A stretch of DNA of 64,000 nucleotides, taken from NCBI GenBank assembly GCA_002781745.1, contig PFFW01000042.1, forward strand, positions 1 to 64,000, given 5' to 3'. Position 1 is the first letter of the stretch; the number at the start of each line of letters is the position of its first letter. Source of the DNA: Rhodospirillales bacterium CG15_BIG_FIL_POST_REV_8_21_14_020_66_15. GTDB lineage: Bacteria > Pseudomonadota > Alphaproteobacteria > Rhodospirillales > Casp-alpha2. The position numbers and the translations under genes are program-made. Below the pieces are notes generated by a model. That model saw nothing but the letters and a program-made list of their open reading frames with translations. It did not search any database and had not been told where the DNA came from. This document shows, in pieces, positions 1-64,000 of the stretch.

Positions 1-436
1 TGATGGCCGCGTCCCACGAAAGCCGCTTCCACTTGCCGCCTTCGAGCTTCATCGGGTATTTCAGCCGGCGCTCGCCGTGGGCGTGTTCGCGAACCGACGC
101 ACCCTTGGCGCAGTGGGAGCCCAGGTTGAAGGGGCTGTCGAAGCCCGGCTCCTGCCCGACCCACACGCCCTTGTCGACTTCGGCGATGACCGTGCAGCCG
201 ACCGAACAGTGCGTACAAACGGATTTGACTTGCGTCATGCCTTTCGCCGCCGCGGTCGCCGCCTTGGCCTGTTTGGCCAAGCCCAGCGGAGCAGCGGACA
301 GAAGCGCGGCGCCCCCGGCGGTAATCCCTGAACGCTTCAGGAACGTACGGCGGTCCATGGACCCGCCGACCACCCCGGCCAACGCCTGCTTCAAACGGGG
401 GCCTATCGCCACCCCGTCGCTCTTTTTGGTGAGCAT
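1..436 (-). CDS. formate dehydrogenase catalytic (alpha) subunit, N-terminal part; runs off the window start
   Basis: Reverse-strand frame from ATG at 436 reads MLTKKSDGVAIGPRLKQALAGVVGGSMDRRTFLKRSGITAGGAALLSAAPLGLAKQAKA (Tat signal), then SVCTHCSVGCTVIAEV ([4Fe-4S] motif of molybdopterin oxidoreductases) and no stop to the window edge. Confidence 0.85.
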   Translation of the reverse strand, partial: MLTKKSDGVAIGPRLKQALAGVVGGSMDRRTFLKRSGITAGGAALLSAAPLGLAKQAKAATAAAKGMTQVKSVCTHCSVGCTVIAEVDKGVWVGQEPGFDSPFNLGSHCAKGASVREHAHGERRLKYPMKLEGGKWKRLSWDAAI

Positions 437-479
437 TGAGTTTTCTCCCAATGTTGGTGGGTTGAAACCTGACTACGGC

Positions 480-677
480 CTAGAACCTCGCAAGGTCGTA
501 GTACGTTTTGACATGTTCGGTTTCACGATAACCCGACGATTTCGGGCCATCGGAAACCACGGCCGCTTCCGCGGATCCCTGGGAAAGCGCGACCGCGGCA
601 ACACCCGCAGCGCCGCCGGTGACGGCTGCCTTCTTCAGGAATTCACGACGGCCGAGCTTTTGCTTTTGTTCGCTCAT
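480..677 (-). CDS. small Tat-signal formate dehydrogenase accessory protein (FdhX-like), 65 aa
   Basis: MSEQKQKLGRREFLKKAAVTGGAAGVAAVALSQGSAEA... Tat motif RREFLKK, directly upstream of the FDH alpha subunit; internal start of the 480..1007 ORF. Confidence 0.8.
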   Translation of the reverse strand: MSEQKQKLGRREFLKKAAVTGGAAGVAAVALSQGSAEAAVVSDGPKSSGYRETEHVKTYYDLARF

Positions 678-825
678 TGCGGTCTCCTCAAAGCTTGTGA
701 TCACAGTTACTTCCACTTCGCTTGGTACCAAACGCCCGTTCCGGGTCTTGTTTTTAACGGCGGGCCCGACGTGGCCGATGCCCGCAATTCCCATACTCTT
801 CATCCGCCGCCCGGCCGTAGGCTCC

Positions 826-1491
826 CTATTGCCCGAAGCCGTAGGCGTCGCGTTCGATCTCCATGAACAGGCGACCGATGGTGCCGACGGGCATGTAGAG
901 TGCCGCCGACCTGGCCTTTTCCATGTCGGCGAAGAAATGGCCGGCCCAGGGGGCGATATGTTTTTCGAAGAACGCCCGCTGCCGGTCGAGGCTGGCCGGT
1001 GCGCCAAAGGCGCCGGTGATCAGGCCATGCATGACCTCGCAGACGAAGGCGATATGGTCTTCCGGGTCCGCGACGCCCTCGGCGCGCGCGATCCCGAACT
1101 CTTCCAGATCCCGGCGCAGGTCGGCAAGCGGCTTTTCGTACACGAAACCGGTCAGATACTGGGACCCGAAGGGCGCCAGTTCGCCGCCCGCCCCGAACCC
1201 GTAGAACAGCACCGTGAATTCTTCCTCGGCGACGGCCTGCGTCGTCCGTTTGGCGAGCGCGGAGAGTGAATTGACGGCCTGGCCCAAGGCGCTCTCGTCG
1301 CCGCTCAGGCCGCGCACGAACTCGATCGTGTCGCTGTCCATGGGTTTCGCGAGCAGGCGCGACAACAGCGCATAGAAACCAGCCCGCAGCATGTCCTCTT
1401 CGGGCACGGCGGAATCAATGGTCCGGCTGTTGGTGTCGGAAAGCGGCCGATCTCCCTTCGGGTCGCTTCCCATAGTGGCGCTGGCCTCCAC
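826..1491 (-). CDS. TorD/DmsD-family molecular chaperone
   Basis: 221-aa ORF with TorD-like features (FYALLSRLLAKP..., LTGFVYEKPLADLRRDLEEFGIAR..EDHIAFVCEVM); fdh context. Confidence 0.8.
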   Translation of the reverse strand: MEASATMGSDPKGDRPLSDTNSRTIDSAVPEEDMLRAGFYALLSRLLAKPMDSDTIEFVRGLSGDESALGQAVNSLSALAKRTTQAVAEEEFTVLFYGFGAGGELAPFGSQYLTGFVYEKPLADLRRDLEEFGIARAEGVADPEDHIAFVCEVMHGLITGAFGAPASLDRQRAFFEKHIAPWAGHFFADMEKARSAALYMPVGTIGRLFMEIERDAYGFGQ

Positions 1492-1762
1492 TTGGAAATT
1501 CCTCGTTTTCCTTCCGCCGGTTCCGTCTGTTAAGCCGACGGATTCCGATCCCTGACGAGTGGGTTTGTTATTGCGTATCGGGGCCTCTGGCCGACCCTCT
1601 ACGGATACTCTTCCCCACTACCATGCAAGTGAACGCCTTTTCATCCGGCAAGTCAACGCCAAGCCCATTCCGCGATGCGGAAAAGCCGGCCTTAATCCCC
1701 AGTTTTTTCATGGATTTAGTCGATATCGGCGGGCCTTTCACGACACCTTGAGCGGCGACAAA

Positions 1763-2578
1763 TCAGGCGAGATCGTCTTCGGCCTCGCCCAATCCGTCTC
1801 CGTCGGCGGCGGCCTCTTCACCGGACGCCTCGGAGCGGGACGGCCCGGGGCGCGCCGGGCCGGGAAGGCTTTCCGGGGCCGGATAGCGCCGTCCCGGCGC
1901 CTGATAATAGGGGTTGGGCGTATAGGTCGGCTGGGTGACGCTGGAGCCGCCCCGGTCCTGGACCCGGCGGGCCTTGTCGGCAACCGTTTCCTGCGCATCT
2001 CCCTCCGCTTCGGTTTTCGCGGCACCCGGCAAATCCGCGTCGCCCCGCCCGGCCGCCGGGTCCTCCGTTTCCGCCGCTTCCGCGTGTTCGGGTTTGGGCT
2101 TGTCGCGCCAGCCATAGCCGCCCTGGTCCGGACGGTAGGAGGTTGCCCCGGCGGCAAGCTGCGCCAGCATGGAATAATCCTCGCCGTATTCCTGCATGCC
2201 GTCGATGAAACCGAAGGCGGGGTCGCTCAGCCACAGCTTGCGCAGCGCCTGGCGGCGCAGGAATTCGGGCACCCGCTTATCCAGGAAGGCGGCGAAATCG
2301 CTGTCCGATGTCAGTTCCTCGACGGGCGGCAGTGTTTCCACATAGGCAGCCTCCTCTTCCGTCAGCGCGCGGGCCTCGGGATCGGTGTCGGCCGCGCCAA
2401 CCGGGGGGGTGGCCGCCACGCTTTCCGGCGGCACGGCCCCGGCGCGGGCCGCCGGGGCGGCTGCCCCCCTGCCTGTGCGCGGCACCGGGCCATCGCTTTC
2501 CTCGACGGGCTCGCCGCGGGCACGCTTCTGCTTTAGACGCGACCAGCGGCCCAGGGGGTTCTCGTCACCGGTGCTCAT
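1763..2578 (-). CDS. DUF3306 domain-containing protein
   Basis: 271 aa, starts ENPLGRWSRLKQKRARG and contains FAAFLDKRVPEFLRRQALRKLWLSDPAFGFIDGMQEYGEDYS, typical of DUF3306 next to fdh genes. Confidence 0.75.
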   Translation of the reverse strand: MSTGDENPLGRWSRLKQKRARGEPVEESDGPVPRTGRGAAAPAARAGAVPPESVAATPPVGAADTDPEARALTEEEAAYVETLPPVEELTSDSDFAAFLDKRVPEFLRRQALRKLWLSDPAFGFIDGMQEYGEDYSMLAQLAAGATSYRPDQGGYGWRDKPKPEHAEAAETEDPAAGRGDADLPGAAKTEAEGDAQETVADKARRVQDRGGSSVTQPTYTPNPYYQAPGRRYPAPESLPGPARPGPSRSEASGEEAAADGDGLGEAEDDLA

Positions 2579-2588
2579 GCGTTTTCTC

Positions 2589-3116
2589 TCATTCGTCCGT
2601 CTCCACCAGGGGCCGGGGGCGCAGGCCGCCCTTGCGCGGATCGTAGGCCTTCTTGTTCTTGCGTTTCTTGAAGGTTTCCTCGACGTGGTGGGTATCGACG
2701 AAGGCGCCGAGCCAGGCCGCCAGCTCGTCGGGCATGGGCACGCCCTCGACGATCATCTCGGAATCCTCCATGTAGCTCTCCGCCTCGTAGGGGCAGACGG
2801 TGACGAGCTTCGGCACAACCTCCTCGTCCTCGGCCTCCTCGCCGGGCGCCAGGACGACGTAGATATGGGGGTGGAAGCTGCCGAGGTTGGTCTTGTAGCC
2901 CTCCGTCTCGCCGGCAAACAGTTCCAATTCCAGGGTCGCGGCGTGGAAATGGGCCCATCCCTCGCCCTCGCGGATCAAACGCCAGCCGGCGTCCTCCTCC
3001 ATGGACGGCATGCCCGGCACCACGGCAACCGGGCGGTAGGTATAGTCCTTCCACGGGTTGTCGATGGCGCGGCGCTCGACGATGACGCCGACGGTAACGG
3101 CCTGGTGGCGGGTCAT
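2589..3116 (-). CDS. DUF3305 domain-containing protein
   Basis: Internal ATG of the 2589..3797 ORF: MTRHQAVTVGVIVERRAIDNPWKDYTYRPVAVVPG...; sits between DUF3306 and mobA. Confidence 0.75.
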   Translation of the reverse strand: MTRHQAVTVGVIVERRAIDNPWKDYTYRPVAVVPGMPSMEEDAGWRLIREGEGWAHFHAATLELELFAGETEGYKTNLGSFHPHIYVVLAPGEEAEDEEVVPKLVTVCPYEAESYMEDSEMIVEGVPMPDELAAWLGAFVDTHHVEETFKKRKNKKAYDPRKGGLRPRPLVETDE

Positions 3117-3739
3117 CGCGCCACCTCCGCCATCAGGGTTTCGGCCTCGGCCAGGTTCTCCGGCTTGTTGATATTGAAGAAGGGATCGAAGGGCACGATC
3201 GGGAAGTCCACGTGGACGATGCGGTAACGCGCGGTCCAGGCGTCGATCTTGCGCATGTCCTCGCCGACCATGACCGCACGCAGGTCGTCCGCCAGCGCCA
3301 CCGGCCACAACGCGAACACCGGATGCGTACGCCCGCCCGACATGGCGCAGGCCATGTCGGCGCCGTCGACTTTGAGCGCTGCATGCAGCCGGGCGACCAG
3401 CGTTTCCGGGAAGAACGGGGCGTCCGTGGCGAAGGAGGCGAGCCATCTTGCCCCGGGATGCTCCGCCCGCGCCCATTCCATCCCCGTCAGGACGCCCGCA
3501 AGGGGCCCGGCATGACCTTCGATCACGTCGCCCGCCGTGGGCAGGCCGTAGGCTTCGAATCGCGCCGGATCGCCGTTGATGTTGAGTAAAAGATCGGCAA
3601 CCTGGGGCTGCGCACGGGCAATCACGTGGTCCAGGATCGGCCTGCCGCCCAGCACGCGCAGCGGTTTGTCGCCGCCGCCCATGCGTCGCGCCAGGCCTCC
3701 GGCCAGCAGCACGCCAACCGTATCGGCAGGCGCGCTCAT
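3113..3739 (-). CDS. mobA: molybdenum cofactor guanylyltransferase
   Basis: GVLLAGGLARRMGGGDKPL nucleotidyltransferase motif; 4-bp overlaps with both neighbours. Confidence 0.92.
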   Translation of the reverse strand: MSAPADTVGVLLAGGLARRMGGGDKPLRVLGGRPILDHVIARAQPQVADLLLNINGDPARFEAYGLPTAGDVIEGHAGPLAGVLTGMEWARAEHPGARWLASFATDAPFFPETLVARLHAALKVDGADMACAMSGGRTHPVFALWPVALADDLRAVMVGEDMRKIDAWTARYRIVHVDFPIVPFDPFFNINKPENLAEAETLMAEVAR

Positions 3740-4686
3740 CGGCTGCCCTTGCGCCGCAGTTCGATGGGCTCGTCTGCCGCTTCGTCATGGGCCGCATCGA
3801 ATTCGATACGTTCCTGCCCGGCCAGCGCGATGAAGCGCTTGCCCCTGGCGCGGCCGATCAGGGTCAGGCCGACCTGCTTGGCAAGCTCCACCCCCCAAGC
3901 CGTGAAGCCCGAGCGCGAAACCAGGATGGGGATCTCCATCTGCACGGTCTTGATGACCATTTCCGAGGTCAGCCGCCCGGTGGTGTAGAAGATCTTGTCG
4001 TGCCCCTTCCAGCCGTGCAGGAACATGAAACCCGCGATCTTGTCGACGGCGTTGTGGCGGCCGACGTCCTCCATGTACAGAAGCGGGCGGTCGCCCTGGC
4101 ACAGCACGCAGCCGTGGATGGCCCCCGCCTCCAGATACAGGGACGGCGCGGTGTTGATCTTCTTCATCAGCGTATAGAGCCAGGACGTCTTGATCATCGC
4201 GCCCCGGGCCAGCGTCACGCGCTCGAACTTCTCCATGACGTCGCCGAACACGGTGCCTTGGGCGCAGCCGGAGGTCAGGGTCTTCTTCTTCAGCTTTTCC
4301 TCGAAATCGGTCTCGCGTTCCGTGCGCACGACGACGACCTCCAGGTCCTCGTCGAATTCCACCGCCGTCACCACGTCGTCGGGGCGCAGCATGTTCTGGT
4401 TCACCAGGTAGCCGACGGCGAGATATTCCGGGAAGTCGCAGATCGTCATCATGGTGACGATCTCGCGGCCGTTGAGGAACAGGGTCAGAGGCCGCTCCAC
4501 GGTGACCGAGGCGATCACGGGCGAGCCGTCCTGGTCGATGCCCGGCACCTTCTCGGTCAGGCGCGGATCATCGGGGTTGGGCTTGACGACAAGCTCGCCG
4601 ACGCCGTCCGCGTAGGTAACGTCCAGCGGATTCGTTCCCGCCTTGAAGGTCTCTTTCTCGTTCTGGCTCACGCCCTGCTCTCCCAA
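3736..4686 (-). CDS. fdhD: formate dehydrogenase accessory sulfurtransferase FdhD
   Basis: SGCAQGT, HGCVLCQGDRPLLYMEDVGRHNAVDKIAG, TTGRLTSEMVIKTVQMEIPILVSRSGFTAWGVELAKQVGLTLIGRARG. Confidence 0.95.
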   Translation of the reverse strand: MGEQGVSQNEKETFKAGTNPLDVTYADGVGELVVKPNPDDPRLTEKVPGIDQDGSPVIASVTVERPLTLFLNGREIVTMMTICDFPEYLAVGYLVNQNMLRPDDVVTAVEFDEDLEVVVVRTERETDFEEKLKKKTLTSGCAQGTVFGDVMEKFERVTLARGAMIKTSWLYTLMKKINTAPSLYLEAGAIHGCVLCQGDRPLLYMEDVGRHNAVDKIAGFMFLHGWKGHDKIFYTTGRLTSEMVIKTVQMEIPILVSRSGFTAWGVELAKQVGLTLIGRARGKRFIALAGQERIEFDAAHDEAADEPIELRRKGSR

Positions 4687-4893
4687 ACCACCCCGGGCCG
4701 GGCCGCGCCGCCGGTCTCAAACGCCGGGTTCGCGGAATGGCCGAAACATGGGGATCGGGAGTGTCGGCGGCAAGGGACAAGAAATCAAGGGGCCGTGCGG
4801 GACACGTGCGTGACCGCACTGTCTCTTCTCGGCAGCGGCGCGGTTTCCTGATATCAGGAATGCTTCCCGCCAACGACCACGATCACGCCGCCC

Positions 4894-5511
4894 ATGCCTT
4901 TCCCCGACATTATCCTGATTCGCCACGGCCAGACCGAGTTCAACCGCGAGGGCCGCATCCAGGGCCAAGGAAATTCGGTGCTCACCGAACTGGGCAGGTC
5001 TCAGGCGGCGGCCTATGGCCGGCTGCTGGCCGAACGTTTCCAGCCCCTCGCCCCCTTCGCGCTTTACCGCAGCCCGGCCGGTCGCTGCGCCGAAACGACG
5101 GCGCTGGCCGCCGCCGCCGCGGGGCTTGACCCCGGGGCCTTCGTGGTCGACGAGCGGTTGAAGGAAAAGGGTTACGGCCGGTGGGAGGGCATGACCCGGC
5201 CCGAGATCGCCGGCGGCGGCGAGGAGCGCGAACTTGCCGCCATGGACGCCGATCCGTGGGGCCACCGCCCGCCCGGCGGCGGCGAGACCCTTGCGGAGGT
5301 CATGGAGCGGACGCGCCGCTGGCTGACCGGCCTGAACCCGGCGCAGCCCGTCGTGGCAGTGAGTCACGGCGGCACTGGGCGAACTCTGATCCGCAGCTAC
5401 CTGGCCCTTGAGGCCGAAGAAGCCCTGGCGATCGCCATGCGCCAGGACGTCGTGTTCCACCTGTCGCGCCGCGGTCTCGACGTCATCGAGACCGGAGCCG
5501 ACATGAGTTAA
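4894..5511 (+). CDS. histidine phosphatase family protein (phosphoglycerate mutase-like)
   Basis: ILIRHGQTEFNREGRIQGQGNS...LTELGRSQA; VVAVSHGGTGR. Confidence 0.9.
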   Translation: MPFPDIILIRHGQTEFNREGRIQGQGNSVLTELGRSQAAAYGRLLAERFQPLAPFALYRSPAGRCAETTALAAAAAGLDPGAFVVDERLKEKGYGRWEGMTRPEIAGGGEERELAAMDADPWGHRPPGGGETLAEVMERTRRWLTGLNPAQPVVAVSHGGTGRTLIRSYLALEAEEALAIAMRQDVVFHLSRRGLDVIETGADMS

Positions 5512-5535
5512 CCATAATATAGTTAATATAAGAAT

Positions 5536-5826
5536 TCAACCTACGCCGTCAACCAGCAGCAGCGTCCCCGTGGCCGAGGCCATGCGGATGGCGAGCGGCT
5601 TTTCGTATTCGGGCGAGGCGTGCCAGGCCCTGGCCGCCGCCATGTCGGGAAAACGCAGGACGACGGTGCGCGACGAGGGGGCTTCGCCCTCGAGAGCCAC
5701 CTGCTCGCCGCCGCGCACCAGGTATTCGCCGCCGTGGGCGGCGATCGTCGCGGGCACCAGGGCCTGATATTCCTTGAAGGTTTCCGGGTCGGTGATGTCG
5801 ATCTGCGCGATCACGTAGGCGGCCAT
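5536..5826 (-). CDS. DUF1330 domain-containing protein
   Basis: 96 aa; AAYVIAQIDITDPETFKEYQALVPATIAAHGGEYLVRGG..VVLRFPDMAAARAWHASPEY. Confidence 0.88.
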   Translation of the reverse strand: MAAYVIAQIDITDPETFKEYQALVPATIAAHGGEYLVRGGEQVALEGEAPSSRTVVLRFPDMAAARAWHASPEYEKPLAIRMASATGTLLLVDGVG

Positions 5827-5871
5827 CGGCGGCGTCCTCCCTCTCCGTTTCCTGGGACCGAGGCGGGAAGG

Positions 5872-6525
5872 CTACCCCAGATGCCCCTGCTTGACCCAGA
5901 GCAGACAGCCCTTTTCGGTGCTGGGCGAATGGAAGCTGCCCGCCGGCAGGCGGAACCAGGTGCCCTTGCCATGGAGGCCGTTCTCGTCCTCCATCGTGCC
6001 CTCGAGGACCAGGACCTCCTCGCCGCCCGGGTGGCCGTGGGGCCGGCCGGCGCAGCCCGGACCCATCTTGGTCAGCCACACGCGCTCGTTACCGAATTCG
6101 TGGAGCGGCATACGGAACAGCCCCGGGACGTCGCCCTCGACCCAGTTGCCGTTCCGGGTATCGATGGTCACCTGGGTCTGGTCGGCGGGGTCCATCTGGC
6201 GCAGCTTGACGAAGATGGTGCAGCCCTCCGCCGTCTTGGGCGCGTGGCTGGAGCCGACGGGGTTGCGCACGTAGGTCCCGGCCGGAAAGTCGCCGTGCTC
6301 GTCCGAGAACACGCCCTCCAGAACCATGAACTCCTCGCCGCCGCCATGACGGTGCGTGGGGAATTCGGATCCGGGAGCGTAGCGGACGATGGAGGTGGCG
6401 CGGGCGACCTCGTCGCCGTCGCGCTCCAGCATGCGGCGCTCGACACCCGGCGACGGCGAGGGAATCCAGGACAGCAAGGTGGAGTTGATTATCACCGGCT
6501 GCGAAAAATCGGCATGCAGTTTCAT
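5872..6525 (-). CDS. cupin domain protein (ChrR-like, duplicated cupin)
   Basis: 217 aa from MKLHADFSQP; two cupin repeats (PTHRHGGGEEFMVLEG.. and GRPHGHPGGEEVLVLEG..). Confidence 0.85.
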   Translation of the reverse strand: MKLHADFSQPVIINSTLLSWIPSPSPGVERRMLERDGDEVARATSIVRYAPGSEFPTHRHGGGEEFMVLEGVFSDEHGDFPAGTYVRNPVGSSHAPKTAEGCTIFVKLRQMDPADQTQVTIDTRNGNWVEGDVPGLFRMPLHEFGNERVWLTKMGPGCAGRPHGHPGGEEVLVLEGTMEDENGLHGKGTWFRLPAGSFHSPSTEKGCLLWVKQGHLG

Positions 6526-6658
6526 TTGCCCGGCTTCCTTGAACAGGCGGAACGGTTTCGATTGTCCGGAAAGATGGCCGCCCGCCGCGCGCCGGGCAAG
6601 CCGCCCCGCGGGACAAGCACTTTTTCCCCGTGGGCATTTGTCGCGCCGGTGCGGCCCG

Positions 6659-7294
6659 CTAGACGCCGCGCCCGGCCCGCGGCGCGAACCATCGTCCCGC
6701 CAGGGTGTCCGCGCGGTCCAGGTATCTGGCGAGATAGGTCCGGGTCTCGGCCTGACCGTCGCTGCCGTCGCTGCACCATTTCCTGAGCACCGCGAGGAAC
6801 AGAAGCGTGAGGCCAACCTCCTCCGCCTGGCGCTGACGGCCGCCCGCCGTCATGCCCGCCGCGTCGCGCAGCCACTGGATCAGGCGCGACAGATCGAACG
6901 CCATGGGCACATAGTGATGGGGATGGAAGGGCCACAGCTTGGCCGCCAGCATCTGGGCCGTCACGGAGCGGTGCGGCGCCATGGCGTCGAACCAGCGGAG
7001 CAACAGGACATTGAGCCGGTCTTTCACGGGCCGCCGGTGGAACCCGCGCGGCGGCGACGCCAGCATGGCGTCCCGCGCACGGGCGAACCAGGCGTTTGCG
7101 ATGGCGTCCTTGTCACGAAAAATTGACGCCAGTTCCGCGGGCGCCATGCCCAGGCCATCCGCCAGCGCGCCCAGGCGAAAATCGTCCCAGCCTTCGGCCT
7201 CGGCAAGGGCAAGCGCCCGGTCGACCACCGTATCCGCCGTGACGCGGGTTTCGGCGGCCTTGGCCTTGCCGGTTTTCCGTCGGGGTGCCGCCAA
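6659..7294 (-). CDS. TetR-like / COQ9-type regulator
   Basis: N-terminal HTH-like VVDRALALAEAEGWDDFRLGALADGLGMAPAELASIFRDKDAI; COQ9/TetR-like C-terminus. Confidence 0.65.
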   Translation of the reverse strand: MAAPRRKTGKAKAAETRVTADTVVDRALALAEAEGWDDFRLGALADGLGMAPAELASIFRDKDAIANAWFARARDAMLASPPRGFHRRPVKDRLNVLLLRWFDAMAPHRSVTAQMLAAKLWPFHPHHYVPMAFDLSRLIQWLRDAAGMTAGGRQRQAEEVGLTLLFLAVLRKWCSDGSDGQAETRTYLARYLDRADTLAGRWFAPRAGRGV

Positions 7295-7317
7295 CGGCGC
7301 CTCCCGTCGATGTCAGG

Positions 7318-7620
7318 TCAGTAGACGAGCTTGCGGATGTCGTCGGCGTTGGACGACCACCTGGACCACTCGCGGGCGCCCAGGCCCCAGTCGTTCACGG
7401 TGGCCTTGTCGATGCCCTGTTCGATCAGCCAATGGCAGGTCTTTGTCTGCCCCGCCGCCGCCGCGTACATCAGCGCCGAATTGCCGTGGGGGTCGATGGC
7501 GTCGATCTTCATGCCCGCCTTCAGCGCCTGTTCCAGGGTGTCGCGGTCGCCGCGCTGGGCGGCCAGCATGAAATCGTCGACGGAAAATCCGTTCTTGCCC
7601 GAGGCGTTTCGATCGGCCAT
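7318..7620 (-). CDS. ankyrin-repeat small protein
   Basis: 100 aa from MADRNASGKNG; FMLAAQRGDRDTLEQALKAGMKIDAIDPHGNSALMYAAAAGQTKTCHWLIEQGID. Confidence 0.75.
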   Translation of the reverse strand: MADRNASGKNGFSVDDFMLAAQRGDRDTLEQALKAGMKIDAIDPHGNSALMYAAAAGQTKTCHWLIEQGIDKATVNDWGLGAREWSRWSSNADDIRKLVY

Positions 7621-7855
7621 GAGTCTTTCTTCCTTCGCCCCGGGGGTTTTACCGGCTCCGGGCAATCCCCACATAATCGGGGCCGTTCGGGGTATAGTTA
7701 GGGATTGGGGAGCTGAATGTAAACGGTCCTGAGCGGTACGGCGAAGCACGACGTTTTCATTCGCCGGCTCCGGTATCGCGATAGTAGCCTGCATAAAAGG
7801 CAGATTCCAACACACGAGCACCCCGAAGGGTGCCGCATAGGGAAGCATCGGTCTT

Positions 7856-9979
7856 ATGAAACTCAATCGGAAGAATGTTCTCGTCTGTGACTGCGAAGGG
7901 ACCATGACCATCGACGGCAGGGCCCTGGCAAAGGCCTGCGCCCAGGGGGGCGACGCCGACGGCGATCTCAGGGTCGCGACGCACCTGTGCCGCCGCCAGA
8001 TCGAGGAGTTCCAGCGCGTCGCCGGCGCCGCCGGCCAGGCGGGGGAAACCCTGTTGGTCGCCTGCACCCAGGAGGCCCCCCTGTTCCTGGAAACCGGGAA
8101 CGAGATGGACGCCCCGCCGGCGCTTGCCTTCACCAACATCCGCGAGAAGGCCGGCTGGTCCGCCGACGCGCCGGGAAAGAGCAAGGACAAGAAGGCGTCG
8201 ACAAACCTCACGGCCAAGATGGCCGCCCTCCTGAACGAAGCGGCCATGGATTGGGCGGGGGCGCGGTCCGTCTCCATGAAGTCCGAAGGCGTCACCCTGG
8301 TCCTGGGCCGCGGCGAGGACGCCATCGAGGCGGCGAAGAAGCTGGCCGGGCGCCTGAACGTCACCCTGGTGCTGGAAGGGGCCCAGGACGTGCAGCCGCC
8401 CGCCGTCATGGAATTCCCCGTGTTCAAGGGCAAGGTCACGGGCGCCGGCGGACACCTGGGCGCCTTCAAGGTCGCCATCGCGGGCTTCATCGCCGCCAAG
8501 GCGTCCTCGCGCGGCGCGCTTGAGTGGGAGGGCGAGCCGCAGTCCGGCACCTCGGAATGCGACCTGATCCTCGACCTGCGCGGCGGACCGGCGCTGTTCC
8601 CGCACGCGGAAAAGCGCGACGGCTATTTCAACCCCGACCCCGGCAACCCGGCGCGTGTCGCCGACGCCATCTTCCAGATGGCGGATATGGTGGGCGAGTT
8701 CGAAAAGCCCCGCTACGTCGACTACGACGAGAAGATCTGCGCCCATGCGCGGTCCCGCATCACCGGCTGCACGCGCTGCATCGACAACTGCCCGGCCGGC
8801 GCCATCACGCCCGACAATGAACGGGTCAACATCGACCCCTACCTGTGCGGCGGCTGCGGCGTGTGCGCCTCGGTCTGCCCGACCGGGGCGGCGGGCTACG
8901 CCCTGCCCTTGGGCGACGAGTTGTTCAAGCGCGCGCGCGCGGTGCTGCGCACCTACCTGAAGGCGGGCGGCACGGATCCGGTCCTGCTGATCCACGACAC
9001 GGACCAGGGCGAGGAAGCCATTGGCCTGATCGCGCGCATGGGCCGGGGTCTTCCGGCCAACGTCATCCCCTTCGCCGTCAACGAAGTGACACAGGTCGGC
9101 ATCGACCTGTTCCTGTCCGCCGCCGCCTTCGGCGCCGTGCGTTGTCTGATCCTGCTGCCGCCCAGGAAGCGCGCCGAAGCCCAGGCCCAGGAGGGCGAGA
9201 TCGCCATCGCCGAGGCGGTGCTGGACGGCCTCGGCTACGGCACGGGCCGGGTCGCGCACCTGCACCTGGACGATCCCTCGGCGGTCGAAGATACGCTGTG
9301 GTCCCTCGAAAAACTGCCGGCCATGCCGCAGGGCGATTTCCTGCCGCTCGGGCGCAAGCGGGCGGTCATGCGCCTGGCGCTCGATGCGCTGCACAAGGCG
9401 GCGCCCAACAAGGTCGACGAGATCGCCATGCCGGCGGGGGCGCCCTTCGGCACCGTGACCGTGGACACCGCCGGCTGCACGCTGTGCCTGTCCTGCGTCG
9501 GCGCCTGCCCGGCCCGGGCGCTGCGTGACAATCCGGACAAGCCGCAGCTGTCGTTCGTCGAGGACGCCTGCGTGCAGTGCGGGCTCTGCGTCAAGACCTG
9601 CCCGGAGAAGGTCATCACCCTGACGCCGCGCCTGTCGTTCAAGGACGAGGCCAAGTCGCCCCGCGTGCAGAAGGAGGAAGACCCCTTCCACTGCATCCGT
9701 TGCGGCAAGCCCTACGGCACGCGCGCCACCATCAACCAGATGACGGAAAAGCTGAAGGGCCACAGCATGTTCGCCGGCGACGCCATCAACCGCCTGAAAA
9801 TGTGCGACGACTGCCGCATCATGGTGCAGTTCGACGTCGCCAATCCGCTGGCCGGCACGCCGCGACCCGCGACACGAACGACCGACGACTACCTGCGCGA
9901 ACGGGAGCAGATGCGCAAGACGGCGGAGGCCGACATGAAGGCGAAAGGCCTGGCGCCGGAGGCGGACAACGACGGTTGA
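7856..9979 (+). CDS. 4Fe-4S multicluster ferredoxin-domain protein (fdh-associated)
   Basis: 707 aa; CTRCIDNCP, CGGCGVCASVCP, CTLCLSCVGACP, CVQCGLCVKTCP, plus a C-terminal CIRCGK..CDDCRI pair. Confidence 0.88.
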   Translation: MKLNRKNVLVCDCEGTMTIDGRALAKACAQGGDADGDLRVATHLCRRQIEEFQRVAGAAGQAGETLLVACTQEAPLFLETGNEMDAPPALAFTNIREKAGWSADAPGKSKDKKASTNLTAKMAALLNEAAMDWAGARSVSMKSEGVTLVLGRGEDAIEAAKKLAGRLNVTLVLEGAQDVQPPAVMEFPVFKGKVTGAGGHLGAFKVAIAGFIAAKASSRGALEWEGEPQSGTSECDLILDLRGGPALFPHAEKRDGYFNPDPGNPARVADAIFQMADMVGEFEKPRYVDYDEKICAHARSRITGCTRCIDNCPAGAITPDNERVNIDPYLCGGCGVCASVCPTGAAGYALPLGDELFKRARAVLRTYLKAGGTDPVLLIHDTDQGEEAIGLIARMGRGLPANVIPFAVNEVTQVGIDLFLSAAAFGAVRCLILLPPRKRAEAQAQEGEIAIAEAVLDGLGYGTGRVAHLHLDDPSAVEDTLWSLEKLPAMPQGDFLPLGRKRAVMRLALDALHKAAPNKVDEIAMPAGAPFGTVTVDTAGCTLCLSCVGACPARALRDNPDKPQLSFVEDACVQCGLCVKTCPEKVITLTPRLSFKDEAKSPRVQKEEDPFHCIRCGKPYGTRATINQMTEKLKGHSMFAGDAINRLKMCDDCRIMVQFDVANPLAGTPRPATRTTDDYLREREQMRKTAEADMKAKGLAPEADNDG

Positions 9980-10178
9980 CCGGACAACCGGCCGCCGGCC
10001 GCCTTTCCACTCTGCGGAATTCCCTTTAAAAATTGGGGGCGACAAAGGGCCCTGCCGTTACTATCTTTGTGGAAAGATGACCAAAGGGACAAAATGGCGC
10101 CGCGGGTGGCGATAGGCCCCGTCGGCATCCGCCTCTCCGGGCGGGCCAAGACCTTGAGGACGTGACTGGGCAGACTCC

Positions 10179-11177
10179 ATGACCTCCATGATCGACCCCT
10201 TCGGACGGGCGGTAACCTATCTGCGCGTTTCCGTCACCGACCGCTGCGATTTCCGCTGCATCTACTGCATGGCGGAGGACATGACCTTCCTGCCCAAGGC
10301 GGAGGTCCTGTCGCTGGAGGAGCTTGATCGCCTGTGCTCGGCCTTCGTGCGCAGGGGAGTGCGGAAGCTGCGCCTGACCGGAGGCGAGCCGCTGGTCCGC
10401 CGTAACGTCATGTCGCTGATCCGCGGGCTTGGCCGGCACCTGAAGACCGGCGACCTGGAGGAACTGACCCTGACCTCCAACGGCTCGCAGCTTGCGCGCT
10501 TCGCGGACGAACTGGTCGACGCCGGCGTGCGGCGCATCAACGTCTCGCTCGACACCCTCGACCCGGACCGCTTCGAGGCGATCACCCGCTGGGGCAAGCT
10601 CGACAAGGTGATGGAGGGCATCGAGGCCGCCCGGCGGGCCGGCCTGCACGTGAAAATCAACACGGTGGCCCTCAAGAATTTCAACGAGGACGAACTGGAC
10701 CGCATGATCGAGTTCTGCGGCGCCAACGGCTTCGACATGACCCTGATCGAGACCATGCCCTTGGGCGAGATCGACCAGGACCGCACGGACCAGTACCTGC
10801 CGCTGTCCCAGGTGCGCGAGCGCCTGGAGAGCACCTGGACCCTGACCGACATCCCCTACAAGACCGGCGGCCCGGCGCGCTATACCGAGATCGCGGAAAC
10901 GGGCCGCAAGCTCGGATTCATCACGCCGCTGACCCATAACTTCTGCGAAGGCTGCAACCGCGTGCGCCTGACCTGCACGGGCACCCTCTACATGTGCCTG
11001 GGCCAGGACGACGCGGCGGACCTGCGCGCCCCGCTCCGCGCGTCCGAGGCCGACGAGCTTCTGGACGCCGCCATCGACGAGGCCATCGGCCGCAAGCCGA
11101 AGGGCCACGACTTCGTCATCGAGCGGCGCGGCGAGGGCCCCGCCGTGGGCCGCCACATGAGCGTCACCGGCGGCTGA
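10179..11177 (+). CDS. moaA: GTP 3',8-cyclase MoaA
   Basis: [19 protein letters not shown] radical-SAM motif; C-terminal [22 protein letters not shown]. Confidence 0.96.
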
Positions 11178-11186
11178 CGATTTATC

Positions 11187-11374
11187 ACCACAGAAACGAT
11201 GAGGCGGTGAGAAAGAAGGAAGAGGTATCGTCATGCCCGTGCTTGACACGGGCATCCACGCCTTCCCTCCCTCGGTTTCCGGCTTGACCGGGACGTGGAT
11301 GGCCGGGTCGGGGGCCGGCCATGACTGGAAAAGAGGTTTCCCCTTCTCAGCGCCTCGTCGCCTCTGTGGTTTTC
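11187..11374. repeat. nested palindromic intergenic repeat element (outer IR about 28 bp enclosing an inner about 34-bp IR)
   Basis: Outer arms ACCACAGAAACGATGAGGCGGTGAGAAA (11187-11214) and reverse complement of CTTCTCAGCGCCTCGTCGCCTCTGTGGT, 23/28 identical. Inner arms CGTCATGCCCGTGCTTGACACGGGCATCCACGCC (11229-11262) versus ACGTGGATGGCCGGGTCGGGGGCCGGCCATGAC (about 11293-11325). Confidence 0.7.
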
Positions 11375-11411
11375 TTTACTTTCTTATCCGGACCCCGATA
11401 GAGTTTCCGCC

Positions 11412-11762
11412 ATGTCCAGATGGCAGGAATACGACTGGGACCTGATGGTCCGGCGCCGTGCCCCGGTGCCGCTGGTCGCGGCGGCGCTGCTGCTTGCCTT
11501 GTGGCTGGCGACGGCGGAAAGCGGCTCCATCACCGCCGCGAAATGCCAGTCGGACCGGGACGACCTGATGGCCGCCATCGAGGCCGCCCGCCAGCAGACC
11601 ATCGACGACATCAACGCCCAGCTTGCCGCCACGGACGACGCGTACCGCATCGAGTCCCTGACCGCCCTGCGCGAGCGGGCCTGGGACGACGAGGAATCCC
11701 AGCGCGGCCAGGCGCAGCAGATATTCGTCGACTGCATGACCGCCGCCCGGCGCCCAGGCTGA
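11412..11762 (+). CDS. hypothetical protein with one N-terminal TM/signal segment
   Basis: 116 aa; APVPLVAAALLLALWLA hydrophobic segment then charged helical region. Confidence 0.6.
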   Translation: MSRWQEYDWDLMVRRRAPVPLVAAALLLALWLATAESGSITAAKCQSDRDDLMAAIEAARQQTIDDINAQLAATDDAYRIESLTALRERAWDDEESQRGQAQQIFVDCMTAARRPG

Positions 11763-11768
11763 GCGGCG

Positions 11769-12557
11769 TCAGCCGGGGCCGGCGGTCAGGGCTTCCGCAA
11801 TTTCGGCGGCGCAGGCCTCCAGGGGGGCGAGCATGGTCTTGACCGCCTCGTCCGCCGACAGCGCGTTTTTCAGGTAGAGCACGTTCATCGCGGCCATCGA
11901 CACGCCGTCAACCAGGATCGGAACGCCGATCGTCGAGATGCGGCGGCCGTATTCCGTTCGCGAGTATTCGTCGTGCATGGTGGCGTAGCCCTGGGCGCGG
12001 ATATCGGCAAGGTAGCGCTCCGCCTTCGCGCGGTCGCGGGCGATCTCGTTCCAAACCGCGGGCATGGCCGTGACGCGGTCGAGCACGTCGTCGCGTTCTT
12101 CCCCGGACGCGAAGGCAAGGTAGGCGAGCCCGAGGCTCGTCCCCAGCATCGGCGCGCGGTAGCCCGGCAGGCGGTTGACGACGATGGGGCCCGACTCGCG
12201 GGACGATTCGATCAGCACCATGGCATCGTGGTCGCAGATGGCGACGTCGGAGGGCCACCCGAAGCGGTTGCGGAACGACGCGATGATGGGGGCGACGACC
12301 CGCCCCACGGCGCGGTGACGGTCGTATCCCGCGCACAGCAGAAGGGTTTTCCCGGTTACCTCGTAGACCGTGCGGTCCGCGTCCCTGACGACGAGACCCG
12401 CATGCATCAGGGTTTCCAGCATGCGCACGATGGTGGCCTTGTCGAGGGCCGTCTCACGGTGCAGCTCGCCCACGGTGGCGCGGCCCTTCAGCTTGTTGAC
12501 GGCGGTCAGGACCTCCAACCCCCGCATGACCGCGTTGACCGGCTTATACGACCCCAT
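11769..12557 (-). CDS. IclR-family transcriptional regulator
   Basis: 262 aa; N-terminal wHTH (TVGELHRETALDKATIVRMLETLMHAGLV) and IclR effector domain. Confidence 0.88.
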   Translation of the reverse strand: MGSYKPVNAVMRGLEVLTAVNKLKGRATVGELHRETALDKATIVRMLETLMHAGLVVRDADRTVYEVTGKTLLLCAGYDRHRAVGRVVAPIIASFRNRFGWPSDVAICDHDAMVLIESSRESGPIVVNRLPGYRAPMLGTSLGLAYLAFASGEERDDVLDRVTAMPAVWNEIARDRAKAERYLADIRAQGYATMHDEYSRTEYGRRISTIGVPILVDGVSMAAMNVLYLKNALSADEAVKTMLAPLEACAAEIAEALTAGPG

Positions 12558-12622
12558 TGGCGCGACACCTTCCCGGTTTCGGGCGAGAGCGTCGGCGCTT
12601 TCGCACGCCGCCGGCCCTCAAT

Positions 12623-12639
12623 ATTTCATCTGTTGAAAT
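12623..12639. promoter_or_regulatory. candidate IclR operator (inverted repeat ATTTCA-N5-TGAAAT)
   Basis: ATTTCATCTGTTGAAAT in the divergent IclR/TauD intergenic region. Confidence 0.4.
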
Positions 12640-12736
12640 GTGGTTTCATTTACAAATTATCAGGCCCCGGTCATTTTTCAAGCAACGAAAAACGCCGCCC
12701 CAAAGGGCAAGGAACCATCCAAGGACAGCAGCAACC

Positions 12737-13612
12737 ATGACCATCCGGAAGAGACCTCTCGGTACCCTGGGCGTGGAGATCACCGGCATCGACGTCGGAT
12801 CGGACCTCACGGGCAGCGCCGGCGACAACCTGTTCGGCGAACTTCGTCAGGCCTGGCAGGAGGCCGGGGGCCTGATGGTGATCCGTGACCAGTCGATTAC
12901 CCAGGAACAGCATATCGAATTCTCGCGCCGCTTCGGCCCGCTGTTCCACGACGAAGGCCAACCGCCGCTGCAGGACACGGTGTCGCGCTATCTGCATCCC
13001 GTTCATCCACAGATCTACCGCGTGTCCAACAAGGTGGACGCCCAGGGCGAGTCCCAGGGCCGCGCCCGCGCCGGAACCTATTGGCATTCCGACGTCTCGT
13101 TCCGCGACCGCCCGGCTCAGGCTTCCGTCCTCTACGCCATCGAGATCCCGCCCTACGGCGGCGACACCATCTTCGCCGACATGGCGGCCGCCTACGACGC
13201 GCTGTCGGACGGCATGAAGGCGATGCTGTCCGGGCTCAAGGCCGTGCACGACTTCGCCGTCGCGGCGGCGACCCAGTACGCCAGGCCCATCGTCGTCGAC
13301 AAGGATTTCAACGGCGCCAACCGCTGCGTCCACCCCGTGGTGCGCACCCATGCCGAGACGGGCAGGAAGTCCCTTTACGTCAACCCGGGCTTCACCTCGC
13401 ACCTGGAGGGCTTCACGATGGAGGAAAGCAAGGCAATCCTCGACACCCTCTACCGGCACGCAACGCAGCCCGAATTCCTCTACCGTCATTCCTGGCAGCC
13501 GCACGACCTGCTGGTGTGGGACAACCGCCAGCTCATGCACTACGCGGTCTCGGACTATTCGGCGGACCGCTACATGGAGCGTACGACGGTGATCGGCGAA
13601 CGGCCGGTTTAG
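12737..13612 (+). CDS. TauD/TfdA-family 2-oxoglutarate-dependent dioxygenase
   Basis: MTIRKRPLGTLGVEITGIDVGSDL; WHSDVSFRDRPAQASVLYAIEIPPYGGDTIFADM (HxD) and distal H region. Confidence 0.92.
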   Translation: MTIRKRPLGTLGVEITGIDVGSDLTGSAGDNLFGELRQAWQEAGGLMVIRDQSITQEQHIEFSRRFGPLFHDEGQPPLQDTVSRYLHPVHPQIYRVSNKVDAQGESQGRARAGTYWHSDVSFRDRPAQASVLYAIEIPPYGGDTIFADMAAAYDALSDGMKAMLSGLKAVHDFAVAAATQYARPIVVDKDFNGANRCVHPVVRTHAETGRKSLYVNPGFTSHLEGFTMEESKAILDTLYRHATQPEFLYRHSWQPHDLLVWDNRQLMHYAVSDYSADRYMERTTVIGERPV

Positions 13613-13743
13613 AGCATGATGCTGAAAACGTTGAGCAGGCGATTGACCTCGTGCTTCGAGACGCTTCGCTCCTCAGCATGAGGGCAATCATTTCAATATC
13701 TTGCGTCACCCTGAGGAGGCGCGGAGCGCCGTCTCGAAGGGGG
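13613..13743. repeat. composite REP-like alphaproteobacterial intergenic repeat, possibly acting as bidirectional terminator
   Basis: CTCGTGCTTCGAGACGCTTCGCTCCTCAGCATGAGG (about 13648-13683) is inverted relative to CGTCACCCTGAGGAGGCGCGGAGCGCCGTCTCGAAGG (about 13704-13740), between convergent genes; preceded by AGAGCATGATGCTGAAAAC. Confidence 0.65.
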
Positions 13744-13783
13744 CCCGGGTTCATTCATCAACGAACCGGTATCGCATCTTTCC

Positions 13784-15406
13784 TCAATATCCTATCGCCG
13801 CGCCGTCGCTGCGCGGATCGGAGCCGCCCACGCGCAGGCCCGAGGCGGGGTCAATGACGATGCCATGGGCGTGGCCGGCCAGCTCGTTCCAATCGGCCCA
13901 GCGGTTGACGGGATGGCCGCGCCGTTCCAGTTCGTCCATGACGGCGGCGGCGAAGCGGCCCTCCATGTGCAACGTGTCCCGGGCCTCACCCAGGACGAAC
14001 CGCCCCGACAGCCACCTCGGCGCCTCGATGGCTTCTTGAATATCCAGACCGTGGTCGATCATGGCGCCGTAGGCCTGCAACTGGATTTGCGGTTGGCCGT
14101 CCGCGCCCATGCAGCCGAGCACGCTCCAGAGTTTCTCGTCCCTGAACCCCAGCGACGCGATCAGGGTGTGGAGCGGCACCTTGCCCGGCTCCAGCCGGTT
14201 CGGGTGATCCGGGTCGAGCGAGAAATAGGCGCTGCGGTTCTGCAGCACGACGCCCGTCCGCCCCGCGACCACGGCCGAACCGAAGACCCAGTAGAGGCTC
14301 TGGATCAGCGACGCCGCATTGCCCTCGGCGTCGACGGCGGCGACGTAGACCGTGTCGCCCTTGAGGCTGCCGGCGGCGGGCACCTGGTCCCAGGGCAGGG
14401 CGCGGATGGGGTCCATGAGCCGGCGCCGTTCGTCGGCGTAGTCACGTGACAACAACCGCGTCGTCGGCACCTCTGCGAAGTCCGGATCGGCGAGCCAGCG
14501 GTCGCGGTCGCGGTAGGCAATCTGCTTGGCCTGGACCATGAGGTGCACGTAATCGGGCCCGAGGAACGGCTTTTCGTGCAGGGCCAGGGGCTCCAGCAGG
14601 TTCAGCATCTGCAACAGGCTGATCCCCTGGGTCGGCGGCGGCGTCTGGAAGATCGTCACGTCGCGGTAGCGGGTCGAGATCGCCTCGCCCCAGCGCGCCT
14701 CCTGGGCCTTGACGTCGTCGATGGTGAAAAACCCGCCCTTCTCCTTCGCGAAGCGGGCCATCTCCGTCGCCGTGTCGCCCTCGTAGAACCCGGCCCGGCC
14801 GCCTTCGGCGATGGCCGTCAGCGTGCGCGCCAGGTCCGGGTTGCGGAGCTTGCTCCCCGCACGCGGCGCTTCGCCGCCCGGAAGGAAGATCGCCGCCGCC
14901 TCCGGATGTTCGGTCAGGTCCGCCTGCGTCGCGGCGATCCACCCTGCCAGGCGGCCCGTGACGGGAAAGCCGTCGCCGGCATAGCCGATGGCGCTTTCCA
15001 GGTCGCGCCCCATGGGCAGGCGGCCATAGGCGGCGTGGGCCGCGCACCAGCTCGCCACCGCACCCGGAACGGTCAAGGTCGCCGGCACGACGCCGCGATA
15101 GGGAATTTCCTTGAGGCCCCGCTCGGCGAACCAATCGAGCGACGCCGCCGCCGCGGCCCGGCCGCCGCCCGACAGGTAGCGGACGCGGCCCGCCTTGGCG
15201 TCATGGATCAACCAGAAGGCGTCGCCGCCGATGCTGGTCATATGCGGGTAGAGGACGGCGAGCGCCGCGCTCGCCGCGATGGCGGCGTCCACGGCCGAGC
15301 CGCCGGCGCGCAGCACCTCGACCCCCGCCGCCGAAGCGAGGGCGTGGGGCGAGGCGACCATGCCGTTGGGCGCCAGAGTGGCCGGTCGGCCGGTGGTGAT
15401 CTTCAT
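13784..15406 (-). CDS. gamma-glutamyltransferase family protein
   Basis: From MKITTGRPATLAPNGMVASPHALASAAGVEVLRAGGSAVDAAIAASAALAVLYPHMTSIGGDAFWLIHD. Confidence 0.92.
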   Translation of the reverse strand: MKITTGRPATLAPNGMVASPHALASAAGVEVLRAGGSAVDAAIAASAALAVLYPHMTSIGGDAFWLIHDAKAGRVRYLSGGGRAAAAASLDWFAERGLKEIPYRGVVPATLTVPGAVASWCAAHAAYGRLPMGRDLESAIGYAGDGFPVTGRLAGWIAATQADLTEHPEAAAIFLPGGEAPRAGSKLRNPDLARTLTAIAEGGRAGFYEGDTATEMARFAKEKGGFFTIDDVKAQEARWGEAISTRYRDVTIFQTPPPTQGISLLQMLNLLEPLALHEKPFLGPDYVHLMVQAKQIAYRDRDRWLADPDFAEVPTTRLLSRDYADERRRLMDPIRALPWDQVPAAGSLKGDTVYVAAVDAEGNAASLIQSLYWVFGSAVVAGRTGVVLQNRSAYFSLDPDHPNRLEPGKVPLHTLIASLGFRDEKLWSVLGCMGADGQPQIQLQAYGAMIDHGLDIQEAIEAPRWLSGRFVLGEARDTLHMEGRFAAAVMDELERRGHPVNRWADWNELAGHAHGIVIDPASGLRVGGSDPRSDGAAIGY

Positions 15407-15578
15407 GATGTCTCCCCGGGGGATTCGTTTCGACGTGTCAGGGCCGATACTCCATTGAAGCCCGAGCAAGGGCAAGGGGGCTGTCGCGCGGCGGTGAGCG
15501 GGCATGTAGGGGAACCGCGTCCCCTCAACAAACCAGCAAGTTCTTGTATTGCCGGGTCCCATTCCATATAGCTTGGCG

Positions 15579-16808
15579 ATGACCGCGCCGATCAATCCCG
15601 CCCACAATACCAGAAACCTCGCGATCCTCGCCTTCTGCCAAGCGCTGTTTTTCAGCGGCCGCACCCTGACGTTCTTTGCCGCGTCCCTGGTCGCGATCTC
15701 GATGCTGGGCAAGGATCTTTCGCTGGCGACCGCGCCGATCACCATGATGCTGATCGGCACGTCGGCCGGCACCCTGCCGGCCGCCTTCCTGATGCGGGCC
15801 TGGGGGCGGCGGTGGGGCTTCGCCTTCGGCTCCGCCGTCGGATGCATCGGGGCGCTGATCGCGGCCCAGGCCATTGCACTGGACAGTTTCCTCTTGTTCA
15901 ACGCAGGCCTGCTGATCTCCGGCATCTACGCGGGCTTCGCCCAGCAGTACCGATTCGCCGCGGCCGAGGTGGCGCCCGAGCACCTGAAGGAAAAAAACGT
16001 CTCCATCGTCATTGCGATGAGCGTCATCGGCGCCTTCGTCGGCCCTGAAACCGCCCTGCTCGCCAAGCACTGGATCTCGGCGGTGCCGTTCCAGGGCGCC
16101 TTCTGGATGCTGGCGGTGTTCTATGCGCTCTCCGGCGTCGTCATCCTGTTCGCGGACATGCCGCGGCTGACGAAGCAGGAACATGACGATTCCGGCCGGC
16201 CGCTCACCACCATCATGGCCTCGCCCACGTTCATCGTCGCCGTGATCGCGGCCCTTTTCGGCTATGTCGTCATGAATTTCCTGATGGTCGTGACGCCCGT
16301 CACCATGGAGACGATCAAGACCGTCGTGTTCTCCCACGAGAACATCAAGCTGGTGATCCAGTGGCATGTGGTGGGCATGTTCCTGCCGGGTTTCGTGACC
16401 GGCCATCTGATCAACCGGTTCGGCGTCGTGCGCACCATCGCGGCGGGCGCGGCCATCCTGCTGTGCTCCGTCCTCGTGGCCCTCAGCGGGACCTCCTTCG
16501 CCCACTTCCTGACCGCCCTGATCCTGCTCGGCGTCGGCTGGAACTTCACCTTCACCGGCGGCACGATCCTGGTGACCGAAGTCCATACCCCCGCCGAACG
16601 CGCCAAGGTTCAGGGGGCGAACGACTTCCTCCTGTTCACGGGCCTGGCGATTTCGTCTCTCCTGGCCGGAAGCGTCTATCATCATCTCGGCTGGGAATGG
16701 GTGAACTATGCGATGCTGCCGGTCATCCTGGTGATCCTGCTGTCCGCGCTATGGCTGCGCGTCGTCCGCCGCAGGGAACGGGCGCTTGCCGAGGCGGCGG
16801 CGCAATAG
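15579..16808 (+). CDS. MFS transporter
   Basis: about 410 aa, about 12 hydrophobic segments, MFS-type loop RAWGRRWGFAFGSAVG. Confidence 0.85.
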   Translation: MTAPINPAHNTRNLAILAFCQALFFSGRTLTFFAASLVAISMLGKDLSLATAPITMMLIGTSAGTLPAAFLMRAWGRRWGFAFGSAVGCIGALIAAQAIALDSFLLFNAGLLISGIYAGFAQQYRFAAAEVAPEHLKEKNVSIVIAMSVIGAFVGPETALLAKHWISAVPFQGAFWMLAVFYALSGVVILFADMPRLTKQEHDDSGRPLTTIMASPTFIVAVIAALFGYVVMNFLMVVTPVTMETIKTVVFSHENIKLVIQWHVVGMFLPGFVTGHLINRFGVVRTIAAGAAILLCSVLVALSGTSFAHFLTALILLGVGWNFTFTGGTILVTEVHTPAERAKVQGANDFLLFTGLAISSLLAGSVYHHLGWEWVNYAMLPVILVILLSALWLRVVRRRERALAEAAAQ

Positions 16809-16873
16809 CCGTCAGCCGTCGGCGCGACATGGTGCCCCCACCTATCCCCAAGCGCGGTTCGGTTCCGTAACCG

Positions 16874-17482
16874 CTAAGGGCGCAGCCCCATCAGGTAGCG
16901 GTTCAGACCGGCCATGCAGTCATGGAACGGCGCCATGCTCTGCGCCGACTTGGCCTGGCCGAAGGCGCCCTGGATGGCGGCAACGATCAGCGTCGCGGCC
17001 TCGTCCGTGTCGGCGGCCGCGTTGACGCTGCCCGAATGCTGACCGCGCGTGAGGGCCCGCGAGAGGCGGCGGCGCCAGGCGCGGTAAAGTTCCTCGATCC
17101 GCTGCCGGAAGCCGCCGTCCAGGGGCGACATTTCCTGCGCCAGGTTGTTCAGGGGACAGCCCAGCAGGTGGATCGCCGGCACTCGGTCCGTCATGTTGTC
17201 CTGGATGGTGCGGGCGATGGCGGCCAGCGGGTCGTCCTCGCCTTCCGCGTCGAGGGGCGCGAGCCACCAGTCCTCCAGGTAGCTTTTCACCAGTTCGTCC
17301 ACCACCGCGTAGCCGAGCGCCGTCTTGCCCGGGAAATGATGGTACATGGCCCCCTTGGTGACGCCGGTCAGCGCCAGGATGTCGTTGAGCCCCGCAGCCT
17401 GGAAGCCGTGGCGGTGGATGACGCCGTAGGCGGCCTCAAGGATCCGCCGCCGGGTTTCGTCGGGTCTGTAGGCACGTGACAT
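16874..17482 (-). CDS. TetR/AcrR-family regulator
   Basis: MSRAYRPDETRRRILEAAYGVIHRHGFQAAGLNDILALTGVTKGAMYHHFPGKTAL; start may be 17482 (M13 of the 214-aa ORF) or 17518. Confidence 0.9.
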   Translation of the reverse strand: MSRAYRPDETRRRILEAAYGVIHRHGFQAAGLNDILALTGVTKGAMYHHFPGKTALGYAVVDELVKSYLEDWWLAPLDAEGEDDPLAAIARTIQDNMTDRVPAIHLLGCPLNNLAQEMSPLDGGFRQRIEELYRAWRRRLSRALTRGQHSGSVNAAADTDEAATLIVAAIQGAFGQAKSAQSMAPFHDCMAGLNRYLMGLRP

Positions 17483-17495
17483 ACCGGGGAGTATG
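17480..17495. promoter_or_regulatory. candidate TetR operator CATAC-N6-GTATG
   Basis: CATACCGGGGAGTATG inverted repeat overlapping the likely start codon of the TetR gene. Confidence 0.45.
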
Positions 17496-17571
17496 AAATC
17501 ACCGCGAGGCTTCCGCAACCATCCGTTAGGGGCTAAGTTCCGGAAAGTCCCTTGATTTTCCGAAGACCGCC

Positions 17572-18351
17572 ATGACCGAAGCCCGCACCGTCCAGAAAAT
17601 CGCCTTCGTCGCCGCGAAGCAGCCGGAAGCGCAGGACGCGCTGACGCAGCTCGCCCATCTGTACGGCAACGTACCGACCGAGGACGCCGACGTGATCGTC
17701 GCCCTGGGCGGCGATGGCTTCATGCTGGAAAGCCTGCATGGCGCCATCGGCAACGGCACGCCAATCTACGGCATGAACCGGGGCACGGTCGGCTTCCTGA
17801 TGAACGAGTACCGGGCGGACGACCTGCCCGCGCGCATCGCCCGCGCCCAGTCCGTGACCCTGCGCCCCCTGAAGATGACGGCGTTCGACATGCAGGGCGC
17901 GGTGACCACGGCGCTGGCCATCAACGAGGTGTCGCTGCTGCGCGAATCCCGCATGGCGGCCAAGATCCGCATCTTCATCGACGACATCGCACGCCTGGAT
18001 GAAATGATCTGCGACGGCGTGCTGGTCGCCACCCCGGCGGGCTCCACCGCCTACAACCTATCGGCCCACGGGCCGATCATTCCCATGGGTGCCGACCTTC
18101 TGGCGCTCACCCCCATTTCCGTGTTCCGGCCGCGGCGTTGGCGCGGCGCCCTGCTGCCGAGAAAGGCCAAAATCGCCTTCGATATCCTGCAGCCCGAGCT
18201 GCGACCCGTCAGCGCCACCGCCGACTACACGGAAGTGCGCGACGTCCGGCGCGTGGAGATCCACCAGGACGAGGTCCACCGCCTTGAACTGCTGTTCGAT
18301 CCCGAACACAACCTGGAGGAACGCATCCTCAAGGAGCAGTTCGAACCGTGA
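17572..18351 (+). CDS. nadK: NAD kinase
   Basis: [17 protein letters not shown]...[43 protein letters not shown]. Confidence 0.92.
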
Positions 18352-19523
18352 GCCCTGCCGACAAGGCCCCCACCCCTGACGCGGCCGCCGAACCCGATCC
18401 CGACGAGTCCGAGGACGACCCGGAAAACGCGGGGCCCGGACCCGAGACCGAGGGAAATCCGAAGACACGCCCGCTGCGCATGGCCCTGACCCTGGCGCTG
18501 GGCGGCGTCGGAGGGAGCCTGTTCCACGAACTGCACATGCCGCTGCCGTGGATGATCGGCGGGCTGGTCTTCACGCTGATCGCGTCGCTATCGGGCGCGC
18601 CCCTGGTGCGGCCCAAGCGCCTGCGCATCTTCATGGTGCCGGTGCTGGGCGTCATGCTGGGGGCCGGATTCACGCCCGAGGCGATCGGCCATGCGGCGGA
18701 GTGGCTGGCCTCGCTCGCCATGCTGCTGGTCTACGCACTGGGCGTCACCGCCATGGTGTCCTACTACCTGGTCAAGGTCGCCCGCTGGGACGCCGCCACG
18801 TCCTATTTCTCGGCCTCGCCGGGCGGGTTCGGCGAGATGGCCCTCTTGGGCGAGGCCATGGGGGCGGACGACCGCAAGATCTCGCTCAACCATTCCGTCC
18901 GCATCATGCTGACGGTCCTCATCATCCCGTTCTGGTTCAAGTTCTTCGAGGGCTACGAGCCGGGCAACATGATGGCGCTCGGCACCATGACCGACGTCCG
19001 GCCCAAGGACGCGGCGATCCTCATCGCCTGCGCGGTCGTCGGCTACTACGTGGCGCGGCGCCTGCGCTTTCCGGCGGCGCAGCTTCTGGGGCCGACCCTG
19101 GTGTCGGCCGTCGTCCACATGGCGGGCTTGACCGAGGCCCGCCCGCCGCAGGAGATCGTCGCCCTGGCCCAGGTCGTCATCGGCGCCGCCATCGGCTGCC
19201 GGTTTCTGGGCATCTCGCTGCGCCAGGTGTTCGGCACCATGGCCCAGGCGGCGGCAATCACCGCCTTCATGCTCGGCGCCGCGCTGGGCGGGGCCTGGAT
19301 CGTCAGCCAGTTCACCGGCCTTCCCGTGAAGACCCTGTGGCTCGCCTTCGCGCCCGGCGGCCTCGCCGAAATGACCCTGATCAGCCTGTCTCTGGGCATC
19401 GACGTGGCCTTCGTCTCGGTCCATCACATGGTGCGGGTGATCTTCCTGGTGTCCATGGCGCCCATCGCCTTCAAGGTGCTCGAAGGCATCCTGAAGCGCG
19501 CCGAGGCGGTGAACAGGGCCTGA
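18348..19523 (+). CDS. AbrB-family membrane protein (putative transporter/regulator)
   Basis: 391 aa; [22 protein letters not shown]...[48 protein letters not shown]. Confidence 0.85.
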
Positions 19524-19529
19524 ACCGGG

Positions 19530-20591
19530 TTACCGGTGATCCGCGCCGACGGCGGCGCCAACAGAGGTGAATCCGTCCCGTTCCAGAAGGTCCGCCAGTT
19601 CCGCCGCGATGCGCGCCGCCAGGTAGGGTCCCTCGAAAACCAGCGCCGAATAGACCTGCACCAGGCTGGCGCCCGCGCGGATGCGGGCATAGGCGTCAAC
19701 CCCGGTGGCGATGCCACCGACCCCGATCAGGGGAATGTCCCGGCCGACAAGCTGATAGAGATCCGACAGCACGCCCTTGGCCATGTCCCTGAGCGGCGCG
19801 CCGGACAGGCCGCCCGTCTCGTTCTTCTGCGGATCGGTCAGGCCGGCCGGCCGGCTGATCGTCGTGTTCGTGGCGATGATGCCGTCGATGCCCACGTCGT
19901 GGGCGACGGCGGCGACGTCTTCCAGGTCGGCGCCCGCCAGGTCCGGCGCGATCTTGACCAGAAGCGGCGGGTTATTGGGCAGCGCGTCGCGCGCCGCCTT
20001 CACCGCCGTCAGCAGCGCAGTCAGCGGCCCCCGATCCTGCAGAGTGCGCAGCCCCGGCGTGTTGGGCGAGGACACGTTGACGACCAGATAGCTGGCGAAA
20101 CCGCCCAGGCGCTCCACCCCCAGGACGTAATCCCGCACCTCGTCCGTCGAGTCCTTGTTGCGGCCCAGATTGACGCCGACGATGCCCTGCCCCCCGAGCC
20201 CCTCGCGGAACCTGGCGAGTCGTCGAGACATCGCGGCGTGTCCGTCGTTGTTGAAACCCATGCGGTTGATCACGGCGCGGTCGGCGGTCAGGCGGAACAG
20301 GCGCGGTTTCGGGTTGCCCGGCTGCGGCCGGGGCGTGACGCTGCCGACCTCGGCGAAGCCGAAGCCCAGGCCCAGTACCGCCCGGGGCACGCGGGCGTCC
20401 TTGTCGAAGCCCGCAGCCAGGCCCACGGGATTGGCGAAGTCGAGGCCCCAAACCCGGCTTTTCAGGATCGGACGCCGGCCCGCGACGACCGGGGGCACCA
20501 AGCCCAGGGACAATCCGGCCAGCGCCAGGGTATGGGCCGTTTCCGGGTCCAGGCAGCGGAGGGCCGGCATCAGCCGGTCGGCAATGCCCAC
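19530..20591 (-). CDS. pyrD: dihydroorotate dehydrogenase (quinone)
   Basis: [67 protein letters not shown] start. Confidence 0.95.
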
Positions 20592-20963
20592 CTACTCGGC
20601 CTCCTTCAGATTCAGTTCGGACGGGAATACGTGGCGGCCCGCGGCATCCAGCGGCAGGTCGTAGACGGCGAGCACGGCATCGACCGGCAAGGGGCCGTAC
20701 AAATGGGGAAACAGTTGCCCGCCGCGCGAGGCCTCCCACTTCAGTGCGTCGTTCAGTCTTGTCGGATCGACACGCAAAAGGAGAATCCCGGACTGCCCCG
20801 CGCGGTGCTTGGCCGCGCTTTTCACGACCTGACCGGCTGTCGAGAAATGGATGAAGCCGTCGGCGGCGTCCTGTGACGATCCGGCGTAGGCGCCCGCCTG
20901 TCGGGCGGCGGCCCATTCCTCCTTGCGGCACATATGGTAGATGGCGGAATCGTTGGGATTCAT
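20592..20963 (-). CDS. DUF952 domain-containing protein
   Basis: IYHMCRKEEWAAARQAGAYAGSSQDAADGFIHFSTAGQV; immediately upstream of pyrD. Confidence 0.88.
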   Translation of the reverse strand: MNPNDSAIYHMCRKEEWAAARQAGAYAGSSQDAADGFIHFSTAGQVVKSAAKHRAGQSGILLLRVDPTRLNDALKWEASRGGQLFPHLYGPLPVDAVLAVYDLPLDAAGRHVFPSELNLKEAE

Positions 20964-21082
20964 TGCGAAAAAGGCCCGGGTTCCTGCGGATTGGCCCGGG
21001 AGATTAGAGCACATTGCCCGCCGAGGGAACCGCTCAACGGCGCCCCCTGGCGGATATGACATACGTCTAGGGGGCATTGAAC

Positions 21083-21097
21083 TGGCACGTCGATTGC
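21083..21097 (+). promoter_or_regulatory. sigma-54 (RpoN) promoter core TGGCAC-N5-TTGC
   Basis: TGGCACGTCGATTGC, correctly oriented about 68 nt upstream of the 21165 start codon. Confidence 0.6.
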
Positions 21098-21164
21098 GTA
21101 TGTCTGACTTATCTCGTGCGGAGTTCCAAATTACGTAACCTCGGTCCTATAAGGGGAAAAAAGT

Positions 21165-21401
21165 ATGAACTCCAAGACCATGCGCCCGTCGTCGAACCTG
21201 AAGCTGGCCCTCAGCGAACTCGAAGAACTCGTCGACCTGGGCGTCAAGTTCGTGCCGCGGCAGCCCTCGCCCGCCATGATCTTGGCCGGAGCCCGAGCGG
21301 GCGGCATCGACGAAGCGCTCACCGCCAAGATCTACTGTGCGATGCTGGAGGCGGATAGCCTGGAGGATCCGGAAGGCACCGCGGGCATCCGGGCCAACTG
21401 A
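21165..21401 (+). CDS. hypothetical 78-aa protein
   Basis: MNSKTMRPSSNLKLALSELEELVDLGVKFVPRQPSPAMILAGARAGGIDEAL...; AGGGGAA-type RBS upstream; sigma-54-like promoter. Confidence 0.75.
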   Translation: MNSKTMRPSSNLKLALSELEELVDLGVKFVPRQPSPAMILAGARAGGIDEALTAKIYCAMLEADSLEDPEGTAGIRAN

Positions 21402-21456
21402 CCCGGCACCGCCCGGAAGGCCTCCGCCCGGCCGCATTCCCCTTGACGATTGGCTG

Positions 21457-22494
21457 CTACCAAACGATCGGGTCGGGCCCGTCGATTACCGGTCCGCCAG
21501 CCAGCACGCGAAGCGTCATGCCGCCTCCCCCGGGCCGGGCGGGCATGGCTGCGGCGGTCGGTTTCTCGGCGTCGGTCCAGCCGTAGCCGCCGTCGAACAG
21601 GTCGCCGCCGTGACCCGATGCGAAGGTGAAAATTCCATTGCCGGTGAGCCAATCCGTCGCCGGCGGTGACGGCACCTTCGCGGCCTCTTCCTTGTCCGGC
21701 GTTGCCGTCGCCGTATCCGCGGGCGGCGCCTCTTGCGCGCGCCCGCCCGGCGGCGCCTCTTGCGCGCGCGCGCCCGGCGGCACGACCCGCGCCTGGCGCG
21801 AGAACCTGATGCGCCCACCCGATTGCCCACGCGCATCGACGGTCAGGTCGACGTCGAACGCGTCCTGCCCCTCGGGGACGACAAGGTTGAGGTCCCGCAG
21901 ATCGCCCGGTTTCAGCCGCCACGGCGCGCCGCCGTCGGCGCCCTCGTCCCGCGTGCCGCCTGTCAGGTGCACGCCTTCCGGAATTCCGGCGAGATACAGC
22001 GTCACGTCGCCCACCATCTTGCCCAGGCCGCGGCTGAACGAGATGGCGACGGGAAAGCCCAGACGCCCGCTGTCGTCCATGACCACGGGCGGTTCGATGG
22101 AAAACCGCAGGCCCGTCTCCACGGACGCCAGGCCCGGTTCGACCGTCAGGCTGCCTGTCCGCACGTGTCCGTCGGTGGAAATGACGGTGACAGCAAAGGC
22201 GTGCGGGCCGCTGGCCCCAGGCGGAAAGCGCATGCGCAGGCCGCCCGGCACCTTCAGGTCCTGTTCCAGCAGGGTCGCCGTGCCGTCGCCGTTGTCGACC
22301 CCGGCGTTCAGGGTTATCCCCTTTCCCAGACCGCCGACAATGAGCACGGACATGTCGCGCGGGTTGAGTCCCGGCACCGCCGTCATCAGGTCGAGCGGCA
22401 GGCCCGACTTGGCGTCCTCGACCTGCGCCGTGCGCTCGTCGTCCATCTCGAGGGTATCGGCCATGACTTTCCCTTTCATCCCGAATGGGTTCAC
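21457..22494 (-). CDS. hypothetical protein with adhesin-like Ig repeats
   Basis: 345 aa; GLGKGITLNAGVDNGDGTATLLEQDL resembles Ig-like repeats of large T1SS adhesins; Pro/Ala-rich linker; start at 22494 or downstream M. Confidence 0.7.
   Translation of the reverse strand: MNPFGMKGKVMADTLEMDDERTAQVEDAKSGLPLDLMTAVPGLNPRDMSVLIVGGLGKGITLNAGVDNGDGTATLLEQDLKVPGGLRMRFPPGASGPHAFAVTVISTDGHVRTGSLTVEPGLASVETGLRFSIEPPVVMDDSGRLGFPVAISFSRGLGKMVGDVTLYLAGIPEGVHLTGGTRDEGADGGAPWRLKPGDLRDLNLVVPEGQDAFDVDLTVDARGQSGGRIRFSRQARVVPPGARAQEAPPGGRAQEAPPADTATATPDKEEAAKVPSPPATDWLTGNGIFTFASGHGGDLFDGGYGWTDAEKPTAAAMPARPGGGGMTLRVLAGGPVIDGPDPIVW
21722..21775. repeat. 27-bp coding tandem repeat, two copies
   Basis: GGCGGCGCCTCTTGCGCGCGCCCGCCC followed by GGCGGCGCCTCTTGCGCGCGCGCGCCC (one mismatch). 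Confidence 0.85.
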
Positions 22495-22655
22495 CGTTGA
22501 TGCGGACGGTATTCGGCCCCATTTTCAGGAAGGTCGCCGCGCCGGGCCAGGATTTTGCGCCCCGCCGCCGCGATTAGGATCATTCGGTTGACCCTGTCCG
22601 CATGCCGCACGGCACGATCAAGGTCACCGGATTTGAACGCCGGGGGAGACCGCGC

Positions 22656-23063
22656 ATGCCAGACAGGGAAGCGATTCTGTTTGCCAACGACGCCTTCTAT
22701 GCCGCTTTCGCCAGCGGTGATTTCGCACTGATGCGCTCGGCCTGGGCCGACGACCGGGAGATCACCTGCCTCCATCCGGGCTGGCGGCCGCTGGTCGGCC
22801 GTCAGGAAGTCATGGACAGTTGGGAAACGATCCTGGCGTCCGGCGAAACGACGGACATCCGCTGCGTCGGCGCGCGCGCCTTTTCCCTGGGCGAGACCGC
22901 CTACGTCATCGGGTTCGAGCGCATGTCGGGCACCGTGCTGGCCATGACCAACATATTCGCCCGCCACGGCGACCTGTGGCGCATGGTGCACCATCAGGCA
23001 GGCCCCTGCCAGGACCGGGCGGCGGCCGACCGCGAGGAGGCGGAACCGCCACCCATGCAATAG
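22656..23063 (+). CDS. SnoaL-like / NTF2-fold protein
   Basis: MPDREAILFANDAFYAAFASGDFALMRSAWADDREITCLHPGWRPLVGRQEVMDSWETIL. Confidence 0.85.
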   Translation: MPDREAILFANDAFYAAFASGDFALMRSAWADDREITCLHPGWRPLVGRQEVMDSWETILASGETTDIRCVGARAFSLGETAYVIGFERMSGTVLAMTNIFARHGDLWRMVHHQAGPCQDRAAADREEAEPPPMQ

Positions 23064-23147
23064 GGTGTTCGGAACGAAACGCGAATGCGCTAAGAAGGGC
23101 CCGCAGGGACGCATGCCCGAAATGTCGGAGGGAGGCCTCGTTCGACC

Positions 23148-23522
23148 ATGAAGACCGTCAAGATGACCATCGGATCCGTGACCATAACCGCCGCCTTGCG
23201 CAACACGCCGACGGCGGCGGCGATCTGGGACGCACTGCCGTTCACCTCGCGCGCCAGCACCTGGGGCGAAGAGGTCTATTTCTCCACACCCGTGTCCCTG
23301 GACCGCGAGGCCGACGCCCGGGCCGTCGTCGAACCCGGCGAGATCGCCTTCTGGACCGACGGCGATAGCATCGCCATCGGATACGGCCGCACGCCCGTCT
23401 CGCGGGGCGACGAATGCCGCTTGGCATCTCCGTGCAACATCTGGGCGGACGCGGTCGAGGACGTGAAAAGCCTGGCGGCCGTGCCGGCCGGCGCCTCCAT
23501 TTCGGTTTCGCGCGGCGAGTAG
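23148..23522 (+). CDS. cyclophilin-like fold protein
   Basis: [66 protein letters not shown]. Confidence 0.8.
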
Positions 23523-23610
23523 CGCTGCCTTGGGCCGGAGCCTTGATTTGGCTCAACCGATTCCGTGGACGATTGCGGTATAATGTCATCCGCACGTAAT
23601 GGAGGGTGCC

Positions 23611-23856
23611 ATGAAAAAGACGGTCAATCCGTTGCTGGCTCTTCAGGCGGCCTATTTCGACGCCCTGCGCGCCAATGCGAAGATCGGGTTCGATTGCTGG
23701 CGTGCCGGGGTCGAAGGATTCTGGAAGGTCTACCACGCACAGCCGCACCGGCGCGTGGAGGACGCGCACGAAAAGGCCCCCTGCGCCACCGGCGGCGCCA
23801 ATCTGGCGCACAAGTACGGGCGGCGCTGCCACGACGTCGACGTCGAGCACATCTGA
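23611..23856 (+). CDS. hypothetical small protein
   Basis: MKKTVNPLLALQAAYFDALRANAKIGFDCWRAGVEGFWKVYH...; GGAGG RBS upstream. Confidence 0.6.
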   Translation: MKKTVNPLLALQAAYFDALRANAKIGFDCWRAGVEGFWKVYHAQPHRRVEDAHEKAPCATGGANLAHKYGRRCHDVDVEHI

Positions 23857-23937
23857 AGCGGTTGCGCGACCGGCCCGGCGTCCGTTATCGATAGGTCTGG
23901 CGGGGCGGTGCCCCGAAGCCGGAAGGAGGCGTCCGCC

Positions 23938-24600
23938 ATGACCAAGTCGACGACAGGCCTTGACGCGGCCCTTTACGATTACATCCTGGAAACCACGCTG
24001 CGCGAGCCTAAGGTTCTCGCCCGCCTGCGCCGGGAAACCGACAGCCACCCCCGCGCGGGCATGCAGATCTCGCCGGACCAGGGACAACTCCTGGGCCTGC
24101 TGGTCGAACTGACGGGAGCACAGAGGATCGTCGAGGTCGGCACCTTCACCGGCTACAGTTCGCTCGCCATGGCCCTCGCCCTGCCCGATGACGGCGAAAT
24201 CGTCTGCTGCGACGTTTCCGAGGAATACACCGCGGTCGCCCGGCGCTACTGGGCCGAAGCGGGGGTCGCGGACCGCATCACCCTGCGCCTCGGCCCCGCC
24301 GCCGGCACGCTGGACTCCCTCATCGGCGAAGGCCGCAGCGGCGCCTTCGACATGGCGTTCATCGACGCCGACAAGGAGAACTATCAGACCTATTTCGAGC
24401 GTTGCCTGACCCTGGTCCGTCCGGGCGGGCTGATCGCCGTCGACAACGTGCTGTGGGACGGACGGGTCCTCGATCCGGCCGACGAGACCGCCGACACCCG
24501 GGCGATCCGCGCCTTCAACAGCGGGTTGAAGGACGACGACAGGGTCACCCTCGCCATGCTGTCCGTGGCCGACGGCGTGACCCTGGCACGCAAGCGCTAG
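23938..24600 (+). CDS. class I SAM-dependent O-methyltransferase
   Basis: RIVEVGTFTGYSSLAMALALPDDGEIVCCDVSEEYTAVARRYW...FDMAFIDADKENY..YFE; LIAVDNVLWDGRV. Confidence 0.93.
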   Translation: MTKSTTGLDAALYDYILETTLREPKVLARLRRETDSHPRAGMQISPDQGQLLGLLVELTGAQRIVEVGTFTGYSSLAMALALPDDGEIVCCDVSEEYTAVARRYWAEAGVADRITLRLGPAAGTLDSLIGEGRSGAFDMAFIDADKENYQTYFERCLTLVRPGGLIAVDNVLWDGRVLDPADETADTRAIRAFNSGLKDDDRVTLAMLSVADGVTLARKR

Positions 24601-24758
24601 AACATGACGTCATTATGTCTACATCAGGTCTACGCAGCCTCCCCGCCCGCCGAATTGCGGCGGCGGCGACACGAAATCGTCCCATTTTACGCCAATAAAG
24701 GCCGCGATCGCGGGGCATATCTTCTGTCATCGGAACAACCCGGTATAGGAGTGAGACC

Positions 24759-25268
24759 ATGCCCAGCAACGCTTCCCGTCCCCGCCATGCCGCGGGCTTG
24801 ATCGCAACCGGCCTGGTCGCCGCAAGCCTGACCGTTGCCGGACTGCTTGCCGCGGGACTGCTCGCCGCGGGCGCGGCGGGTGCCGCCCAGGCCGCCGAGC
24901 CATTCGACGCGGCCTGCGAGACGGACCCCGGACGCAGCCGGCCCGCCATGCTGATCGTCACCGGGTTCGAAACCGGCAGTTCCGCCGTGCCGGCCAACCG
25001 CGAGGCCGACATTCAGGCCTTCGCCCGCGGATTGGCGCCGGGCGTCAAGGTCTGCGTCGTCGGCCAGGCCGACAAGCGCGGGCCCGTGGACCTGAACGAT
25101 AGGCTTGCCATGAACCGCGCGCGCGCCGTCGCCGCGCGCCTGATCGGCGCCGGCATCGAGCCGCGGGATCTGTCCTTGTCGTCCCGAGCCGAAGCGTTCG
25201 GCGACGCCGCCCCCGACTGGCTGTGGTTCAGCGGCAGCCGCCGGGTCGAAGTCATCGCCCAGCGCTGA
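24759..25268 (+). CDS. OmpA-like periplasmic domain protein
   Basis: Signal peptide; FETGSSAVPANREADIQAFARGLAPGVKVCVVGQADKRGPVDLNDRLAMNRARAVAARLI. Confidence 0.78.
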   Translation: MPSNASRPRHAAGLIATGLVAASLTVAGLLAAGLLAAGAAGAAQAAEPFDAACETDPGRSRPAMLIVTGFETGSSAVPANREADIQAFARGLAPGVKVCVVGQADKRGPVDLNDRLAMNRARAVAARLIGAGIEPRDLSLSSRAEAFGDAAPDWLWFSGSRRVEVIAQR

Positions 25269-25283
25269 CCCCGATGGGGCCCT

Positions 25284-25850
25284 TCACGCCAGACCGCGCA
25301 GTAAATCCGTGAACCGGACGACGGCGGCCTCGAGCAGCCCGTCATTGGGGAATTCGATCACGTCCGGGCCTTCCACGCGGAAGGTCCGGGCGCGTTCCAG
25401 GCGGCGGGCGACCTGAAGGTCCGTTTCCCGACCGCGCATGCCCATCCGCGCGCGCAAGGTGTCGTCGTCGGCATTGACCAAGACGATGCGGAGACTCCCC
25501 AATCTGCTGCGCGCCTCGTCGATCACGGAACGCGAGGCGTTGACGACGACCGTGCGGCCGCGCCGCAGGTCCGCCGCGACCTCGGCCGGGATGCCGTACC
25601 ACAGGCCATGCGCGCCCCACGACAGAAGGTAGCCGCCCAGTTCACGTCGCGCGTGGAACTGGCTTTCCGTGACCGCAACGTGGTCCTCGCCGGCGGCCTC
25701 CGCGGGGCGGGTGATCTGGCGCCTCGGAAAGACCAGGTCGGCGTCGCCGGAGAACGCGTCGCGCGCGCCCTCGATCAGGCTGTCCTTGCCGGCGCCGGAG
25801 GGGCCGACGACCAGGACCATGGTGCCGGTCAGGATGTCGTCGATCTTCAT
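25284..25850 (-). CDS. phnN: ribose 1,5-bisphosphate phosphokinase PhnN-like
   Basis: LVVGPSGAGKDSLIEGARDAF (P-loop), RRQITRPAEAAGEDH, WGAHGLWYGIP. Confidence 0.88.
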   Translation of the reverse strand: MKIDDILTGTMVLVVGPSGAGKDSLIEGARDAFSGDADLVFPRRQITRPAEAAGEDHVAVTESQFHARRELGGYLLSWGAHGLWYGIPAEVAADLRRGRTVVVNASRSVIDEARSRLGSLRIVLVNADDDTLRARMGMRGRETDLQVARRLERARTFRVEGPDVIEFPNDGLLEAAVVRFTDLLRGLA

Positions 25851-25967
25851 GCGGGCGGGATTGCGGGGAACTGAGAACATGGTCCCGGGTAATACAGGGC
25901 GTGCATGACCCGGGCAAGAACGGCCGGTGACGGTTGCGTTAAGTCCACGGGCACGGACAGCAGCAGC

Positions 25968-26477
25968 CTAAAGCGCCGCCGGGCGGCGCAGGATCGGCGG
26001 CGGGCCGTCCCGGAACCGGGCGGGCCGGAGTCCGTGCGACGATGCCGGACGGTCCGCCGACAGGGCGTCCAGAAGGTCGCGAAAGCGCACCTTGGCCTGT
26101 TCAACGTATCGGCCCCGCGGATGAGTCAGGAGGTAGACCTTGACCGTTTCGGGGTCGCCGGACGCATCGGCCCGGCGCCATAGCGCCGTTTCCGCATCGA
26201 CCTCCTCGGGCGCGGGATCGACCTTGGCGGCCGGCGCCGGTGCTTCGGAAGCGGGGCCGGGCAATTCGTCTTCCTCTACCATCGTCCTGGGTTGGGCCGT
26301 GACGGTCGGACCTTCCTGCTCGATGGGCCGCGGCAGGACGAATTCAACGCCTTCGTAATCGTCCGCGGGCGATGCGGCGGCGGTCCGTCCAGCCGCCATT
26401 CCCGCCGCCAGGACCATGGCGGCAAGCAGGCATCCCCACGGCCGGGGACACGCGAGGCTCGTCTTCGATTTCAGCAT
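25968..26477 (-). CDS. hypothetical exported protein with helical-repeat-like segment
   Basis: N-terminal signal; ALWRRADASGDPETVKVYLLTHPRGRYVEQAKVRFRDLL. Confidence 0.6.
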   Translation of the reverse strand: MLKSKTSLACPRPWGCLLAAMVLAAGMAAGRTAAASPADDYEGVEFVLPRPIEQEGPTVTAQPRTMVEEDELPGPASEAPAPAAKVDPAPEEVDAETALWRRADASGDPETVKVYLLTHPRGRYVEQAKVRFRDLLDALSADRPASSHGLRPARFRDGPPPILRRPAAL

Positions 26478-26528
26478 GACGTAATCCTCCTGGTTAACGG
26501 GTCGTCGGTGCGCGGGCCACCATGGAGG

Positions 26529-26552
26529 ATATGTAAATTCATTTTTACATAT
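26529..26552. promoter_or_regulatory. candidate operator, 9-bp-arm inverted repeat
   Basis: ATATGTAAA-TTCATT-TTTACATAT upstream of the 26477 start. Confidence 0.4.
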
Positions 26553-26588
26553 AAAACAACATATAATTTCCGTGCGCCGCCCCTTCCC

Positions 26589-27755
26589 TTATCCCGTGGC
26601 GGCGGCCTGGGTGATCTTCCTGATCGCGGCCTGAAGCTGCGAGACCAGTTCGCGCCCCGTTTCGCCGCCATCGCCCGCCATGTCGTTGCGCAGTATCACC
26701 GTCAGGGAATCGATATGCACCTTGACCAACTCGATGCTGGCGACGTTGTTGGGCAGGCCGCTGCCGGTGAACCGCATCAGCGAGTTGCCCACCGTGGAAA
26801 TCAGGGGATAGCCGAAGGTTTCGCCCTGCAGACCCAGTTGCCGGGCCAGCCCGTGGATGCGCTGGAAGTGTTCCGACTTGTCCGCGGCGCCGCCGGCCTG
26901 GGCCATGATGCGCTGCAGGCTTTCCACGTAGTCCATCGCCGAGCCCACGTATTCGCACTTCGCCTTCTCCATTTCCTTATGCGCTTTGAACACGGCCCCT
27001 TCGGTGAACAAGGCATGCTCGTCGCCGTCGCCACCGGCCTTGCGCTTCAGATGGTTGGGCGGGCGGAAGATACGGATCACGCTGTCGTTGGGAAAGCGTT
27101 CCAGCGCCGTCGTGAGAGGCGAGCGGTCGACGCGCACGTCGGGCCGCCCCAGGTCGCGCCGCTCTTCGGGCACGTCCTTCACGTTGCCGCGCCGATCCGG
27201 CCCGAAATAGCCGGGGTTGTAGACGAAGGGCCTGGGCCTGTTGACGACGGTAAGGACACGGTCGACCAGGGCCTCGACCGTAACGGGCTTGAGGAGGAAG
27301 TGGGTTGCGCCGAACCCCCGCGCCTCGGCGATGTCCTGCGGCTCCAAAGCCTTGGCCATCAGAATCACCGGCAGGAAACGGTTGGGCGATTCCCGGTGCA
27401 TGCGGATCCAGCGCACCATGGCGATACCGTTGAGCGGCCCCTCGAACAGGTCGCAGATCATGAAGTCGACCGAGTCGATGCGCTCTTTCACGCTCTTCTT
27501 CGACAGTCGCTTCAGAAGGGTCAGCGCATCGTCGTTGCTGTTCGCGGTCAGGACCTCGCCGACGCCCAGCGCCGCGAGAAGATTGTGCATCATCCATCGG
27601 TGCGCATCGTCCTGATCGACGATCAGCACGGTGAACGCGCGCAGATTGATCTTGGCCAATAACCGGGCCCCTTGAGCACTGCGTTCCGTGTAGATCACGG
27701 AATCCCTTATCGGTGGCGGGAATCCCACCCTCTGCAGGACCAAAGTGAAGTCCAA
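26589..27755 (-). CDS. response-regulator receiver-domain protein with unassigned C-terminal region
   Basis: FTVLIVDQDDAHRWMMHNLLAALG...DFMICDLFEGPLNGIAMVRWIR...FLLKPVTVEALVDRVL; exact start uncertain. Confidence 0.78.
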   Translation of the reverse strand: MDFTLVLQRVGFPPPIRDSVIYTERSAQGARLLAKINLRAFTVLIVDQDDAHRWMMHNLLAALGVGEVLTANSNDDALTLLKRLSKKSVKERIDSVDFMICDLFEGPLNGIAMVRWIRMHRESPNRFLPVILMAKALEPQDIAEARGFGATHFLLKPVTVEALVDRVLTVVNRPRPFVYNPGYFGPDRRGNVKDVPEERRDLGRPDVRVDRSPLTTALERFPNDSVIRIFRPPNHLKRKAGGDGDEHALFTEGAVFKAHKEMEKAKCEYVGSAMDYVESLQRIMAQAGGAADKSEHFQRIHGLARQLGLQGETFGYPLISTVGNSLMRFTGSGLPNNVASIELVKVHIDSLTVILRNDMAGDGGETGRELVSQLQAAIRKITQAAATG

Positions 27756-27912
27756 GGAGCGGGTCCGGTCAACCCATCCGAAAGTCAGAGCCCGTCATCC
27801 TGATAGACTCTCGCCCGCCGCGCTCCTCCCTGACCCGTTCCCAAACCGCGAAATCCGTGAAAAAGTGTCGGCAGGACAAGGGGAAATCCCCGGCCGCAGG
27901 AGGAGACCATTC

Positions 27913-28704
27913 ATGACCGCCATGTTCGACCTTTCCGGTAAGGTCGCGCTGATCACGGGCTCAAGCCGGGGAATCGGCAAGGCCATCGCCGAGGCCTATG
28001 CCCGCCAGGGCGCGAAGGTGGTGATCTCGTCGCGCAAGGCGGAGGCCTGCGAAGCGGTCGCCGCCGCCATCAACGAGGAAAACGCGGAACGCCCCGGCGA
28101 GGCCATGGCGATCCCCTGCAACGTGTCCGACACGGCGCAGTTGAAGGCTCTGGTCGGGCGTACGATCGCCGCCTGGGGGCGTATCGACATCCTGGTTTGC
28201 AATGCCGCGGTCAATCCCTATCACGGCCCCATGGCGGACATAGATGACGGCGCGTGGGACAAGATACTGCAGGTCAACGTGACGAACGTCCTGAAGCTGT
28301 GCAACCTGGTCCTGCCGGACATGGCGAAACGGCGCGACGGCTCTGTGATCCTGATTTCCTCGGTCGGTGGACTGAAGGGCTCCGTGAACCTGGGCGCCTA
28401 TGCCGTGTCCAAGGCCGCCGACATGCAGCTTGCCCGCAACCTGGCCGTCGAATGGGGACCGCACAACATCCGCGCCAACGCCATCGCGCCCGGCTTGGTG
28501 AAGACCGACTTCGCCCGCGCCCTGTGGGAAGACCCGGAAGCCCGCGCACGCGCCGAGGAAGCCTATCCGCTCGGCCGTTTGGGCGAGCCCGAGGACATTG
28601 CCGGCACGGCGGTCCTGCTCGCCTCCGGCGCCGGCAGCTTTATCACCGGACAGACCATCGTGGTCGACGGCGGCGGGACCGCCGCCGGCAACCGTTACAG
28701 CTGA
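27913..28704 (+). CDS. SDR-family oxidoreductase
   Basis: KVALITGSSRGIGKAIAEAYARQGAKVVISSRK; YAVSKAA; NAIAPGLVKTDFAR. Confidence 0.94.
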   Translation: MTAMFDLSGKVALITGSSRGIGKAIAEAYARQGAKVVISSRKAEACEAVAAAINEENAERPGEAMAIPCNVSDTAQLKALVGRTIAAWGRIDILVCNAAVNPYHGPMADIDDGAWDKILQVNVTNVLKLCNLVLPDMAKRRDGSVILISSVGGLKGSVNLGAYAVSKAADMQLARNLAVEWGPHNIRANAIAPGLVKTDFARALWEDPEARARAEEAYPLGRLGEPEDIAGTAVLLASGAGSFITGQTIVVDGGGTAAGNRYS

Positions 28705-28725
28705 TATCGGGAAAGGACCACCGAC

Positions 28726-29531
28726 ATGTGCCGCTGGCTCGCCTATGCGGGACCGCCCATCTACCTGGACACCCTTTTGCTGCGCCCGGAGAACTCGCTG
28801 ACCCGGCAAAGCCTGTCCGCCCTTGAAAGCGCCCATGTGGTCAACGCCGACGGCTTCGGCATCGGCTGGTACGGCGACAAGGAAACGCCCGGCCTGTACA
28901 AGGACGTCCTGCCCGCGTGGAACGACGTGAACCTGCTGAACATCTCGGAGCAGGTGAAATCGCACCTGTTCTTCGGCCACGTGCGGGCGACGACGGGCAC
29001 GGCCGTCAACCGCACCAACTGCCACCCGTTCCGCCACGGCAAATGGCTGTTCATGCACAACGGCGAAATCGGTGGCTGGTCCCGGGTGCGCCGCGCCCTG
29101 GCCTTTGCCGTAGCGCCGGAACTGTTTCCCAACATCCAGGGCACCACGGACAGTGAAGTGTTCTTCCACCTGCTCCTCACGTTCGGGCTCGAGGAAGACC
29201 CGGAAGCGGCGATCCGCCGGACCGTCCGGACGATTGAGCAGGCACAAGCGGATGCCGGCGTGAGCGAGCCGTTCAACATGACCATCGCGGTGACCGACGG
29301 ACAGACCATATGGGCCCTGCGCCATGCGTCCTCGGGCCGCGTGCCGACGCTTTACGTGGGCATGGGCGCCAAGCCGCACGACGCGGCGGACGAGGTCACC
29401 GTGGCGACGGGTACGGCGATCATCATCCTGTCGGAACCGCTGGACGACGACCTCAAGCAATGGACAGCCATCGAGTCTGACCACCTGGTAATCGCCGGCG
29501 ATGGCGCCTTTTCCGTAACGCCGTTCGCCCT

Positions 29532-29535
<4 letters not shown>
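28726..29535 (+). CDS. class II glutamine amidotransferase
   Basis: [71 protein letters not shown]. Confidence 0.93.
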
Positions 29536-30839
<1,304 letters not shown>

Positions 30840-31162
30840 GTTGAGTGTCTACTCTCTCGATCAAGTATTCTTAGCCCGCGCGTCCCCACGTGATCGTGAC
30901 GGGGACGGCAGGGTCGCCAGCATCATGCAAGCATTCTCGGCCGGGCCTGCACAGTCGCAGCTACCCGCCTCACGAAACGCCCGCGTATGTCGGTAAGAAA
31001 GAAGGCCGGATCGACGTGGTCGAGTCCGGCAAGCGATCGAAATTCGACCTGGGTGGGAGTGTCGCTGGCCACACAAGGCGCCGGCCGGACGCGGAAGTCA
31101 AGGGAATTCGCCGAGCGCGTTTCCCGCCCCTCCGCGCCACGCGCCCGCATTTTCGCCCGCCG

Positions 31163-31786
31163 TCAGGCCGCGAGGATATCCGGATCACCCTGTTTCTCGA
31201 AGCATCCGGCCGCGAAGGTCCAATCGGCGAGGTGGTCGAAAAAGGCTTCCAGGTATTTCTGGCGGGCGTTCTGATAGTCCAGGTAATATGCGTGCTCCCA
31301 CAAATCACAGGTCAGCAGCGGCTTCTGCCCGGCGGCCTGCGGCAGGCCCCCGTTGGCCGTGCTGACCACGTCCAGGGTTCCGTCGGACTCTTCGACCAGC
31401 CAGACCCAGCCCGACCCGAACCGGGCCATGCCTTCGCTGATGAACTTGGTGCGCAGATGCGGCAGGGAACCGAAGGTCTCCTCGATTCTGCTCGCCAGTT
31501 TGCCGCCCGGCGCGTCCAGCCGGTCGGGCGACATGCAGAGCCAGAAGAACCCGTGGTTCCACGCCTGGGCCGCGTTGTTGAATACGTCGGTGTCGCCCTT
31601 TTCATGGGCGCCTCGGACGACGTCCAGCAGGTCCAGGCCTTCGTAGTCCGTGCCCTTCACGGCGGCGTTCAGCTTGTCGACATAGCCTTTGTGGTGCTTG
31701 CCGTGGTGGATGTTGAGGGTCTGCTCCGACATGTACGGCAGCAAGGCGTCCGCAGCGTACGGCAGGTCGGGAAGCTTGAAAGTCAT
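31163..31786 (-). CDS. superoxide dismutase (Fe/Mn family)
   Basis: MTFKLPDLPYAADALLPYMSEQTLNIHHGKHHKGYVDKLN; AQAWNHGFFW; DLWEHAYYLDYQNAR. Confidence 0.93.
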   Translation of the reverse strand: MTFKLPDLPYAADALLPYMSEQTLNIHHGKHHKGYVDKLNAAVKGTDYEGLDLLDVVRGAHEKGDTDVFNNAAQAWNHGFFWLCMSPDRLDAPGGKLASRIEETFGSLPHLRTKFISEGMARFGSGWVWLVEESDGTLDVVSTANGGLPQAAGQKPLLTCDLWEHAYYLDYQNARQKYLEAFFDHLADWTFAAGCFEKQGDPDILAA

Positions 31787-31839
31787 GACGTGCTCCTTCT
31801 TTTCTGGTCCGTGATTCGTGGCAGGGCGCGATGGCGACG

Positions 31840-32331
31840 TCAGGCCGGGTCCTTCCGGGCCCTGTCCGGCGCCGGCGAAGGTCCGGATTTATCCCGTTCC
31901 ATGATCAGGGCACGGAACTCCTCGACCTTCTCTCCGAGGGCCGCCAGGCCCTGGCGGGTCGCTTCCTTGGCATCCGCCCATTCGCTCGCCGCCGCCGTTT
32001 CCAATTCAGCGATCTGTTGGCGGACGGCGGCGCGCTGACGGTCGATGGCTTGGCGCGCCTCGCGCCATTCAGCCTTCACGTCATCGGCGACCTCGGCACC
32101 GGCGTCGGCCGCCCGCGCCGTGGCTGCGTTCAGCTTGGAGTCCAGCGCCCTGGCCTTGCTTTGGGCCCAGTCGACGAAGGCGTCGACCGTTTCCCCGGCT
32201 TCCGTCTCGGGCGGATCGGCCGTGTCTCCGGCGGCCAGGGCCGGGCCCTGCTGGACGGCCAGGACGACCGTAAACGCGGCAGCCGAGGCAAGGGGTACGA
32301 TTGCTCGGAGATCGAAAATACGATGTTTCAT
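31840..32331 (-). CDS. hypothetical exported coiled-coil protein
   Basis: MKHRIFDLRAIVPLASAAAFTVVLAVQQGPALAAGD then helical charged sequence. Confidence 0.65.
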   Translation of the reverse strand: MKHRIFDLRAIVPLASAAAFTVVLAVQQGPALAAGDTADPPETEAGETVDAFVDWAQSKARALDSKLNAATARAADAGAEVADDVKAEWREARQAIDRQRAAVRQQIAELETAAASEWADAKEATRQGLAALGEKVEEFRALIMERDKSGPSPAPDRARKDPA

Positions 32332-32491
32332 AAGGTCCTCTCCTGCTGTCGGAACAATGGATGAGGGGCGCGGCCTCTCATGACACGGGTGCGCGCTTTT
32401 GAGGTCTGAAGGAAACCGGCAGATCGCAAGGACCGCTTTCGTGTGATGAAACGCTTTTCCGTGAAGTGGAAGGACGCGGCCAGGAACCACC

Positions 32492-32971
32492 TCAGGCCGC
32501 GCGGGTCAGGCGACGGCGCGCCCGCGACAGGCCGCTTTTCACCGTGCCGACGGCGATGTCCAATTCGCGTGCCACGTCCTGATAGCGTTTGCCTTCGAAC
32601 ACCACCAGGTGGAGAATCCACCGGTCCCGCGGTTTGAGGTCCGCCAGGGCGCGATCCAGATCCTGCAGGCGCAGGTGATCGATCTGGTCCGGCGGCTGGT
32701 GGGTTTCCTCCAACCACTCCTCCACGGGCACGTGGTGGCCGCGCCGACGGCGGCGGCGCATGCTGTCGATGAATAGATTGTGCATGATGGCGAACAACCA
32801 GGACCGGATGTCCGTTCCCGCTTCGAACCGGTCAATGCGGGACATTCCCCGTTCCAGACAGTCTTGCATCAGGTCGTCGGCCCGGTCGGGCGCGGGCTCA
32901 AGGGAACGCGCGTACCGGCGCAGGTGGGGGATCTGGGCCTCGATCTCCTGCATGAGCCGCTCGTCGGTCAT
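32492..32971 (-). CDS. ECF-type RNA polymerase sigma factor
   Basis: IPHLRRYARSLEPAPDRADDLMQDCLERGMSRIDRFEAGTDIRSWLFAIMHNLFID (sigma region 2); KPRDRWILHLVVFEGKRYQDVARELDIAVGTVKSGLSRARRRL (region 4). Confidence 0.92.
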   Translation of the reverse strand: MTDERLMQEIEAQIPHLRRYARSLEPAPDRADDLMQDCLERGMSRIDRFEAGTDIRSWLFAIMHNLFIDSMRRRRRRGHHVPVEEWLEETHQPPDQIDHLRLQDLDRALADLKPRDRWILHLVVFEGKRYQDVARELDIAVGTVKSGLSRARRRLTRAA

Positions 32972-33083
32972 GGACGCCACCATAACATAATTCGACCGGG
33001 CCTGCCGAACCGACCGCAGAAAATAACATAATATATTGATAAATATGGAAAATTTCTGGCCGAAAAGTATTTCAGGCCAGTTC

Positions 33084-33108
33084 GGAACCTTCCGTCGCCG
33101 GGGACGTT
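33084..33108 (+). promoter_or_regulatory. candidate EcfG (general stress response) promoter GGAAC-N16-CGTT
   Basis: GGAACCTTCCGTCGCCGGGGACGTT in the ECF sigma / 49-aa protein intergenic region. Confidence 0.55.
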
Positions 33109-33150
33109 GATCTGTTTGCCGGGTGTATGCATGGAAGGAGGGAGCAGATC

Positions 33151-33300
33151 ATGGACACGGACCCCACGGGTTATCCGCCCCAAGGGCAATCGGAAAATCC
33201 GCCCGCCAATCAACAGAAGAGGGGACGCGATATCATTGTCTTCGGTGTGCTGATCCTGATCGGCGCCGTCGTCGTCGCGACCCTGATCATGAAAACCTAG
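33151..33300 (+). CDS. small single-TM protein, 49 aa
   Basis: MDTDPTGYPPQGQSENPPANQQKRGRDIIVFGVLILIGAVVVATLIMKT*; GGAGG RBS at about 33136. Confidence 0.7.
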   Translation: MDTDPTGYPPQGQSENPPANQQKRGRDIIVFGVLILIGAVVVATLIMKT

Positions 33301-33408
33301 TAGAGCCTTTCCCGGTCAGATAGAGTCAATTCTGATGGCACTGTGCCGGGCCGCCCGCGCGGCTCCGTGCAGGCAGGTCGGGGAGGGCCGGCAACAACGC
33401 GGGGCAGC

Positions 33409-34071
33409 TCAGGCCCCCGTCACCCGGCGTTTCATTTCGGCAACGGCCGCGTGCGGGCTGGTCAGCACCGGCAGCCCCGCACGGACGCCGATCTCCGCCG
33501 CCAGCGGCGCCATGGAGAACTGCGCCAGCACGATACAGCCGCAGTCGTTCAGGCGCGGCGCGGCCTCGACCACGGCCCGATCGTGCGCGTCGCGCCGCCC
33601 CGCCCCCAAATCGGCCCAAGCGCCCTCGACCAGCAACGGCACCACCGTCAGGTCGACGGACCGATGGCGCGCCAGGGCCTCCATCTCGGCCGTCATGTCG
33701 GGCAGGGTCTGCGGATGGGTCGCCAGCAGGCCGACCCGGCCGCCCTGCGCAAGCGCGGCGTCCAGCACGGCCTCGTTGGGTTTCATCACCGGCACGTCGT
33801 GGCGCGCGGCGACCTCGTCGATGGCTCTGCCGAACGCCGAGCAGGTGAACAGGATGCCGTCGGGCCGACGCGCCGCCGCATAGGCGGCAAGGTCCAGGAA
33901 CCGGTCGATCAATGGCCGCGTCAGCGTCCCCCCGGCGGCGGCCAGGTCCAAGGTCAGGCTTTCGTCGAGGAGTGTCCAATGCGCGGCTTCAGGCCACAGG
34001 TCGCGGAACGCGGTTTCGACCGGCAGAATGGCTTCGCGGGTGGCATGGACAAGGGCGATCTGTTTCGTCAT
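33409..34071 (-). CDS. aspartate/glutamate racemase-family protein (Asp/Glu/hydantoin racemase superfamily)
   Basis: IALVHATREAILPVETAFRDLWPEA; ILFTCSAFGRAIDEVAARHDVPVMKPNEAV; DCGCIVLAQFSMAPLA. Confidence 0.85.
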   Translation of the reverse strand: MTKQIALVHATREAILPVETAFRDLWPEAAHWTLLDESLTLDLAAAGGTLTRPLIDRFLDLAAYAAARRPDGILFTCSAFGRAIDEVAARHDVPVMKPNEAVLDAALAQGGRVGLLATHPQTLPDMTAEMEALARHRSVDLTVVPLLVEGAWADLGAGRRDAHDRAVVEAAPRLNDCGCIVLAQFSMAPLAAEIGVRAGLPVLTSPHAAVAEMKRRVTGA

Positions 34072-34413
34072 GGCCCGCGAATAAAGCGAGAAATCGAGGA
34101 CGTTGGCAAACGTTTCCGCACCGGTCCGGGGATTCCCCCTGCAATCCGAATGGTTAAGGAATCACATACCTTTAACCGGACCGGCTGGCCGGAAGGCATA
34201 TTCCTGATTGGTCGCATTTGTGTCAGTCTGACCGCGTGTCGATGCAGCTTGCGGAACTGCTTGGGGAAATGGATGCAGCACGATCGCCAAGGAACGCCAA
34301 AACGGGGTAACATCCAGGCAACCTCCGCAGCATTGCGCCCGCCTTCGCTTCGGAACCAACCGGCGCGAAAGGTCGACGGTCTACATGCACAACCGCGACC
34401 CGGATGAGCGAGA

Positions 34414-36390
34414 ATGTGGCCTTCATTCCTTGATCCGACCCGTTTCTTCGCGATCGACATCGACTCGGCGGCGGTCCTGCCGGCAACCTACGACCCTGCG
34501 CTGATTGTCCTGTCGTTCTTCATCGCGACCCTGGCAGGTTTCGCCTTCATCCATCTGCTCCTCCGCATCGCCGAACACGAACGCACCGCCCAACGCCATC
34601 TGTGGATGACCGGCGGAGCCTTGATCATGGGATTCGGCATCTGGGCCATGCACTTTGTCGGCATGCTTGCCTACCAGCTGCCGATCCGCGTCGGCTATGA
34701 CCCGCTGATCACCCTGGCGTCCGCCGCCCCCGCCGTCCTGGCGAGCGCCTGGAACCTGCAGATCGTCGCCCGCGCCCACGTTTCCAGGGTCCGCCTGTTC
34801 CTGGGCGGCATCGTCCTGGGCGGCGGCATCGGCCTCATGCATTACACGGGGATGGCGGCGGTCGAGTTCGACGCCTTCATCCGTTACGACCCGCTGTTGT
34901 TCGCCCTGTCGCTGCTGGTCGCCGTGGCGCTGGCCATGTGCGCGCTGTGGGTCGCCTTCCGTGCCTCCCGGCGAAACGTGATTCGCACTCTGACGGGCGA
35001 GGTCCTGTCGGCCTTCCTGATCGGCCTTGCCGTCGCCGGCATGCACTACACGGCCATGAGTTCCACGATCTGTTTTGCGCGCGAGGGCGCGTCGGCGAGT
35101 ATCCAGAGCATCGGGTCCGGCGTGCTGGCCGCGGCGACGACCGTCGTCGCCACGCTGATCCTGATCGCCGGCATCGCCGCCGTGGTGTTCGACCGCCGTC
35201 TGGCGTCGGAGATACTCGGTCGCACGGAGGCGGATAACCGCGCGCACCAGACGGCGCAACGCCTGCAATTGATCATGGACAACGTGGCCGACGCGGTGAT
35301 CACGCTGGACGACCGGGGTGTGATCGAGTCCTGCAACCGCGCGGCCGAGCACATCTTCGGCCGATCCCCCGACGCCATCGTCGGGCAGCCCTTGACGGCG
35401 CTGATCACCGAGACCGACGAAGGCATGAGCAATCGCAAGCACAACTTGATGCGCTACTTCCTGGATCCGGCATCGCGCAAGGCGCAGCGGGAAGGCTTCG
35501 AGGCAATCGGTCGGCGGAGCGACGGTTCGATGGTGTTCCTGGAGGCCGCCCTGTCGGAAGTCCGGGAGGGAGGGCGCACGATCATCGTCGGCGCGTTGCG
35601 CGACATCACCGAACGCATGGTCGCGGCCCTGGCCCTTGCGCAGGCGAAGGACGACGCGGAACGCGCCAACCACGCCAAATCCGAATTCATCTCGCACATG
35701 AGTCACGAACTGCGCACGCCCCTGAACGCCGTCATCGGCATGGCGGACGTGCTTCTGCGGTTCGAACCATTGCGCGGCGACCCGGAACGTCTGGTCGAAT
35801 ATCTGGCCGACATCCGGACCAGCGGCACCCACCTTCTGGCACTGGTCAACGAAATCCTCGACGTATCGATGATCGAGTCGGGCAACCGCACCCTGAACAC
35901 GGAAACCTTCGACGCGGTCGAGGAAATCGAAAGCATCCTGCGTCCCCTGCGTGCGACCCTCAGTCGCGACAGAGCGAACCTGTCCGTCACCGCACCGGAC
36001 ACGCCGGCGATGGTCGCCGCCGACCGGCAGTCGTTCCGCCAGATCGTCCTGAACCTGGCCGGCAATTCCATTGCCCACGGGGGCGAGGACGTTAAGGTCG
36101 AAGTCCGCATCGACACCGACGTCCCGGACGACTACGTGCGGATATGCGTGGCCGACGACGGTCCGGGCATTCCCGACAGCCTGATCGACGCCATCGGCCA
36201 GCCCTTCCCCCAGGTCCAGCCCGCCTATTGCGCCGCCGCCACGGGCAACGGCGAAAAGGGGGCCGGGCTGGGCCTTTACATCGTCAACCGCCTGATCGCC
36301 CTCAACGGCGGCAAATTCTCTCTGGAAAGCAAGCCGGGTCACGGCACCATCGTGACGACACTGTGGCCCAAGACGGCGAACGCTGCTTAG
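34414..36390 (+). CDS. MHYT-domain / PAS / histidine kinase
   Basis: GIWAMHFVGMLAY, GIGLMHYTGMAAV, AGMHYTAMSS (MHYT repeats); PAS; KSEFISHMSHELRTPLNAVIGMADVL (H-box); GAGLGLYIVNRLIALNGGKFSLESKPGHGT (ATP lid). Confidence 0.94.
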   Translation: MWPSFLDPTRFFAIDIDSAAVLPATYDPALIVLSFFIATLAGFAFIHLLLRIAEHERTAQRHLWMTGGALIMGFGIWAMHFVGMLAYQLPIRVGYDPLITLASAAPAVLASAWNLQIVARAHVSRVRLFLGGIVLGGGIGLMHYTGMAAVEFDAFIRYDPLLFALSLLVAVALAMCALWVAFRASRRNVIRTLTGEVLSAFLIGLAVAGMHYTAMSSTICFAREGASASIQSIGSGVLAAATTVVATLILIAGIAAVVFDRRLASEILGRTEADNRAHQTAQRLQLIMDNVADAVITLDDRGVIESCNRAAEHIFGRSPDAIVGQPLTALITETDEGMSNRKHNLMRYFLDPASRKAQREGFEAIGRRSDGSMVFLEAALSEVREGGRTIIVGALRDITERMVAALALAQAKDDAERANHAKSEFISHMSHELRTPLNAVIGMADVLLRFEPLRGDPERLVEYLADIRTSGTHLLALVNEILDVSMIESGNRTLNTETFDAVEEIESILRPLRATLSRDRANLSVTAPDTPAMVAADRQSFRQIVLNLAGNSIAHGGEDVKVEVRIDTDVPDDYVRICVADDGPGIPDSLIDAIGQPFPQVQPAYCAAATGNGEKGAGLGLYIVNRLIALNGGKFSLESKPGHGTIVTTLWPKTANAA

Positions 36391-36400
36391 AGCGCCGTGT

Positions 36401-37582
36401 TCAGCAGACCTCGAACAGCCCCGCCGCCCCCATGCCGCCGCCGATGCACATGGTGACGACCACGTTCCTGGCCCCGCGGCGCTTGCCTTCTATCAGGATG
36501 TGGCCGGTCAGGCGCGCGCCCGTCATGCCGAAAGGATGGCCGACGGAGATGCCGCCGCCGTCGACGTTCAGGTTCTCCTGCGGGATGCCCAGCCTGTCGC
36601 GGCAATAGAGGACCTGGGAGGCGAAAGCCTCGTTCAGTTCCCACAGGTCGATGTCGTCCATCTTGAGCCCCTGGCGTTCCAGCAGGCGCGGGATGGCGAA
36701 CACGGGGCCGATGCCCATCTCGTCGGGCTCGCAGCCGGCGACGGCCAGGCCCTTGAAGATGCCGAGGGGCTGCAGCCCGCGCCGCCCGGCCTCCTTCTCG
36801 GACATGACGACGCAGGCCGACGCGCCGTCGGAAAGCTGCGACGCGTTGCCCGCCGTGATGAACTTTCCGGGCCCCATCACGGGCTCCAGCTTGGCCAAGC
36901 CTTCGAGCGTCGTCGACGGGCGGTTGCCCTCGTCCCGGTCGAGGGTTACTTCCTTTTCCGAAATTGCGCCCGTTTCCTTGTCCTTGACCAGCATCCGGGA
37001 GGTCAGGGGCACGATCTCGTCATCGAAGCGGCCGGCCTGCTGCGCCGCCGCCGTGCGCATCTGGCTTTCCAGGGCGAATTCGTCCTGGGCCTCGCGCGTG
37101 ATGCCGTAGCGCTCGGCGACGATGTCCGCCGTGTCGATCATGGGGATCCACATCTCCGGCTTGTGTTCGAGCAGCCAGTCTTCCTTGGCCTCGTTCGCCA
37201 TCGCCTTGTCGCGCACCAGGCTGATGCTCTCCAGACCACCGCCCACGGCGACCGGCACGCCGTCCATGACCACCCGATTGGCCGCCACGGCGATGGCCTG
37301 CAGGCCCGAGGCGCAGAGCCGGTTGATGGTCGTGCCGCTGGTCGTCACCGGCAGACCGGCGCGGACCACCGACATGCGGGCGATGTTCTTGCCGGTCGCT
37401 CCCTCGGGCATGCCGCAGCCGAAAACCACGTCCTCGACATCGGCCGGGTCGATCCCGGCACGGGCCACGGCATGCTTGATGACATGACCGCCCAGGGTCG
37501 CCCCATGGGTGTTGTTGAAAGCGCCCCGGCCGGCCCTGCCGATGGGGGTGCGGGCGGTGGAGACGATGACGGCGCGTTGCAT
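36401..37582 (-). CDS. acetyl-CoA acyltransferase (thiolase)
   Basis: [65 protein letters not shown]. Confidence 0.95.
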
Positions 37583-37607
37583 TTTGTTCTTCCTTCTTGT
37601 TCGGGAT

Positions 37608-39707
37608 CTAGAGGTCGGCGAACCTGCCGCCCGTGCGGGCGAGCTTTTCCAGAAGCGGCGCCGGCTCCAACGCCGGCGATGCGGCCTCGGCCCAATGGGC
37701 CAGGCGTTCATAGACGTGCCGGGCGCCGACCTGGTCGGCGTGGAACATGGGGCCGCCCTTGGCGACCGGGAAGCCGTAGCCGTTGGTCCAGATAACGTCG
37801 ATGTCCGACGCGCGCTGGGCCATGCCCTCGTCCAAGATCTTGGCGCCCTCGTTGATCAGGGCATAAAAGCAGCGCTCGTGGATTTCCTGATCGGTGATCG
37901 CGCGGCGCTCGATCCCCAGTTCGGCGGAAGTTTCCTCAATGATCTTCTGCACCTCGGGGTCCGGCAGGGGCTTGCGCGAGCCCTCTTCGTAGCGATACCA
38001 TCCGGCCATGGTCTTCTGCCCCTTGCGCCCGGCCTCAACCACCCGGTCGGCGACCACCGGCCAGCGCTCGCCCGGCTTGAGGAACTGAACCTGCCGCTTG
38101 CGCACCAGGTAGGACACGTCCAACCCGGCCAGGTCGCCCACCGCCATCGGCCCCATGGCGAAACCGAAATCGAGGAACACCTTGTCGATCTGCTGCGGCA
38201 GGGCGCCTTCCTCGAGCAGGAAATAGGCCTGCCGCGTGTAGCGGTGGTACATGCGGTTGCCGACGAAGCCGTCGCAATTGCCGACCAGCACCGGAATCTT
38301 GTCGATGCGTTTGCCCAGATCCATGACCGTGGCGATGACGTCCCTGGCCGTTTCCTTGCCGCGTACGTTTTCCATCAGCTTCATGACGTTGGCCGGGCTG
38401 AAGAAGTGGGTGCCGATGACGTCGGCGGGCCGCTTGGTGGCCGCCGCGATTTCGTCGATGTCCAGGGTCGAGGTATTGGTCGCCAGGATCGCGCCCGGCT
38501 TCATGACCGCGTCCAGACGCCCGAAGATGTCCTTCTTCAGGCCCATCTCCTCGAACACCGCCTCGATCACGATGTCGGCGGTGCCCAGGTCCGCGTAGTC
38601 GGTGGCGCCGGCGATCAGGCTTAGGCGCCGGTCCATGTCGTCCTGCGCCAGGCGGCCCTTGGCGACCGTCGCGGCGTAGTTCCTTTCGACCTTGGCGAGG
38701 CCGGCCGTCAGCGCATCCGCCGAGGTTTCCAGCACGGTCACCGGAATGCCCGCGTTGGCGAAGCACATGGCAATGCCGCCGCCCATGGTCCCGCAGCCGA
38801 CAACGGCCGCGCTATTGATGGGCCGCTTGGGCGTGTCGCGCGGCACGTCCTTGACCTTGGCGGCCTCGCGCTCGGCGAAGAACAGGTGGCGCTGCGCCTT
38901 GGACTGATCGGAATCCCGGCACTGTACGAACAGCTTGCGCTCGAAGGCCATGCCCTCGTCGAAGGGCATCTTCGCGGCCGCCTCGACGCAGTCGATGCAG
39001 GCGAGCGGCGCCAGCAGGCCGCGCGATCGCTTTTCCCAGGTCTTGCGCGCCTCGGCGAAGACCTCGGGTTCGGCATCGGATACCGCCAGGTCACGCACCT
39101 TGCGAAGCGCGGCGCCGTCGGCCACCAGCTTTTTCGCGTAGGCGACGGCGGCGTCGGTCAGGCCACCCTCCAGCAGCGCATCGATCACGCCCAGGTCCAG
39201 CGCGTCCCGGGCCGGGAACGGGTCGCCGGACAGGATCACCTTCAATGCCCGTTTGGCGCCGATGACCCGCGGCAGGCGCTGCGTGCCGCCGGAGCCCGGG
39301 ACGATGCCCAGCTTAACCTCGGGCAGGGCGACCTGGACCGTGGCGTCGGCGACGCGGTAATGGCAGGACAGCGGCAGTTCCAGCCCGCCGCCGAAGGCCG
39401 TCGAATGCAGGGCGGCGACGACGATCTTGGGGAATTCCTCGGCCCGCGCGCAGACCTGGCGCAGGGTCGGTTCCGCCGGCGGGGCGCCGAACTCTCGGAT
39501 ATCGGCCCCGCCGGAAAAGCATCGCCCGCCGCCGCGGATCACCACCGCGTCTATGCCGGAATCACTCGCGACCTTGTCGAGCGCTTCCACGATGCCCAAA
39601 CGCACGGCGTGGCCCATCGCGTTCACCGGCGGGCTGTCGATGGTGATGACGGCGATACGGTCGCGGACGTCCAGGGTCACGGGGGCTGCGGAATCGGCTG
39701 CGGACAT
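37608..39707 (-). CDS. 3-hydroxyacyl-CoA dehydrogenase / enoyl-CoA hydratase multifunctional protein (FadB/FadJ-like)
   Basis: Enoyl-CoA hydratase N-terminal domain, then [28 protein letters not shown] and [19 protein letters not shown]; start [18 protein letters not shown] inside the 831-aa ORF. Confidence 0.94.
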
Positions 39708-39739
39708 CGGTCGGGTGGTTCCCTTTTCTCTTGCGGGGG

Positions 39740-41410
39740 TCAGACCTTCTTGGCCCTGCCCGGTTTCAGACTGGTCAGGTTGGTATAGGCGCTGATGTGC
39801 TCCAGCGACGCGGCGACGTCGATGACCACCGGGCCGTCGTGGGCCAGGGCCTCTTTCAGCACCCTGTCCGCGTCCTCGGCCTTGTCGATACGCAGCCCCA
39901 GGGCGCCAAAGCTTTCCGCCCACTTGGCGAAATCGGGATTGACCAGGGCCGTCGCCTCGACACGGCCGGGAAAGGCCTTTTCCTGGTGCAGGCGGATGGT
40001 GCCGTAACTTTTGTTGTTGGAGACGAAGATGCGGACGCGCGCGCCGTACTGCACGGCGGTCGCCAGTTCGTTGCCGGTCATCAGCATGCCGCCGTCGCCG
40101 CACACGGTGACGACCTGACGGTCGGGATGGCGCAGCGCCGCGGCCACCGCGGAGGGCACGCCCAGCCCCATGGCGCCGGACACCGCGCCCAGCAGGATTT
40201 GCGTCGGCTTGAAGGGAAAATGGCGGTGGACCCAGGAATTGAAATTGCCGGCGTCCATGGTGACGATCGCGTCGTCCTTCAGTTGATTTCGGAAGGCGTC
40301 AACGACATGGCCGAAATTGACCCCGTCGGGCGCCGACCAGGGCTTCCACTGCGACATCTTGCGATGTGCGTCGCGCAGGCGCTTGAGCCATTCGCCCCTG
40401 CCCTGCGGCGCCTTGGGCGGGGAAATCGCCGCCAGGCGGGCGATGAAATCTTCGGCGTCGGCGCAGATCGCCTGGGAGGTGTCGAAAACGTGGTCCAGGT
40501 GCTCGCCGTCGGGATAGACATGGATCAGGGGCTGGCGCGGCTGCGGCGCTTCGGGCAGCAGATAGCCCTGGGTCGTAACGTCGCCCAGGCGCGTGCCCAT
40601 GGCGACGATCAAGTCCGCGTCCTGCAGGGTTTCGCGGATCGTCGCCGGTACGCCGTACCCCAGATGAGCGGCGAAGTGGTCATGTTCGTTGGGGAAGATG
40701 TCCTGGTTCTTGAAGCTGGTGGCGACGGGCAGCGACCAGGCCTCGGAACAGGCGAGCAACGCGGCCCGTGCGGACGCCAGGCGCAACATGCCGCCGGCGA
40801 CCAGAAGCGGCCGCTTGGCGCGCCCGATAGCCGCCGCGACGGCCTTCACCTGGGCGTCCGTGGCCCTCGGTTTTTCCAGGGCCATCGGGCTGGCGCCGGT
40901 GTTTTCCGCCGGGTCGGTCAGCATGTCTTCGGGCAGCACCACGACGACCGGACCGGGCGTGCCCTCCTGGGCGATCTGAAAGGCCTGCGCCACGACCTTG
41001 GCCAGGCGCTTGGGATCGTGCACTTCCTCCACGTGCTTGGCCATGTCGCCGAAGGTGATGCGGTAGTCGACCTCCTGGAAGGCGCCCCTTCCCAGGTCGG
41101 GGCGCGGCACCTGACCGATGAACAGGATGAACGGCACCGCGTCCTGTTCGGCCGTGTGCACGGCGATGGCGGCGTTGCAGGCGCCCGGCCCGCGGCTGAC
41201 CAGGGCAACGCCGGGCGCCCCTGTCAGCTTGGCGTCGGCGACGGCCATGTACCCGGCACCGCCTTCATGGCGACAGGACACGACATGGATTTCGTCGCAG
41301 TCGTGCAGGGCATCCAGCACGGCCAAATAGCTTTCACCCGGCACGCAGAACACGCGGTCCACGCCATGCAGGACAAGCGTATCCACCAGGGCGTCGGCGG
41401 CACGATTCAT
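39740..41410 (-). CDS. thiamine-pyrophosphate-binding enzyme (acetolactate synthase-like superfamily)
   Basis: HEGGAGYMAVADAKLTGAPGVALVSRGPGACNA; CGDGGMLMTGNELATAVQYGARVRIFVSNNKSYGTIR (ThDP motif). Confidence 0.92.
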   Translation of the reverse strand: MNRAADALVDTLVLHGVDRVFCVPGESYLAVLDALHDCDEIHVVSCRHEGGAGYMAVADAKLTGAPGVALVSRGPGACNAAIAVHTAEQDAVPFILFIGQVPRPDLGRGAFQEVDYRITFGDMAKHVEEVHDPKRLAKVVAQAFQIAQEGTPGPVVVVLPEDMLTDPAENTGASPMALEKPRATDAQVKAVAAAIGRAKRPLLVAGGMLRLASARAALLACSEAWSLPVATSFKNQDIFPNEHDHFAAHLGYGVPATIRETLQDADLIVAMGTRLGDVTTQGYLLPEAPQPRQPLIHVYPDGEHLDHVFDTSQAICADAEDFIARLAAISPPKAPQGRGEWLKRLRDAHRKMSQWKPWSAPDGVNFGHVVDAFRNQLKDDAIVTMDAGNFNSWVHRHFPFKPTQILLGAVSGAMGLGVPSAVAAALRHPDRQVVTVCGDGGMLMTGNELATAVQYGARVRIFVSNNKSYGTIRLHQEKAFPGRVEATALVNPDFAKWAESFGALGLRIDKAEDADRVLKEALAHDGPVVIDVAASLEHISAYTNLTSLKPGRAKKV

Positions 41411-41484
41411 CTCGTCGTCTCCCTCAAGACAAGGCCTTGCCGGAACTGTAACACGGCGTCGTCACGCGCGGTCGACCTCCCGTT

Positions 41485-43125
<1,641 letters not shown>

Positions 43126-43356
43126 CAGTCCCTGCAAGGGCGCTCCTCCATCTTGGGTAGTTGGCGTTCCTTTATGCCAGGCATTGCACCCGGGGTTTTG
43201 CCGACTATGGCGGCACCCCGCGGGCGAGATCAAGCGCCCATGAAAGTACGGTTCGCACAGCGAAACGGACGCCGAGCGGCCCTTGTATTCGCCGGGCGAA
43301 GCGATAACACTTCTGGCGCCTTCCCTGCCTCCAAGAGCACACCCAAGGACCCGGCC

Positions 43357-44580
<1,224 letters not shown>

Positions 44581-44944
44581 ACGCCGTTCCCCAATTTCGG
44601 AAATGAAAAACGTAAATTTACAAAAATTTATTTCGATACCGCGCGTGAAATAAATAATTTTCAGAAAACTGATAGACTGTTGTTAAAAATAACGGTTTTC
44701 GGGGATTTTCGATCTTTTTCCAGGGCTGCCACCCGGCGGACGACGGCAACTCGGGCGGGACAGCCATTGACTTTGCCCTCCGTCCGCCCCCATATGGCTC
44801 GTACGTGTTACATTTGTTATGTCGATCTTAGATACCGGTTCGCCGGGTAGCTACGTTATCCCCTGACAATGTGAACGTTACACCGCCGCGCCGTCGCATG
44901 CTGCGGGGCGCGATTGCTTCATCCATTGAACGAGGAAAACGACA

Positions 44945-45154
44945 ATGGCTACTGGTACCGTAAAATGGTTCAACCCGAACAAGGGTTTCGGCTTCATTCA
45001 GCCCGACGACGGCTCGCAGGACGCGTTCGTGCACATCTCGGCCGTTGAACGCGCCGGCATTCACACGCTGCGCGAAGGACAGAAGGTCAATTATGACCTT
45101 CAGGCCGGCAAGAACGGCAAGTCTTCCGCCGAAAACCTGTCGCTCGCGGACTAA
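44945..45154 (+). CDS. CspA-family cold shock protein
   Basis: MATGTVKWFNPNKGFGFIQPDDGSQDAFVHISAVERAG (RNP1 KGFGFI, RNP2 VFVHI-like). Confidence 0.97.
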   Translation: MATGTVKWFNPNKGFGFIQPDDGSQDAFVHISAVERAGIHTLREGQKVNYDLQAGKNGKSSAENLSLAD

Positions 45155-45166
45155 CGATCCGACGCG

Positions 45167-45198
45167 CCGCCCCCGGCGCCCAAGCCGGGGGCGGTTTC
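45167..45198 (+). terminator. Rho-independent terminator after csp gene
   Basis: CCGCCCCCGGC-GCCCAA-GCCGGGGGCGG-TTTC, perfect 11-bp stem. Confidence 0.75.
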
Positions 45199-45264
45199 GT
45201 CCGCCCCTTGGGCCGCGTGACTTCCATGCCGCCTGCCCCTTTAGCGCAGAGAAGGAGTCTCGCC

Positions 45265-45519
45265 ATGACCAAATCCAGCCGTCAACGCGCCGCCGTCCGG
45301 TCACGGGCCGAGGAGGAATTCCTGGCCGCGCAGAAGAAGAACAAGAAGGAGCTGGAGGAAAAGGAACGCCTGCGCAATGAGAAGGCCCAGCATGTGGCCG
45401 ACCTGAAGGCGAAGCGGCTCGCGAAGGAAGCCGCCGACAAGGAAGAACCCGCGCCCCCACCCGAAAAGCCCGCCAAGAAACGGTCCCCTGCGAAACTGCC
45501 CCAGTTCCACCGCTTTTAA
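45265..45519 (+). CDS. small charged coiled-coil protein (DUF6481-like)
   Basis: MTKSSRQRAAVRSRAEEEFLAAQKKNKKELEEKERLRNEKAQHVADLKAKRLAKEA. Confidence 0.75.
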   Translation: MTKSSRQRAAVRSRAEEEFLAAQKKNKKELEEKERLRNEKAQHVADLKAKRLAKEAADKEEPAPPPEKPAKKRSPAKLPQFHRF

Positions 45520-45540
45520 GGAACGGGGTCGCAGCAAAAA

Positions 45541-45747
45541 ATGGCCACGCAATTGAACAACCTGTTGGAAGAAGACCTGAACGCCGGTGCCCAGGGCGAC
45601 CGCCATGCTTGGGATCAGCCCAAGAAGCGGTCCTGCCTGCGCTGCGACACCCTGTTCATGAGCACCTGGTCCGGCGAACGGATTTGTCCGCGCTGCAAGG
45701 GATCGAGTGCTTGGCGAAACGACGCCCCTCTGCCCAACCGTTCCTGA
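45541..45747 (+). CDS. small zinc-ribbon-like protein, 68 aa
   Basis: CLRCDTLFMSTWSGERICPRCKGSS (two CxxC). Confidence 0.65.
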   Translation: MATQLNNLLEEDLNAGAQGDRHAWDQPKKRSCLRCDTLFMSTWSGERICPRCKGSSAWRNDAPLPNRS

Positions 45748-45891
45748 CCACATTCCCACCACGTCTGGATGGGGCCGACAGGCCGCCGCTGTCGCACTGA
45801 TGGCGATACACCTTCCGCCTCCATCCTCCCGGATACCGGATCGCAGCGGAGCCCGCGCCCGCCGAAAGTTCATGAACCCTGCGGAACTGCG

Positions 45892-46944
45892 CTAATCCCG
45901 CCCCGCCTGTTCGATCAGGGACCAGGCGATCTCCGACAGGTTGCGGCACACGTCGCGGCGCTGGAGCGCTGCCGCGCTGGTGGCGTTGCCGTCGAGTCCC
46001 CGCTTGTACACGCCCTGGGCGATGGCGCCGAGGCGGAACAGGGACAGCACCAGGTAAAAGGTCCAGTCTCCCAAATCCGCCCGGCCCGTGCGCCGGGCAT
46101 AGGCGGCAAGGTAGTCCGTTTCCGACGGAATACCCGTCGCCGCCGGATCGTTGGCGCGCAGATCGCCCCGCCGGGGATCCGGCATATGCCAGGGAAGACA
46201 GTTGTAGGCGAGGTCCGCCAGCGGATCGCCCAGGGTCGCAAGCTCCCAATCGACGACGGCAAGAACCTTCGCTTCGGTCGGATGGAAGATCATGTTCTCC
46301 AGCCGGAAGTCGCCGTGGGCGATGGTCGTCTCCGCCTCTGTCGGAACATTGTCGGGCAGCCATTCGATCAGCCGGTCCATGGCCGCAAGATGGTCCGTGG
46401 CCGAGGCCTGGTACTGGCCGGTCCAGCGTTTCACCTGGCGCGCGGCATAGCCTCCTTCCCGCCCGAAGTCCTGGAGTCCCGCCGCCCGCCAGTCGACCCG
46501 GTGCAGGTTCGCCAGGGTCGCATTCATGGCGTCGTAGACAGCGGCGCGTTCGTGGGGCGCCATGCCGGGGAGTTCCAGTTCGCGGAACACGCGGCCGTCG
46601 ACATGAGCCATGACATAGAAAGCCTGGCCGATGACGCCGTCGTCCATGCAAAGCATCAGGGGATCGGCGACGGGCACCGCCCCGCCCTTCAGCGCCGACA
46701 TGATACGGAATTCCCGGTCGACGGCATGGGCCGACGGCAAAAGGTCGCCCGGCGGCTTCTTGCGCAGGACGAAGCGGCGCCCCACCGCGTCCGTCAATTC
46801 GAAGGTGGGGTTGGACATACCGCCCGCGAACTGGCGGGCGGCAAGCGGCGGCGTGACGCCCTGCAGGCGCGATGTGAGGTAGTCGGCAAACGCCGCCAGG
46901 TCGAGCACGTGGGCGCCGGGCTGGGAAGTTGGGGTGTCGGTCAT
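45892..46944 (-). CDS. phosphotransferase family protein (APH fold, ACAD10-like)
   Basis: FAGGMSNPTFELTDAVGRRFVLRKKPPGDLLPSAHAVDREFRIM; IAHGDFRLENMIFHPTEAKVLAVVDWELATLGDPLADLAYNC. Confidence 0.94.
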   Translation of the reverse strand: MTDTPTSQPGAHVLDLAAFADYLTSRLQGVTPPLAARQFAGGMSNPTFELTDAVGRRFVLRKKPPGDLLPSAHAVDREFRIMSALKGGAVPVADPLMLCMDDGVIGQAFYVMAHVDGRVFRELELPGMAPHERAAVYDAMNATLANLHRVDWRAAGLQDFGREGGYAARQVKRWTGQYQASATDHLAAMDRLIEWLPDNVPTEAETTIAHGDFRLENMIFHPTEAKVLAVVDWELATLGDPLADLAYNCLPWHMPDPRRGDLRANDPAATGIPSETDYLAAYARRTGRADLGDWTFYLVLSLFRLGAIAQGVYKRGLDGNATSAAALQRRDVCRNLSEIAWSLIEQAGRD

Positions 46945-46990
46945 CCTGGCACGTCTTATAGCGGAGGCCCGGGCCGCCTGGCGACCACGA

Positions 46991-47605
46991 TCAATCGGGC
47001 TCCAGCCAATCCGTGTCGGCCCGGGCACCGGTCAGTTCCGCCTCCAGCCCCTCGGGCGCGAAGGCGTCGACGGGCGGTGCGATGCGGTCCAGCAGTTCGT
47101 GCGAGATGAACGGCTTGATCTTCTCGGGAATTTCGTCGAACCGCAATTTCTGGTGCAGGATCTCAGCGGTGAAGAAATCGACCAGAATCTCGCGCATGTC
47201 GCCGATGGTCAGTTCATGGGATTCCCGCCAAAGCGTGCGGTGCAGGCCGTAGGCGTTGCGGATCGTCTCGATGAACTTGGAACGCGGGCAGGGTTTCTTG
47301 ACGCTGTAGTGGGCCGCTTTCTGGCGCCGGGAAAAATGCAGGAACTGATCCGACTCCGAGATGACGATGCGTACGGTCTGCGGATAGTTCTCGGCCAGGT
47401 GGCCTAGCATGGAGTTGACATTCACGCCCGGCGCGTCGGCATCGATCACGGCGACGTCGAACTCGTCGTCGCGCAGCCAGGCCATGCCCTTCTCCGTACC
47501 GTCGGCGAAGGCCATTTCCCACTCACCCTCCTGGGACTTCAGGCTGGCGCGCAGCGTGCCCAGAACCCGAAGGTCGCCGCCGATGAACACGACTCTCGGG
47601 ATCAT
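46991..47605 (-). CDS. degenerate receiver-domain protein (HDOD-type REC, no HDOD)
   Basis: MIPRVVFIGGDLRVLGTLRASLKSQEGEWEMAFADGTEKGMAWL..FDVAVIDADAPG..YPQTVRIVISES..HYSVKKPCPRSKFIETIRNAYGL. Confidence 0.7.
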   Translation of the reverse strand: MIPRVVFIGGDLRVLGTLRASLKSQEGEWEMAFADGTEKGMAWLRDDEFDVAVIDADAPGVNVNSMLGHLAENYPQTVRIVISESDQFLHFSRRQKAAHYSVKKPCPRSKFIETIRNAYGLHRTLWRESHELTIGDMREILVDFFTAEILHQKLRFDEIPEKIKPFISHELLDRIAPPVDAFAPEGLEAELTGARADTDWLEPD

Positions 47606-47696
47606 TGATCCCAACTCCCTGATAATCACCGTTCGGCAGAGCATAAGGGCAGTCGGCGCAGGATCAAATGCTCCTGCGCGCCCCCGACCGCCGGGG

Positions 47697-48908
47697 TCAC
47701 ACGGCCCTGCCCGCCTTCAGCGCCGAGATCTCGTCCGCCGAATAGCCCAGTTCGGCCAGCAGATCGTCCGTGTCCTGGCCCAGCAGCGGCGGCGGGCGAT
47801 GGGTCTTGAGCGGCTCGCGGTTCATCTTGATCCCCGGCCGCGTGACCGGCACGTCCTTGCCCACGCCGGGCACGTTCTCGAAGGTCGCGATCATGCCGCG
47901 CGTGGCGATCTGTGGATGGGCGATGGCCTCGGGCACGGTCAGCACCCGGCCCGCCGGAACGCCGGCGTCGTTCAACGCCTTGCGCCAGTGCTGTGCCGTG
48001 TTGCCGGCCATGGCCATTTCCAGTTCGGCGGTCAGCGCCGCCCGGTTGTCGAGCCGCGCCTGGCGTTCGGCAAAGCGCGGATCGGTCTTCAGGTCGGGCC
48101 GCCCGATCACGCCGCACACGGCCTCGAACTGTTCCTGCTTGTTGGCGGCGATGTTGATGAGGCCGTCGCCGGTCCTGAAGGTTCCCGACGGGCTGGCCGA
48201 GAAGTTGTCGTTGCCCATGGGCTCCGGCACCTTGCCCATCTGCAGGTAGTTGGAGACGACCCAGCCCATGGTCGACATCACGGCCTCGAGCATGGAGACG
48301 TCGATGAAACAGCCGCGCCCACCCCCGGTTCCGTCCTCGGCCCGGTTGGCGAGAGCCGAGGCGACGGCGAAGGCGGCCGTCATGCCGCCGATGGTGTCGG
48401 CCATCGGATAGCCGACGCGCAGGGGGGCGGAGTCCTTGTCGCCGGTGATGCTCATGGTGCCCGACATGCCCTGGATGATCTGGTCGTAGGCCGGCAGGTC
48501 GCGATAGGGCCCGTCCTGGCCGAAGCCGGAGATGGCGCAGTAGATCAGGTTGGGATGGTCTTTCTTCAGGGCCTCGTAGCCGACGCCCAGGCGGTCCATG
48601 ACGCCCGGGCGGAAGTTCTCGACCAGGACATCGGCGGTGGCGACCAGCTTGTGGAAGACCTCCTTCCCTTTCTCCGATTTCATATTCACGGTGATGGAGC
48701 GCTTTCCCGTGTTCTGCGCGAGGAACGAGATGCCCATGCCCTTCTTGTTGAGGTCCGGGTCGGCGCCGAGCTGGCGGGCCAGGTCGCCCGAACCCGGGAC
48801 CTCGACCTTGATGACGTCGGCGCCCATGTGGGCGAGCTGGTGGCAGCAGAAGGGCCCGGCCAGGACGTTCGTCAGGTCGAGAATGCGGATGCCGGCAAGG
48901 GGGGTCAC
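47697..48908 (-). CDS. CaiB/BaiF-family CoA-transferase
   Basis: TPLAGIRILDLTNVLAGPFCCHQLAHMGADVIKVEVPGSGDLARQLG; ENFRPGVMDRLG; GTG start. Confidence 0.93.
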   Translation of the reverse strand: MTPLAGIRILDLTNVLAGPFCCHQLAHMGADVIKVEVPGSGDLARQLGADPDLNKKGMGISFLAQNTGKRSITVNMKSEKGKEVFHKLVATADVLVENFRPGVMDRLGVGYEALKKDHPNLIYCAISGFGQDGPYRDLPAYDQIIQGMSGTMSITGDKDSAPLRVGYPMADTIGGMTAAFAVASALANRAEDGTGGGRGCFIDVSMLEAVMSTMGWVVSNYLQMGKVPEPMGNDNFSASPSGTFRTGDGLINIAANKQEQFEAVCGVIGRPDLKTDPRFAERQARLDNRAALTAELEMAMAGNTAQHWRKALNDAGVPAGRVLTVPEAIAHPQIATRGMIATFENVPGVGKDVPVTRPGIKMNREPLKTHRPPPLLGQDTDDLLAELGYSADEISALKAGRAV

Positions 48909-49081
48909 GGGGGGTCTCCTGGAGGGGGTTTTGTTCAGGTTATGGGTGAGCGTCGACCAGATTAGCGCGCCCGTGCGGCGCGGCAAACGTTCGTTCTTTC
49001 AGCCCTACTGTAGAAATTTTCCAATGCCGCCAAGGGGCGGGGTGAATGCGGCTTGCCTACACCGCGGAGGGAGGCCTATCC

Positions 49082-49095
49082 TTTTGTATACAAAA
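49082..49095. promoter_or_regulatory. candidate GntR-type operator, 14-bp perfect palindrome
   Basis: TTTTGTATACAAAA, 40 nt upstream of the 49135 start. Confidence 0.45.
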
Positions 49096-49134
49096 TGGAC
49101 AGGGAAAACCGTTCCAATCAGAGAGGAAACCGCC

Positions 49135-49980
49135 ATGTCACAGGCCACCGAAACCGAACATCCGCCCGTCAAGGTCTATTGGCAGCCGGGCTGCTCGAGC
49201 TGCCTGAAAACCAAGGAGTTCCTGATGGAGCATGGGGTTCCCTTCGTCTCCGTCAACGTCATCGAGGACGAAGAGGGCTTCAAGGAACTGGAGGCGCTGG
49301 GTGTCCGCCTGGTGCCCATCGTCGCGCGCGGCAAGATGTGGGCCAACGGTGCCGTGTTCCGCGACGTGGCCAAGGTCGCCGGGTTCGACTACGACGGCCA
49401 CAAGATGCTCAGTCCCGAGGAGATGAAGGACAAGGTCCTGCAGAACCTGGACGCCGCCGGCCGCTATCTCAGGCAGATCCCAGAGAACAAGCTGGACAAC
49501 CTTTTGCCGGGCCGTCCCCGCTCCTACCGCCAATTGGTCTATCACGTCTTCAACATCGCCGACGTGTTCCTGAACCGGGTCGAGCACGATGCCCCCTATA
49601 CCTACGAGGCGCTCAAGTCCGTGCTGCCCGACACCATGAAGACCAAGCAGGACCTCTTGGACTACGGCGCCGCAACCCGCGAGCGCTTCTCCGCGTGGTG
49701 GGAGCGTGACGGCCGGACCACCGATTTCAAGCAGCCGGGCAAGGTCTATTACGGCGAGGTCACCCTCCACGAGGTGCTGGAGCGTACGGGCTGGCACACG
49801 GGCCAGCACACCCGCCAGATCATCCTGATGCTGCGCGAGAAGCTGGGCATCGAGCCCGACCGCCCCCTGACCGACGCCGACTTTGCCGGCCTGCCCATTC
49901 CCAAGAACGTATGGGACAACGAACGCTCGTTCGACGAGGCCGCGTTCACCGGCCCGGCGGAGACCCGCGCCGCCGAATGA
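49135..49980 (+). CDS. glutaredoxin-like domain fused to DinB-like domain
   Basis: VKVYWQPGCSSCLKTKEFLMEHGVPFVSVNVIEDEEGFKELEALGVRLVPIVARG (Grx), then NKLDNLLPGRPRSYRQLVYHVFNIADVFLNRVEH...LLERTGWHTGQHTRQI-type DinB histidines. Confidence 0.82.
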   Translation: MSQATETEHPPVKVYWQPGCSSCLKTKEFLMEHGVPFVSVNVIEDEEGFKELEALGVRLVPIVARGKMWANGAVFRDVAKVAGFDYDGHKMLSPEEMKDKVLQNLDAAGRYLRQIPENKLDNLLPGRPRSYRQLVYHVFNIADVFLNRVEHDAPYTYEALKSVLPDTMKTKQDLLDYGAATRERFSAWWERDGRTTDFKQPGKVYYGEVTLHEVLERTGWHTGQHTRQIILMLREKLGIEPDRPLTDADFAGLPIPKNVWDNERSFDEAAFTGPAETRAAE

Positions 49981-50014
49981 CGGCAGCCACTCCAAGAAGC
50001 GAAGGAACATCCAA

Positions 50015-50716
50015 GTGAGCGACTTCACGCCCGAGGACCTGGCGGTCCTGACCCAATGGGACACGCCGACCATCTGCAATGCGCTTGAGGAAATCGTGCC
50101 GGAACGGCGCGGCCACGGCTATACGACGGAACCGCTGGTTCCGCTTGACCCGGACCTGCCGCCGATCTGCGGCTATGCCCGCACGGCGACGATCCGCGCG
50201 GCCGAGCCACCCAACGAGACGGCGGCCGAAATGGCGGCCAAGCGCGAGGCCTATTACGAATACGTCGCGCAGGGCCCCAAGCCGACCGTGGTGGTGATCC
50301 AGGACATCGACCCCAGGCCCGGCTTCGGCGCCTTCTGGGGCGAGGTCCAGACCACGGTGCACAAGGGTCTGGGAGCGGTCGGCGGGGTGACCAACGGCTC
50401 GTTCCGCGACCTCAAGGACAGTGCGCGGGGATTCAACCTGTTGGGCGGCGAGGTCGGGCCGAGCCACGCCTGGGTCCACGTGGTCGATTTCGACTGCCAG
50501 GTGACGATCCACGGCATGACGGTGGTCACCAACAACGTGGTCCATGCCGACCACCATGGCGCGGTGATGGTCCCCGACGCGGCGGTGAAGCAGATTCCCG
50601 AGGTCGTGGCCCGCATCCAGCGCCGCGAGGGCGTGATCCTGGCCGCCGCCAAGGCGCCGGGTTTCGACATCGGGAAGCTGAAGGCCGCCATGAAGGGAGC
50701 GAGGGAAATCCACTAG
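50015..50716 (+). CDS. RraA-family protein (dimethylmenaquinone methyltransferase-like)
   Basis: GTG start; DTPTICNALEEIVPERRGHGYT; GGVTNGSFRDLKD; NNVVHADHHGAVMVP. Confidence 0.88.
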   Translation: MSDFTPEDLAVLTQWDTPTICNALEEIVPERRGHGYTTEPLVPLDPDLPPICGYARTATIRAAEPPNETAAEMAAKREAYYEYVAQGPKPTVVVIQDIDPRPGFGAFWGEVQTTVHKGLGAVGGVTNGSFRDLKDSARGFNLLGGEVGPSHAWVHVVDFDCQVTIHGMTVVTNNVVHADHHGAVMVPDAAVKQIPEVVARIQRREGVILAAAKAPGFDIGKLKAAMKGAREIH

Positions 50717-50736
50717 GCGTGGGCCTGCCGGGATCG

Positions 50737-50766
50737 GCGCGGGCCGGACGACCGGCCCGCGCTTTT
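50737..50766 (+). terminator. Rho-independent terminator
   Basis: GCGCGGGCCGG-ACGA-CCGGCCCGCGC-TTTT perfect 11-bp stem. Confidence 0.8.
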
Positions 50767-50778
50767 CCCTGCTCGGCG

Positions 50779-51474
50779 TTACTTCTCACACCTGTTCTGA
50801 ATGAAGGGACTGATTTCCGCCGGCCCCGCGAACACCACGGAAACCCTGTCGCCCCGCATCCCCGCGGGAATGATCACCGGCTTCCCCGGATAAGGTCCGT
50901 TCTCGGACGTGTCGGACTTAAGGCGAACGTTGAATTCCCAGAACTGATGCGTTTCGCCCGCCGCGGTGGTGATCTCGAAGGTATCCTCGCAGTGGGCAAT
51001 CGACGTTACCTGATTGTTTTCGCCGAGACCTTTGAGATTCAGCGGTTTCTGCTCTCTCATGCCGAGCGTTGCCGACGGTTTACCGTCCTGCGCGGTCGCC
51101 GCCTTGAGAAAGGCGATCAGGTCTTTCCTTTCCGAACCATCCTCGATCCCCGGAAACACCATCCGGTTCCCCGGCACCATTTGTTGCGGGTTCTCCAGCC
51201 AGCGGTCCAAGGCCTCTTCGTTCCAACGGATTCCGGACGATTTCAAGGCGCCGGAATAACGCCCGAAGCCGTCCGCAGTCCCGGCTTTTCGGTTCCATAA
51301 GCCGAAAAGGCTGGGCCCCGTTCGGTGCGCATCCTTTTCTAGCGAATGGCACGCCACGCATTTTCGATAGGCTTGCCGCCCATTTTCCAGGTTGGGGCCG
51401 GCAAGCGCATGTTGAGCCGATGCGGCAAGCAACATTGCGAGCAGGCCCGAGCAAAGTGCCCTTTGCAGTCTCAT
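50779..51474 (-). CDS. c-type cytochrome family protein
   Basis: MRLQRALCSGLLAMLLAASAQHALA signal; GRQAYRKCVACHSLEKDAHRTGPSLFGLWNRKAG; PGNRMVFPGI. Confidence 0.88.
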   Translation of the reverse strand: MRLQRALCSGLLAMLLAASAQHALAGPNLENGRQAYRKCVACHSLEKDAHRTGPSLFGLWNRKAGTADGFGRYSGALKSSGIRWNEEALDRWLENPQQMVPGNRMVFPGIEDGSERKDLIAFLKAATAQDGKPSATLGMREQKPLNLKGLGENNQVTSIAHCEDTFEITTAAGETHQFWEFNVRLKSDTSENGPYPGKPVIIPAGMRGDRVSVVFAGPAEISPFIQNRCEK

Positions 51475-51566
51475 GATAATTCTCCCATAACGCTCGTATT
51501 GTCCCCGACGCGGAGGGCGCCGGATCCCTGTTTCAGGGACTTCCCGACCTGCGGGAAATCCCACGC

Positions 51567-51914
51567 TCAGGACGGACGAGACGTTCTTGGTGGGAATGGT
51601 TCGGGTTCGCACGGCGTGCCGGCGCAGCCCCGCAGGCGGGACTCCGGCCAGATCAGGTCATTGATTTCGTGCGGAGAGAGCGTGCCGGGCACGACCACCG
51701 CAACCGTCGAACAGACGACTGAGCATTGCCACTTTTGAGAGGGCGCCATGCCGCCGCAGCAGTCGCATTCACCACAGGCGATCGTCACGGTCGTACCCGT
51801 CGCTGAAGTCTGAAAATCCAGACCATTGACGTGCCAACCGGCGACGGGAAAGCCCAATGCCGCGATCAACAGTGCGGCATTGACGGCATTCCTGGCATTT
51901 CGCAACCAAGGCAT
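51567..51914 (-). CDS. hypothetical Cys-rich exported protein
   Basis: 115 aa; hydrophobic N-terminus then CGECDCCGGM..CSVVCS..GCAGTPC. Confidence 0.5.
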   Translation of the reverse strand: MPWLRNARNAVNAALLIAALGFPVAGWHVNGLDFQTSATGTTVTIACGECDCCGGMAPSQKWQCSVVCSTVAVVVPGTLSPHEINDLIWPESRLRGCAGTPCEPEPFPPRTSRPS

Positions 51915-51992
51915 GGGAACAACCTTACGGCTTCCGGGCGGTCAGCATCAAAAGAAACATTCGCGTTCGGCCGACCGGACGCCGGGTTCATG

Positions 51993-53135
51993 TCACAAGA
52001 GGATTTCCGTTCGCGAAATCGAATATCGCTCGAACAAGGCCCGGTCGGGATTGAAGCCCAATCCCGGCCGGTCGGCCGGGAGCGTCATGACCGGATCGAC
52101 CGGGTCGATCAGGTCGTGAGGGTTCCGTTCATATTCGATGAAGGCGGTTTCCAGCCATTCCGTCTGCGGCTGCGCGGCAATGATATGCGCCGTCGCCACG
52201 TAGCCGGGACCCCAGTAGAAACTGTGCGGCACGACGCGGAGGCCCGCATCTCGACCCAAGGGAAACACGTCTTTCACCGTCGACACGCCGCCCATCTTGG
52301 CGACGCTGGGCTGCGCCACGTCGAAGGCGCCGGATCGGAAGGCGCGCGTGAACTCGGTCAGCGAGCCCACGTTCTCGCCGCCCGAGACCGGGGTCCCCTC
52401 GCGCCGCACGCGGGCCAGGCCGTCGAAATCCTCGGGCGGCCAGATGGGTTCCTCCAGCCACAGGAACCCGCCCTTCACGTGCTCGCGTGCCTTCAACTCA
52501 CGGGCGACGGCGCAGGCCTCCTCGACCGACCAGGGGCAATTGACGTCGAGCGTGATGGCGACGCCCTCGGGCGCGGCCTCGCGCGCCGCCATGAAGGCGG
52601 GCATGTCCCGTTCGTGCAGCTTCACCATGGGGAACCCCAGGCCGGCGGCGCGCTCCGTGTTGCGGGCGATGGCATCCTCATCGCCGCCGTAGCGCATCAG
52701 GCTTGCGTAGCGGGTGATCGTGACGTCCCCCGCCGGCCCGCCGAGAAGCCGGTACAGCGGCCTGCCCGCCCGCTGGGCTCTGATATCCCACAGGGCGGTG
52801 TCGAGCGCCGAAAGGGCGTACATGCAGGGGCCGTGGCGGCCGAACCCGAAGAACGACTTGTGGGCGTCGTCCATCAGGCTCTCCAAATCCGTCTCGTCGC
52901 GGCCGATGAACCAGGGCGCGATCAGGTCCCTGAGCATGGCTTCGGTCCCCGGATTGCCGAAATGGCCGAAGCCCTCGCCCCAACCTTCCATGCCGTCCGC
53001 CGTCTCGATACGGACCATCAGGGATTCGTTGACCAGCCAGGGACTGGTGTTCAGCCCCGGACGCATTCCCTGGCGCGGGCCGTAGGTCTCGAACGGCACG
53101 CCGACGCGCAGGATTTCGATCGCCTTGACGGTCAT
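51993..53135 (-). CDS. mandelate racemase / muconate-lactonizing enzyme family protein (enolase superfamily)
   Basis: FGFGRHGPCMYALSALDTALWDIRAQRAGRPLYRLLGG; ITLDVNCPWSVEEACAVARELK; LWLEEPIWPPEDFDGLARVRREGTPVSGGENVGS. Confidence 0.93.
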   Translation of the reverse strand: MTVKAIEILRVGVPFETYGPRQGMRPGLNTSPWLVNESLMVRIETADGMEGWGEGFGHFGNPGTEAMLRDLIAPWFIGRDETDLESLMDDAHKSFFGFGRHGPCMYALSALDTALWDIRAQRAGRPLYRLLGGPAGDVTITRYASLMRYGGDEDAIARNTERAAGLGFPMVKLHERDMPAFMAAREAAPEGVAITLDVNCPWSVEEACAVARELKAREHVKGGFLWLEEPIWPPEDFDGLARVRREGTPVSGGENVGSLTEFTRAFRSGAFDVAQPSVAKMGGVSTVKDVFPLGRDAGLRVVPHSFYWGPGYVATAHIIAAQPQTEWLETAFIEYERNPHDLIDPVDPVMTLPADRPGLGFNPDRALFERYSISRTEILL

Positions 53136-53144
53136 GGAATCCTT

Positions 53145-53768
53145 CTAGGCGATTCCATTCAGGTCCGCCAGTTCCCGATCATGGCGGCGCGCCAGCAGGG
53201 CCAAGGCCAGGACCGCCCCCATCAGCGCCATGAACATGTCCCACTGCGTGTCCCAGGGATCGCCCTGCGTTCCCAGGAAATCGTCCGCCCCCTGCCCCAA
53301 GATCATCGCCGCCGCCCATTCGATCAGTTCATAGAACGCGCTGAAGGCAAGGCAGATGCAGACGACAATGAAGATCAACATGCGGCCCCGCGCAAGGACG
53401 CCTATGCGCAGCAGGATCTCCCGCGCCAGAATCGCCGGGACGAAGCCCTGGAAGAAATGGCCGATGCGGTCGTAGGGATTGCGCGCCAGGTCGAACAGCT
53501 CCTGCAGCCAGAACCCCGGCGGCACCTGGGCATAGGTGTAATGCCCGCCCAGGATCAGCACCAGGCCGTGGATGAAGGCCAGGCGATAAAGCAGCGGCGT
53601 CAGGGGAAAACCACGGTGCGTTGCCGCCATCAGCGGCAGGGCGATCATCACCGGCAGGACTTCCATGAACCAGGTCAGGCGGTCCGCCGGCCCGACGGCC
53701 GAGACGCCCAGGGCGGCCAGCCACAGCAGGCCGAGGACGGCGGGCTCGCGGGGCGCGCGCGCGCTCAT
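53145..53768 (-). CDS. DUF2238 (YjdF-like) membrane protein
   Basis: LILGGHYTYAQVPPGFWLQELFDLARNPYDRIGHFFQGFVPAILAREILLR...FSAFYELIEWAAA. Confidence 0.9.
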   Translation of the reverse strand: MSARAPREPAVLGLLWLAALGVSAVGPADRLTWFMEVLPVMIALPLMAATHRGFPLTPLLYRLAFIHGLVLILGGHYTYAQVPPGFWLQELFDLARNPYDRIGHFFQGFVPAILAREILLRIGVLARGRMLIFIVVCICLAFSAFYELIEWAAAMILGQGADDFLGTQGDPWDTQWDMFMALMGAVLALALLARRHDRELADLNGIA

Positions 53769-54898
53769 GCCATGTCCGTCAGCCGTTCCAGGTGATACGA
53801 CCGGTCGCCGAAGCTGTGGTCGATCATGGTCAGGCGCTTGAAGTAGTGGCCCACGGGCATCTCGTCGGTCACGCCCATGCCGCCGTGAAGCTGCACCGCT
53901 TCCTGGCCGATCAGACGCCCGGCCTGCCCGGCCTTGGCCTTGGCCTGGGAGGCCGCGCGCCGGGCCGTCGCCGGGTCGCCGCCGTCCTGGCGCACGGCGG
54001 CCATGTAGGCGAGCGAGCGTGTCAGCTCCGTCTCCACATACATCTCCGCCGCCCGGTGCTGCAGGGCCTGGAAATCGCCCAAGGGCCGGCCGAACTGCCT
54101 GCGCTGCTTCAGGTAGTCCACAGTGCCGCGCGTCAGGGCCGCCATAATGCCTGCCGCCTCGGCCGCCGCCAGCGCCGCCGCGCGGTCGACCGCCCGTTCC
54201 GCAAGGTCCAGGCCGCCGTCCACCTCGCCCAACACGGCGTCCTTGCCGACGCGCACGCCGTCCAGCGTCACGTCGCCGGCGCGCAGGCCGTCGACGGTGG
54301 GATAGTCCGTCACCGTCACGCCGGGGGCGCCGGCGTCGACCAGGAACACGGTGATGCCGCCGGCGTCCCTTTCCGCCCCAGACGTGCGGGCCGTAACGGC
54401 GATCCTGTCCGCCGTCCCGGCATGCAGGGCCACCGTCTTCACCCCATCCAGGACGAAGCCGCCGCCGTCGGCCCTGGCGGTGGTCCGGACGTCGTTCAGG
54501 TCGTGGCGCGACTGGGCCTCGGAATAGGCGAAGGACAGCAGAAGGTCGCCCGCCGCGAGGCCCGGCAGCAGGTCCGCGCGGACCTCCGTCGACGCCCCTT
54601 CGCTGATCAGCGTCCCGCCCAGGACCACCGTGGACAGGAACGGCTCGACCGCCAGCCCGCCGCCCATGGCCTCCAGGAGGATCGCCGTCTCCACCGCGCC
54701 GCCGCCGACGCCGCCCAGGTCCTCGGGAATGCCCAGCGCCAGCCAGCCCATGTCGGCGAACCGCGCCCAGGTGTCGCGGCAGAAGCCGCCGGGCAGGGCC
54801 TGGTGCCTGCGGCGCGCCTCCAGGCCGTAGTCGTCGCGGAAGAAGCGTTCCGCCATGTCGCGGATCAGGATCTGTTCGTCGGAGAACGTGAAATTCAT
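53765..54898 (-). CDS. acyl-CoA dehydrogenase
   Basis: MNFTFSDEQILIRDMAERFFRDDYG; QLHGGMGVTDEMPVGHYFKRL. Confidence 0.93.
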   Translation of the reverse strand: MNFTFSDEQILIRDMAERFFRDDYGLEARRRHQALPGGFCRDTWARFADMGWLALGIPEDLGGVGGGAVETAILLEAMGGGLAVEPFLSTVVLGGTLISEGASTEVRADLLPGLAAGDLLLSFAYSEAQSRHDLNDVRTTARADGGGFVLDGVKTVALHAGTADRIAVTARTSGAERDAGGITVFLVDAGAPGVTVTDYPTVDGLRAGDVTLDGVRVGKDAVLGEVDGGLDLAERAVDRAAALAAAEAAGIMAALTRGTVDYLKQRRQFGRPLGDFQALQHRAAEMYVETELTRSLAYMAAVRQDGGDPATARRAASQAKAKAGQAGRLIGQEAVQLHGGMGVTDEMPVGHYFKRLTMIDHSFGDRSYHLERLTDMA

Positions 54899-54914
54899 GA
54901 TGGAGTATGGTCCG

Positions 54915-56123
54915 TCAGAGTCCGAGGATCGCCTTGGCGATGATGCCGCGCTGGATTTCATTGCTGCCGCCGTAGATCGAGGCCTTGCGCCAGTTGAAAT
55001 AATGGCTGGCGACCGTCGCCGCATATTCGGGAATGGCCGGTCCGTCATTGGCCGCCCCCGGCCAGTCGTCCTCCAGGATGCCGGGGTCGAAGACGTGGGC
55101 GCGGTTGCCGACGGCCTCAAGCAGAAGTTCCGTAATGCCCTGCTGGACCTGGGTGCCCTTGAGCTTCAGAATCGAAGCCTCGGGCCCCGGCTTGCGCCCC
55201 GCCGCCTCGTCCGACAGCAGACGCAGTTCCGTCATTTCCAGCGCCGTCAGCTCGATCTCGATCTCCGCCATGCGTTCGCGGAAGCGGGCGTCCTCGATCA
55301 GCGGACGGCCGCGCTTCGTTTCCCTGGCCGCGATGTCGCGCAGGCGATCCATCTGTTTCTTGGAACGCGCGACGCCGGCGATGCCGAAGCGTTCGTGCCC
55401 CAGAAGAAACTTGGCGACGGTCCAGCCGTCGTTTTCACGGCCCACCAGATTTTCCGCCGGAACCTTTACGTTTTCCAGGAACACGTCGTTGATTTCCTGG
55501 CCGCCGTCCAACGTCTTGATCGGGCGCACGGTGACGCCCGGCGTTTTCATGTCGATCAACAGGAACGAGATGCCCTGCTGCTTCCTGCCCTCGTTGGAGG
55601 TGCGCACCAGGGCGAACATCCAGTCGGCGTATTGCGCCAGGGTGGTCCAGGTCTTCTGGCCATTGACGACGTAGTGGTCGCCGTCCCGATCGGCGCGGGT
55701 GGTCAGCGACGCCAGGTCCGAGCCCGCCCCCGGTTCGGAAAAGCCCTGGCACCACCAGTCCTCGCTGGCCAGGATGCGCGGCAGGAAACGCTGCTTCTGC
55801 GCCTCGGTGCCGAATTCGATCAGCACCGGTCCCAGCATCTTCAGGCCGAAGGTGATGAGCCGCGGGCTGGAGGCCGCCGCCAATTCCTCCTCAAACAGGT
55901 AGCGCTGCACGGGCGACCAGCCGGGGCCGCCGTATTCCTTCGGCCAGCCGGGGGCGATCCATCCCCGTTCATGCAGGATGCGCTGCCAGACGACGTAGTC
56001 GTCCTTCACCAGCTTGAGACCCAGGTCGACCTTGCGCTTGATGGCCGGCGGGATGCTGGCGCGCAGGAACGTGCGCACCTCGTCCCGGAAGGCAAACTCC
56101 TCGGGCGTCAGGTTCAGGTCCAA
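54915..56123 (-). CDS. acyl-CoA dehydrogenase (TTG start proposed)
   Basis: LDLNLTPEEFAFRDEVRTFLRASIPPAIKRK; QGFSEPGAGSDLASLTTRADRDGDHYVVNGQKTWTTLAQYADW; YGGSNEIQRGIIAKAILGL. Confidence 0.92.
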   Translation of the reverse strand: MDLNLTPEEFAFRDEVRTFLRASIPPAIKRKVDLGLKLVKDDYVVWQRILHERGWIAPGWPKEYGGPGWSPVQRYLFEEELAAASSPRLITFGLKMLGPVLIEFGTEAQKQRFLPRILASEDWWCQGFSEPGAGSDLASLTTRADRDGDHYVVNGQKTWTTLAQYADWMFALVRTSNEGRKQQGISFLLIDMKTPGVTVRPIKTLDGGQEINDVFLENVKVPAENLVGRENDGWTVAKFLLGHERFGIAGVARSKKQMDRLRDIAARETKRGRPLIEDARFRERMAEIEIELTALEMTELRLLSDEAAGRKPGPEASILKLKGTQVQQGITELLLEAVGNRAHVFDPGILEDDWPGAANDGPAIPEYAATVASHYFNWRKASIYGGSNEIQRGIIAKAILGL

Positions 56124-56134
56124 TGCGGGGCTCC

Positions 56135-58138
56135 CTATTGCGGTTGCCGCGCGCGGGCGCGGGCCTGTCCGGCGCGGGCACAGATGGCCCCCAGCGCCAG
56201 GCAGACGAAGGATAGGACGGTCAGTTCCAGGTCGCTGGTCGGGATCAGCACGCTGTCGCCCGGCGTCGCCAGCAGCAACCCGGCGGCGAACACCAGCACG
56301 CGCGCGGGCCAGGCCAGAAGCCGGTGGCGGGTCAGGTCGCCGATGCCGATCAGGTAGCCCTGCAGCGCGCCCGCGATCATCACCGTGCCGATGACCGCTT
56401 CGATGCAGACATAGACGATGCGCCCCCATCCCGCCTCCAGGATGAAGGCCGGGTCTAAGACGAAGAAGAACGGCACGAAATAGATGATGGAACCCAGGCG
56501 CATCGCCTCGAGCCCGGTGCGCATGGGGTTGGCGCCGGCCACCGACGCCGCTGCGTAGGCGCCGAGCGCCACCGGCGGGGTGATGTAGGACACCATCCCC
56601 CAATAGAGGATGAACAGGTGCACGGCCATGGGGTTGAGCCCGCCCTGAACCAGCGCCGGAGCCAGCACGATGGCGAGGAAGATATAGGCCGCCGTCACCG
56701 TCATGCCGATCCCGAGGATGAAGCTGGTGACCGCCCCCATCGCCAGCAGCACCAGGGTGTTGCCGCCGGCCAGGAAAATCAGGTCGTTGACCAGCGTCCC
56801 GGCCATTCCCGAGATCGACAGCGCGCCGACGATCAAGCCGACGCCGGCGAGGATCGCCGTGATCTCCGCCAACAGCACGCCGACGGCGGCGACGAAATCG
56901 CGCAGGTCCTTCCAGCCCCACTTGTCGGTCGCCGCGACCTGGTTGACGAGGATCAGCAGGACCGTCGCGTAATAGGGGGCGAACACCTCGCGCTTGAGGT
57001 GAACGAGCATGACGATCAGCAGCACGAAGACGAAGATGAAGTACCATCCGTCCTTCAGCGTCTGCTTCAGGTCGGGCAATTCATCGCGCGACAGGCCCGG
57101 CATCTGCTGCCGCGCCGCATAGGCGTCGATCTGCACGAACAGGCCAAGGTAGAACAGCATCGACGGGACGATGGCGGCGACGGCGATCTCGATGTAGGGC
57201 ACGTTCAGGAACACGGCCATGATGAAGGCGGTCGCGCCCATGACCGGCGGCATCAGCACGCCGCCGGTGGACGCGCAGGCTTCGACCCCCGCCGCGTAGG
57301 ACGCGCGGAACCCGGTGCGCCGCATGGCGGGAATGGTCATGACGCCGGTCGTGATGACGTTGGAGATCACGGAGCCCGACATGGATCCCATGAGGCCCGA
57401 AGCGAAGATGGCGACCTTGGCTGGGCCGCCGCGCACATGTCCCAGGAGCGCGAACGCCAGGTCGATGAAGAACTTGCCGCCGCCCGTGCGGGTCAGGGCG
57501 ACGCCGAAGATCAGGAAGCCGATCACCAGATTGGCGAGCGCCTGCAGCGGAATGCCGAGGATGCTCTCGGCCGACATGGTGTGATAGGCCGTGGTGTCGG
57601 CGAGCGGACTGGCGAGGCCGGAAATCGGCCCCGGCATCTTGTCGGCATAGAGAGGATAGAACGACAGCGCGAGGACGATGACGAACAGCGCCATGCCGCC
57701 GGCGCGCCGGGTCGCCTCCAGGACCAGAAGCCATAACACGTAGCCGACCCAGACCACGTGATCGGGAGCCCCCATTTCCCAGCCCTTGTCGACGATATTC
57801 TTGCCCTGGAGAAAAAAGAACGCGACCGCGGAAAAGAAGGTCACGGCCAGCACGACGTCCCACCAGGGCACGCGGTCCATGTCACCCTTGGCCGTCGCCG
57901 GAAAGATCAGGAACACGATGGGCACCAGAAGCCCGACCAGGGCGTACTGGTATTCGATGTCCAGCAGCACATGGCCGGTGAAGAAGCCCAGGTTGAAGAT
58001 GCGGTTGATGGACAGCAGGCAGGCGGCCGTGGTGAGAACCAGGACCGCCACGTACCAATGGCGCGGCAGGGTCCGGTGGCGGGCGATGCCCGCCGCCGGC
58101 CCGCCGGCCTGCGTTCTGGCGTCAGCGATGTCGGTCAC
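56135..58138 (-). CDS. TRAP transporter fused permease (TAXI-type, 4TM/12TM fusion)
   Basis: 667 aa, many TMs; SGLMGSMSGSVISNVITTGVMTIPAMRRTGFRASYAAGVEACASTGGVLMPPVMGATAFIMA. Confidence 0.94.
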   Translation of the reverse strand: MTDIADARTQAGGPAAGIARHRTLPRHWYVAVLVLTTAACLLSINRIFNLGFFTGHVLLDIEYQYALVGLLVPIVFLIFPATAKGDMDRVPWWDVVLAVTFFSAVAFFFLQGKNIVDKGWEMGAPDHVVWVGYVLWLLVLEATRRAGGMALFVIVLALSFYPLYADKMPGPISGLASPLADTTAYHTMSAESILGIPLQALANLVIGFLIFGVALTRTGGGKFFIDLAFALLGHVRGGPAKVAIFASGLMGSMSGSVISNVITTGVMTIPAMRRTGFRASYAAGVEACASTGGVLMPPVMGATAFIMAVFLNVPYIEIAVAAIVPSMLFYLGLFVQIDAYAARQQMPGLSRDELPDLKQTLKDGWYFIFVFVLLIVMLVHLKREVFAPYYATVLLILVNQVAATDKWGWKDLRDFVAAVGVLLAEITAILAGVGLIVGALSISGMAGTLVNDLIFLAGGNTLVLLAMGAVTSFILGIGMTVTAAYIFLAIVLAPALVQGGLNPMAVHLFILYWGMVSYITPPVALGAYAAASVAGANPMRTGLEAMRLGSIIYFVPFFFVLDPAFILEAGWGRIVYVCIEAVIGTVMIAGALQGYLIGIGDLTRHRLLAWPARVLVFAAGLLLATPGDSVLIPTSDLELTVLSFVCLALGAICARAGQARARARQPQ

Positions 58139-58150
58139 GGATGCCGCCGG

Positions 58151-59302
58151 TTACTTCCAGACGGGATCGAAACCGGCCTTTTCAAGGGCCGCGGCGCGCA
58201 CCTTCATCCATTCCGACTGGAAGGCGTCATCGGCGACCTTCCTGCCCTTCATGTCCTTCCATGCGGCGGCCAGTACGCCCTGCCGCTTGATCAGCGACTG
58301 GTTGTGCTTTTCCATGGCGTCGGTCCAGGCGCCGATTTCCTTCCAGTATTTCACGGCGGCTTCATGGTAGGGAACGGCCCAGGTAAAGCTCTGGTTCCTG
58401 AGCGACCAGCCTTCCATTTCCTTCATCACGCTCTTGAAGCTGTCGTACTTGGAATGGATCGCCTTGGTCATGGAATAGACCATGCCGGCGTCCTGGTTGG
58501 CGCGCGTGATCAGGATCGGATAGGGATAGGCGCCGCCGACGTGCGGCTTGTCCTTGGAAATTCCGGCGCCCAGGGTTGCCGTGTGCTTGACGAAATAGGG
58601 CGCTTTCGCCAGCAGCCGCTTCCAGCCCGCTTCATCGTCATGGGGCATGGCCGGCCAGTGGATTCCGCGCGGCGAGGCTTCCAGCTTCTTGCACAGGCCG
58701 GACGCGGTCGACGCGAAGGCGGCGTCCGCCTGGCCGTTGACCAGGCCGTCCCACGACTGGCTGAAGCCCGAAAATTCGACCTTCTGAACGTCGTCCCAGG
58801 TCAGGCCCGCGAAGGCCAGCATGGCCTCGGTTCCGATCACCAGGGCGGGCGCGGACCGCACGTAGGCGACCCGTTTGCCCTTCAGGTCCTTGGGCGTCTT
58901 GATGTTGGCGTCGGCCGCGGTGCCGACCGACAGGTTGGCCTCCGACGTGGCGGACATCAGCAGCCGCACGGGCTGCGGCCCCCAATCCTTGTCGGCGAAT
59001 TCGAAGACGCCTTCGGACGCGAAATAGGTGCCTGAACCGTTGGCCGAGAACTGCACCTTGTCGGTCATCAGGGGGGCCAGGCGGGAGATGTCGTTCTTGC
59101 CCGGCACGATGCGCAGGCTGACGCCGAAGCTGTCCTTCAGCGCCTTGCCGATGGCGACGGCCTGGGCATAGCCCGTGGACTTGGTGCCGTAGGCCGACCA
59201 GGCCAGGGTGTCGGGCAGTTTCACGTCGTCGGCCTTGGCCGCTTGCGGCAAGGCCAGGGCGGCCGCCACGGCGCCCGCCAAAAGAAGTCGGTATGCTTTC
59301 AT
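58151..59302 (-). CDS. TAXI-family TRAP transporter solute-binding subunit
   Basis: Signal peptide MKAYRLLLAGAVAAALALPQAAKA; AWSAYGTKSTGYAQAVAIGKALKDSFGVSLRIVPGKNDISRLAPLMTDKVQFSANG. Confidence 0.92.
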   Translation of the reverse strand: MKAYRLLLAGAVAAALALPQAAKADDVKLPDTLAWSAYGTKSTGYAQAVAIGKALKDSFGVSLRIVPGKNDISRLAPLMTDKVQFSANGSGTYFASEGVFEFADKDWGPQPVRLLMSATSEANLSVGTAADANIKTPKDLKGKRVAYVRSAPALVIGTEAMLAFAGLTWDDVQKVEFSGFSQSWDGLVNGQADAAFASTASGLCKKLEASPRGIHWPAMPHDDEAGWKRLLAKAPYFVKHTATLGAGISKDKPHVGGAYPYPILITRANQDAGMVYSMTKAIHSKYDSFKSVMKEMEGWSLRNQSFTWAVPYHEAAVKYWKEIGAWTDAMEKHNQSLIKRQGVLAAAWKDMKGRKVADDAFQSEWMKVRAAALEKAGFDPVWK

Positions 59303-59381
59303 GTTTGCCTCCACATGTCTGAAGATTGCCGCCAGTTCCTGGTCTTGTTGTGTCCGCTGGTTCCGTATCCTTCGCGGTCCG

Positions 59382-60227
59382 TTACCAGCTGCCCTGGGCA
59401 GCCAGGCCGTTCCGCATTTCCGCCTCGATGGTGCGCGCCACGTTGACAAGGCGCGGCCCCCATTCCGCTTCCAGCCTGTCCGGCTTGTGCAGAAACGCCG
59501 GTCCGCCGCAGTTCAAGGCCATGACGGTCGCCCCGTCCATCGACCGAAGCGGCACGCCGACGGCGTTGACGTCGTGCTGCCACTCGCCGAACGAGGTGCA
59601 GAAACCCTTTTCGGCGACCTGGCAGACGGCGCGTTCGATACCGCGCGCCACGGCCGGCCAGCCGGCGCCGGCGCGTTCGGCCATGGCCGACATCAGGTAG
59701 GCGCGTTCGTCCTCGGGGATCGCGGCCAGGAAGGCGCGGCCCATGGCCGTGGTGGCGATCGGGATGTGCGAGCCGATATCCAGGCGCAACGTCACCGAGC
59801 CGGCGTCGCGTGCATGCTCCAGATAGACCATGTTCAGGCGGTCCCGCGCGCCCAGGGCGAGCGACAAGCCCGAGGCATTGGCAAGTTCCTGCATGTAGGG
59901 CCGCGCGATCTTGCGGATGTCCATGTTGGCGAGCAGCGAATAGCCCAGCGACAGGACCCCCGGGCCCAGGCGGTACTTGCCCAGGCGTTCCGCGTGCACA
60001 AGATAGCCCAGCCGCGTCAGGGTGTGGGTCAGGCGCGACACCGTCGGCTTCGGCAGGCCCGTGCGCTCCGCCAGGTCGCCGTTGCCAAGCACGCCGTCGC
60101 CCGGTTGGAACGCGCGCAGGACGCTAAGTCCGCGCGCCAGCGCCGTGACGAACTGCCGGTCGTCGGACTCGGTGATCTCGGGAACGTTGTCCAGCGGCTG
60201 GACGCTGTGCTCGGCACGCCCGGTCAT
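59382..60227 (-). CDS. IclR-family transcriptional regulator
   Basis: From MTGRAEHSVQPLDN; FVTALARGLSVLRAFQPGDGVLGNGDLAERTGLPKPTVSRLTHTLTRLGYL. Confidence 0.93.
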   Translation of the reverse strand: MTGRAEHSVQPLDNVPEITESDDRQFVTALARGLSVLRAFQPGDGVLGNGDLAERTGLPKPTVSRLTHTLTRLGYLVHAERLGKYRLGPGVLSLGYSLLANMDIRKIARPYMQELANASGLSLALGARDRLNMVYLEHARDAGSVTLRLDIGSHIPIATTAMGRAFLAAIPEDERAYLMSAMAERAGAGWPAVARGIERAVCQVAEKGFCTSFGEWQHDVNAVGVPLRSMDGATVMALNCGGPAFLHKPDRLEAEWGPRLVNVARTIEAEMRNGLAAQGSW

Positions 60228-60332
60228 GTCGTCGTGTCCCGGCGCGGAATTCCGCGCCGCTCCCATTTCCGGGTCCGGGCATGGACGCCCTCCTCCGGAC
60301 GGAAGGAACTTTGTCACGCCGCAATCCGGCGG

Positions 60333-60366
60333 TCAAATTCCGGAATTTGATTTTGCTATGCGAAAT
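60333..60366. promoter_or_regulatory. operator region: 18-bp perfect palindrome plus adjacent IclR-type inverted repeat
   Basis: TCAAATTCCGGAATTTGA (60333-60350) directly followed by ATTTTGCTATGCGAAAT (60350-60366; arms ATTTTGC/GCGAAAT, 6/7). Confidence 0.6.
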
Positions 60367-60398
60367 TAGAGCGCCCGGCTTGCGGCGGCGGCGCGACG

Positions 60399-61343
60399 TC
60401 AGGTGATGCCGGCGCGGCGGGGAAACAGGGCAGCGATGCGCGACCAGTACATCTCGAAGAACACCGATCCGGTCACGATGACGATGGCGAGCCCCTGCAG
60501 GACCGACAGCTTGTCCCCCAGGAACGCCATGGCCAGGGTCGCGGCGATGATGGGCTTCAGGAAGAACAGATAGCTGGCGCGCGTCATGTCCGCCGCCGCC
60601 GCCAAGCCGCCAATCCACAGGAACTGCGTGATCGTGGTGTTCCACAGAGCCAGGGTCAGGATCCAGGCGGAATGTTCCGCCGACCGGTCGAACAGGGTCA
60701 GCGGATCGACCCAGACGGCGAACCCGATGCCCACGCCCAGCCACAGGCCGATACCGCCGATCATCATGGACAGCGCGGTCACGTTGACGGCGCCGTACCG
60801 GGCGATGATGGGTTTCACCCGGACGGCATAGAATGCCGCCAGGATGGCGCAGGCCAGGGCGAGAAGGACGCCCCAGATCGAATCCCGGCCGCCCAGCAGC
60901 TTGTCGAGGACGCCGTCGGTGATCAGCAGAACCAGCCCGGCCACGGCGCACAGGCCGGTGACGACCTTGACCGCGGTCAACGGCTGGCCGGAGACGATGC
61001 GGTTGGCGAGACCGACGAAGATGGGAATCGTCGTCACCAGGGTTGCGACCTGGATCACGGTGGCGAAGTCGAGCGCCCAGTGAAAGGCCAGATAGGCGCC
61101 GGAAACGCCGACGACCGACAGCCACAGGACTTCCCAGGCATGGGTCCTGAGCGGGGCCAGCAACCGCCTAGGCCCCGAGATCAGCAGCGCCACCACGATC
61201 AGGCCCGCGCCGCCCAGAAGATAGCGCCAGACCGACAGTTCCGGCCCGGAAATCCCCGAGCCGGCGGCGACGAATTCGGACGAGGCATGGCCCAGGACGC
61301 CGATGAAAACGGCCAGCGAGGCGAAGCGCGCCGGAATGTTCAT
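60399..61343 (-). CDS. DMT-family (EamA) transporter
   Basis: 314 aa with about 10 TMs; two EamA-like repeats. Confidence 0.88.
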   Translation of the reverse strand: MNIPARFASLAVFIGVLGHASSEFVAAGSGISGPELSVWRYLLGGAGLIVVALLISGPRRLLAPLRTHAWEVLWLSVVGVSGAYLAFHWALDFATVIQVATLVTTIPIFVGLANRIVSGQPLTAVKVVTGLCAVAGLVLLITDGVLDKLLGGRDSIWGVLLALACAILAAFYAVRVKPIIARYGAVNVTALSMMIGGIGLWLGVGIGFAVWVDPLTLFDRSAEHSAWILTLALWNTTITQFLWIGGLAAAADMTRASYLFFLKPIIAATLAMAFLGDKLSVLQGLAIVIVTGSVFFEMYWSRIAALFPRRAGIT

Positions 61344-62161
61344 GACCGCCCCGCTTCCAGGTCCGCGCCGAAGCGCGCCAGGCTGTCCGCCAATCTGTCG
61401 GGACGTTCGAGCGGCAGCAGGTGCCCGGCGTCGGGCCAGTCCTCGCGCCGCGCGTCGGGCAGGCGCTTGTACAACCGGTCGACGACGTCGAGGTCCAGGA
61501 ACACCCGATCCTGATGCCCGGTGATCACCAGGGTCGGCAAGGCCAGCCGCTCATAGGCGATGTGCCAGTCCGCCGCGCGAGCGTTGCGCATGAGGTTCAT
61601 GTGCCCGTGGGCGGAATCGAGCGGCGCGTAGCCGCCTTTCAGGAAATTGGCGCGCGCCTGGCCGGCGAACTCCTGGTTCACCAGCAGCGGGAACAGCGCA
61701 TCCATGAAAAGCTGCACGCCGCCGGCGCCGACGATGACCTCCATGGCGTCGTTGACCCAGGCGATGCGCGGGCCGATCTCGCGCAGGGTGTTGAGCAGCA
61801 CAAGGCCGCGCGCCGGTGTCCCCCTGAGGACCGCCTGGGCCGCGAACAGCCCGCCGATGGAGAGGCCCGTCAGCACCGGATCGCGCGGCGCGCGGGCCTC
61901 CAGCAGACGGCACAGGTCGTCGACGATAAGGTCGGGAGTCAGTTCCGTTCCGAGGGCGAACGACGCCCCCTCCTGTCCACGGAAGTTGTAGCTCAGCGTC
62001 CCGAACCCCTGCTCGCGCAGGCGCGGCGCGACCACCGCCTCCCAAGCGGCGGTGCTGCCCGTCAGGGCGTTGACGAAAACAAAGGTCGGGGCGCCGTCGC
62101 GCGCCGGTTCGTGGTGGTCGAAAGGCAGCGCGTCGTCCGGCGCAAGGGTCAGGTGTTTCAT
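61340..62161 (-). CDS. alpha/beta hydrolase
   Basis: PTFVFVNALTGSTAAWEAVVAPRLREQGFGTLSYNFRGQEGAS; VLTGLSIGGLFAAQAVLRG (nucleophile elbow); VITGHQDRVF. Confidence 0.9.
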   Translation of the reverse strand: MKHLTLAPDDALPFDHHEPARDGAPTFVFVNALTGSTAAWEAVVAPRLREQGFGTLSYNFRGQEGASFALGTELTPDLIVDDLCRLLEARAPRDPVLTGLSIGGLFAAQAVLRGTPARGLVLLNTLREIGPRIAWVNDAMEVIVGAGGVQLFMDALFPLLVNQEFAGQARANFLKGGYAPLDSAHGHMNLMRNARAADWHIAYERLALPTLVITGHQDRVFLDLDVVDRLYKRLPDARREDWPDAGHLLPLERPDRLADSLARFGADLEAGRS

Positions 62162-62865
62162 TCGGTGGAAGGGTCCTTCGAAAGGCTGGCCTCGGCCGTG
62201 GCGGCCGCGGTGTCGGTGTGGTGGATGGAAAGGCGTTCGGCCTCGGCCGCGTCGCCGGCGAGGATCGCCGCCAGGATGGCGCGATGCTGGTCCCAGGCCT
62301 GCGGCCGCCCGCCGGGACGGGTCAGCACGGCCTGCATGGAGCGGCGGAAATGCACCCAGTGCGGCCGGGTCACCTCCTCGATCAAGGGGTTGCCCGACAG
62401 GCGATAGAGGCCGACGTGAAAGCGCATGTCGGCGTTGATCCGCCGGGCCAGATCGCGCGGCCGCTCCGCGGCGCCCGCGGCCGCCTCGTCCTGGGCGAGA
62501 TAACGGTCGACCAGATCCCGAAGCGGCTCCACGTCGCGCGGCGAAAGCTCGCCCCGCGCCATGCGGGCGGCCGACAGGCGCGCCGCCAGCCCGTCCAGGG
62601 GTCCGCGGATCTGGTAGAGCTGGACCACCATGTCCGGGTCCATGGGCGCGACCGTCAAGCCCTTGCGGCCGAGGGCGACGAGCACCCCCTGCTCCTTCAG
62701 GAGCGCCAGGGCGTGGCTGATCGGCTGGCGCGACACGCCCAGTTGCTCGGCCAGCTTCTCCTGCGCCAGGCGGTCGCCCGCCCGGTAGGCACCCTGCAGG
62801 ATGGAATCCACGATGGCGTCGCGGACGCGCTCCGTCAGGGCGGGCGTCGGGCCAAGAGGGGTCAT
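62158..62865 (-). CDS. GntR-family (FCD/FadR-like) regulator
   Basis: LTERVRDAIVDSILQGAYRAGDRLAQEKLAEQLGVSRQPISHALALLKEQGVL; FCD domain HxGLYRLSGNP. Confidence 0.93.
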   Translation of the reverse strand: MTPLGPTPALTERVRDAIVDSILQGAYRAGDRLAQEKLAEQLGVSRQPISHALALLKEQGVLVALGRKGLTVAPMDPDMVVQLYQIRGPLDGLAARLSAARMARGELSPRDVEPLRDLVDRYLAQDEAAAGAAERPRDLARRINADMRFHVGLYRLSGNPLIEEVTRPHWVHFRRSMQAVLTRPGGRPQAWDQHRAILAAILAGDAAEAERLSIHHTDTAAATAEASLSKDPSTE

Positions 62866-62920
62866 CGCGCATTCCTTTTCTGAATTCCGTATTCTGAATT
62901 CAATAAATCATCCGAGGCGC

Positions 62921-63072
62921 CCTGTCAAAGCCGGAGCCGAGGGTCGCGGCCTGTCCATCGCCAAGGCCCTGACCAAGGCCCACGACGGCGAACTGCGCAT
63001 AGACAGCCGCCCGGACCACGGCACCACGGTGCGCGGGTCCTGCCGATCCGCATGGCGGCAGAGGGAAAATGA
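62921..63072 (+). pseudogene. C-terminal remnant of a sensor histidine kinase (HATPase_c), frameshifted
   Basis: GRGLSIAKALTKAHDGELRIDSRPDHGTTVR then a frame change to VLPIRMAAEGK* ; no upstream kinase sequence. Confidence 0.72.
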
Positions 63073-63098
63073 CGTGGCACTCCCGGCCCGACGGCCGG

Positions 63099-64000
63099 TC
63101 AGACCTTGGACCGCGAGCGCCCCAGCACGATGGCCGGGATCAGGGTCAGGGCGAAGACGACCGCGATCTGGCGGAACGAATCGTGGAACGCGAAGGTGTT
63201 GGCCTGGGCATAGAGCACGCGGCCGAGATAATCGAGCGCCATGGCGCCGTCCGCCGGCGACGGCACGCCGCCGGCATTCAAAAGCTCGCGCACCTTGTTC
63301 AGCATCTCCGCCGTCGGCCCCTTCGCGTTGGTCTGGGTCGCGGTCAGGAAGTCGGCGTGGTAGGCCGTGCGCATCTCGATCGTCACGGCGGTCATGTTGA
63401 CGCCGAAGGCGCCGCCCATCTGGCGGAAGAAGTTGAAGGTCCCCGCCCCCTGCGCCATCTTTTCCGCCGGCACCGCCGACAGCGCCGCCTTGCCCATGTT
63501 GGGCGAGATCAGGCTCATGGAGCCGCGCGTGCACATGGCGAGGACCGCGACGGTCAGGAACGCCGTGTTGACGTCGATGGTGGCGAGCGCCAGGGCCGCC
63601 ACGGCGAAGGTGCTGCAGCCGACGATGATCGGCCAGTGCGGCGGCACCATGTCGGCGAGCCGCCCCGAGGCCTGCATCATCATGACCAGCAACAGTCCCG
63701 CCGGCACCAGGACCAGGCCCGCCTTGGTCGCCGTATAGCCCTGGATCGTCTGGGTAAACAGCGGGATCGAATAGTTGGTCGAGAAGTTTCCGAGCCCGAA
63801 GGCGAAGGCCACGGCGACGGCCGAGGCGAAGCGCGCGTCGAGGAACAGGGTGGGATCCAAGAGCGGATTGCGCGCGCGCAGCTGGGCCAGCACGAACAGC
63901 ACCGCCGAAACGCCGCCGATGACCATGAAGATCAGGAACATGGGCGAATGCCAGCCCCAGCGCTGGCCGTTGCCGATCCCGGCCATCAGGGTGGTCAGCG
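63099..64000 (-). CDS. MFS transporter, DHA2/EmrB family, C-terminal part; runs off the window end
   Basis: LILTPLLDPTLF-type sequence NPLLDPTLFLDARFASAVAVAFAFGLGNFSTNYSIPLFTQTIQGYTATKAGLVLVPAGLL; frame open to window end. Confidence 0.88.
   Translation of the reverse strand, partial: LTTLMAGIGNGQRWGWHSPMFLIFMVIGGVSAVLFVLAQLRARNPLLDPTLFLDARFASAVAVAFAFGLGNFSTNYSIPLFTQTIQGYTATKAGLVLVPAGLLLVMMMQASGRLADMVPPHWPIIVGCSTFAVAALALATIDVNTAFLTVAVLAMCTRGSMSLISPNMGKAALSAVPAEKMAQGAGTFNFFRQMGGAFGVNMTAVTIEMRTAYHADFLTATQTNAKGPTAEMLNKVRELLNAGGVPSPADGAMALDYLGRVLYAQANTFAFHDSFRQIAVVFALTLIPAIVLGRSRSKV

Follow-up and report, generated by a model that had tools for sequence, protein, structure and literature searches.

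The question that this locus raises is whether an EcfG-type promoter motif, lying between an ECF sigma gene and a divergent, very short open reading frame, is a functional promoter, and whether it belongs to the general stress response or to a more local circuit. We investigated it in a stretch of 64,000 nucleotides, hereafter the window, which comes from a draft genome (G000; the other G labels denote the related genomes with which it was compared). The features on which the argument depends are as follows.

31840-32331, minus strand: sll1863-like protein of stress type, predicted to be secreted and encoded downstream of the ECF gene (NF052504 at 21.6 bits, cut-off 35)
32492-32983, minus strand: EcfG-like ECF sigma factor, listed at 163 aa and with a conserved second start at 32971
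33084-33108, plus strand: EcfG-type promoter motif GGAAC-N16-CGTT (GGAACCTTCCGTCGCCGGGGACGTT), 42 nt before the ATG at 33151
33084-33088, plus strand: -35 element GGAAC, in extended form GGAACCTT, invariant in the five orthologs of the genus
33105-33108, plus strand: -10 element CGTT, invariant in the same five orthologs, behind a 16-nt spacer of constant length and varying sequence
33136-33145, plus strand: Shine-Dalgarno-like GGAGGGAGCA, whose last six bases are part of a block that does not vary in the leader alignment
33151-33300, plus strand, ATG to TAG: predicted 49-aa single-pass membrane protein (MDTDPTGYPPQGQSENPPANQQKRGRDIIVFGVLILIGAVVVATLIMKT), recognised by orthologs, dN/dS and AlphaFold

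Concerning the short reading frame, dN/dS ranged from 0.12 to 0.48 in all ten ortholog pairs, and the length differences among the orthologs, which measure 45-49 aa (45 aa in G006), consist of whole codons; these comparisons show purifying selection on the small ORF. The alignment has a conserved start (MDTxPT) and a conserved membrane block around RD-IFGV-I-IG-VV-AL-TK, with a variable middle. AlphaFold predicted a single helix at residues 19-48, with mean pLDDT values of 95 and 87 for the final two blocks of ten residues, and residues 1-18 were left without predicted structure. The topology is predicted to be N-in/C-out because K/R residues precede the helix. The single-TM protein of 49 aa proposed by the first-pass annotation was thus borne out in silico, both by coding selection and by the predicted helix. 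An alternative in-frame ATG at 33127 would extend the product to 57 aa; since this ATG is shared only with G001, 33151 is the likelier start. A structured RNA in place of the ORF was considered and rejected, as no Rfam match was found in 31000-34500 and the fold z-score was 0.19.

No Pfam or NCBIfam family exceeded its cut-off for the 49-aa protein, a profile run against 297 genomes from the order recovered the five genus members and no convincing others, and no match was obtained on plasmids. Weaker matches considered as distant homologs (best E 3.5e-5) were rejected, since they lie inside open frames of 138-957 codons. Among the genomes searched, the protein is, by these profile comparisons, restricted to the genus, and it represents an undescribed family.

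The promoter motif was found where the first-pass annotation had placed it, 42 nt before the small ORF. The window contains the GGAAC/CGTT consensus twice, where 1.18 matches (sd 1.20) would be expected, which is the chance level. The second match, GGAAC-N17-CGTT, lies at 58373-58398 on the minus strand. Experimentally defined EcfG promoters display the same consensus as the site at 33084-33108 (PMC7083833). The divergent pair of ECF gene and small ORF recurs in four further species within the genus (G001, G002, G005 and G006), and in all five orthologs the N16 spacer is kept and the distance from the start of GGAAC to the ATG is exactly 67 nt. Invariant bases in the five-ortholog alignment amounted to 9/9 in the core, 3/16 in the spacer and 8/28 in the leader outside the ribosome-binding region, and the stretch that separates the start of the ECF gene from the motif was mostly unalignable and differed in length among the orthologs. 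Given 28 invariant columns among the 67 of this segment, the probability of invariance in all of nine given columns is ~1.6e-4, on a footprint that represents about four independent lineages because G002 and G005 are close relatives. Conservation upstream of homologous small ORFs, the lack of which had been named beforehand as grounds for rejecting the motif, was therefore observed in five of five genus orthologs. The chance-level count is offset by this conservation of the promoter geometry.

The spacer forms an inverted repeat in three species (L011, L012 and L013; window equivalent 33089-33104), namely TTGCGG-T-CCGCAA, TCGCG-TCC-CGCGA and TTGCG-TTC-CGCAA, one pair differing in both of its bases. 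The repeat is absent from the same place in G000 and G001, and it may be an operator or have arisen by chance.

The divergent ECF sigma gene was likewise found as first described, at 32492-32983 on the minus strand, and its product matched PF22029 PhyR_sigma2 (64 bits, cut-off 27), Sigma70_r2 and Sigma70_r4_2, covering sigma regions 2 and 4. Its best NCBIfam model scored 124.8, below the EcfG-like cut-off of 185. The nearest solved structure was chain 5uxx, titled 'RNA polymerase sigma factor', which we take to be the Bartonella EcfG/NepR complex. In a tree of 54 sequences, the sigma factors of the genus formed a clean clade (100/99), and the deep branches, including that of the canonical EcfG encoded next to PhyR in G042, were left open. 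We call the protein EcfG-like and not EcfG because it falls below the NCBIfam cut-offs and its deep placement is open; by these measures, it is diverged from canonical EcfG. Of the eight genomes of the genus, five have both the ECF gene and the small ORF, and three (G003, G004 and G007) have neither. This ECF is the sole PhyR_sigma2-type sigma of the closed genomes G002 and G006. G000 carries two further EcfG-like ECFs, at G000:C180:835-996 (L129) and on G000:C74 (L130), and a 261-aa ORF after the former is a candidate that looks membrane anti-sigma-like by eye. No divergent motif was found at ECF relatives of 30-49% identity outside the family (Rhizobiales, Betaproteobacteria).

The neighbourhood at 31163-36390 of the window was common to the genus relatives where it was read, and consists, in order, of genes for an Fe/Mn superoxide dismutase, the sll1863-like protein, the ECF sigma factor, the small ORF, an Asp/Glu racemase-family protein and an MHYT-PAS histidine kinase (34414-36390). 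We infer that the sll1863-like gene is associated with the ECF/small-ORF unit; no GGAAC/CGTT motif with one mismatch or fewer was detected upstream of it in the window. Comparable arrangements were noticed in another genus of the family, where G030 and G070, which have no PhyR, harbor EcfG-like ECF genes flanked by GGAAC-N16-CGTT promoters, and behind these promoters lie genes for DUF1328 and for a small lipoprotein. G030 also has a second EcfG-like ECF, divergent from a GGAAC-N16-CGTT promoter whose operon includes a gene for an sll1863-like protein. The motif positions in this other genus are 1082 and 2026 in L128, 1081 and 2025 in L122, and around 1206 in L117.

The explanation that we consider probable is a functional ECF-type promoter of a monocistronic small membrane-protein gene, recognised by the divergent EcfG-like ECF, which works without PhyR. 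The missing PhyR points to the divergent sigma as the likely activator, and activation is likely to be direct because the presence or absence of the ECF gene and the small ORF agrees in 8/8 genus genomes and because EcfG-like genes of the other genus lie beside such promoters. The two further EcfG-like ECFs of G000, a footprint of only about four lineages and the lack of the motif next to the ECF relatives of 30-49% identity outside the family weigh against this explanation. On this mechanism, the ECF sigma would become available, either via its own abundance or via a putative anti-sigma, possibly under stress, and would direct RNA polymerase to GGAAC/CGTT; transcription would start ~7 nt downstream of CGTT, and the 45-49-aa product would be anchored in the inner membrane by its single helix. 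An envelope or stress output is the probable role of this protein, an effector being favoured because the cytoplasmic tail is short and variable; an anti-sigma role is possible and less supported.

That second role, in which the small protein, made under ECF control, would be tethered to the membrane and restrain the divergent ECF as an anti-sigma or feedback inhibitor, is unlikely in our assessment, and it survives best among the alternatives. The strict co-occurrence and adjacency with one ECF, the sole strict-motif promoter found in the genus and the conserved, positively charged segment directly before the helix would all suit such a function. The idea is kept alive because no nepR-like gene or other anti-sigma candidate was seen beside the window ECF, as against an annotated downstream anti-sigma gene in 4/5 of the plasmid-borne ECF relatives inspected. 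However, the cytoplasmic part comprises only ~25 residues, mostly variable in sequence and length, and with residues 1-18 lacking a predicted fold we recognised no sigma-binding domain; known membrane anti-sigmas possess a larger one. The small ORF is also divergent from the sigma gene and not cotranscribed with it.

A canonical general stress response, in which an EcfG controlled by PhyR/NepR drives the small gene within a large regulon, is quite improbable. The switch of PhyR, NepR and EcfG is described as occurring in essentially all free-living Alphaproteobacteria (PMC3892343), and the fit of the site to the EcfG consensus (PMC7083833) and the kinship of the ECF with EcfG, with 5uxx as the best structural relative, are what this reading would expect. 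Nevertheless, PhyR (model NF006623) exceeded its cut-off in none of the 48 genomes of the family, including the whole of G000. The same model was positive in G042 (363 bits) and G046 (329 bits) of the same order and in Caulobacter, it passed the cut-off in only 2/25 families sampled within the order, and G025 gave a sub-threshold, partial match covering the receiver half only. NepR (PF18557) had no match over its cut-off in G000 or its relatives, and its absence is not counted as evidence because the model also misses the PhyR-positive G042 and G046. EcfG-like ECF sigma factors persist in many PhyR-less members of this 48-genome family.

Again, the number of motif matches does not resemble a large regulon. 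The draft G000 contains 76 consensus matches against 49 for the reversed control, an excess that was not repeated in the closed genomes of the genus, where G002 has 59 against 99 and G006 has 69 against 92. The 81 matches analysed comprise every one in G006 and 12 selected sites in G002; 71 of them fall inside called genes, as determined by a simple and approximate gene caller that missed G006's own 45-aa ORF, with gene context read only around retrieved matches. The stricter form GGAACYTT-N13/14-CGTT occurs one to three times per genus genome, and it precedes a conserved gene only at the ECF/small-ORF locus; its other matches in the genus lie within open frames or are not closely followed by a gene. 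Strict-motif matches in G003, G007, G013 and G024 were considered as promoters and rejected, as all of them lie in long open frames. For the full consensus, many target promoters across the genome were not found, and these counts speak against a general regulon and in favour of a circuit that is local to the GGAAC/CGTT promoter. Further targets may have been missed because EcfG promoters tolerate deviation, the regulons in practice also using GCAAC and variant -10 boxes (PMC7083833). With PhyR absent, the full consensus not enriched and the strict form promoter-placed only here in the genus, a PhyR-driven regulon is unlikely and the canonical explanation is largely refuted. The membership in the PhyR/EcfG general stress response that the first-pass annotation had suggested is consequently the part of it that found no support, as the ECF also scores below the EcfG-like cut-offs and the tree does not place it with canonical EcfG.

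A chance match of the motif, with the small gene transcribed by the housekeeping sigma, is extremely improbable, for the window count is at chance level but the nine core bases are invariant at fixed spacing (9/9, P ~1.6e-4), and no sigma-70-like site was found in 32300-33450.

Returning to the local circuit driven by the divergent sigma, a PhyR-less family that keeps EcfG-like sigma genes beside EcfG-type promoters suggests that parts of the system can outlive the switch, and a pair of one sigma and one promoter is small enough for complete testing. A further extension, which we regard as highly doubtful, is that the family lost PhyR and kept EcfG-like sigmas and promoters as local circuits, the circuit of this genus having one sigma and one promoter, with the 49-aa product as a minimal membrane-tethered regulator of the sigma that replaces NepR/PhyR.

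In comparison with known systems, the locus resembles EcfG (ECF15) with PhyR/NepR in its GGAAC-N16-CGTT promoter, in a PF22029 match over the cut-off and in 5uxx as nearest PDB chain. It differs in that PhyR occurs in no family genome searched, no nepR-like gene lies beside the ECF, no genome-wide regulon emerges by the full consensus and the sigma is diverged from canonical EcfG. Non-canonical EcfG paralogs, such as S. meliloti RpoE5 and R. etli EcfG2, are similar as EcfG-like sigmas located away from phyR; paralogs of this kind with few targets or only one exist, and overexpression of RpoE5 yielded a single putative target (PMC6180224). Their genomes, however, keep PhyR/NepR and a canonical EcfG, whereas G002 and G006 lack PhyR and encode a single PhyR_sigma2-type sigma. 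ECF29 (S. meliloti RpoE8) likewise has no identified anti-sigma, a GGGAAC-type -35 and a promoter match beside the sigma gene (PMC6180224), but its -10 is GCATCCAA where here it is CGTT. Finally, the 49-aa protein differs from small membrane proteins such as DUF1328, so placed in G030, in that no Pfam or NCBIfam model exceeds its cut-off for it, it has a single helix and its distribution among the searched genomes is confined to the genus, and it shares with them the arrangement of a short membrane protein encoded behind an EcfG-type promoter.
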